Position numbers and translations under genes: made by a program
The notes under the pieces: model-generated
What the model was told of the DNA's origin: nothing
The model's input: the letters and a program-made list of their open reading frames with translations, nothing else
Database searches by the model: none
Assembly: GCA_020692945.1 (NCBI GenBank)
Contig: JAIMJY010000004.1
Span: 1 to 36,613 of the forward strand
DNA from: Caldisericum sp.
Lineage (GTDB): Bacteria > Caldisericota > Caldisericia > Caldisericales > Caldisericaceae
Reading direction: 5' to 3'
DNA: 36,613 nt
In this document: one piece after another, positions 1 through 36,613 of the stretch
Layout: each line of letters starts with the position of its first letter
How positions within the stretch are numbered: position 1 is the first letter of the stretch

Positions 1-90
1 ATGAAGCTCATAATAGGTCAAAACAGATATTATAACTTTTAGATAAGGTAAAGCAAAAAACATTAAAGAGAACATTAATATTTTTTGTAT

Positions 91-119
91 TTGCAAAAAA
101 CATTTAAACGTATTAAAAT
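91..119 (+). promoter_or_regulatory. Possible promoter of the metallo-hydrolase gene
   Basis: TTGCAA (91-96) and TAAAAT (114-119) are separated by 17 bases and lie 22 bases before the Shine-Dalgarno site of the gene at 154. Both hexamers are imperfect and the background is very AT-rich, so this is a weak prediction. Confidence 0.3.
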
Positions 120-153
120 GTGTGCTTTAAAGTTTTTGCTAAAGGAGATTTGC

Positions 154-1461
154 ATGAGAATAGGCTTTTTTGGTGGAGTAAGAGAAATTGGTGGCAACAT
201 TATTTTGATTGAAGATAAAGGTTCTGGCATTGTCTTTGATTTTGGTAGGAGATTTGCATCCAGTTTTACGTTTTTTAACAATACTATTGTAGGCAGGCCA
301 CAAAAAGGATTTTCAGACTACACAGAATTGGGTGAGCTTCCACCTTTTAACAGTTTTTACAATACCCCGAAAGAAGTAAATAATCCATTGGACATAAAAA
401 TCGGTGGTGTTTTCTTTTCTCATGCGCATCTTGACCATATTGGCAATATAAACTTAATAAAGGAAATAATGCCTAAATACATGAGTAAGTATTCTATGAG
501 TATCCTAAAATATTTTGTGCAGTTTGGAATCATAAAAAATATGCCTCAAAATACAAACATCATTGAAGATGAAATTACTTTGGGAAACTTTAAGGTGAAG
601 CCGTTCTTCGTTGACCACGATGTTCCAGGGGCTGTTGCATACATAATAGAAACTCCAAAAGGAACTGTTATTTACACAGGTGACTTATATTTTCAGGGGA
701 TTGAGAAAGAAAAGACGCTTAATTTTGTAAGCTATGCAAAGAGCTTAAAGCCGTACCTTCTAATCTCTGAGGGTACTCGAATTGGCTGGGGCGGCATTAC
801 GAGCCTTACAGAAGATGAACTTCAAGAAGAGATAATAAGATGTGTAATTACGTTCAAAGGACTTGCTATAGGAAATGTTTACGAACCGCACATTTCAAGG
901 ATCCTTAGTTTTTACAAGGTTGCAAGGAATCTTGGAAGAAAACTTGTAATGACAGAAACATATGCATTTGCTCTCGTTGAGCTTGCTATTGCAAACAACG
1001 CAATTGCAAAAGAAATAATTGATTCTAAGGAGACGTTTATATACTCCTCAAAGAAATTACTTGATGATTGGGAGGCTCCTTTAAAGAATAAATTTGTTGA
1101 TGCAAATTTTGTAAACACTGAACAAGAAAATATCATTTTACTCTTAAACTACACGAATATCCCTGAGTTACTCGATATAAAACCAAAGAGCGGTGCGATC
1201 TATATTCAGTCAGGAGGAGAGCCTATTGCAAATATCGACACTCACAATACAAAGATTCAGGAAAACTGGATAAACTATTTTAAAATGCCATTTTTCAGAA
1301 TTCATTCCCCGGGGCATGCATCTGAAGTGGAAATATTGAATATGGTTAAAGAAATCAATCCAGAAATTTTGCTTCCAATTCACACTCAAATACCGGAGCG
1401 ATTTGCAATGATTTTTGAAAGGACAAAAATTTTGGATAAAGGGAATCTCTATGAGTTTTAA
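154..1461 (+). CDS. Beta-CASP / RNase J-like metallo-beta-lactamase-fold hydrolase
   Basis: A 435-residue zinc-dependent hydrolase of the metallo-beta-lactamase fold. The sequence shows the HAHLDHIG metal-binding motif near residue 90, a later VDHD, the IYTGDL motif, and C-terminal GHAS and PIHTQ histidine motifs. This order matches the beta-CASP branch, which holds RNase J and related nucleases, so RNA processing or decay is the likely role. The family's KH-like C-terminal domain is not evident, so it is a shorter relative rather than a clear RNase J. The start is placed at 154 because AAAGGAG precedes it at 141-147; an upstream in-frame ATG at 85 lacks a ribosome-binding site. It appears to be transcribed alone; the next gene has its own promoter. 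Exact substrate cannot be read from sequence. Confidence 0.8.
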   Translation: MRIGFFGGVREIGGNIILIEDKGSGIVFDFGRRFASSFTFFNNTIVGRPQKGFSDYTELGELPPFNSFYNTPKEVNNPLDIKIGGVFFSHAHLDHIGNINLIKEIMPKYMSKYSMSILKYFVQFGIIKNMPQNTNIIEDEITLGNFKVKPFFVDHDVPGAVAYIIETPKGTVIYTGDLYFQGIEKEKTLNFVSYAKSLKPYLLISEGTRIGWGGITSLTEDELQEEIIRCVITFKGLAIGNVYEPHISRILSFYKVARNLGRKLVMTETYAFALVELAIANNAIAKEIIDSKETFIYSSKKLLDDWEAPLKNKFVDANFVNTEQENIILLLNYTNIPELLDIKPKSGAIYIQSGGEPIANIDTHNTKIQENWINYFKMPFFRIHSPGHASEVEILNMVKEINPEILLPIHTQIPERFAMIFERTKILDKGNLYEF

Positions 1462-1510
1462 GATATATGAAATAATAATCAATTTTTAATGAAGAACTTA
1501 CAAGTTTTTT

Positions 1511-1537
1511 TTGAAATTTGTTTGCAATGAGTATAAT
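1511..1537 (+). promoter_or_regulatory. Promoter of the sugar-type binding protein
   Basis: TTGAAA (1511-1516) and TATAAT (1532-1537) are spaced by 15 bases. The -10 is a perfect consensus. It implies a leader of roughly 115 bases before the GGAGG ribosome-binding site of the gene at 1658. Confidence 0.5.
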
Positions 1538-1657
1538 ATACAGTAAGGTAATTGTAAGAGAAAATATAGCAAAAGAAATTTAAGCTAGTAATGAAGTCAA
1601 TTTAAGATTGTTCCTTGGAAATTTTTGGATAAAATTAAAAGAAGGAGGATTAGGTCT

Positions 1658-3328
1658 ATGAAGAAGTTAATTTCAGTTCTAGTGCTCGTGGCTATGGTCG
1701 CATCAACAGTTGTGGCTATAGGGCCCGTTAAAGCACAGAACGCAACGACAACCGTCAAAATCTTCATTGGAAAGACAGATGCTTACATTAACGGTGTAAA
1801 AACGGTTCTGGATCAGCCACCTGTTATCATAAATAACAGGACAATGGTTCCGATTAGATTCATATCCGAAAATCTAAAGGCCGATGTAAAATGGGATGAC
1901 AAGACCAAGCAGGCCACGGTAACTCTTCTCAGCAACACTGCAGTTCTTACTATTGACCAGTCAACTGCACAGGCAAACGGTTACACAGTTTATCTTGATG
2001 CTCCAGCTACAATTATCAAGGCAACAGGAAGGACTGTTGTACCCATTAGATTTGTAAGTGACACTATTGGTGCGGACGTTGTATGGAACGGAACAGAAAA
2101 ATCCGTAACAATCACTTTCAATCCAGATTGGCTTGCAAACCCAGTTGAAGTGCCTTTCTGGCATGCAATGCAGGCTGCTCTTGGTGATGCTCTGAACGGA
2201 TTAATTAAAGAGTTCAATGCAACCCATCCAAGAATCAAAATTTTGCCTACTGCAATTGCAGGCTACACTGCTCTTCAGCAAAAGACCATTGCATCAATTT
2301 CTGCAGGTAATTTTCCAGCTATCACTCAGGCTTATGAGAACTGGGTAGCTCAGTACATGCTTGGAAACTATCTCACACCTATGCAGAATTTTGTAAATGG
2401 CCCCAATGGGCTTACTAAAGCAGATATTGATGATTTCTTCCCAATCATGTGGCAAGATGGTTTTATGCCCGATGGTAAAATGTGGATGCTTCCATTCAAC
2501 AAGAGCACGGAAGTAATGTATTATAACCCTGATATGCTCAAATCAATTGGGTATGACCATGCTCCAAAAACCTGGACAGAGTTTGCCGAGATGTGCAAAA
2601 AGCTAACCAAGGACGATGGCTCTCAATGGGGTGCATCAATGGGCGCAGATGTAGATCTTTGGTACGCAATGGTTAATGAATGGGGTGGTAAGGTATTTAC
2701 AAGCGATAATAAGAGAGTATTATTTGATATAGATACTAAGGCAATTGAATCTGTAAAGTTCCTTAACGACCTCTATGCAAGTAAGTATATTCACTTCACT
2801 ACGGGTTATAACTACCAGACAGATTTTGGCAACGTGAAGTGTTGTTTTACATTTGCAAGTATTGCAAGCTACACGTACATGGTTGCAGCAGCAGGTGGAA
2901 AATTTAAAGTTGCAGAAGCACCACTACCAGCTGGCCCTGCAGGACAGTATGGCGTAATGTACGGAACGAACATAGTAATTTTTGGACAAAAATATACGAA
3001 GGAGCAGCAAGATGCAGCATGGAGCTTTGTAAAGTGGTTTACATCTCCTCACCAAACCGCAGCCTGGTCAATTCAAACAGGATACCTTCCTGTAAGGAAA
3101 TCTGCTCTAGATCTCCCTGAGATGAAAACTAAACTAGCTGAGCATCCAGAGTTGCAAGCTGGTTTTGATCAACTTCCGAACTGTCTTGTTCAGCCACCAA
3201 CGAGGGAATGGAATACTGCAAGAAGAGATATTTCATCAGAGATGCAGAAGATTTTCCTTCAGAAAATTTCACCAGAAGATGGAATGAACGAACTTGGAAA
3301 GAAAGTCAGATCATATATAGGTGGCTAA
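1658..3328 (+). CDS. Secreted ABC sugar-binding protein with copper-amine-oxidase-like N-domain
   Basis: A 556-residue extracytoplasmic solute-binding protein. Residues 1-28 form a Sec signal peptide (MKKLISVLVLVAMVA, ending near VKAQ) without a lipobox cysteine. Residues of about 33-155 hold a copper-amine-oxidase N-domain-like module seen as two repeats, each with VPIRF followed by a DVKW- or DVVW-type strand. From about 165 onward it is a SBP_bac_1 (extracellular solute-binding, sugar type) domain, with typical features such as MLPFNKSTEVMYYNPD and WSFVKWFTSP. The start at 1658 follows a GAAGGAGG site; an in-frame ATG at 1625 is less likely. No permease or ATPase gene is adjacent and a terminator follows directly, so its transporter partners are encoded elsewhere. 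The N-module probably anchors or multimerises the protein at the cell surface; this is inference. Confidence 0.85.
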   Translation: MKKLISVLVLVAMVASTVVAIGPVKAQNATTTVKIFIGKTDAYINGVKTVLDQPPVIINNRTMVPIRFISENLKADVKWDDKTKQATVTLLSNTAVLTIDQSTAQANGYTVYLDAPATIIKATGRTVVPIRFVSDTIGADVVWNGTEKSVTITFNPDWLANPVEVPFWHAMQAALGDALNGLIKEFNATHPRIKILPTAIAGYTALQQKTIASISAGNFPAITQAYENWVAQYMLGNYLTPMQNFVNGPNGLTKADIDDFFPIMWQDGFMPDGKMWMLPFNKSTEVMYYNPDMLKSIGYDHAPKTWTEFAEMCKKLTKDDGSQWGASMGADVDLWYAMVNEWGGKVFTSDNKRVLFDIDTKAIESVKFLNDLYASKYIHFTTGYNYQTDFGNVKCCFTFASIASYTYMVAAAGGKFKVAEAPLPAGPAGQYGVMYGTNIVIFGQKYTKEQQDAAWSFVKWFTSPHQTAAWSIQTGYLPVRKSALDLPEMKTKLAEHPELQAGFDQLPNCLVQPPTREWNTARRDISSEMQKIFLQKISPEDGMNELGKKVRSYIGG

Positions 3329-3351
3329 GTAGAACACTACTATCGTTTGGT

Positions 3352-3385
3352 AAAAGAGCCCTCCTAATCGAGAGCTCTTTTTTTT
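3352..3385 (+). terminator. Rho-independent terminator after the binding-protein gene
   Basis: AAAAGAGC (3352-3359) pairs with GCTCTTTT (3374-3381), and the right arm runs into an eight-base T stretch. It ends the transcription unit of the binding protein 24 bases after its stop codon. Confidence 0.85.
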
Positions 3386-4885
3386 ATTTCAAAAACCTTG
3401 CTTTTGACAACAACATCCGTGTTGCCACATGTAAATCTACATTCTTTCTCAGTGGGTTCCAAAAGAATAAGATTTTTGATGTTTCCGATGGCGAAGACAA
3501 GCAGCTTTACCCAAAAGATGCCTCTGAAAATGCAATTCTTGTGAATGGCAACCCCTCAAAAGTTTATAGAGTTGCAAAGAAACTTGGTGTGCGATGCGTT
3601 CTTTCTTACTTCATGAGAGCATCCGATTCTTCCATTAGACGAACCCCCTGAATTTCTCCAGAATGCAGTTAATTACACTTCATTTCCTCCTGATTCAAAT
3701 GGCGAAATGTTAGGTTTTGCATTAAGTTTTGAACAGTACAAAGAGTTGAAGGAACTAGTACTTACAGGACTTGAGGTTGAAGCATTTTTAAACGCTGATT
3801 TCGGTACAAATTCTCTTGAAGTTATTGAAGCCACTGTTAGTAACTCGCTCAGTAGAAAACCAATTGTTCTTACTGCGCATCTTTGCCACCCAAAACCTGG
3901 CGCAAATGATAATACAAGTGGATCTGCGCTGCTTACAGAAATTGTTAGCACTTCGAAAATTGCAAATATTGAACGTGAAGTTGTTGCCCTCTGGGTTCCA
4001 GAAATGTATGGGAGACGATAGCTTATCTAACCGATCATCGCAAAGAATTTGAACTCGGTACTAACCTCGACATGGTTGGAGAAAACCAAAGTATCACTGG
4101 CTCAACTCTTGGTATTGCAGACACCCCTTGGTCGCTTCCGTCCTTTGTTAGCGAACTTGTTGCATCAAATCTCGAAAATAGCAGTTTTAGAAAAAGCGAG
4201 AGACGATACTCGTCAGGTTCAGACCATTTTATTTTTGACGATTCTACGGTAAGGATTCCTTTTACTTCCCTAACCCAATGGCCAGATAGATTTTACCATA
4301 CAAGCGAAGATACTGTAGATAAGTCAAGCATTGGTTCTTTTGAGTGGATTGGGAGCAGTGTATTAAACACAATTCTAGATTTAACATTTGGCGTTCCCGA
4401 AAGTATTGCAAAGAAAACAAAAGCACGTATTGTTTCGAAATACATTCGAAAGTCAAGTCGAAATGACTTTTCAAGAAATTGGCTTGCATATAAGACTTAC
4501 AAGAGCCTTGAAGCGTTTTCAAAGTATGCTGATGTGTCAGATGAACTAAAATTCATAGAAGGGTATATTGACTTTTCAAAGATTACAGAGCCCGTGAAAG
4601 TAAAAAACTTTAGAGCCCCCTTGGGTGATAATTGGATGAACGAAGACGATAAAGAATGGGAATATATTACTAGAAAAAATCAAAGCTTTTGATAACTTTG
4701 AGTACGAACTTCTCAATTTTATGGAGAATGGTTTTTCTTTCGACAAGGCGTGTGCGCTTGCAAAAGATGAGTTTGAAATCAAGGAAGATTTGATAAACGA
4801 AGCTATATACTTCATAGAAAAATTAAAAATTTTATTTTCTTATAATTATGTACAATATTTACTTGGAAGGAGAGTAAAAAAATAA
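3382..4885 (+). pseudogene. Decayed M28/DUF4910-like aminopeptidase-fold gene
   Basis: A remnant of about 500 codons readable only by changing frame three times. The pieces join into one protein: ATCKSTFFLSGF, then TAHLCHPKPGANDNTSGS (a zinc-peptidase M28-type metal site), then NLDMVGENQ and a QWPDRFYHTSEDT segment. The first shift is in the C5 run 3644-3648 (an extra base). The second is at 4013-4014, where two extra bases split MYG from TIAYL. The third is in an A run at 4673-4678. The 5' end has no start codon and abuts the upstream terminator, so the N-terminus is deleted. The final reading ends at TAA 4883-4885, just before the next gene. The family assignment rests on recalled motif similarity. 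Sequencing error could explain single homopolymer shifts, but not the missing 5' end. Confidence 0.75.
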
Positions 4886-4886
4886 A

Positions 4887-6023
4887 ATGAAAATAATTGT
4901 TTTAGGGGCAGGTTTAATTGGGAAAGTTGCAGCAAAATACCTTGTAGAAGACGTCAATTTTGAGGTATCAGTTGCCGATAAAAACCCTGAGCAAATTGAG
5001 CTTCTCATGAAAAATAACCGAATAAACGGAAAAGTAGTAGATTTATCAAAAAAAGGCGCAATTAAAAATTTGGTCAAAGATTACGACATGGTTTTAGGTG
5101 CAGTACCAGGGTTTTTAGGTATGCATATGATGAAAGAAGTTCTCGAAGCCGGAAAAAACATAGTAGACATCTCTTTTACTCCTGATGACTATTCTGTTTT
5201 GGATGAGCTTGCAAAGAAAAATGGAGTTACTGCAGTCGTGGATTGTGGAGTAGCTCCTGGGATGAGCAATATATTAGCTTCTCACGCGGCAAGAGAGTTA
5301 GATAAAGCAGAAAGTTTACTTATACTTGTCGGTGGACTTCCGCAGGTGAGGCAATGGCCGTATGAATATAAAATCGTTTTTTCTCCAATAGACGTCATTG
5401 AAGAATACACTAGACCTGCAAGGTTCGTAGAAAATGGAAGGGTTGTAACAAAGGAGGCACTGACTGATATAGAATTAGTTGACTTTCCACTTATAGGCAC
5501 CCTTGAGGCTTTTAACACAGATGGATTAAGAACGCTAACCAAAACACTCAATATTCCAAATATGAAAGAGAAAACTTTGAGATTCCCAGGACATACTGAA
5601 AAAATGAAAATCTTAAAAGAAACTGGCTTTTTTAATAAGAAACCCATAGAGGTAAACAATCTTAAAGTACGACCGGTTGATGTCACAGCAAAGCTTTTGT
5701 TTCCAATGTGGAAACTAAAAAAGGGAGAAAAAGATTTTACTGTAATGAGAGTTGAGGTAAACGGCAAGAAGAAAGGTAGACCGACAAAAATAAAATACAG
5801 TCTTTTAGATTACTTCGATGAAAAAACTGCTACAACATCAATGGCACGAACCACTGCTTGCCCTGCTGCAATTATTGCAAAGTTAGTTGCAAAACAGCAA
5901 TTTATATACAAAGGCATTTGCCCACCAGAATATATTGGGAATAAACCTGAATTGTTCAAAATCTTGCTCGAAGAACTCGAAAAAAAAGGAATTGTTTACG
6001 AGAAATTTGTCGAAGAAAGTTGA
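4887..6023 (+). CDS. Saccharopine dehydrogenase-family NAD(P)-dependent oxidoreductase
   Basis: A 378-residue cytoplasmic oxidoreductase. It opens with a Rossmann dinucleotide-binding motif, IIVLGAGLIGK, and carries the family segments VVDCGVAPGMSNILA and a C-terminal TACPAAIIAKLVA. This fits the saccharopine dehydrogenase/lysine 6-dehydrogenase group, whose members act on lysine-derived or related amino-acid imines; length is normal. The substrate cannot be fixed from sequence, and no lysine pathway gene is adjacent. A GGAAGGAGAG site lies 13-21 bases upstream of the ATG and overlaps the end of the decayed peptidase gene. A TATAAT at 4841-4846 could be its -10 box, but no good -35 is visible. 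It is the only intact gene between two pseudogenes, which suggests selection to keep it. Confidence 0.8.
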   Translation: MKIIVLGAGLIGKVAAKYLVEDVNFEVSVADKNPEQIELLMKNNRINGKVVDLSKKGAIKNLVKDYDMVLGAVPGFLGMHMMKEVLEAGKNIVDISFTPDDYSVLDELAKKNGVTAVVDCGVAPGMSNILASHAARELDKAESLLILVGGLPQVRQWPYEYKIVFSPIDVIEEYTRPARFVENGRVVTKEALTDIELVDFPLIGTLEAFNTDGLRTLTKTLNIPNMKEKTLRFPGHTEKMKILKETGFFNKKPIEVNNLKVRPVDVTAKLLFPMWKLKKGEKDFTVMRVEVNGKKKGRPTKIKYSLLDYFDEKTATTSMARTTACPAAIIAKLVAKQQFIYKGICPPEYIGNKPELFKILLEELEKKGIVYEKFVEES

Positions 6024-6085
6024 AAATAAAAAAGTTTAGGCGCAATGAAAACACATAATTTTAGAAATTAAAGGAGACAAAAAAT

Positions 6086-6383
6086 ATGCAGCTTAAGACT
6101 CTTTTTATGCCACATACTCCTGATGCAAATCTAGAAATACATTAGTGCCTTATCGAAACTTTTATGTACAAACTTTATATCAGGTTAGTCAAAGACCAAA
6201 AAACAAACAGTTGAAGTTTGTGAAAAACTCGTCGACGAAGAGGAGGTTAAACAAGTTCTAATTTGCCCAGGCTTTACTCACATTAATGTTGCAGTGCTAC
6301 AACAAGCTATAGTAGGAGAAAGCGTAGCTTTTTCTGTTGCAAAAGATGATAGCCAAGCAGTGAAATTTCTATGGAGAGCATAA
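6086..6383 (+). pseudogene. Decayed small DUF6506-like gene
   Basis: The remnant starts at ATG 6086 behind a good AAGGAG site (6071-6076), reads MQLKTLFMPHTPDANLEIH, and meets TAG at 6143-6145. Past the stop the same frame gives CLIETFMYKLYIRLVKDQ. Near 6200 a frameshift is needed to continue as EVCEKLVDEEEVKQVLICPG, ending at TAA 6381-6383. The joined product of about 98 codons resembles the small DUF6506 family (pattern LxxxHxPDA then LCPGFTH). At least one nonsense and one frameshift mutation are present. The family is named from memory of its pattern; function is unknown. Confidence 0.6.
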
Positions 6384-6409
6384 GGAATTCGAAGTTGGTT
6401 CTAAAGTTT

Positions 6410-7483
6410 CTACCACTTGTATTTTCCTCTCCACATAATGTAAATAAAAATAGGCGTCCCAATAAGGGCTGTGAGTATGCCTATCGGAACTTCTGATGCT
6501 GATATAACCCGCGATACATCATCAATGAGAAGCAAATAAAACGACCCTGCAAGAATCGTTACAGGTAGAAGCTTTCTGAAATTCGGACCTATAAGCATTC
6601 TTCCAATGTGAGGAACAACAAGACCAACCCATCCTATGACACCACTTAAAGATACACTCAATGAGGTAAGAAGTGTTGAAAGAAAAATAATAAAATATTT
6701 AAGTTTTTTAGGATTTTCGCCAAGAAGCCTTGTCTCTTCGTCTCCAAGAGAAAGGATGTTGAGCTTCCATCGCAAAAAGTAAAGCATTATTATTGCAACA
6801 ATCATTATAAGCCCATTAATTAAAATATTTTTCATTGTTATATTACTCAAAGACCCCATGAGCCAGAATACAATGGAGGGAAGCTTTGTATAAGGATCTG
6901 CATAGTATTTTAAAAACGATATGAGCGAAGTAAAAAAGCTGCTAACAATGAATCCTGCAAGGACAAGTGTAACAGAATTTGATTCATTTTTTTCTCTGCC
7001 TATTACAATGCTTAAAATAACAGAAATCACCGCAAAAACAAATGCAAATAATTGTATTACAAGTTCATTTCCCCCGATAAGAATTGCAAGTCCTGCACCA
7101 AAGCCCGCACCAGAAGACAAACCAAGCGTAAAAGGAGAAACGAGCGGGTTGTCAAAAATACCTTGATAAGCCGCTCCACTTTCAGAAAGAGATGCCCCAA
7201 TAAGCAAAGCCGCTATTACGCGTGGCAACCTTATATCAAAAATTACCGTGTTGATTGTGCTGCCAACTGCCCCACCTATATGAAACAATTTAATAGCAAG
7301 GGCATTTAGTATTAAACTGGGCGATATACTGTATCTCCCTATTCCTAAAGAAATAACAAAGAGCGCTACATTAAAAAGGGAAAGAATGACAATTATTCCC
7401 TTGAACGAGAGTATTCTATGACGGGCTTTTAGGGTAAAAATAGGATTTTCCTTCACTTTCCATTTTTTCCGTTTCAATTTCAT
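6410..7483 (-). CDS. ABC importer permease, FecCD/BtuC type
   Basis: A 357-residue polytopic membrane protein with about ten hydrophobic segments. It has the FecCD hallmarks: RLPRVIAALLIGASLSESG, QGIFDNPLVSPFTLGLSSGA and GWVGLVVPHIGRMLIG. It would form the channel of an importer for an iron chelate, haem, corrinoid or other metal complex, working with the ATPase and binding protein of the same operon. The reading frame overlaps the ATPase gene by 68 bases and the first ATG has no clear ribosome-binding site. The true start could be a GTG at codon 10, and translation may be coupled to the ATPase. It is the last gene of the operon; no terminator hairpin is visible behind it. Confidence 0.9.
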   Translation of the reverse strand: MKLKRKKWKVKENPIFTLKARHRILSFKGIIVILSLFNVALFVISLGIGRYSISPSLILNALAIKLFHIGGAVGSTINTVIFDIRLPRVIAALLIGASLSESGAAYQGIFDNPLVSPFTLGLSSGAGFGAGLAILIGGNELVIQLFAFVFAVISVILSIVIGREKNESNSVTLVLAGFIVSSFFTSLISFLKYYADPYTKLPSIVFWLMGSLSNITMKNILINGLIMIVAIIMLYFLRWKLNILSLGDEETRLLGENPKKLKYFIIFLSTLLTSLSVSLSGVIGWVGLVVPHIGRMLIGPNFRKLLPVTILAGSFYLLLIDDVSRVISASEVPIGILTALIGTPIFIYIMWRGKYKW

Positions 7484-8186
7484 AAAGCGATTTTAAATTT
7501 TCGCTTGTTAGCACTTCGTCAGGTGTTCCTATTGCTAAAATTTTCCCCCTGGTCAACATAAGGATCCTATCTGAAAATCTCATGGCAAGGTTAGGGTCAT
7601 GAAGAGTCATTATTATAGTTAAGCCTTTCTTCGTTTTTAATTCCCTTATTTTGTTAAGTATCAAAAACTCGTTCTTAAAATCAAGAAAAGCAGTTGGCTC
7701 ATCAAGTATGACAACAGGCGTTTCTTGAGCAAGAACACGAGCAATAAGGGTAAGCCTTAACTCTCCGCCGCTTATTTCCGTATAAGGAGAAGCTTTTAAG
7801 TGTGCTATCCCAACCTCTTCGAGTGCTTTCATTGCTATTTGAACATCTCTCTCGGAAGGAAGAGAGAAAAAATCAAGATAAGGATTCCTACCCATAAGCA
7901 CTATATCAAGAACAGTATAGGAAAAAGTAATTCTATGTTGTTGAGGAACCGAAGAAATAATTCTACCAAGTTCCTTAATAGAATAGTCTTTTATATCCTT
8001 CCCATAGATTGAGATATTTCCACTTTTTGGGATGAGTATTCTTTCTATACACTTTAGGAGCGTAGTCTTGCCACTACCGTTGGGGCCAAGAATTGTAAAT
8101 ATTTCTCCTTCGTTTACTTCAATAGAGAGGTTTTTAAAAATTTCAGTACCATTATAAGCAAAAGCTAAATTCTCGACTCTAATCAT
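7416..8186 (-). CDS. ABC importer ATPase, FecE/BtuD type
   Basis: A 256-residue cytoplasmic ATP-binding subunit. Walker A is GPNGSGKT (residues 34-41), the signature is SGGEL (139-143), and Walker B is VVILDEPTAF (158-167). The H-loop is in MTLHDPNLAM. PQQHRITFSYTVLDIVLMGR is the Q-loop region typical of iron-siderophore/vitamin B12 transporters. It powers import with the FecCD-type permease encoded next. The gene starts one base after the binding-protein stop codon and overlaps the permease reading frame, so the three are very probably co-translated. Confidence 0.93.
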   Translation of the reverse strand: MIRVENLAFAYNGTEIFKNLSIEVNEGEIFTILGPNGSGKTTLLKCIERILIPKSGNISIYGKDIKDYSIKELGRIISSVPQQHRITFSYTVLDIVLMGRNPYLDFFSLPSERDVQIAMKALEEVGIAHLKASPYTEISGGELRLTLIARVLAQETPVVILDEPTAFLDFKNEFLILNKIRELKTKKGLTIIMTLHDPNLAMRFSDRILMLTRGKILAIGTPDEVLTSENLKSLYEIETEKMESEGKSYFYPKSPS

Positions 8187-8187
8187 T

Positions 8188-9597
8188 TTACTTGCCTAAT
8201 ATTGATTTCAAATCAGAATCCGTTAACTTGTAGTTATAAATCTTTTGATAAAACACTCGCGCTTCCTCTGATATATTAAAATTCACAAACTGAGGATATA
8301 ACTTGTTAGAAAACCACATTATCCCAAGGATTGATTCAGGTGTTGGAAGGTCATAGGAAAGGATAAAAGAGGGCATCATTATAACGTTTTTGTTTTTAAT
8401 TGCTTTAAGGTCTTTGAAATTTGTATTATTGAAAACATCCTGGACGCTATCTCTGCAATAAGGGGCAAGCACTATAAAATCCGGTTGCCATGCAAGAATC
8501 TGCTCAGGAGAAACTGGTACTTTTCCTCCAACCACATCTTTTGAAACACTAACTGCGCCCGCAAGGTTTACAAGGGAAGTTTGAAAGAAGTCTTTTCCGA
8601 ATGTTTCAAGGATATTACCTCCTGCAAAGTAAACGGTAACTTTATTTTTTATACCGCTTGTATTGTTCTCAATAAATGAAAGTTCCTCATTAAAATATAT
8701 TAGAGATTGTCTTGCCTCCTCGGTTTTACCGAGTATATTGCCAAGGAACTGTATTGATTTAAGCATCCCCTGTGGACTTTCTTGGTTTAAAAGGGCAACC
8801 GGAATGCCTGCTTCTTCAAGTTTCTTAATAGGTGTTCCAGAGGTTGTTATCACAAGATCTGGATTCAAAGAAAGTATTGTTTCTACATTCGGGTTTTTGA
8901 AGCTACTTGCATCTGGTAGCGTTGAGGCTTTTGTAAATACTTTTGCAAAGTTATCAAAATTAATCACTCGTCCTTTTGGGCTTGCAATGAGAGCGTTTTG
9001 CGCGTTCAGCGGAAACAAAAGTTGAGTAGCCATAGGATATAGAGAAACAATTTTATTTATCTTTTTGGGGACTGAGATTTTCCTTCCGGTAGTGTCAGCA
9101 GTTTGGACTAATTGCTTATAAATATTAAAGCTTATTTGTCCTGTCGAAGCACTTTTAGGAGTTTCGCCCAAATTATTCGTGAGAAATTCAAGTTGGACGA
9201 GTGTTCTTCCATTAACAATTATTGGCTTTGCGAGCCTATTATCAATAAAATTTACGTTTTGCCCATTTACTGAATAAATTTCCGCCTTAATAATAAAATC
9301 AATCTTAACATCGTTTATTGAGAATATAACTCGCTTTTCTTTTCCATTCCACGAAATGCTTCCGCCTGCCTCTTCTATAATTTCTCTCAATGGGACTAAG
9401 ATATTCCCGTTTATGATGGTTGGGCTAACTCCTTTTGGAGAAAAGACTTTTGTTAAATTGTCTACTGTATAATTTTGAGAGCCTGTTTTTATAACAAAAG
9501 TGGCAAATGGTCTGAACCCCTGTGCTTTAGACTGTTGTATCGGGAATACCGAAAGCAACATTCCAAGAATTACTGCAATCAATAATACTTTTTTCAT
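8188..9597 (-). CDS. BtuF/FepB-type binding protein with copper-amine-oxidase-like N-domain
   Basis: A 469-residue secreted protein. Residues 1-25 form a signal peptide (MKKVLLIAVILGMLLSVFP) with no lipobox cysteine. Residues of about 30-155 contain two copper-amine-oxidase N-domain-like repeats, the first with VPLREIIEEAGGSISWNG, the second more degenerate with VQLEFLTNNLG. From about 170 a class III periplasmic binding domain starts (KKINKIVSLYPMATQLLF, then SLNPDLVITTSGTP), as in cobalamin, haem and siderophore binding proteins. It delivers ligand to the permease/ATPase pair encoded downstream. An AGGAGGAAG site inside the last codons of the DUF364 gene precedes the start. The module order repeats that of the unrelated sugar-type protein at 1658. 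Confidence 0.9.
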   Translation of the reverse strand: MKKVLLIAVILGMLLSVFPIQQSKAQGFRPFATFVIKTGSQNYTVDNLTKVFSPKGVSPTIINGNILVPLREIIEEAGGSISWNGKEKRVIFSINDVKIDFIIKAEIYSVNGQNVNFIDNRLAKPIIVNGRTLVQLEFLTNNLGETPKSASTGQISFNIYKQLVQTADTTGRKISVPKKINKIVSLYPMATQLLFPLNAQNALIASPKGRVINFDNFAKVFTKASTLPDASSFKNPNVETILSLNPDLVITTSGTPIKKLEEAGIPVALLNQESPQGMLKSIQFLGNILGKTEEARQSLIYFNEELSFIENNTSGIKNKVTVYFAGGNILETFGKDFFQTSLVNLAGAVSVSKDVVGGKVPVSPEQILAWQPDFIVLAPYCRDSVQDVFNNTNFKDLKAIKNKNVIMMPSFILSYDLPTPESILGIMWFSNKLYPQFVNFNISEEARVFYQKIYNYKLTDSDLKSILGK

Positions 9598-9598
9598 T

Positions 9599-10312
9599 TT
9601 ACTTCCTCCTTATAATAATGAATTTGAGATATTTCTTAAGATTAAATAACTGTCCGCCTTCAGAAATAGCATCCAACACTTTATTCTGGTCTAGGACAAT
9701 ACACCCTCCAATTAGATCTACACCATAATCAAAAAGTACGGGAGATATTGGTGTTGAAGGACCTAAAACAATTGTGTACCCCTTAGAAAGCTTGAGGATG
9801 TGTTCAATACTTTTGTTTGCAAACGTTGAGCCAGTTATTGCAACAACATCTGCTTCAGGTATCACATAGTCTGCTGCAGTATCTATTAAATCTCCCTCTT
9901 TCGGGTTTCTTTCCAGGATAATAAGTTCTTTTGCAGTTTTTTTAATTTTGTCTAAGCCACGGAAATGGCCAACAAATACAACTCTTTTATCTTTCGCTAT
10001 TTCCTCAATGTAATCAAGCATGTTAAAGGTTTCGAATTCTTTTGGGATATCAATAAGAGAATTCAATGTCGCAAGCCCAATTGCAAGCTTTAAAAAGTTA
10101 AAAGTTTTTAGATACTCAAGCACTTCTTTGGAGAGTTTTCCTTTGAGAGTACCTCCCTCTTCTATTCCATCTAATATAGACGAGTATGTAAGCGAAAGCC
10201 CTACTCTCTCAGTTAAAACACCCGTCCATGTTACGCCAACACGGACATCTTTAATACTCAAGCTTTGTTTCTCTTTTATAGATTCAACAAGGTCTTCATA
10301 GAGTCCACCCAT
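9599..10312 (-). CDS. DUF364 (putative heavy-metal chelation) protein
   Basis: A 237-residue soluble protein of the DUF364 family, described as a putative heavy-metal chelation domain. Family-like segments include KDKRVVFVGHFRGLD, AADYVIPEADVVAITGSTF and VLGPSTPISPVLFDYGVDLI. The start at 10312 is chosen because GGAGG precedes it by seven bases; an in-frame ATG at 10345 has none. It overlaps the upstream NTPase gene by 17 bases and ends one base before the binding-protein start, so it belongs to the importer operon. A role in handling the imported metal or cofactor is inferred from context only; no enzymatic activity is established from the sequence. Confidence 0.8.
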   Translation of the reverse strand: MGGLYEDLVESIKEKQSLSIKDVRVGVTWTGVLTERVGLSLTYSSILDGIEEGGTLKGKLSKEVLEYLKTFNFLKLAIGLATLNSLIDIPKEFETFNMLDYIEEIAKDKRVVFVGHFRGLDKIKKTAKELIILERNPKEGDLIDTAADYVIPEADVVAITGSTFANKSIEHILKLSKGYTIVLGPSTPISPVLFDYGVDLIGGCIVLDQNKVLDAISEGGQLFNLKKYLKFIIIRRK

Positions 10313-10802
10313 TAATAATCCTCCGTATTTTTTCAGGAAGCTCATTCCTGTTTTTTTCTGTTACCTCAATAATTTTAGCCATTTTGGAGACTTCATTTAA
10401 GAAAACATTCCTTTCAATTTTAATAGCACCGAGCACAGGCTTATCACACTTTAAAATCTTAAGAACCATTTCTTTAAAGCGTGGAGCGCTGTTTTCAAGA
10501 AAACCCAACTCGTCCATTATTACGAGAACATATTCACCTTTAAGCGCATTTTCTAGAGACTTCGTTCCGAGCTCCTCAAAGCCTTCAACTACTGGATGAA
10601 TCATAAAATTTTTATCAAAAAATCCAATTGGTTGCTCTTCGCCACTTGAGATATCTTTTATTTTAAACCCTTTAAGAGTATTTGTCTCAATAACAGGAAG
10701 CGTTACAAAACCAGCATGATTTATAGATAGCACTTCAAGAATATTTTTAATAATCGTGCTTTTTCCTATCCCAACTTTGCCTGCCAAAAATATTTTTTTC
10801 AT
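10296..10802 (-). CDS. THEP1-like P-loop nucleoside-triphosphatase
   Basis: A 168-residue P-loop NTPase. The Walker A is GKVGIGKST, at residues 8-16. A Walker B-like VLVIMDELGFLEN lies near residue 95, and the following KFxxMV..CDKPVLGAIK pattern matches the THEP1/NTPase_1 family. Members hydrolyse nucleoside triphosphates, and their physiological role is mostly unknown. It is the first gene of the five-gene operon and is preceded by a strong promoter at 10826-10853. No Shine-Dalgarno site is seen and the predicted leader is only about 17 bases. Its position suggests it supports the transport or processing of the same ligand as the DUF364 protein and importer; that is inference. Confidence 0.8.
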   Translation of the reverse strand: MKKIFLAGKVGIGKSTIIKNILEVLSINHAGFVTLPVIETNTLKGFKIKDISSGEEQPIGFFDKNFMIHPVVEGFEELGTKSLENALKGEYVLVIMDELGFLENSAPRFKEMVLKILKCDKPVLGAIKIERNVFLNEVSKMAKIIEVTEKNRNELPEKIRRIINGWTL

Positions 10803-10825
10803 ATCAGCATTTTTATAGTAATCTA

Positions 10826-10853
10826 ATTATACTAAATTTTGCTGTAAAGTCAA
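10826..10853 (-). promoter_or_regulatory. Promoter of the NTPase-DUF364-ABC operon
   Basis: On the minus strand TTGACT (10848-10853) and a perfect TATAAT (10826-10831) are separated by 16 bases. The start of transcription would be about 17 bases before the NTPase ATG. Confidence 0.75.
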
Positions 10854-10892
10854 GAGTACGGATTGCTTCACCAAAAATATTTTTACTCCTCT

Positions 10893-11060
10893 TTAACCTT
10901 TAATCACCTCAACAAGTTCCTCTTTTGAAATCGCTGTATTTAGCGATTCTTCAAAAAGTTGCACAGAAAAATCCCAATTTCGATAAAACTGATCAGTTAA
11001 GTGAATAACAATACTAACCCATCCCCCTCTTTGCAGTTTTAGGATTTTCTGTAAATTAAT
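10893..11060 (-). pseudogene. Possible 3' remnant of an unrecognised gene
   Basis: An open frame of 55 codons between stops, without a start codon, reads like real protein. It has a GGWVSIVIHLTDQFYRNWDF core and an amphipathic tail SKEELVEVIKG before TAA at 10893-10895. Composition differs from the surrounding AT-rich non-coding sequence. No family is recognised. It could be the truncated C-terminus of a lost gene. Confidence 0.3.
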
Positions 11061-11256
11061 TTAACTAATAGGAAACAAAATGGATCATAATTTTCAAAAT
11101 AAAAAAGAATTTCAAAAAATGTTTAATTTTAAACAAAATCTGAATAGAAGTGAATTTTATTTAGATTTTTATAAACAGGAGAACCTTTGTTCCAATGTAT
11201 ACGATAATTGAAGTCTTAGGGCAACTAAAATTGTACTAATACCACTTAAAAAATTC
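11061..11256. other. AT-rich intergenic spacer with one doubtful small ORF
   Basis: Very AT-rich sequence upstream of the YheO-regulator promoter. The only reading frame with a start is a plus-strand ORF of 43 codons (ATG 11080 to TGA 11211) with a weak AGGA upstream. Its Asn/Lys/Phe-rich composition looks like chance translation of AT-rich DNA. No RNA gene or strong hairpin was seen. Confidence 0.4.
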
Positions 11257-11284
11257 TTGACTTTAAAAGTAATTTTTGTATAAT
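11257..11284 (+). promoter_or_regulatory. Promoter of the citrate operon
   Basis: TTGACT (11257-11262) and a perfect TATAAT (11279-11284) are separated by 16 bases. The -35 is followed by TTA, as in the NTPase operon promoter. Transcription would start near 11291, giving a leader of about 38 bases for the regulator gene. Confidence 0.8.
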
Positions 11285-11328
11285 CTAAGTGAGGTAAAAA
11301 AATTTTAATGTAATAAAAAAATTTTAAA

Positions 11329-12003
11329 ATGTTTACAAAAAAAGATGAACAAATAATTGAGTCGATGAAGAATGTTGTAAAGGGATTAGCTGCATTGCTT
11401 GGCAACGACAGTGAGATAGTATTGCACTCCCTTAAAGACATTAATCACTCTGTCGTTGCTATAGAAAATGGCCATGTTACGGGAAGAATAATAGGGTCTA
11501 TTCTTACTGATGCAGGAAAGAAAATAATCAAAGATGTAAATGTAAGCAAGAAAGTTTTTATCGGTCCTTACAGGAGCATTTCTCCTTCTGGACGAATTCT
11601 TCGCTCAGTTACGATTCCTATTAAAAATTCAGAAGAAGAAATTATTGGTTTTCTCTGCATAAATATGGAAATTGGAAAGTTTCTTCAGATTGAAGAGCTT
11701 GCAAAAACTTTCTCTACCTTTTCTGCTGAAAAAATTGCAAATGGCAATCTTGAAAAAACAGGAAACATTCAGCTTGAAGATTTGAGAAACAAGATTTTTG
11801 AAGAAGTACTAATTAAAAGTGGTGCAAAAGGAGATGTTCCACCAAAAGAGCGCAATAAGTTCATAGTCGAAGAACTTTACCGGAAAGATTTTTTCAAGAT
11901 TAAAGATTCGATTGATTTTGTTGCACAGAAGCTTGGTATATCAATTTTTACGGTCTATAACTACCTAAGAGAATTAAAATTTGAAGGAAACGAAAGGAGG
12001 TAA
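11329..12003 (+). CDS. YheO-type PAS/HTH transcriptional regulator
   Basis: A 224-residue predicted regulator. Residues of about 8-117 match the YheO-like PAS domain (LLGNDSEIVLHSLKD and the PISPSGRILRS-like segment with IGFLCINMEIG). Residues of about 170-215 form a helix-turn-helix of the HTH_22 type (DFVAQKLGISIFTVYNYLREL). Such proteins combine a sensory domain with DNA binding; ligands are mostly unknown. The gene is first in the operon, and its stop codon lies two bases before the aconitase ATG. It therefore probably regulates its own citrate-metabolism operon. No Shine-Dalgarno is evident before its ATG. Confidence 0.85.
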   Translation: MFTKKDEQIIESMKNVVKGLAALLGNDSEIVLHSLKDINHSVVAIENGHVTGRIIGSILTDAGKKIIKDVNVSKKVFIGPYRSISPSGRILRSVTIPIKNSEEEIIGFLCINMEIGKFLQIEELAKTFSTFSAEKIANGNLEKTGNIQLEDLRNKIFEEVLIKSGAKGDVPPKERNKFIVEELYRKDFFKIKDSIDFVAQKLGISIFTVYNYLRELKFEGNERR

Positions 12004-12005
12004 CG

Positions 12006-13967
12006 ATGGGAAAGAACGTCATCGAAAAAATCATTGACAGCCACATTGTCGAAGGAGTACCCAAAAAGGGTGAAGAAGTTGGCATTAAGGTTGACCAGAC
12101 TGTTACTCAGGATGCGACTGGTACTGCGGTTTATCTTGAGTTTGAGGCGATCGGTTTTACTGATGTCAAAACTGAGGCAGTAAGTTATGTTGACCACAAC
12201 ACGGTTCAAGTTGGTTTTGAAAATGCTGATGACCACAAGTATCTTAGAACTGTTGCAGAAAAATATGGAATTACCTTTTCAAGACCTGGAAATGGTATCT
12301 GTCATCAAGTGCACCTTGAGAGATTTGCTAAGCCGGGTAAAGTGCTTATCGGTTCTGACAGTCACACTCCAACCGCAGGCGGAGTTGGTTCACTTGCAAT
12401 TGGCGTTGGTGGACTTGATGTAGCGGTAGCAATGGGAGGTGGACCATTCTATCTTACATATCCTAAGGTTATTAAGATTAACCTAACAGGCAAACTGCAG
12501 TCGTGGGTCTCTGCAAAAGATGTTATATTAAAGGTACTCGAAATTCTTACAACAAAGGGTAATGTTGGCTATGCTATCGAGTATGGAGGTGACGGAGTAA
12601 AAGATCTTAGCGTTCCTGATAGGGCAACAATTACAAATATGGGGGCTGAGACAGGCGTAACAGGATCGCTTTTCCCTTCAGATGAAGTAACCAGGGATTT
12701 CTTGAGAAGAGAAGTTCGTGAAAATGATTGGATTTCTCTTGAACCAGACCCGGGTGCAACGTATGATAAGGTGATTGATTTGAATCTATCTGAAATTGAG
12801 CCAATGATTGCACTTCCTCATTCACCTGACAATGTGAAGAAAGTCAGTGAAGTAGAAGGCACCAGGGTTAATCAGGTTGCAGTGGGAAGTTGCACAAACT
12901 CTTCTTACAGAGATTTAATGACTGTAGCGAATATTTTAAAAGGGCATGTGGCGTATAAAGACCTTGAATTTGGAGTTGCCCCAGGTTCAAGGCAAGTCAT
13001 AGAGATGATAACAGAAAACGGTGGAATGGAATCGCTTATTAAAGCAGGAGCAAGAATAATGGAAACAGCATGCGGTTTCTGTATTGGAAACAGTTTTTCT
13101 CCAGGGTCAGGAGAAGTGTCTCTGAGGACAAATAACAGGAACTTTAAAGGGCGCAGCGGAACTTCCGATGCAAATGTATTTCTTGTGAGCCCCGAAACTG
13201 CAGCAGCAGCAGTTATCACCGGTGAAATTACAGACCCAAGAAAGCTTGAGAGTATGGGAATTAAGTATGAGGATGTTAAGCTTCCTGACAGGTTTATAAA
13301 AGATGACTCAATGTACATTTTTCCTCTTCCAAAAGAAGAACGTGAAAAAGTTGTTGTTTTCAGTGGGCCAAATATTCAGCCGATACCAAAAAATGACCCT
13401 CTACCTTTGACTTTGAAGGGTTTTGCCACAATAAAAGTAGGGGACAAGGTGACGACAGACCATATAATGCCTGCAGGGCAATACTTAAAGTATCGTTCAA
13501 ATATCCCCAAGTATGCGGAACACGTGTTTGAGCCTCTTGACCCAGCATTTGCCAGTAAAGCTCTCGAGAATAAAGAAAAAGGTTTTGCAAATTTCGTCAT
13601 TGCAGGTGAAAGCTACGGACAGGGATCCTCGAGAGAACATGCAGCCCTTTGTCCGATGTACCTCGGGGTAAAGGCTGTTATTGCAAAAACTATTGAAAGA
13701 ATTCATCTTGCAAACCTTGCAAACTTTGGCATTGTACCACTTCAATTCGTTAATAGTGCTGATTATGATTTAATTGATCAGGGGGATGAGATTGAAATTC
13801 CAGACATTGTAAAAAGTCTTGAAGAGAAGAAAGATGAGATTACTGCGTTCGACAGAATAAAAAATAAAGAAATAAAACTGAAAGTGATGCTAACAGATAG
13901 GCAGAGAAATTTTGTTTTAGTAGGAGGGCTATTGCCCTATACGGGAAAATTAGGAGGTAAGGTATGA
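12006..13967 (+). CDS. acn: Aconitate hydratase
   Basis: A 653-residue cytoplasmic aconitase interconverting citrate and isocitrate through a [4Fe-4S] cluster. The three cluster cysteines are visible: Cys296 in GSCTNS, and Cys356 and Cys359 in ACGFCIGN. RTNNRNFKGRSG and the C-terminal swivel-domain motif ESYGQGSSREHAAL are also intact. Length and layout suit the short, single-chain bacterial/mitochondrial-like form, not the long AcnA or AcnB. A GGAGGT site overlapping the end of the regulator gene precedes the ATG, and the 3' end overlaps icd by four bases. In this operon it would link isocitrate with citrate for ATP-citrate lyase, in either direction. Confidence 0.95.
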   Translation: MGKNVIEKIIDSHIVEGVPKKGEEVGIKVDQTVTQDATGTAVYLEFEAIGFTDVKTEAVSYVDHNTVQVGFENADDHKYLRTVAEKYGITFSRPGNGICHQVHLERFAKPGKVLIGSDSHTPTAGGVGSLAIGVGGLDVAVAMGGGPFYLTYPKVIKINLTGKLQSWVSAKDVILKVLEILTTKGNVGYAIEYGGDGVKDLSVPDRATITNMGAETGVTGSLFPSDEVTRDFLRREVRENDWISLEPDPGATYDKVIDLNLSEIEPMIALPHSPDNVKKVSEVEGTRVNQVAVGSCTNSSYRDLMTVANILKGHVAYKDLEFGVAPGSRQVIEMITENGGMESLIKAGARIMETACGFCIGNSFSPGSGEVSLRTNNRNFKGRSGTSDANVFLVSPETAAAAVITGEITDPRKLESMGIKYEDVKLPDRFIKDDSMYIFPLPKEEREKVVVFSGPNIQPIPKNDPLPLTLKGFATIKVGDKVTTDHIMPAGQYLKYRSNIPKYAEHVFEPLDPAFASKALENKEKGFANFVIAGESYGQGSSREHAALCPMYLGVKAVIAKTIERIHLANLANFGIVPLQFVNSADYDLIDQGDEIEIPDIVKSLEEKKDEITAFDRIKNKEIKLKVMLTDRQRNFVLVGGLLPYTGKLGGKV

Positions 13968-15184
13968 AAATCATGGTAGAAAACGGGAAAATGAATGTTC
14001 CCGACAACCCGACGATACCCTATATCATTGGGGATGGTATTGGAATCGATATTACTCCTGTTGCTATCAAGGTTTTTGATGCAGCAGTAGAAAAGACTTA
14101 CGGGGGAAAAAGAAAAATTGAGTGGATGAAAATACTTGCAGGAAAGGAGGCAATTGACAAAACTGGAGAGCCACTACCAAAAGAAACACTTAATGCAATT
14201 AAGGATTATGTTGTATCGATCAAAGGACCACTTGAAACCCCGATCGGAAAAGGTTTCAGGTCTCTTAACGTTACGCTTAGACAAACTCTTGACCTCTTCG
14301 TCTGCTTCAGACCCGTCAAATACATTAAAGGAGTTCCCTCTCCAATGAAAAGGCCAGAACTTGTTGACATTATTGTTTTTAGAGAAAACACCGAAGATGT
14401 TTATGCAGGAATTGAATGGCCAGTTGACTCAGATAAAGCAAAAGAAATAATTAGATTTCTCAAGGAAAAAATGGGTGTTACAGTAAGGGAAGATTCAGGC
14501 ATTGGCATTAAACCAATTAGCATTACTGGGTCGAGAAGAATTGGGAAAGCTGCCATCGATTATGCCCTTGAACACGAAAGAAAATCCGTCACTATTATGC
14601 ACAAAGGTAATATTATGAAGTACACAGAGGGACTCTTTCAGGCAGAAATCTATAAACTTGCCGAAGAACAGTACAAAGATAGTGTGATTACAGAGGAAGA
14701 AATAAACGAAAAATACAATGGAAACGCACCAGAAGGCATGTTGATTCTAAAGCACAGAATCGCAGACTCTATGTTCCAGCAGATGATTCTAAGACCTGAC
14801 GAATATGATGTAATAGTAACTCCAAACTTAAACGGTGACTACCTTTCAGATGCTGCTGCAGCACAGATTGGAGGCATTGGAATTGCACCAGGGGCAAACA
14901 TTAATTATGAAAATAAGGTTGCTCTCTTTGAGGCAACACACGGGACTTCACCGAAGCATGCCGGAAAGAACGAAGTTAACCCAGGCTCTATAATTCTTTC
15001 AGGTGCAGAAATGTTTGAATACATGGGATGGAAAGGGATAAAAGAAACCATCATTAATGCAATTGAAAAGACAGTACTTGAGAAACATGTTACCTACGAC
15101 TTTGCTCGTCTTATGGATGGAGCAATAAAGGTTTCGACGGGAGAATTTGGCGATAGAATCATAAAAAATATGGAGGTAATATAA
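13964..15184 (+). CDS. icd: Isocitrate dehydrogenase, NADP-type
   Basis: A 406-residue dimeric-type isocitrate dehydrogenase interconverting isocitrate and 2-oxoglutarate. The substrate-binding RSLNVTLRQ (residues 99-107) and the FRENTEDVYAGIEW segment are present. Coenzyme residues point to NADP: the Lys in THGTSPKHAG, and the Tyr and Arg in TYDFARLMDG, match the E. coli NADP-binding positions, although the E. coli Tyr345 equivalent is His. The gene overlaps acn by ATGA and follows a GGAGGT site. With ATP-citrate lyase downstream, carboxylation of 2-oxoglutarate is one possible direction; the sequence does not decide this. Confidence 0.95.
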   Translation: MKIMVENGKMNVPDNPTIPYIIGDGIGIDITPVAIKVFDAAVEKTYGGKRKIEWMKILAGKEAIDKTGEPLPKETLNAIKDYVVSIKGPLETPIGKGFRSLNVTLRQTLDLFVCFRPVKYIKGVPSPMKRPELVDIIVFRENTEDVYAGIEWPVDSDKAKEIIRFLKEKMGVTVREDSGIGIKPISITGSRRIGKAAIDYALEHERKSVTIMHKGNIMKYTEGLFQAEIYKLAEEQYKDSVITEEEINEKYNGNAPEGMLILKHRIADSMFQQMILRPDEYDVIVTPNLNGDYLSDAAAAQIGGIGIAPGANINYENKVALFEATHGTSPKHAGKNEVNPGSIILSGAEMFEYMGWKGIKETIINAIEKTVLEKHVTYDFARLMDGAIKVSTGEFGDRIIKNMEVI

Positions 15185-15185
15185 G

Positions 15186-16430
15186 ATGGCTCAAAAGGGA
15201 ATAAGAGAATTTCATGCAAAGAAGCTCCTTGCCAGATTTCTCACGGAGCATCCTGAGTATGGTTTTAGCTATGAGGGTAAAATAGTACTTGTTATGCCGG
15301 AGAGTGCTATGACCGAATTTGCGAGGGAAAACCCCTGGCTTAAGGAGAAAAAGCTCGTTGCGAAACCAGATATGCTATTCGGTAAAAGAGGCAAGCATGG
15401 GCTTGTTCTCTTAAATGCGCCTCTCGAAGAAACAGAAAAATGGATTAATGAAAGAATGGGAAAGGAAGTCCAAGTAGGTAAAACGAAAGGGGTTCTTACC
15501 CACTTTTTGGTTGAACCATTCGTTCCACACGACAAAGAATACTACATTGCAATAAAAACCGAAGAGAACGGTGATAGAATTTATTTCTCTGATGAGGGTG
15601 GAGTTAAGATAGAAGAAAATTGGGAACATGTAAAAGAATTCTTTGTGCCAATAAACAAAGCAATAAACGATGTTAGTTTAACAGGATTAAATGAGATAAT
15701 CCAGCATTTTGTAAAGGCACTGTACAATTTCTTTGTTGAATATGACTTCACGTATCTCGAGATAAATCCATTTGCAATGGTTGGAAATGAGATTGCACCA
15801 CTTGATTTTGTTGCAAGACTTGATGATACCGCTCTTTTCAAAGATAGTGAGAAGTGGGAGAACATTGAATTTCCTACACCATTCGGAAGAAACTTTACAA
15901 AGGAAGAAGAATTCATAAGAGAACTTGACGAGAAAACTGGCGCATCTTTGAAACTTACAATCCTTAACCCAGATGGATACGTGTGGCTTATGGTTGCAGG
16001 TGGTGGTGCAAGTGTTATTTATACAGATACCGTTGTAGATCTTGGGTATGGTAACGAGCTTGCAAACTACGGAGAATATTCAGGCGCTCCCTCTGAAGAA
16101 GAAACTTACCTTTATGCAAAAACGATACTCGATTTAATGACGAAGAAGAAAGACCCGAGAGGTAAAGTGCTTATTATTGGCGGAGGAATTGCAAACTTTA
16201 CCGATGTTGCCAAAACCTTTAAGGGCATCGTAAAGGCACTGAATGAGTACAAAGACAAGTTGAAGGAAAATAATGTTAAAATATTTGTAAGGCGTGGTGG
16301 GCCAAACTATCAAGCAGGACTTGCAATGATGAAAAAGCTTGGAAAGGAAATAGAGGTTCCAATTGAAGTGCATGGCCCTGAATTGCATATGACAAGGGTT
16401 GTTAAAATAGCACTTGGAGGTGAAAAATGA
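15186..16430 (+). CDS. aclB: ATP-citrate lyase, small (ATP-grasp) subunit
   Basis: A 414-residue subunit corresponding to the N-terminal part of animal ATP-citrate lyase and to the small subunit of Chlorobium. It contains an ATP-grasp fold at about residues 1-230 (YLEINPFAMV is the metal-binding region). The citrate-binding region follows, with MVAGGGASVIYTDTV and IFVRRGGPNYQAGLAMM. With the large subunit it cleaves citrate with ATP and CoA to acetyl-CoA and oxaloacetate. Two bases separate it from icd and GGAGGT lies before its ATG. The order small then large subunit is that of the aclBA pair in green sulfur bacteria. Confidence 0.92.
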   Translation: MAQKGIREFHAKKLLARFLTEHPEYGFSYEGKIVLVMPESAMTEFARENPWLKEKKLVAKPDMLFGKRGKHGLVLLNAPLEETEKWINERMGKEVQVGKTKGVLTHFLVEPFVPHDKEYYIAIKTEENGDRIYFSDEGGVKIEENWEHVKEFFVPINKAINDVSLTGLNEIIQHFVKALYNFFVEYDFTYLEINPFAMVGNEIAPLDFVARLDDTALFKDSEKWENIEFPTPFGRNFTKEEEFIRELDEKTGASLKLTILNPDGYVWLMVAGGGASVIYTDTVVDLGYGNELANYGEYSGAPSEEETYLYAKTILDLMTKKKDPRGKVLIIGGGIANFTDVAKTFKGIVKALNEYKDKLKENNVKIFVRRGGPNYQAGLAMMKKLGKEIEVPIEVHGPELHMTRVVKIALGGEK

Positions 16431-18256
16431 AGCTTTTTGAAAAAGATAGCAAAGCAATAATTTTCGGTAGGCAAGCAATAGCAGTTCAGAGTATGCTTGA
16501 TTTTGATTTCATATCAAAAAGAGAGACTCCTTCAGTTGTTTGCTTTGTTAGCCCTGACAGACCGGGTTTTGAGAGACTCTTCTTTGGAAGCAAAGAAATG
16601 CTCATACCTGTCTATAAGACTATAACTGAAGCTGTTAAGAAACACCCGGATGCAACAGTGATGGTTAATTTTGCTCCATCTCGATTTACATATCAAACTA
16701 CAGTTGATGCTATTAATACAGGAAACATTAAAACAATTGCAATAATTGCAGAAGGAGTGCCCGAAAGAGAGACAAGAGCTCTTTCTGCCCTGGCAAAAGA
16801 GAAAGGAAAGGTAATAATTGGACCAGCAACAGTTGGTGGAGTTATTGCTGGGAAATTCAAGATTGGTAATGCAGGTGGCACTATAGAAAATGTAATCAGC
16901 TCAAAACTCTATAGACCTGGAAGCGTTGGTCTTGTGACTAAATCAGGCGGAATGCTAAACGAAATGTTCAATATGATTGCAAGAAATACAGACGGGGTTT
17001 ACGAGGGTATTGCTATTGGTGGAGATAAGTATCCTAGTTCCTCGCTTGCAGACCATCTTCTAAGACTTGAAGAAATTCCAGAAGTAAAGTTTCTCGTCAT
17101 GCTCGGGGAAGTTGGTGGTCTTGAGGAATACAAAGTTGTAGAAGCTTTAAAGCAAGGAAAAATAAAGAAACCTCTCGTTGCCTGGGTAACGGGAACTTGT
17201 TCAAAGATTTTCCCAACAGAAGTACAATTTGGCCATGCGGGTGCAAGGGCAGGAAATGACGAAGAAACCGCGGATAGCAAAAATAAAGCACTTAAAGAAT
17301 CTGGAGCAATTATTTCAAATTCATTTGATGACCTTCCTGAGCAAATTAAGAAAACTTATGAAGAATTGAAAAGTAAGGGAATTATTCAGGAAATCGAAGA
17401 GTTTACTCCTCTACAGCTTCCAATGGATTATGAAACTCTCATGAAGCAAGGTCTAATAAGAAAACACGCCGAATTTATCAACACGATTGCAGATGAAAGA
17501 GGAGAACTTAGCTACTCGGGAGTTCCCATTACAAAAATCATTAAAGAGAAGCATAGTATCGGGTATGCCATAGGGCTTTTGTGGCTTCAGAAAAAACTTC
17601 CTGACTACGCATCAGAATTCATTGAACTTTTAATCACAGTATTTGCAGACCACGGACCATGTGTTTCAGGTGCACATAACACAATGGTTGCGGCAAGGGC
17701 TGGGAAAGACCTCGTTTCATCTGTCACATCGGGATTGCTAACAATGGGACCAAGATACGGTGCAGCACAGGAAGAGTCAGGACGTTATTACCTATGGGCA
17801 AGAGAGAATGGTTTAACACCGCAACAGGCCATTGATAAAGCAAAAGAACAGGGAATTCCTCTTCCGGGCTTTGGCCATAAGATAAAGAGTACTAAAAATA
17901 TAGATTGGAGAGAAAAAATTCTCATTGAATTTGTAAGGAAGAATTTTCCCAAAACTGAATATCTTGATTACTGCCTTGAGATGGAAAAGATAACAACAAA
18001 AATAAGCGATAAGTTCATCTTTAATATTGGAGGAATCAGCGGAGCCCTCTGGCTTGATCTTTTAAAATCGCTTGGCTATACAGATGAGGAAGTTAAAGAA
18101 TTGGTAGAAGAAGGGATTCTCACCAGTATCAATGTACTTGCAAGGACTATAGGCTACATAGGACATCACCTTGAGCAAAACCGTCTTAAGGAGAATCTTT
18201 ATAGGGTTCCGTATGATGATGTTCTTTATAGCTTGCCTGACGAAAAAGATCTGTAA
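16427..18256 (+). CDS. aclA: ATP-citrate lyase, large subunit
   Basis: A 609-residue subunit. The N-terminal part resembles succinyl-CoA synthetase alpha. It carries the phosphohistidine motif FGHAGARAGNDEE, with His270 as the predicted phosphorylated residue. The C-terminal third is a citrate-synthase-like domain with ADHGPCVSGAHNTMVAARAG and PLPGFGHKIKS, which performs the citryl-CoA cleavage. All key motifs are intact. The gene overlaps aclB by ATGA and is the last of the operon, followed by a perfect 10-bp hairpin. The complete pair distinguishes this from the citryl-CoA synthetase/lyase system of Hydrogenobacter, in which the domains are split. Confidence 0.93.
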   Translation: MKLFEKDSKAIIFGRQAIAVQSMLDFDFISKRETPSVVCFVSPDRPGFERLFFGSKEMLIPVYKTITEAVKKHPDATVMVNFAPSRFTYQTTVDAINTGNIKTIAIIAEGVPERETRALSALAKEKGKVIIGPATVGGVIAGKFKIGNAGGTIENVISSKLYRPGSVGLVTKSGGMLNEMFNMIARNTDGVYEGIAIGGDKYPSSSLADHLLRLEEIPEVKFLVMLGEVGGLEEYKVVEALKQGKIKKPLVAWVTGTCSKIFPTEVQFGHAGARAGNDEETADSKNKALKESGAIISNSFDDLPEQIKKTYEELKSKGIIQEIEEFTPLQLPMDYETLMKQGLIRKHAEFINTIADERGELSYSGVPITKIIKEKHSIGYAIGLLWLQKKLPDYASEFIELLITVFADHGPCVSGAHNTMVAARAGKDLVSSVTSGLLTMGPRYGAAQEESGRYYLWARENGLTPQQAIDKAKEQGIPLPGFGHKIKSTKNIDWREKILIEFVRKNFPKTEYLDYCLEMEKITTKISDKFIFNIGGISGALWLDLLKSLGYTDEEVKELVEEGILTSINVLARTIGYIGHHLEQNRLKENLYRVPYDDVLYSLPDEKDL

Positions 18257-18273
18257 TCATTTATCTGTTGATC

Positions 18274-18303
18274 CTAGCCCTCCATTTTGGAGGGCTAGTT
18301 TGA
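18274..18303 (+). terminator. Terminator of the citrate operon
   Basis: A perfect 10-bp stem, CTAGCCCTCC (18274-18283) with GGAGGGCTAG (18289-18298), and a five-base loop. The T stretch behind is short (TTTGATT), so efficiency is uncertain. A second hairpin at 18354-18396 backs it up. Confidence 0.7.
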
Positions 18304-18353
18304 TTGGCTGGATCGATTAATTTAAAATGTGTTGCCTTGTCATCCAATTCATG

Positions 18354-18396
18354 AAAAACCCTTAGATACAAGTCATAGCTGTATCTAAGGGTTTTT
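18354..18396. terminator. Bidirectional terminator with 17-bp perfect stem
   Basis: The arms 18354-18370 and 18380-18396 are perfect inverted repeats (AAAAACCCTTAG... and its complement) around a nine-base loop. A run of five T follows on each strand. It sits between convergent genes and serves the plus-strand citrate operon and the minus-strand foldase gene. The right arm contains the stop codon and last codons of that foldase gene, which ends at 18385. Confidence 0.85.
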
Positions 18397-19491
18397 GCTT
18401 CTAAGATTTTTCACACTTTCAATATCAATTATCTCGATTTTTTCGCTTGCCCTTAATTTCTTAATTAAATCTTCTTGGAAATTTTCTTTTGCTTCTGCTC
18501 TCTTCTTGCTCATCAACACATCTATGGCAAATCCTCTTGTCGGAATATCTAGTTTATTATATACAAGAACATCTACAAGATAGAATTTTCCACTATCTTC
18601 TACTACAGTAATAAACGGAACAGTCAAATTATCTAATTCTTTTGGAATATCTCTTAGCCAAACTGGAAGGTCGTTTACATCGTGAAATGGAAATGATTCT
18701 ACAGGCTTTTCTTTATTTGACATGAGGGGTAGCATTTTACTGTCTGGATCTTTCTCTTTTAAAAGCTCATCCTTCATTTTTAGAGCTTCTTCCTTTGTTG
18801 CATATTCTAGTTTAAGTAACGAAATGCTTCCTTTGTATTGTTTCAAAAATTCTTCAATTTCCTCGTCTGTTGGGGATTGTACTTGAATCTCGTTAATAAC
18901 ATTGCTCATCATAGAATGAACAACTGCAGACTTTTCGAGTTCAGGCAAATAATTTTTCTTAAAGAAGTCCTCCTTTGAAAGTCCACTCTCATTTACCATA
19001 TCTTGCGAAGCTTTGCTAAATTCTTGAAATAGTACTTTAGAGCTAGGATCAGCATTGGGGTCAACATTACCTTCTAAGAGGGAGTAGAAAGCCTCTCTTT
19101 GACTTTTGATAAGAGAGTTCAGGTAATTTTGGTCTGCTTTGTATCCTTTGCTTTTAGCGTATTGATAAAGGAGTTTTGGATTAATAATATCATCCAAGGA
19201 TTTAACTGGATCTGGCTCTGTCAATACCTGGGACAAAGCTTCACCCCCAAATTGTTTTTGCATTTCGTATGCATATTCTGATGAAAAATAGTATAGAGCG
19301 ACGTTTGAAAGGTAAATCGGTTCGTCATTGACTTTGGCAACAATTTTGTCATTTTCTTTTACATCTTGGACAGGCCCTGTTATCTTGCTTAGAAATAGAT
19401 TATTTCCGGTAGCTTTTGCATAAATTACGTATGAAACGAAAGTCAAAGAAGCAAGTATTAAAAATATTATAATTATCTTGAACTTTTTCAT
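18385..19491 (-). CDS. SurA/parvulin-like secreted foldase
   Basis: A 368-residue protein. Residues 5-27 are one hydrophobic segment (IIIIFLILASLTFVSYVIYA), a signal anchor or uncleaved signal. The next part resembles the SurA N-terminal domain (NDKIVAKVNDEPIYLSNVALYY). The C-terminal part (KEEALKMKDELLKEK through DSGKFYLVDVLVYNK) follows the layout of a parvulin-type peptidyl-prolyl isomerase domain but is strongly divergent, so isomerase activity is doubtful. It probably assists folding of exported proteins. AGGAGGAAG precedes the start. It likely shares a transcript with the secreted protein upstream (19584-20039), and its stop codon is embedded in the terminator. Confidence 0.65.
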   Translation of the reverse strand: MKKFKIIIIFLILASLTFVSYVIYAKATGNNLFLSKITGPVQDVKENDKIVAKVNDEPIYLSNVALYYFSSEYAYEMQKQFGGEALSQVLTEPDPVKSLDDIINPKLLYQYAKSKGYKADQNYLNSLIKSQREAFYSLLEGNVDPNADPSSKVLFQEFSKASQDMVNESGLSKEDFFKKNYLPELEKSAVVHSMMSNVINEIQVQSPTDEEIEEFLKQYKGSISLLKLEYATKEEALKMKDELLKEKDPDSKMLPLMSNKEKPVESFPFHDVNDLPVWLRDIPKELDNLTVPFITVVEDSGKFYLVDVLVYNKLDIPTRGFAIDVLMSKKRAEAKENFQEDLIKKLRASEKIEIIDIESVKNLRSKNP

Positions 19492-19583
19492 ATTATCTTC
19501 CTCCTAAAAATTAATTTTTGTCCAGGCCTCAAAATAAATTGAAGAGGTAGGACTAAAATAGTAAGGCGGATTAAAACGCCCCA

Positions 19584-20039
19584 TTACAGAGCCCTCAACA
19601 TAACCATGTTGGCAAGTGATATATATATAATATATATATTATATGCTTGACTTGCACAAAGTTTTATCCAGTTAGGACTCATCCAAACTTGATAAGGAGT
19701 CCTTTGGTAGTAGTAAACATGAAAAGTTTGATTACTGGGTTGATTATAGTATATTGTTTGTTCGGGGCCTGACCAATAATCAGTCCATCCACCTGTATTC
19801 GTAACAATTGCGCACCAATCATCATAATAAAAATTGTAATATCCTCCCGAAGGGATTGCTCTTGCTATTAAGCTATTTGAAGTAGTATTTGAAATCCAAG
19901 TGTAAGTATATCCCCAAAAACCAAAGCAATAATGAGTTTGGTTTTCGCGTTTTTCAAAAGATACATAGGCAGAAGCATTTAATGGTAAGATCATAAGGAT
20001 CAAGACAACAATGACAAAGACTGCTAAAATCTTCTTCAT
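19584..20039 (-). CDS. Secreted aromatic-rich protein, 3' end disrupted at an AT tract
   Basis: A 151-residue protein of unknown function. Residues 1-24 are a clear Sec signal peptide (MKKILAVFVIVVLILMILP ending at NASA). The mature part is rich in Tyr, Trp, Asn and Thr with a few Cys (YCFGFWGYTYTWIS, DDWCAIV). The last 23 residues come from, and lie downstream of, an AT dinucleotide tract and look unlike the rest. Removing two bases in the tract opens another frame that continues NPPYYFSPTSSIYFEAWTK and ends at TAG 19504-19506. That gives about 177 residues with matching composition. The encoded form may therefore be a truncated or off-phase version. AAGGAGG precedes the ATG. No family is recognised. 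Confidence 0.65.
   Translation of the reverse strand: MKKILAVFVIVVLILMILPLNASAYVSFEKRENQTHYCFGFWGYTYTWISNTTSNSLIARAIPSGGYYNFYYDDWCAIVTNTGGWTDYWSGPEQTIYYNQPSNQTFHVYYYQRTPYQVWMSPNWIKLCASQAYNIYIIYISLANMVMLRAL
19619..19644. repeat. 26-base AT-only dinucleotide tract inside a coding region
   Basis: Two near-perfect (AT)5 runs, 19619-19629 and 19630-19639, and a short ATAT tail form an A/T-only tract within the 3' part of the secreted-protein gene. Loss of one dinucleotide joins the upstream frame to a 38-codon downstream frame, so slippage here would switch between two C-termini. Confidence 0.8.
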
Positions 20040-20209
20040 TTTTATCCTCCTTAAATTTTATAACTTTCTTTTCATTTTTACAATTCCAATTACCTACTTT
20101 TCGTAAGCAATTTTCAAAAATTCTCACCTCCTACTTACCTTTGAGGAACTATTTCCCCCTTTCAACAACCACCGCCCCCCTTTCGAGGACTAAATTCGTT
20201 CCTCTTCTG
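20040..20209 (-). promoter_or_regulatory. Long, G-rich structured leader of the secreted-protein gene
   Basis: The predicted transcript carries about 160 leader bases. On the minus strand GAGGAAC (20198-20204) can pair with GTTCCTC (20143-20149). Between them lie two copies of GAAAGGGGG (20155-20163 and 20175-20184) separated by GG-containing sequence, a guanine-tract arrangement that could fold into a hairpin or quadruplex. No known riboswitch class is recognised. Confidence 0.4.
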
Positions 20210-20238
20210 ATAATAGTGTAATCGTTTTTTTTTTGCAA
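20210..20238 (-). promoter_or_regulatory. Promoter of the secreted protein/foldase pair
   Basis: On the minus strand TTGCAA (20233-20238) and TATTAT (20210-20215) are spaced by 17 bases, including an A-rich stretch of eight next to the -35 that could act as an UP-like or curved element. Confidence 0.5.
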
Positions 20239-20427
20239 TAGGTTTTAGCGGATTTTACAAGTTTTTTTGAAAAAATCTTCCTTATGAATCCTGCAAGGTA
20301 ACTTTTCAAAATCTACCTACTGAGATATATACTGTATATGTCGAAAAATTTCAGAAAGTTAAAAACGGATTGGGTAAAATAAGCTCGTTTATAGTTTTGG
20401 AAGCAACATTTACGAGGAAGATGCTCT
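20239..20427. other. Intergenic spacer with a short palindrome
   Basis: AT-rich sequence between the secreted-protein promoter and the 3' end of ispE. The only structure seen is the odd palindrome ATATAC-T-GTATAT at 20327-20339, a possible operator. No gene and no clear terminator for ispE were found. Confidence 0.35.
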
Positions 20428-21267
20428 TTATACCGTTTCTGCTATAAAATTTCTGTAGCCTGCTTTTTGTAATTTATAGGAAACTTTTTCTGCTTTTTCT
20501 CTGCTTTCAAAGAGTGAAAATATTGAGGAACCAGAGCCTGTAAGGTGAAATTTAACGCCTGAGACATGCTGAGTGTTATCAAAAAGCCTTTTATATTGTT
20601 TATCGTTTTGCTTAAAGATCACTTCGAAGTCGTTGTAAAGCACGCCATTCAGATCGTCTATTGAGTAATTTTTTGAAAGTAGCAAAGCCATTTCTTTTGC
20701 TTTTGCGCCACTTGAAAAAGAGCCAAATCTGTCGAAGAGGTCATACGCGATTTTCGTAGGCGAGTGAAAATCCGGAAAAACCAAGAGCACAAAACATTTC
20801 TTGAGGTTTGTGATTGGCTCAATAACTTCGCCCCTTCCACTCACAAGAGCAGTCGATCCATTGAAGAAAAACGGAACATCAGACCCAATCAGAGTACCTA
20901 ATTCAAGAAGCTTATCGCAAGACAAGGGGTTTCCAAAAAAATTATTCAAAAGCGTTAGAGTTGCTTTTGAATCCGAGCTTCCACCACCGAGACCAGACCC
21001 AACAGGGATACTTTTTTTCACGGAAATAGCAACTGGCTCTAAAATTGAGCTTGTTTCTCTGAACAAGTCTCTTGCAATGTGGACAGTGGTAACTCTTGAG
21101 TAAACCTGCTTATTGAAGGTAACCTCATCCATAAAGGCTTTTTCAATATTGATTCGATCGCTAAGTTTTATTTTCTGAAAAATTGATATAATTTCATGGT
21201 AGCCTTCCTGGAGGCTTCCTGTAATTTCAAGAGTCAAATTTAATTTTGCATATGCGTTTTCCACCAT
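20428..21267 (-). CDS. ispE: 4-diphosphocytidyl-2-C-methyl-D-erythritol kinase
   Basis: A 279-residue GHMP kinase of the non-mevalonate (MEP) isoprenoid pathway; it phosphorylates CDP-methylerythritol at the 2-position. It begins ENAYAKLNLTLEITG, has the GHMP ATP-binding motif PVGSGLGGGSSDSKATL near residue 90, and ends with the HLTGSGSSIFSLFES motif. The start is placed at 21267 because conserved IspE sequence begins there; the frame is open a further 30 codons upstream, but that extension is not family-like. A TATAAT lies only six bases before this ATG, so the mRNA may be leaderless. The gene is divergent from pheS. Confidence 0.93.
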   Translation of the reverse strand: MVENAYAKLNLTLEITGSLQEGYHEIISIFQKIKLSDRINIEKAFMDEVTFNKQVYSRVTTVHIARDLFRETSSILEPVAISVKKSIPVGSGLGGGSSDSKATLTLLNNFFGNPLSCDKLLELGTLIGSDVPFFFNGSTALVSGRGEVIEPITNLKKCFVLLVFPDFHSPTKIAYDLFDRFGSFSSGAKAKEMALLLSKNYSIDDLNGVLYNDFEVIFKQNDKQYKRLFDNTQHVSGVKFHLTGSGSSIFSLFESREKAEKVSYKLQKAGYRNFIAETV

Positions 21268-21273
21268 AGGTAT

Positions 21274-21301
21274 ATTATACGAAAACGATAATAATTTGTA
21301 A
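21274..21301 (-). promoter_or_regulatory. ispE promoter, probably giving a leaderless mRNA
   Basis: On the minus strand TTACAA (21296-21301), 16 bases, then a perfect TATAAT (21274-21279). The ATG begins six bases after the -10, where transcription would normally start, and no Shine-Dalgarno site is present. Confidence 0.5.
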
Positions 21302-21319
21302 GATATAATTGCCTTTTTA

Positions 21320-21347
21320 TTGACTTTTATATTAAACTCGATACAAT
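21320..21347 (+). promoter_or_regulatory. Promoter of pheST operon
   Basis: TTGACT (21320-21325) and TACAAT (21342-21347) are spaced by 16 bases, the same hexamer and spacing as at 11257 and 10853. The predicted leader is about 110 bases. Confidence 0.65.
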
Positions 21348-21412
21348 TAAATAACACAAAGCAATTTATTATTCCTAAATTGCGAAAAAAAAACTAAATA
21401 TTGCGAAAGGAA

Positions 21413-21428
21413 AATCGCTCACGCGATT
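21413..21428 (+). promoter_or_regulatory. Hairpin in the pheS leader
   Basis: AATCGC (21413-21418) and GCGATT (21423-21428) form a perfect six-base stem with a TCAC loop, 35 bases before the pheS ATG. No T run follows and no T-box specifier or antiterminator is recognised, so any regulatory role is uncertain. Confidence 0.3.
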
Positions 21429-21462
21429 CCAAATGTCTAAAAGTTAGGATGGAGGCAATTTA

Positions 21463-22479
21463 ATGCAGGAAATAGAAAAGATAAAAAAGCGCTTCGAAGA
21501 TGAGATTCTTACCGTTATGGCCTCAGAAATCAAGGAGCTTGAGATTAAATACCTTGGAAGAAAGGGAATGATTGCGGTTTTCTTTCAAGAAATAAAAAAT
21601 GTACCAGAAGGCAAGAAACGAAAATTTGGACAAGATGTGAATGAACTCAAGGCATATATTGAGGAAATAATAAAAGCGCGCCTTGAAGAAATTAAAAGTC
21701 AGGAAAATTTAAAGAGTCTGGAAAAAGATAAAATCGACGTAACAATGACTGGACTAAGGTTGTCCAACGGGGCTCCTAACATTATCACTCAAACGATTAG
21801 AGAAGTAGAGGATATTTTCGTTTCAATGGGCTTTGACGTAATGACAGGACCGGAAATCGAAAGCGATTATTATAACTTTGAAGCACTAAACATACCGGAG
21901 TATCACCCAGCAAGAGACATGCAAGATACTTTTTATTTAGCCCAGAAAATGCTCTTGAGGACTCAAACATCGCCAATCCAAATAAGGACAATGGAGACAT
22001 ACAAGCCACCTATCAGAATGATTGCAACGGGACGCTGCTTTAGGAGGGACGCTGCAGATAGCTCTCATTTTCCGATCTTTCACCAGATTGAAGGTTTAGT
22101 TGTTGATAAGAAGGTTTCTTTTGCGAACCTCAAGGGAACTCTATCTGAATTCGCGAAACGAATGTTTGGTAAAAATTCCAGAATAAGATTTTCCCCGTCA
22201 TATTTTCCTTTCGTAGAGCCTGGTGCAGAAACAGCAATTAGCTGTGTGATGTGTGGAGGAAAAGGTTGTCCTGTCTGTAAGTATTCTGGTTGGCTTGAAA
22301 TGGGTGGATCTGGAATGGTACATCCAAATGTTCTTCGAAATGTTAGCATTGAACCAGAGGAGTACCAGGGCTTTGCGTTTGGTTGGGGCATAGAAAGGAT
22401 TGCTATGGTAAAGTACGAGATACCTGACATTAGGATGTTTTACCAGAATGATTTACGATTCCTTAGGCAGTTCAAATAA
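21463..22479 (+). CDS. pheS: Phenylalanyl-tRNA synthetase alpha subunit
   Basis: A 338-residue catalytic subunit that charges tRNA-Phe as an alpha2-beta2 tetramer. The N-terminal coiled coil (about 1-80) precedes the class II core with FHQIEGLVVDKKVSF (motif 2 region) and FAFGWGIERIAMVKY (motif 3). The Cys cluster CVMCGGKGCPVCKYSGW before the GMVHPNVL segment is normal for many bacterial PheS proteins. GGAGG lies just upstream of the ATG. It is the first gene of a run pheS-pheT-polX-mutS2, an order related to that of Bacillus and other Firmicutes. Confidence 0.97.
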   Translation: MQEIEKIKKRFEDEILTVMASEIKELEIKYLGRKGMIAVFFQEIKNVPEGKKRKFGQDVNELKAYIEEIIKARLEEIKSQENLKSLEKDKIDVTMTGLRLSNGAPNIITQTIREVEDIFVSMGFDVMTGPEIESDYYNFEALNIPEYHPARDMQDTFYLAQKMLLRTQTSPIQIRTMETYKPPIRMIATGRCFRRDAADSSHFPIFHQIEGLVVDKKVSFANLKGTLSEFAKRMFGKNSRIRFSPSYFPFVEPGAETAISCVMCGGKGCPVCKYSGWLEMGGSGMVHPNVLRNVSIEPEEYQGFAFGWGIERIAMVKYEIPDIRMFYQNDLRFLRQFK

Positions 22480-22509
22480 TCACTGACAAAAGAGAAAAAG
22501 AGGTTAAAA

Positions 22510-24897
22510 ATGCTTATTTCAATGAAGTTAATAAAAGAAACTATACCAAACAATTACAGTGCAAGCCAACTTGCAGAAAAATTAACATCTTTAGGAATTG
22601 AGGTTGAAGGAATCAGAAAAATAAAGCATAATTTTAAACACATCACTACAGGTAAAATCGAAAATATAGAGTTAATACATGACACAAAACTCTTCAAAAG
22701 CATAATTAATACAGGAAAAGAAAAACTCCAGATAATTACTGCGGCTACAAACCTTAAAACAGGTAATATTATACCCGTTGCTCTGCCTGGTAGTAAGATT
22801 GCTAATGGAACAGCAGTTGGCAAAAAGAATTTCAAAGGTGTAGATTCCCATGGAATGCTTTGTTCCGTAAGCGAGCTAGGCATCGAAAATGACCTCGTAA
22901 GTAATGAAGAAAAAGAAGGAATATTTTTGCTTCCTACTGACACACCAATCGGAGTACCTTTTGAGAACGTATTACCAGTAGACGACGAACTTTTCGAGGT
23001 TTCTCTTCTACCAGATCGGGCTGATGCATTTTACCTTGCCGGAATTGCACGCTGGGTTGAAATAATAATGGCAAGAGACGAGAATCGCCCTGCCAATTTC
23101 TCTAAAATAGGACAATTACCAGATATTCAAGCATTTGGAAAAAACGACGTTGAAATTGAAATTAGCTCTAAAGATATGTGTCCTTTTTACTCAGGACGAA
23201 TCATCAGAAACATTTACGTCAAAAAGAGCTCTCTGAACCTTCGCCAAAAACTTTTTCTTTTAAAAATTCGTCCTATAAACAATATCGTAGATGTAACAAA
23301 TTACATAATGAAGTTTTACGGACAACCCCTACATGCTTTTGACTTTGATAGGCTAAATGGCAAGATAATTGTAAGGACAGCCAAAGTAGGAGAGAAACTA
23401 ACGACACTAGATGGAGTAGAAAGAAAGTTAAATAACCACAACCTGCTTATTTCAGATGATAGTGGACCAATTGCAATAGCTGGAGTAATGGGAGGAGAAG
23501 AAACAGCAGTCACCGAAACAACAAAAAACATCTTTCTTGAAAGCGCCTATTTCAGTGGACAAGCGATCGCAAAGAGCTCAAGAAGCTTAGGATTAATAAC
23601 AGATGCTTCAACTCTTTATGAGAAAGGAATAGACTACAAATTTCAATCAAGTGCATCAAAACTTGCAGCAAACCTTATGAAAGCAGAAGCTAACGGAAGC
23701 CCTTCAGAAGAAAGAACTGTTTCATATATTTTAAAGAAACAACAAGTAAAGGTAAGGTATGATAGAATTAACTCAATTTTAGGAGAAGAAGTCTCCCCGA
23801 GCGATGTTAAAAAGTATTTTGATTTCGAGGGCTTTAAATACGTTGACCAAGGCGACAAACTACTTGTGAATGCTCCCTCGTTTAGGCAGGATATTAACAT
23901 TGAAGAAGACCTAATCGAAGAAGTAGTAAGAATGAAAGGCTACAACGAGTTCAAAGAAAAAATGCTTGAAGGCAAAATAAAAAGTGGCAGTAGAACTGAA
24001 TTTGAAGACTTCTTACTGAGACTGAAGGATAAACTCGTAGCACTCGGATTAGTTGAGGTGAATACAGTATCTCTTGTTGGAATTCCTCTACTCCAATCAG
24101 TTAAGTTCTCTGATGCAGAAGAGTTAGTAGAACTAGTTAATCCGCTTTCTGAAGAAATGAAGTATCTTCGGCCGACATTGTTGGCTACAGTTTATGAAGT
24201 GCTCGAGAGGAATATTAACGTAGGAGTTGAAGATATAGCAATTTTTGAAATTGGCAAAATATTTCATAAAACAAATAAATATTTCGAAAAAACCCAGCTT
24301 GGAATAATGTTGCATGGAAAAAGGGTAGAAGAAAATGGATTAAAAGTCAGTTTAAAATATGATTTCTTTTACTTGAAAGGACTTGTTGAAGAAATTTTCG
24401 AAGGACTGAATATAGCAGTAAATTTTTCTCAAAAAGAATATCCCGCTCTTCACCCTTTCCAAGTAGAAGAAATAATCGCTGATGGGAAAGAAATAGGATG
24501 CTTTGGACGATTAAATAAAGACCTCGAAAAGAATTCCTACTATGCTTCAATTGGGGTCGATGAACTCTACAAATTGTATGTTAAGAAAATAAAATTTATC
24601 CCTTATTCAATATACCCTCCTGTAAAAAGAGACATTGCAATTGTCCTAAATGGCGAGGTGCCTGAACAATCAGTAAGAGAGGCGATATTCGGGTTGAGAA
24701 TTAGAGAACTGAAGAGCGCTACGCTATTTGATGTCTACAAAGGAGCTCCCCTCCCCAATCAAAAAAAGAGTTTAGCGTATTCCCTTGAGTTCTCTTCTTT
24801 TGATAAAACACTAACAGGAGAAGAAGTCGATAAATTTATTAATGAAATAGAGCTTTCCATTAAGGAGAAAGTGCAAGGCGAATTGAGAAAGAAATGA
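22510..24897 (+). CDS. pheT: Phenylalanyl-tRNA synthetase beta subunit
   Basis: A 795-residue beta subunit of full length. In order it has an EMAP/tRNA-binding domain (about residues 40-150, with the SHGMLCSVSELGI segment), the B3/B4 editing domain, and the B5 domain. It ends with the anticodon-binding FDX-ACB domain (YPPVKRDIAIVL to the C-terminus). GVMGGEETAVTETTKNIFLE is the conserved end of the editing core. The start MLISMKLIKE is taken because GAGG lies before it; the Met at codon 5 is an alternative. It overlaps the PolX-like gene by four bases, so translation is coupled. Confidence 0.96.
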   Translation: MLISMKLIKETIPNNYSASQLAEKLTSLGIEVEGIRKIKHNFKHITTGKIENIELIHDTKLFKSIINTGKEKLQIITAATNLKTGNIIPVALPGSKIANGTAVGKKNFKGVDSHGMLCSVSELGIENDLVSNEEKEGIFLLPTDTPIGVPFENVLPVDDELFEVSLLPDRADAFYLAGIARWVEIIMARDENRPANFSKIGQLPDIQAFGKNDVEIEISSKDMCPFYSGRIIRNIYVKKSSLNLRQKLFLLKIRPINNIVDVTNYIMKFYGQPLHAFDFDRLNGKIIVRTAKVGEKLTTLDGVERKLNNHNLLISDDSGPIAIAGVMGGEETAVTETTKNIFLESAYFSGQAIAKSSRSLGLITDASTLYEKGIDYKFQSSASKLAANLMKAEANGSPSEERTVSYILKKQQVKVRYDRINSILGEEVSPSDVKKYFDFEGFKYVDQGDKLLVNAPSFRQDINIEEDLIEEVVRMKGYNEFKEKMLEGKIKSGSRTEFEDFLLRLKDKLVALGLVEVNTVSLVGIPLLQSVKFSDAEELVELVNPLSEEMKYLRPTLLATVYEVLERNINVGVEDIAIFEIGKIFHKTNKYFEKTQLGIMLHGKRVEENGLKVSLKYDFFYLKGLVEEIFEGLNIAVNFSQKEYPALHPFQVEEIIADGKEIGCFGRLNKDLEKNSYYASIGVDELYKLYVKKIKFIPYSIYPPVKRDIAIVLNGEVPEQSVREAIFGLRIRELKSATLFDVYKGAPLPNQKKSLAYSLEFSSFDKTLTGEEVDKFINEIELSIKEKVQGELRKK

Positions 24898-26561
24898 CCA
24901 ATTGGGAAATAGCCCAGAATCTACTCTACTTAAAGCTTCTTCTTGAGCTTAGCAAAAACAAATATTTGGCTTCCTTTTATGAAAGTGCTGCTTACACTGT
25001 CAGTGTATTAGATTATCCTATATTTGCTAGCACAAATTTATTTTTTCTTCCAGTGCAAATGCAAAATGCAATAGAAGAACTGATAGAAACTGGGGGTTCC
25101 GTATTAAAAGAGAATCTTGAGCGCAAGGTTCCCAAAAGTCTAAGAATTATTGCTCGGATTCCTGGTCTCAGGCCTGAAAATGCAGTTAAAATTTATGAAA
25201 CACTTGACGTTGATTCAATTTCTGATATTAAACGTGTACTAAATAAAGGAAAAATTATACAAGAATTCGGCTCTCGTTTCGACGAACAAATTAGAAGAGG
25301 CCTAATTGAATATGAAAAAGGCAGAAACGAACTAAGCCTTTTTGATGGATATTCATACGCAAAATCAATCACCCACAACATAAACAAAGACCTAAAAATA
25401 GATGTTGCGGGAAGCACACGAAGAGGAAAAGAAATTGTAAACAATGTCGATTTTGTAGTGTGTAGCAGCCTCGACTCTTTTGTTCCAATCATATTAAACT
25501 TGATTCCTGTGAAAATGCTCGAGAGAAAAGGCAGCGACAGTTTACTTATTAAAGATAGGTTTGGCAATATTCTAAAATTTTATTTTGTTGAAGAAAAATA
25601 CTTCTATTCAGCTCTTCAATATTTCACTGGTTCAAAAGCACACAATAAAGAAATTTTACAAATAGCAAAAGGAAGGGGCTTTAAAACGTCCAAGCCAGGG
25701 TATGTGTTGGCTGAAGCACAAAGTGAAGAAGACTTTTACAAAATGCTCAACATGCAGTACATACCACCAGAAATAAGGGAAGGGGAAGAAGAAATTGGAC
25801 TTGCAAGGTGTTATTCTTTGCCAAAACTGCTTGAGAACAACGACGTTAAAGGAGATCTTCATATGCATTCAGATTTTAGCGATGGGACAAATACAATTAG
25901 CGACATGAAAGAAGAAGGGACTTACCATAAATATAATTACATAGCAATAACCGACCATTCGCTTTCTTTAAAAATAGCTCACGGTCTTTCAAGAGAAAGA
26001 TTGTATAAAGAAATAGAAGTTATTGATAAAATAAATATGGATAAAATGGAACCGTATATTTTAAAAGGAATTGAAACGGAAATTAACTTTGACGGAAGCG
26101 TTGATACGACCCCTGAAGATAGAAGTAAACTTGATGTCGTTATTGGAGCCCTTCATAACTTTTCTCAGAGCAGTTATGAAAATACCGACAGAGTTATTAA
26201 AGCAATAAAAAGTGGTATAATTAATTGTATAGCTCACCCCACAGGAAGAATTATTCGTGCGAGAGAACCTATGAATATTGATTTTGGCAAAGTTGTAGAA
26301 GAATCAGCTTCGAGTAACGTGGCGCTTGAGGTAAACTTGTTTCCAAATAGAATGGACCTATCCACAGGTTTTATTAAACAAGCACGAATGGGAGGAGCTA
26401 AACTCTTTTCGATTGGTACTGATGCACATAATGCAGGCCATTTGAATTTTATGGAATACGGTTTAAAAATATTAAGGAGGGCTTGGGTTAGACCTGAAGA
26501 GGTTTTGAATACATACGATCTGGAGGATTTGAGAGAGATACTATGGACCAAGAAACATTAA
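24894..26561 (+). CDS. polX: PolX/PHP protein with intact nuclease but degenerate polymerase site
   Basis: A 555-residue protein laid out like bacterial DNA polymerase X. It has an N-terminal helical region with a helix-hairpin-helix (RIPGLRPENAVKIYETL), a Pol beta-like core (about 95-315) and a C-terminal PHP domain (about 318-555). The core retains GSTRRGKE (173-180) and YFTGS (243-247). Of the three metal-binding aspartates of polymerase beta, Asp190 is Asn184, Asp192 is kept as Asp186, and Asp256 is Lys228, counted back from YFTGS. Nucleotide transfer is therefore unlikely. The PHP site is complete: DLHMHSDFSDG, AITDHS, KGIETEI, GALHN, AHPTGR and IGTDAH. It should act as a PHP 3'-exonuclease or AP-site nuclease in base repair. 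The gene overlaps pheT and mutS2. Confidence 0.88.
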   Translation: MTNWEIAQNLLYLKLLLELSKNKYLASFYESAAYTVSVLDYPIFASTNLFFLPVQMQNAIEELIETGGSVLKENLERKVPKSLRIIARIPGLRPENAVKIYETLDVDSISDIKRVLNKGKIIQEFGSRFDEQIRRGLIEYEKGRNELSLFDGYSYAKSITHNINKDLKIDVAGSTRRGKEIVNNVDFVVCSSLDSFVPIILNLIPVKMLERKGSDSLLIKDRFGNILKFYFVEEKYFYSALQYFTGSKAHNKEILQIAKGRGFKTSKPGYVLAEAQSEEDFYKMLNMQYIPPEIREGEEEIGLARCYSLPKLLENNDVKGDLHMHSDFSDGTNTISDMKEEGTYHKYNYIAITDHSLSLKIAHGLSRERLYKEIEVIDKINMDKMEPYILKGIETEINFDGSVDTTPEDRSKLDVVIGALHNFSQSSYENTDRVIKAIKSGIINCIAHPTGRIIRAREPMNIDFGKVVEESASSNVALEVNLFPNRMDLSTGFIKQARMGGAKLFSIGTDAHNAGHLNFMEYGLKILRRAWVRPEEVLNTYDLEDLREILWTKKH

Positions 26562-28894
26562 AAGCTGTAGGATATTTCGATATTTTAAGAGACCTTGAGC
26601 ATTTATGTATAACATTAGGCGGGAAGGAATACGCCAAAAGCCTACAGCCTTATGAAAATTACGACGAAACACTGGCTAATTTAAAAGAAACAACTGAAGC
26701 AAAGACATTTTACGGGAGAGAAGGAGATTTACCATTTATTGATTTTATTGGCATCGAACCAATAATAGAAAAGATAAAAGTCCTTTCAATGGTCACTGGT
26801 GAAGAGCTTCTTAGCATGACAAGTGTTTTTAGTTCGTTTGCAGAAATCAAAGAAATCGGAGACTCATTTATGGAAGATTTCCCTCAGATGAACTTTTATA
26901 CGTCTAAAATTAGTTCATTCAAAGATATATCCGAAAAAATCATAAAAGCAGTAGGACCAGATGGGAAATTAGTTGACGATGCTTCCCCTTTACTTAATAT
27001 TGTCAGAAGAGAGATAAAAATAACCTATACGAGGATTCAAACAATACTCCAAAGCATTGTTTATTCAAAAGACTACGAAGAGGTTATACAGGACCAAATA
27101 ATAACTAAAAGGAATGGAAGATATGTGATCCCAGTAAGGCAAAACTCCCGTCCTGCCTTTCAATATATAATTCAAGGGGAGTCAAGTACTAGGCTTACAA
27201 TATTTGTAGAACCTATATCTGTAGTCGACTTAAACAACAAGCTTGTTGACCTGTCGAGCAAAGAAAAACAAGAAGAAGAAAGGATAATACTCGAATTAGA
27301 GGGATTGATTCAAGCAAAGATAGACCAAATTCTCAACTCGCTTTCTATTATTTACAAGCTTGATTTCATATTTGGAAAAGGAAAACTGTCTTTGAAAATG
27401 AAGAGTGATGAGCCAGAATTGACAGATAAAAATAAAATTTTTTTATTTGAGGCACGAAACCCTTTTATTAGCGAGGATAAGGTTATCCCAATTAATGTTG
27501 AAGTAGGTGAAGATTTCAGAATGCTCATAATTACAGGGCCAAACACTGGAGGGAAAACCGTAACACTAAAAACAGTTGGACTCCTAGTTCTTATGACGGA
27601 GTCGGGTTTACATATTCCAGCTTATTCTGCAACCAAAATTGGCTTCTTTAAAAACATATACACGGACATCGGTGATGAGCAGAGTATTCAGCAAAATCTC
27701 TCTACATTTTCGTCACATATGAGCAGAATAATTAATATAATGAAAGATGCCGACAAAAGTACCCTCGTTCTTATTGACGAACTTGGTGCAGGAACGGATC
27801 CCGAGGAGGGAGCAGCACTTGGGTACGCCATCTTAGAGAAACTATATAATTTAAAATGCCTTACTATAGCCACCACTCATCACAGCAAACTAAAGAGCTT
27901 TGCTTATAAGTTTATCTTATCTAAAAATGCTTCCGTAGGATTTGACATAGAAACCCTTATGCCAACTTACCACCTTTATATAGGAATCCCGGGAGAGAGT
28001 CACGCCTTTATAATAGCACAGAACCTTGGTGTATCAGAAGACGTACTTGAGAGCGCTACAAAAGAACTATCGCAAGATTACATAGCGTCAAAAGAAATCA
28101 TTTCAAAAATGTCTGAGGAACAAAAACGAATTGGTGAGTCAAAAGAAATTATAGAAAAAAGTAAGGAAGAAACTGAAGAATTGAAGAAAATTCTTGAGAA
28201 AAAAGTTCAGGAACTTGATGAAAGAAAGCACATAGAAACTAAAAAAGCCTACGAAGAAGCAAGAAAAATGGTTCAAGAAACGAAAGAAAAGATGAACAGT
28301 ATTCTTATGAATTTAGATAACACAATTAAGAGTCAAAAAATGATTCAAGAGCTAAAGAAAGCTTTTCAAGAGGAAGGCGAGAAAGTAGAGCAAAGAATAG
28401 AAGACATGGAACCAAAGGAAAAAGTTGACATAACAGGATTAGAAGAGGGCTCTCTCGTATATGTACCAAACTTCAAAAGACAGGGAATAATTCTCGGTAA
28501 AATGGAAGATAAAGGAAAAATTGTTATACAGATGGGAAGCATCAGAGCTACCGTATCAATAAACGATGTTCAGTTAATTGCAAATGCAGTATATTCAAGT
28601 CCAAAGAAAGAAGAAAAAGATGAGATACTCGATGAAATTTCCAATTTACAAGTACCCATGAAGCTTGACCTGCATGGCTTTACCGTAGAAGAAGCAGTTG
28701 AAAAATTGGATAAATATTTAGATTCTGCCTACCTAGTGGGAATGCCTTTCGCTTATGTAATACACGGAAAGGGATCTGGAGCACTAAAAGAAGCAATAAC
28801 GGATTATTTGAGAAAAAAGGTTCACGTCTCACATTTTTACACTGGAACATTGGAAGAAGGGGGTAGTGGTGTTACCATTGTTTATTTAAAATGA
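26543..28894 (+). CDS. mutS2: MutS2 ATPase/endonuclease
   Basis: A 783-residue MutS2. The ATPase has Walker A GPNTGGKTVTLKTVGLL near residue 334 and Walker B LVLIDELGAGTDPEEGAALG. A long Lys/Glu-rich coiled coil (about 515-630) follows, then a KOW-like segment and a C-terminal Smr nuclease domain with LDLHGFTVEEA and VIHGKGSGALK. No mismatch-recognition domain is present, as expected for MutS2. It acts on branched DNA, limiting recombination, and in Bacillus also on collided ribosomes. It overlaps the PolX-like gene by 19 bases, the same pairing as in Firmicutes, so the two are co-expressed. Confidence 0.96.
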   Translation: MDQETLKAVGYFDILRDLEHLCITLGGKEYAKSLQPYENYDETLANLKETTEAKTFYGREGDLPFIDFIGIEPIIEKIKVLSMVTGEELLSMTSVFSSFAEIKEIGDSFMEDFPQMNFYTSKISSFKDISEKIIKAVGPDGKLVDDASPLLNIVRREIKITYTRIQTILQSIVYSKDYEEVIQDQIITKRNGRYVIPVRQNSRPAFQYIIQGESSTRLTIFVEPISVVDLNNKLVDLSSKEKQEEERIILELEGLIQAKIDQILNSLSIIYKLDFIFGKGKLSLKMKSDEPELTDKNKIFLFEARNPFISEDKVIPINVEVGEDFRMLIITGPNTGGKTVTLKTVGLLVLMTESGLHIPAYSATKIGFFKNIYTDIGDEQSIQQNLSTFSSHMSRIINIMKDADKSTLVLIDELGAGTDPEEGAALGYAILEKLYNLKCLTIATTHHSKLKSFAYKFILSKNASVGFDIETLMPTYHLYIGIPGESHAFIIAQNLGVSEDVLESATKELSQDYIASKEIISKMSEEQKRIGESKEIIEKSKEETEELKKILEKKVQELDERKHIETKKAYEEARKMVQETKEKMNSILMNLDNTIKSQKMIQELKKAFQEEGEKVEQRIEDMEPKEKVDITGLEEGSLVYVPNFKRQGIILGKMEDKGKIVIQMGSIRATVSINDVQLIANAVYSSPKKEEKDEILDEISNLQVPMKLDLHGFTVEEAVEKLDKYLDSAYLVGMPFAYVIHGKGSGALKEAITDYLRKKVHVSHFYTGTLEEGGSGVTIVYLK

Positions 28895-29025
28895 TTAAAT
28901 GAATAAAAAAGGAAAGCAAATTTCAAGACATAAAAATGTCCTTCTTTACCCCCAGAACTTACTCTTCTGTAATTGTTACTCTTTCTCAAACAATTATTTA
29001 AGAGAATCAAGAAAGGTTCGTAGAA

Positions 29026-31275
29026 ATGGAAAATGATAGGATATTGATTTTTTTTGACCTTGAAACGACAGGATTAGACCCAGACTCTGATGATGTAATT
29101 GAGATTGGGGCAATAAAAACTAAAGATGGAGAAATTGTAGAAGAGTTTTCATCTTTCGTTAAGCCAAGAAAATCCATTTCAAGGTTTATAACTAATCTAA
29201 CAGGGATAACTGAGGAAGACTTAAAAAAAGCTAAAGATGTTGAGGAAATTAAGGAGAAGATAAACTCGTTCATAAGAAATTATCCACTAATAGCTCATAA
29301 TGCTTACTTCGACAAGATGTTTCTTGAAAAATTGCTCAACAAAGCCATTGAGAATGAAGTTTTTGACACACTGGAGATTTCAAGAATTTTTTTTCCAGAA
29401 CTTAAATCACACAGCCTTCAAAATCTAATCAAAAAATTGTCTCTAAAAAAAGAAAATTCTCATAGAGCTCTTAGTGACACCTTGATGCTCGTTTCTCTAT
29501 TCGAGAAAATTGAAATTGAAAAGGAAAAATATCCTAAGGAATTCTTAAAAAAAATTAAAAAGATAATCGAACCCAACACTGACTACACTTCTCTTTTTGG
29601 AAAGAACTGGGAAGACTCAAAAAATGACGAAGAAACAAAAATATTCGAAACACAATCGTCAAATTTAAACACACTCCCGTTTAAAGAAAATCCTCAACCT
29701 GCCTCAACTGCTGTAAACAAACTTTTTTACGTCGACTCTGCCTCAATTGATGATACGATAGAGGAAGTCGTAAGACTATTAAAAGACGATCCGCAAAAAC
29801 AAATAGTACAAGAGAGCATTAGCAAAGACGAAAGCTATAAAGGATTAACCAAAGTCGTATTATCAGTTTACAGCAACGATTTAAGAAGCGAAGTTTCAAT
29901 GAAACTTTCAAACAAAAGTTTTCATGCTTCAAATGTTGAGAATTCGGAAAAATTGCTTTGCCCTAAAAAAATCCAGTTTTTTCTTGATAATTCCGGCATA
30001 ATTCCTACTGAATATAAAATAAACTTCGCTATTCTTGTTTCATACTTATTCAGAACAAAAGATATTTCACTTAGCAGTGCTCCAACGCACATCATGAAAA
30101 ATCCTCTAATAAGGATCCTATCCTTTTGCGATGAACCATTTGATACTTGCAAATTTAAAAACCAATGCCCTTTATTTAAAAAATTATCAGAAATCAAAAG
30201 TTCCGACGTAGTAATAGTCAACCATCAATTCGCATTTAACTCTTCTATTCTGAGAGATGAGCTAAATGGCACAAATTTACTTTTCCTTGAGGCATACCGC
30301 CTGCCAAAAGTGTTATACTCTGCCAAAATTGGTTTGTCTTTATCTGATATAAACATGTTTGCGAGCTATCACAAAATCAAAAATGAGGACAGAGAAAAAA
30401 TAAAGATTATTTATGAATCTTTCGAGAACACTACTATAAAGGATTATTCAAAAGAGCTTGAAGAATTAAAAAAAATATTCGTGAAGTATAAGAATGATGT
30501 ACTTAAGAAATTTTTTGAACGAGAGACATTCTTCCTTGATAAAAAGGGAAACAAAACAGTTTTATTTGGGGCAAGCGAAAGTCCTAAGAGCGCCTTCGAA
30601 AAAATCACTAAAAAATTCAACTCGATTGAATTAATATCTAAGGAAAACAACATTGGAGATCGATTAGTTCTTAAAAGTTTTACAGGAGTCGAAGGAAAAC
30701 ATGCAACAATTGGAGTAAAAAAAGATAGAGAAGACATTATTTCACTAGTGCCGCTATTCCTGCCTTCAACGAACAATAGCTCTTTCCCTGAGGAATTCAC
30801 TTTCTTCTTCGGAAAAGTGCACAAACCGAATGTTAAGGCAGCTATTATATTTAATCAGCAGAACCTTCTCAAGGAAGTTTATTTCAATTTCAAGCGTACA
30901 GGCTTAATTCCAAAAGCATATGGAATAGACTTACAAGATGAGAATAAGGAAATTGAGATGTTTCTCTATGATATTTTGCCAAGCAACACCTATGATGAGG
31001 TTTATTTTGTTAAACTACCATCAATTCAAAGCGAAAATTTTACGAATGAAACCTTTGAATATTACTCTGCCTTGCTTTTAAAGAATTATGCAAAAGACTT
31101 AACCGACAAAAATCCACATAATCAAGCCTTCTTTTACTTTGACAACAAACTCAGAAGTAGAGACTATCGGATAAAGTATGAAGATCTTTTCATATCTTTC
31201 CCCCTATTTCTTGAACGCGAGGAATCTTTATTTAAGATGCTTGAGACTTGGTCAAGGCGACATCACCTTAGTTGA
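29026..31275 (+). CDS. DEDDh exonuclease fused to inactivated XPD/DinG-like helicase
   Basis: A 749-residue two-part protein. Residues 1-165 are a DnaQ/PolC-type 3'-5' exonuclease with all catalytic residues: Asp11 and Glu13 in FDLETTG, Asp96 in HNAYFD, and His146 and Asp151 in HRALSDT. The rest follows DinG. Four Cys match the XPD/DinG iron-sulfur cluster (312, 368, 375, 381), followed by SSDVVIVNHQFAF, the segment after the cluster. The Walker A region has become QESISKDESYKG (262-273), without GKT. The DEAH box is LEAY (421-424), and no QxxGRxxR motif VI is found. ATPase and unwinding activity are therefore unlikely; the FeS domain may only bind DNA. An 131-base spacer follows mutS2, so it may be transcribed separately. 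Confidence 0.85.
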   Translation: MENDRILIFFDLETTGLDPDSDDVIEIGAIKTKDGEIVEEFSSFVKPRKSISRFITNLTGITEEDLKKAKDVEEIKEKINSFIRNYPLIAHNAYFDKMFLEKLLNKAIENEVFDTLEISRIFFPELKSHSLQNLIKKLSLKKENSHRALSDTLMLVSLFEKIEIEKEKYPKEFLKKIKKIIEPNTDYTSLFGKNWEDSKNDEETKIFETQSSNLNTLPFKENPQPASTAVNKLFYVDSASIDDTIEEVVRLLKDDPQKQIVQESISKDESYKGLTKVVLSVYSNDLRSEVSMKLSNKSFHASNVENSEKLLCPKKIQFFLDNSGIIPTEYKINFAILVSYLFRTKDISLSSAPTHIMKNPLIRILSFCDEPFDTCKFKNQCPLFKKLSEIKSSDVVIVNHQFAFNSSILRDELNGTNLLFLEAYRLPKVLYSAKIGLSLSDINMFASYHKIKNEDREKIKIIYESFENTTIKDYSKELEELKKIFVKYKNDVLKKFFERETFFLDKKGNKTVLFGASESPKSAFEKITKKFNSIELISKENNIGDRLVLKSFTGVEGKHATIGVKKDREDIISLVPLFLPSTNNSSFPEEFTFFFGKVHKPNVKAAIIFNQQNLLKEVYFNFKRTGLIPKAYGIDLQDENKEIEMFLYDILPSNTYDEVYFVKLPSIQSENFTNETFEYYSALLLKNYAKDLTDKNPHNQAFFYFDNKLRSRDYRIKYEDLFISFPLFLEREESLFKMLETWSRRHHLS

Positions 31276-31285
31276 GCAAACCCTA

Positions 31286-31314
31286 TTGTCAAATAGCCAA
31301 ATTTGATTTATAAT
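31286..31314 (+). promoter_or_regulatory. Promoter of tRNA-Arg and the membrane-protein gene
   Basis: TTGTCA (31286-31291) and a perfect TATAAT (31309-31314) with a 17-base spacer sit eight bases before the mature tRNA 5' end. Transcription would start at or next to the tRNA. Confidence 0.7.
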
Positions 31315-31321
31315 AAGATAG

Positions 31322-31398
31322 GCGCCCATAGCTCAATTGGATAGAGCAACGGTCTACGGAACCGTCGGTTGCAGGTTCGAGTCCTGCTGGGCGCGCCA
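31322..31398 (+). tRNA. tRNA-Arg (anticodon ACG)
   Basis: A 77-base cloverleaf including an encoded CCA. The acceptor GCGCCCA pairs with TGGGCGC, the D stem is GCTC/GAGC, and the anticodon stem ACGGT/ACCGT encloses CTACGGA with anticodon ACG. The T stem is GCAGG/CCTGC around TTCGAGT. A34 is expected to be edited to inosine, which reads CGN codons. Confidence 0.97.
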
Positions 31399-31414
31399 AA
31401 AAAAGGAGAAGAAG

Positions 31415-32014
31415 ATGAAAAACAAAGTTGAGACAGTAAGAAGCATCTATTTGTATCTTTTGAGTTTAGTCGGGGTAATCATGATTATCTTTGGATTGAT
31501 AAGCTTTGTTAATCAACTACTAACAGTGCTTATACCATCAAGTATTCCTCAAGGAGATATTAACTATGAGCTTTACTACTCAATTCAAGGAATGGTAAGA
31601 AATATATCATTTATTATTGTGGGAATAGTACTTTTAGTGTACCACTGGAAGTTGATTCTAAAAGAGCATAGAATCGGAAAAAGGGATTTGGAAAATGAGA
31701 GCGAATCATCAATGAACCTTTTTGAAGCAATCTTCTTTTATTTACTCTCTTTTATTGGGCTTATGGTTTTTTCTTTCTCGCTCGCTTCCTTTGCTTCAAA
31801 TTTCTTCTTTATCAAAGAGACTTACGCTGTACCCGTTAAGCCAGACACAAACCTTACTCCAATTCCACCTACAATAGGACCTAACGTTCGCTATATTGTT
31901 CAAAGCGGTATTGCTTCAATTATCGGACTTGTGGTATGGCTACTCGGTTTTACGCACATCCATGAAACATATAAAAACCCAGATAATCAAGTTGATAGTG
32001 ATACAGTCAACTAA
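31415..32014 (+). CDS. Four-helix integral membrane protein, DUF5671-like
   Basis: A 199-residue protein of unknown function. Hydrophobic helices lie near residues 11-37, 58-80, 104-127 and 161-180. The two halves look like an internal duplication: IYLYLLSLVGVIMIIFGL and IFFYLLSFIGLMVFSFSL occupy equivalent positions, each followed by a loop and a second helix. HWKLILKEH after helix 2 recalls the DUF5671 family. The start at 31415 has GGAGAAG upstream; an in-frame ATG inside the tRNA is rejected. The ATG lies 16 bases after the tRNA CCA with no terminator between, so the gene is probably expressed from the tRNA promoter. Confidence 0.6.
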   Translation: MKNKVETVRSIYLYLLSLVGVIMIIFGLISFVNQLLTVLIPSSIPQGDINYELYYSIQGMVRNISFIIVGIVLLVYHWKLILKEHRIGKRDLENESESSMNLFEAIFFYLLSFIGLMVFSFSLASFASNFFFIKETYAVPVKPDTNLTPIPPTIGPNVRYIVQSGIASIIGLVVWLLGFTHIHETYKNPDNQVDSDTVN

Positions 32015-32114
32015 AACAAATTTATTGCGAAGTTTCAAACCAGGAAATTAAGCCTAGATGCGAGAATAATCACTTGTCGTAGAGATAAACAATTGCAATG
32101 AAGGAGTCTAAAAA

Positions 32115-33203
32115 ATGAAGCTTAAGGACTTAGTAAGTATTATTGATTCTTTTGCACCGTTCTCCACTCAAGAAGACTACGACAACAGCGGTATCCAGTT
32201 TGGAGATCTCGAATCAGAGGTTAATAAGATACTTATTGCTCTTGACCTTACAAGCGAGGTAGTAGAAGAGGCTATAAAAAATGAAATCAATACAATTATT
32301 ACACATCACCCTCCCATTTTTCTCCCTCAAAAGAGGTTCGTAAAAAGCGAGTCTCCAGCATTCTTCAAGGCAATCACAAATATGATAAATATTGTATCTG
32401 CGCATACCAATTTCGACCTTGCAACAAACGGACTAAACGATTATTATTGCCGAATCATAGGAGTCAAAAAAATAAGACCTATAGTCCAAAGCAAAGAGAA
32501 AACATATAAAATCGCTGTTTATGTGCCAGTTTTATATGAAGACAAAGTGAGAGCTGCTCTTTTTAATGCAAACGCAGGAAGAATTGGAAATTACAGTGAA
32601 ACGTCTTTTAACACTAAAGGAATAGGAACTTTTAAGCCTTTGCCTGGATCGCATCCTTTTTTAGGTACCGAAGGAAAAAAAGAAGAAGCTCAAGAGATCA
32701 AAATTGAAACAATAGTTTTGGAAAGGGATATTAGCAACGTCTTAAATGCAATGAAGAAATCGCACCCGTACGAAGAGCCAGCATACGATTTATATGAAAC
32801 GAAAGTTGTCAAAAACGATGGAATTGGAGCAGTTGGGGAGATTGAAGAAGAAATCACCCTGAATGAGTTTACTAAAATACTCAAAGAAAAATCTCAAGCA
32901 AACTATATAAGATTGATCGAAGCTAACGACTCTAAAGTGAAGAAAATAGCACTCTGCACAGGATCTGGCGGGACACTAATAAAAGAGATAAAACATTTTT
33001 CAATTGACCTATTCGTTACAGGAGACTTAAATTACCATCAAGCTTTAGATTTAAAGGAAAGTGGAATTAACACGATAGAAATAGAGCATTTTGATACAGA
33101 AAAATTTTTCGCACAAGCTATGTTTGAAAAATTGAGAGAAGAAATTCATCCTGATAAACTCGTTAAAAGCACTCATATGAAATCTCCTTTCAAAATTATC
33201 TAG
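32115..33203 (+). CDS. Nif3-like dinuclear metal-centre protein (GTP cyclohydrolase I type 2 family)
   Basis: A 362-residue cytoplasmic protein of the NIF3/DUF34 family, which forms toroidal hexamers with a two-metal site. The metal ligands are visible in ITHHPPIFLPQKR, in SAHTNFD and near the C-terminus in EIEHFDTEKFF. The central insertion (about 130-240), with HPYEEPAYDLYE, is the YqfO/PII-like domain found in longer members. The annotated cyclohydrolase activity is disputed; metal homeostasis or chaperone roles have been suggested. It starts 100 bases after the membrane-protein gene and precedes a bidirectional terminator. Confidence 0.92.
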   Translation: MKLKDLVSIIDSFAPFSTQEDYDNSGIQFGDLESEVNKILIALDLTSEVVEEAIKNEINTIITHHPPIFLPQKRFVKSESPAFFKAITNMINIVSAHTNFDLATNGLNDYYCRIIGVKKIRPIVQSKEKTYKIAVYVPVLYEDKVRAALFNANAGRIGNYSETSFNTKGIGTFKPLPGSHPFLGTEGKKEEAQEIKIETIVLERDISNVLNAMKKSHPYEEPAYDLYETKVVKNDGIGAVGEIEEEITLNEFTKILKEKSQANYIRLIEANDSKVKKIALCTGSGGTLIKEIKHFSIDLFVTGDLNYHQALDLKESGINTIEIEHFDTEKFFAQAMFEKLREEIHPDKLVKSTHMKSPFKII

Positions 33204-33238
33204 GCCGCGCTTGCTTTAAACACTTCTATATCTAAATT

Positions 33239-33272
33239 AAAGGGCAGCCTTTATATGCTACCCTTTTGTTAC
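33239..33272. terminator. Bidirectional terminator between Nif3-like gene and rplL
   Basis: AAAGGGCAGC (33239-33248) pairs with GCTACCCTTT (33257-33266) with one internal C-A mismatch. T-rich sequence follows on the plus strand, and TTTAATTTAG lies on the minus strand. It separates two convergent genes. Confidence 0.75.
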
Positions 33273-33288
33273 TTTTTACAGTACAAAA

Positions 33289-33672
33289 CTACTTCATTTC
33301 AACTTTTGCACCGGCATCTTCGAGTTTCTTCTTGAGATCCTCTGCATCTTTCTTTGCAATTGCTTCTTTAATTTTCTGAGGTTCTTTTTCTGCTGCTTCA
33401 ACTACATCCTTTGATTCCTTTAGTCCAAGTCCAAGAACTTCTCTCACAATTTTAATTACATTGATTTTTTTCGCCGGATCAAATCCAACTAAGGTAACAT
33501 CAAACTCAGTCTTTTCTTCGACAGGTGCAGCAGCTTGAGCGCCCTGTGCAGCCATGGCAGCCATTGGGACCACAGCAGTTACTCCAAACTTGTCCTCAAG
33601 AGCCTTCACTAACTCTGAGAGTTCAAGAACACTCATTTTTTCAATTGCTTCAATCATTTCTTCTTTCGTCAT
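33289..33672 (-). CDS. rplL: Ribosomal protein L7/L12
   Basis: A 127-residue stalk protein that recruits translation factors to the large subunit. The N-terminal dimerisation part ([21 protein letters not shown]), an Ala-rich hinge ([17 protein letters not shown]) and the globular C-terminal domain ([35 protein letters not shown]) are all present and of usual length. AAGGAGG precedes the ATG. It is the last gene of the cluster: a terminator hairpin follows, not rpoB as in most bacteria. Confidence 0.98.
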
Positions 33673-33689
33673 TTTATCCTCCTTGAAAT

Positions 33690-34232
33690 TTAGGCAGCAC
33701 TAAGCTGCTCTTTTTTATCTTTTATTTGACTAAGCACAGTAACAAAATCTCTCTCCGGTTTTAAAAGCACAGTAACAAGCCTTGAAATCGGAGACTTCAC
33801 TAAGTAAAGCAACTTACCAACAAGGACTGACTTAGGTGGAAGCTTAGAAAGCTCAACAATCTGCGTGGCTGTAAGCCATTTCCCTTCAACAAAACCACCT
33901 TTTATGTCAAACATTGTGTTTTCTTCAGAGTCCTTGAGCTCAACAAATCTCTTTGCAAGTTCTGATGGTTCCCCAGAAGTAATTGCCATAGCAACATGAC
34001 CCTTGAAAACTGCAGGATCAATGTCCATACCGGTATCCCTAGCAGCAATTCTCAACAAATCAGTTTTAAGAACCCTGTAAGTGATACCATCTTTTCTGAA
34101 TTTCTTCCTGAGGTTAGCAACATCCTTTCCCTTGATCTTTTTGAAGTTTACAAAAAGAAGAGAGATACTTTCAAAGGTTTTAAGAATATTACTAATCTCT
34201 TGAATCATCACTTTTTTTTCTTCTTTTTTCAT
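33690..34232 (-). CDS. rplJ: Ribosomal protein L10
   Basis: A 180-residue protein that anchors the L7/L12 stalk to 23S rRNA. It shows the family segments [35 protein letters not shown] and [14 protein letters not shown]; the C-terminal helix that binds L12 dimers extends to [16 protein letters not shown] precedes the ATG. The leader upstream can be bound by L10-L12 in many bacteria, so autogenous repression of rplJL is expected. Confidence 0.97.
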
Positions 34233-34235
34233 AAT

Positions 34236-34356
34236 ACCTCCTGAAAATTAAACAGCCCGGTTTTACCAGCCGAGCATATTCAATACAATAAAAGATATCT
34301 TTGAATAACCTCGGTTGGCATTATTTAAGGGGAAACCCACCAACTGTCTTTGGTCT
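34236..34356 (-). promoter_or_regulatory. L10 leader RNA (autoregulatory)
   Basis: The 130-base gap between rplA and rplJ holds a structured leader. The minus strand carries CAAAGACAGTTGGTGGG, then ATGCCAACCGAGG, the pattern of the ribosomal L10 leader with its kink-turn-like L10-binding region. A hairpin GGCTGGT/ACCGGGCT lies closer to the rplJ start. In related bacteria L10(L12)4 binds this RNA to repress rplJL. A covariance search was not possible here. Confidence 0.75.
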
Positions 34357-34362
34357 AAATTT

Positions 34363-35061
34363 TTACGCTTTCAAAAGCTCTTGAGTGTTTAATCTTAAAG
34401 AAGGGGACATTGTCAAAGAAAGATATGCCTTCTTTAAATATTGCCCTTTTACAGAAGCTGGCCGTGACTTTATGATAGAAGAATTAAGCGTTAAAAAGTT
34501 CTCTCTGAGTTGGTCCTTTGAAAATGACGACTTTCCAACCACAGTGTGAATAACGCCAGTCTTGTCAACCCTGTACTCAATTTTGCCAGCCTTGAACTCC
34601 TTTACAGAATTCGCTATGTCCATCGTAACAGTACCTGCCTTTGGACTTGGCATAAGCTTCCTTGGGCCGAGGATCTTCGCAATACGTCCTATGATACGCA
34701 TTGTATCAGGAGTTGCGATTGCAACATCAAAGTCGATGAATCCCTCTTTCTCGATTTTTGTAACAAGATCACCAGCACCTACAAAATCTGCACCTGCGTC
34801 GCGTGCTTCTTGCACTTTCTCGCCTGTAGCAAAAACTAGAACTTTAACACTTTTACCAGTTCCATGGGGCAAAGTAATCACGCCACGGACATTTTGATCA
34901 GCCTGTTTTGGATCCACATTCAAGGCATAGGTCACTTCGACAGTTTCGTCAAATTTAACACCTTTCAATTCTTGGAGTTTGCCAAGGGCTTCGTCAAGGG
35001 AAAAAATCTTTCCCTTCTCAATCTTTTTTGTTAACTCTACATACCTTTTACTTCGCTTCAT
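34363..35061 (-). CDS. rplA: Ribosomal protein L1
   Basis: A 232-residue protein of the ribosomal L1 stalk, bordering the E site. It contains the hallmark GPRKLMPSPKAGTVT loop, and FETFLTL-like FLTLNSSIIKSRPASVKG at the C-terminus. The start is placed at 35061 (MKRSKRY) because GGGAGGAACA precedes it; an in-frame ATG 13 codons upstream is not supported. It follows rplK by 43 bases. Confidence 0.97.
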   Translation of the reverse strand: MKRSKRYVELTKKIEKGKIFSLDEALGKLQELKGVKFDETVEVTYALNVDPKQADQNVRGVITLPHGTGKSVKVLVFATGEKVQEARDAGADFVGAGDLVTKIEKEGFIDFDVAIATPDTMRIIGRIAKILGPRKLMPSPKAGTVTMDIANSVKEFKAGKIEYRVDKTGVIHTVVGKSSFSKDQLRENFLTLNSSIIKSRPASVKGQYLKKAYLSLTMSPSLRLNTQELLKA

Positions 35062-35104
35062 TGTTCCTCCCTGTGGTAAATGACTTTCAGTCTCCCACAA
35101 AAAA

Positions 35105-35539
35105 TTAACCTTCTATAACAGTGACACCCATACTTTTGGCGGTGCCTTCAATAACTCTCGTAGCAGCTTCAAGATCAATTGTGTTTAAGTCAGGAAGCTT
35201 AACTTTAGCAATCTCGGAAAGCTGAGAACGTTTAATGGTTCCAACCTTCTTCTTGTTTGGCTCTGGTGAGCCCAACTCAACTTTTAATACCTTTTTAATT
35301 AGAGAAGACACTGGTGGAGTTTTCGTTATAAAAGTAAAACTCTTGTCTTCATAAACTGTTATAACAGCAGGTATAACATAACCTTCTTGTCCCTGTGTAG
35401 CAGTATTGAACTTTTTGCAGAAATCCATTATGTTTACTCCCTTTTGTCCAAGTGCTGGGCCGACTGGGGGAGCAGGGGTTGCTTTTCCAGCCTCAATCTG
35501 CAGCTTTACAATGCCAGCTACTTTTTTCTTTTTAGCCAT
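35105..35539 (-). CDS. rplK: Ribosomal protein L11
   Basis: A 144-residue protein binding the GTPase-associated region of 23S rRNA. The N-terminal domain has [20 protein letters not shown] followed by [12 protein letters not shown], and the C-terminal domain has [16 protein letters not shown] and [10 protein letters not shown]. Length is typical. AGAGGTGATT lies before the ATG, and it follows nusG by 14 bases in the conserved cluster. Confidence 0.98.
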
Positions 35540-35553
35540 ATTCTAATCACCTC

Positions 35554-36108
35554 TTATGTTTTCTGGATATATTCTCCCTGTATTTCTACAGGCATCTCTC
35601 TTCCGAACATCTTTAAAACAACTCTTGCTGTCCCTTTTTCAACATCAATCTCTTCAACTGCACCTTCCATATTTTTGAAAGGACCAACAAGAATTTTAAC
35701 TCTATTACCTACAGCGAAATTCAATTTCTCCTTAGCTTGCTCTTCTGTTACCCTGTTAAGAATTTTATCAACCTCTTCCTCGGTAAGTGGGGTAGGTTTT
35801 CCACTCGGACCAACAAAACCAAGCACTCCAGGTGCATTCCTAACGATATACCAAGTTTCATCAGTAAGAACCATATAAACAAGAAGGTAACCAGGGAAAA
35901 CTTTCATTGTTTTTATCTTCCTCTTGTGGGTTTTTGCATCAATCTCGCTGTAATGATCAACAGGAAGCTCAACCCGGAGGATTTTATCCTCTAAGCCGTA
36001 TCCTTTTCTCCTTTCATCAAGCTCAGCTAAAACTTTATTCTCAGAGCCTGAGTAAGTATGGATCAAATACCAACGTGGTTCCTTGTTTTCTATTTTTTCT
36101 TCAGCCAT
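35554..36108 (-). CDS. nusG: Transcription elongation/termination factor NusG
   Basis: A 184-residue NusG. The NGN domain (WYLIHTYSGSENKVLAELD, FPGYLLVYMVLTDETWY, NAPGVLGFVGP) is followed by the KOW domain (VKILVGPFKNMEGAVEEID). It binds RNA polymerase to control pausing and couples with ribosomal S10 or Rho. Its ATG is one base after the secE stop codon and lacks a Shine-Dalgarno site, so translation is likely coupled to secE. Confidence 0.97.
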   Translation of the reverse strand: MAEEKIENKEPRWYLIHTYSGSENKVLAELDERRKGYGLEDKILRVELPVDHYSEIDAKTHKRKIKTMKVFPGYLLVYMVLTDETWYIVRNAPGVLGFVGPSGKPTPLTEEEVDKILNRVTEEQAKEKLNFAVGNRVKILVGPFKNMEGAVEEIDVEKGTARVVLKMFGREMPVEIQGEYIQKT

Positions 36109-36109
36109 A

Positions 36110-36346
36110 TCATTTAGTAATTACCTGCACTCCCTTGGCAAAAATAAAATCCCAGATTCCGATATATAAAGACCAAAAAACAATGAAGGAAATAACGACT
36201 ATTGTATATTGCAAAAGCTCTTTCCTTGTTGGCCATTTGACTCTTTGGGTTAGTTCGAACCAAACGCCTCTCAAAAAATCCCTAAAAGGTACTCTTTTTG
36301 GCCTTACTGTTTGTTGTTGCTGCACATTCCTGGCTTTATCTTTCAT
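36110..36346 (-). CDS. secE: Preprotein translocase subunit SecE
   Basis: A 78-residue single-span membrane protein of the SecYEG channel. It has the conserved amphipathic segment FLRGVWFELTQRVKWPTRKE, then one membrane helix (YTIVVISFIVFWSLYIGIW). The start is placed at 36346, just six bases after the tRNA-Trp CCA; a longer frame reading into the tRNA is rejected. No ribosome-binding site is visible, so initiation on the processed 5' end may be nearly leaderless. Confidence 0.93.
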   Translation of the reverse strand: MKDKARNVQQQQTVRPKRVPFRDFLRGVWFELTQRVKWPTRKELLQYTIVVISFIVFWSLYIGIWDFIFAKGVQVITK

Positions 36347-36352
36347 ATAGTT

Positions 36353-36428
36353 TGGCAGGCCCGGAGGGAATTGAACCCCCAACCCTCGGTTTTGGAGACC
36401 GATGCTCTACCAATTGAGCTACGAGCCT
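36353..36428 (-). tRNA. tRNA-Trp (anticodon CCA)
   Basis: A 76-base cloverleaf on the minus strand with encoded CCA. The acceptor AGGCTCG pairs with CGGGCCT (one G-U), the D stem is GCTC/GAGC, and the anticodon stem TCGGT/ACCGA encloses CTCCAAA, anticodon CCA. The T stem is GGGGG/CCCTC. It lies between rpmG and secE, a common site for tRNA-Trp in bacteria. Confidence 0.97.
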
Positions 36429-36579
36429 AAACCTTTACCTCCTTGTGTACAGTATGCCTCTTACAAGTATTGCAATATTTCTTCAACTGCAATTTCTCTT
36501 TATTAGTTTTCTTGTTTACAGTCGTTGAATAATTCCTTCTCTTACATTCAGTACATTCAAGCAAAATTATATCTTTCAT
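36427..36579 (-). CDS. rpmG: Ribosomal protein L33, zinc-binding form
   Basis: A 50-residue protein of the large subunit, too short for simple ORF cut-offs. It begins [19 protein letters not shown] and ends with [18 protein letters not shown]. The two CxxC pairs are those of the zinc-containing L33 form. AGGTGA lies shortly before the ATG. It is 10 bases after the tuf stop codon, and its TAG stop overlaps the first two bases of tRNA-Trp. Confidence 0.95.
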
Positions 36580-36589
36580 CTTTCACCTG

Positions 36590-36613
36590 TTATTCAATCA
36601 CTTTTGTGATTAC
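36590..36613 (-). CDS. tuf: Elongation factor Tu, C-terminal end (partial)
   Basis: Only the last seven codons lie in the window. They read VITKVIE and stop at TAA 36590-36592, matching the usual EF-Tu C-terminus. The position just upstream of rpmG-tRNA-Trp-secE-nusG supports the call. Confidence 0.7.
   Translation of the reverse strand, partial: VITKVIE

Follow-up and report, generated by a model that had tools for sequence, protein, structure and literature searches.

DinG helicases fused to an exonuclease (ExoDinG) are known from Staphylococcus aureus (PDB 8zef), Bacillus subtilis and Listeria monocytogenes, and they join an N-terminal DEDDh exonuclease to a DinG half whose ATPase/helicase is intact (PMC11981726, PMC12345164, PMC12525004, PMC12774634). 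In the crystal of the S. aureus protein (SaDinG; PDB 8zef) the bound ssDNA touches both motor domain 2 (MD2) and the Exo domain, and the residues contacting it include K801, R858, Y864, F804, F823 and K336/K338 (PMC12345164). The DEAH mutant of Listeria DinG retains prominent 3'-5' exonuclease activity (PMC12774634). The ExoDinG proteins of Bacilli have kept the motor and lost the FeS cysteines (PMC11981726), and pExoDinG of Caulobacter, likewise a nuclease-like domain joined to a DinG half with one of the two enzymes inactive, is predicted to have a dead nuclease and a live helicase (PMC11981726). The role of the cluster in FeS helicases of the E. coli DinG and XPD type is hard to study because cluster removal usually kills the helicase. 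In other helicase families a motor-less helicase fold has been kept for nucleic-acid binding or recognition, as in Deinococcus radiodurans PriA (PMC4504706) and in the helicase-like domain of AddB, which in AddAB lies beside a nuclease (PMC4824097).

Here we analyzed a window, that is, a whole stretch of DNA of 36,613 nucleotides from Caldisericum sp. (contig JAIMJY010000004.1), in which an exo-DinG gene encodes a protein that compares with each of these systems in a different way. It shares with ExoDinG the N-terminal DEDDh exonuclease, the DinG half and several ssDNA-contact residues of MD2, so that common descent is evident, whereas its motor has been lost and its MD1, Arch and MD2 are shorter. 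It is thus the mirror image of the ExoDinG of Bacilli and the reverse of pExoDinG. With E. coli DinG and XPD it has in common the register of the four FeS cysteines, but it lacks Walker A, DEAH and motif VI and bears an extra exonuclease domain, and it differs from PriA and AddB in that these have no DinG/XPD FeS domain.

The gene (29026..31275; this gene and all the features within it lie on the forward strand) is an open reading frame with an ATG start and 749 codons for amino acids. The genome to which it belongs (1.5 Mb, 207 contigs, 99% complete) is one of 18 of its family in our collection, and full-length members of 678-749 aa, with 34-44% identity to the window protein, are encoded in 15 of these 18 genomes, the window included, the three genomes with no full-length member being 55-75% complete. 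The exonuclease domain spans aa 8-159 (29047..29502; Pfam RNase_T, E = 3.6e-35), and the five DEDDh residues that the original prediction reported as present (D11, E13, D96, H146 and D151) are indeed there and are invariant in the 15 members. C-terminal of this domain the 749-aa protein yielded no convincing Pfam or NCBIfam match; the stretches that best match the DinG-type NCBIfam models belong to the exonuclease part, and TIGR01407 (dinG_rel) covered that part only, with 144.6 bits against a curated cut-off of 547.7. No genome of the window's phylum passes the TIGR01407 cut-off; since many ExoDinG of other phyla fall short of it too, although their motor is intact, this model is a weak test of membership. 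Helicase_C_2 (PF13307, cut-off 25.3 bits) has no match in the window's genome and does not reach its cut-off in any genome of the family, the best member giving E = 0.034. A single-sequence AlphaFold model of the 749-aa protein had a pLDDT of 35 and is unusable as a fold.

The origin of the C-terminal half was traced by profile-profile comparison. Our reference set comprised 44 ExoDinG from two other phyla (counts for other phyla refer to the sampled phyla only), all of them with DEAH/DEGH and QGxGRxIR and with the Walker A lysine kept in the alignment. When the DinG half of the family was compared by hhalign with the DinG half of these 44 intact proteins, the two matched with a probability of 98.9 and E = 1.4e-17 over 466 columns, with the cysteines in register, which bears out the proposal of an XPD/DinG-like half fused to the exonuclease. 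Homology is present across MD1, FeS/pFeS, Arch and MD2, with Arch and MD1 shortened. In a search of the family profile against the whole PDB, E. coli DinG (6fwr) ranked first, over the C194-C199-C205 segment, with an E value (0.015) that is weak on its own. The profile-profile match, with the PDB search in support, rules out chance similarity to DinG, and on this comparison the C-terminal half is DinG by descent, derived from ExoDinG. When two further phyla were searched with a DinG model, DinG proved to be nearly absent from one of them and mostly stand-alone in the other.

The three motor motifs examined have all degenerated. Alignment against the 44 intact ExoDinG places aa 262-273 of the window protein, QESISKDESYKG (29809..29844), at the position of the lost Walker A; this segment, Q262-G273, is an insertion private to the window protein, the region is deleted in the other 14 members, and the Walker A lysine is found in 0 of 15. 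Motif II (DEAH) reads LEAY at aa 421-424 (30286..30297), its D and its H being lost in 15 of 15 members, where the motif has become [LF][END][AS][YF]. At the place of motif VI (aa 687-694, 31084..31107) QGxGRxIR is lost, with Q, G, G, R and R each kept in 0/15, and in all 15 members the Q has been replaced by N and the first R by D or E. The three losses that had been read from the window alone, of Walker A (unrecognisable in the window), of DEAH in favour of LEAY and of motif VI, are hence properties of the family. We also looked for close homologues with an intact GKT/DEAH at these positions and found none, all 15 members and the orthologues of a second family being devoid of the motor motifs. 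A local loss or a sequencing error in one genome is ruled out, as the change is common to all 15 family members.

One could still argue that the motor is alive and uses unrecognised ATP motifs, in view of the E/N/D and A/S retained in motif II and of the motif III serine present in most members. Such a motor would have to work with a Walker A segment that is absent in 14/15 members and unrecognisable in the window, and with an acidic residue in place of the motif VI arginine in 15/15, and we consider it highly improbable. To judge from its motifs the C-terminal half is a pseudohelicase: it descends from a helicase, and the ATPase motifs are gone in all orthologues. Because ExoDinG motor features were absent on testing, the window protein is not to be filed as a DinG helicase.

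The cysteines present the opposite picture. C312 (29959..29961), C368 (30127..30129), C375 (30148..30150) and C381 (30166..30168) were proposed as cluster cysteines in the original prediction. In the alignment with intact ExoDinG each of them falls in the column of an FeS ligand, as ligands 1 to 4, and the last three correspond to chain positions 194, 199 and 205 of EcDinG. All four are cysteine in 15/15 members of the window's family and in 7/7 of the second family; among the intact ExoDinG the first three are cysteine in 44/44, and the fourth in 36/44, with D in the other 8. They are the sole cysteines of the window protein, and in 9 of the 15 members the ligands are the only cysteines. As the 44 ExoDinG from other phyla retain the motor residues and nearly all the ligands, it is the motor that was lost and the cluster site that was kept. 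Among columns of the DinG half that are at least 90% conserved in intact ExoDinG, those still 100% conserved in the window's family were 3 of 3 for the cysteines and 1 of 85 for the others (Fisher P = 3.6e-5), the fourth cysteine column (36 C, 8 D in the intact set) lying outside this test because it is below 90% conservation. Comparison of the cysteines with the Walker residues across homologues, as had been suggested, therefore gave 15/15 for the former and 0/15 for the Walker A lysine. We infer that a predicted 4Fe-4S cluster is still held by the four cysteines.

Four-cysteine sites often bind zinc, and the site could be a purely structural zinc site with no FeS cluster, since sequence alone cannot separate the two metals. 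The spacing and register of the cysteines fit the FeS ligands of EcDinG and ExoDinG, however, and the genome encodes FeS scaffold proteins of the IscU/NifU type, with two genes on contig C89; zinc is on these grounds decidedly unlikely. The SufB/SufD core was not found in the window's genome and is present in all 14 control genomes, which counts against a cluster. If a cluster is there, it might sense redox state or DNA charge and turn the exonuclease, or the grip on nucleic acid, on or off, the motor having been discarded as needless for sensing. Hardly any ancestral invariant residue of the DinG half has survived besides the cysteines, the FeS domain is generally for redox signal sensing according to the DinG review (PMC11981726), and E. 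coli DinG is reported to be redox-controlled, going by the title of a reference cited in PMC12774634. A structural cluster would nonetheless yield equal conservation, the FeS or pseudo-FeS domain of helicase relatives also binds DNA as a structural element (PMC12345164), and we saw no redox partner or regulation in the gene neighbourhood, so that we regard a sensor of this kind as unlikely.

A half that has lost its motor might also be a functionless leftover in decay, with the cysteines kept by chance or because little time has passed, and a third family of the class does possess an exonuclease-only relative of 197 aa. Estimates of dN/dS (NG86, close pairs) were 0.05-0.12 for the exonuclease and 0.07-0.27 for the DinG half; purifying selection acts on the DinG half, which is evolving about 1.4-3 times faster than the exonuclease. 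Selection on a motor-less half that keeps its FeS cysteines, claimed earlier from the window alone, is thus borne out. The open frames are full-length in all 15 members, with the cysteines invariant at only 27-38% identity to the window protein in the DinG half, and the alignment of this half (15 rows) has just 29 invariant columns, all four cysteines among them, such counts not being independent events as the members are related. Decay of the DinG half is ruled out by its dN/dS together with the invariance of the cysteines, and we give a functionless half hardly any credence.

Besides the cysteines, part of the ssDNA path has been retained. The remnant of motor domain 2 (aa 503-749, 30532..31272), aligned to intact ExoDinG by hhalign, keeps K663, K708, Y714 and P665, which map to SaDinG K801, R858, Y864 and P803, respectively. 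Across the family the K801 position is K or R, the R858 position R or K and the Y864 position F or Y, each in 15/15 members, and the KLPF proline is likewise kept in 15/15. The family has lost the contacts F804 and F823 (two of the five in MD2) as well as K336/K338, the lysines of MD1, so strands may be held less firmly or in a different manner. Of the roles named in the original prediction, DNA binding or redox sensing, the retained residues favour the former, as a grip on nucleic acid.

With the above in mind, our preferred reading, to which we assign a probability of roughly 0.55, is that the protein is an ATP-independent 3'-5' DEDDh exonuclease guided by an ExoDinG-derived pseudohelicase, with the FeS cluster shaping a single-strand gate. 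A 4Fe-4S cluster on the four cysteines would brace the small FeS domain, which would act as a gate or wedge; this domain and the basic and aromatic track of the motor-domain-2 remnant would grip a single strand; and the gate, being passive, would hand the 3' end of the strand to the exonuclease with no translocation. By analogy with the active Listeria DEAH mutant and the ssDNA contacts of SaDinG, an enzyme of this type that works free of ATP is plausible. In the cell it would trim 3' ends beside MutS2 and probably also beside a nuclease-only PolX.

These two partners are suggested by the gene neighbourhood. Upstream of the exo-DinG gene, on the same strand, lie mutS2 (MutS_V + Smr; 26543..28894; TIGR01069, E = 4.5e-235), polX (24894..26561) and pheT (22510..24897; TIGR00472, E = 2.2e-209), and wherever the region was read in the window's family the genes stand in the order pheS-pheT-polX-mutS2-exoDinG. 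The mutS2/exoDinG junction is often a 4-bp overlap in this family, and in the window itself a gap of 131 bases. In both families mutS2 is directly upstream of exoDinG, being its sole constant partner apart from pheST. Intact ExoDinG elsewhere was found beside MutS2 at only 1 of 46 loci (in another phylum, L142 7098-12938, with mutS2 upstream and a 664-bp gap), and we therefore do not claim that the pairing is ancestral. Immediately 3' of the exo-DinG gene is a tRNA-Arg (acg) at 31322-31398 (forward strand); a TTG-started ORF at 31337-32014 overlaps it, so that translation of this DUF5671 membrane protein probably begins further inside the frame.

The PolX encoded two genes upstream of exo-DinG has an altered polymerase triad, N-D-K, and a PHP domain. 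Alignment to Thermus PolX (3au2) shows that the first catalytic aspartate (GDLD in 3au2) is N (NNVD in the window) and that the third catalytic position is K, both changes being found in all seven family members read, with the PHP motifs intact. By these residues it is a noncanonical PolX, of the class defined in PMC9226535, with the polymerase site lost and the PHP nuclease motifs kept. It belongs to a protein family unrelated to ExoDinG that has made the same evolutionary move, losing the main activity and keeping a 3'-5' exonuclease. From the alterations in PolX and exo-DinG, the operon seems to pair MutS2 with two enzymes whose main activity is gone and whose nuclease remains, and the polymerase-dead neighbour suggests a nuclease-only operon for repair or quality control with MutS2.

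The same neighbourhood can be read in terms of translation, the enzyme trimming with MutS2 the 3' ends of rRNA or mRNA in ribosome quality control. The constant nucleic-acid-related neighbour in both families is mutS2, whose product splits stalled or collided ribosomes in B. subtilis (PMC10897456); the pheST genes of the operon are also translational; and in Listeria unprocessed rRNA is a target of DinG as a 3'-5' exoribonuclease, for whose nuclease function the DEAH motif is not needed (PMC12774634). Yet the operon of the window's family also contains a repair nuclease of the PolX type, and ExoDinG enzymes degrade DNA too, Listeria DinG even preferring it (PMC12774634). We hold this role to be possible, if doubtful; it is compatible with a passive gate. 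A bolder version of the gate, in which the cluster senses the redox state or damaged or mismatched strands and thereby gates the ATP-independent 3'-5' exonuclease together with MutS2, seems to us rather unlikely; if true, the function of the FeS domain would be wholly separable from unwinding.

The second family of the class carries a longer version of about 836 aa in which Walker A is absent in 7/7 and DEAH and motif VI are lost, and its gene order, pheS-pheT-mutS2-exoDinG, puts the gene at the same place as in the window's family. These orthologues match the DinG half of the window's family at the profile level (E = 9.2e-5), and most of them pass the threshold of Helicase_C_2 when the genomes are searched, which confirms the DinG origin. 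In the exonuclease tree the window's family, the second family and the third are grouped (support 86, not starred). The motor may have died once, before the split between the window's family and the second, or it may have died twice. The exonuclease-only relatives of the third family occupy another gene place (L039 4418-5011; L040 4820-5413) and may represent the end point of DinG-half loss or a separate gene. In a fifth family of the class DinG stands alone (782-806 aa; L137-L141), with DEAH, a strong Helicase_C_2 match and no exonuclease. In a pattern scan of the genome collection with the single window protein the sole match was an exonuclease-domain relative (L031), and viral contigs gave exonuclease-domain relatives only, over residues 1-196.

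As to novelty, the original prediction spoke of an undescribed nuclease architecture. The fusion as such is already known, being that of ExoDinG (PDB 8zef). Our searches of an open paper collection turned up no description of its motor-less, cluster-keeping version, which is no proof of absence, and words beginning with "Caldiseric" do not occur in the main text of the DinG review (PMC11981726). What is new here is then a motor-less version of ExoDinG in which the FeS ligands are kept. The family offers a natural separation-of-function protein, in which whatever the cluster contributes to binding, stability, redox response or nuclease activity can be measured with no motor in play. Because the ExoDinG of Bacilli kept the motor and lost the cluster and the window's family did the reverse, these two features of ExoDinG have been dropped independently, and in the window's family evolution appears to have separated the function of the cluster from that of the helicase motor.
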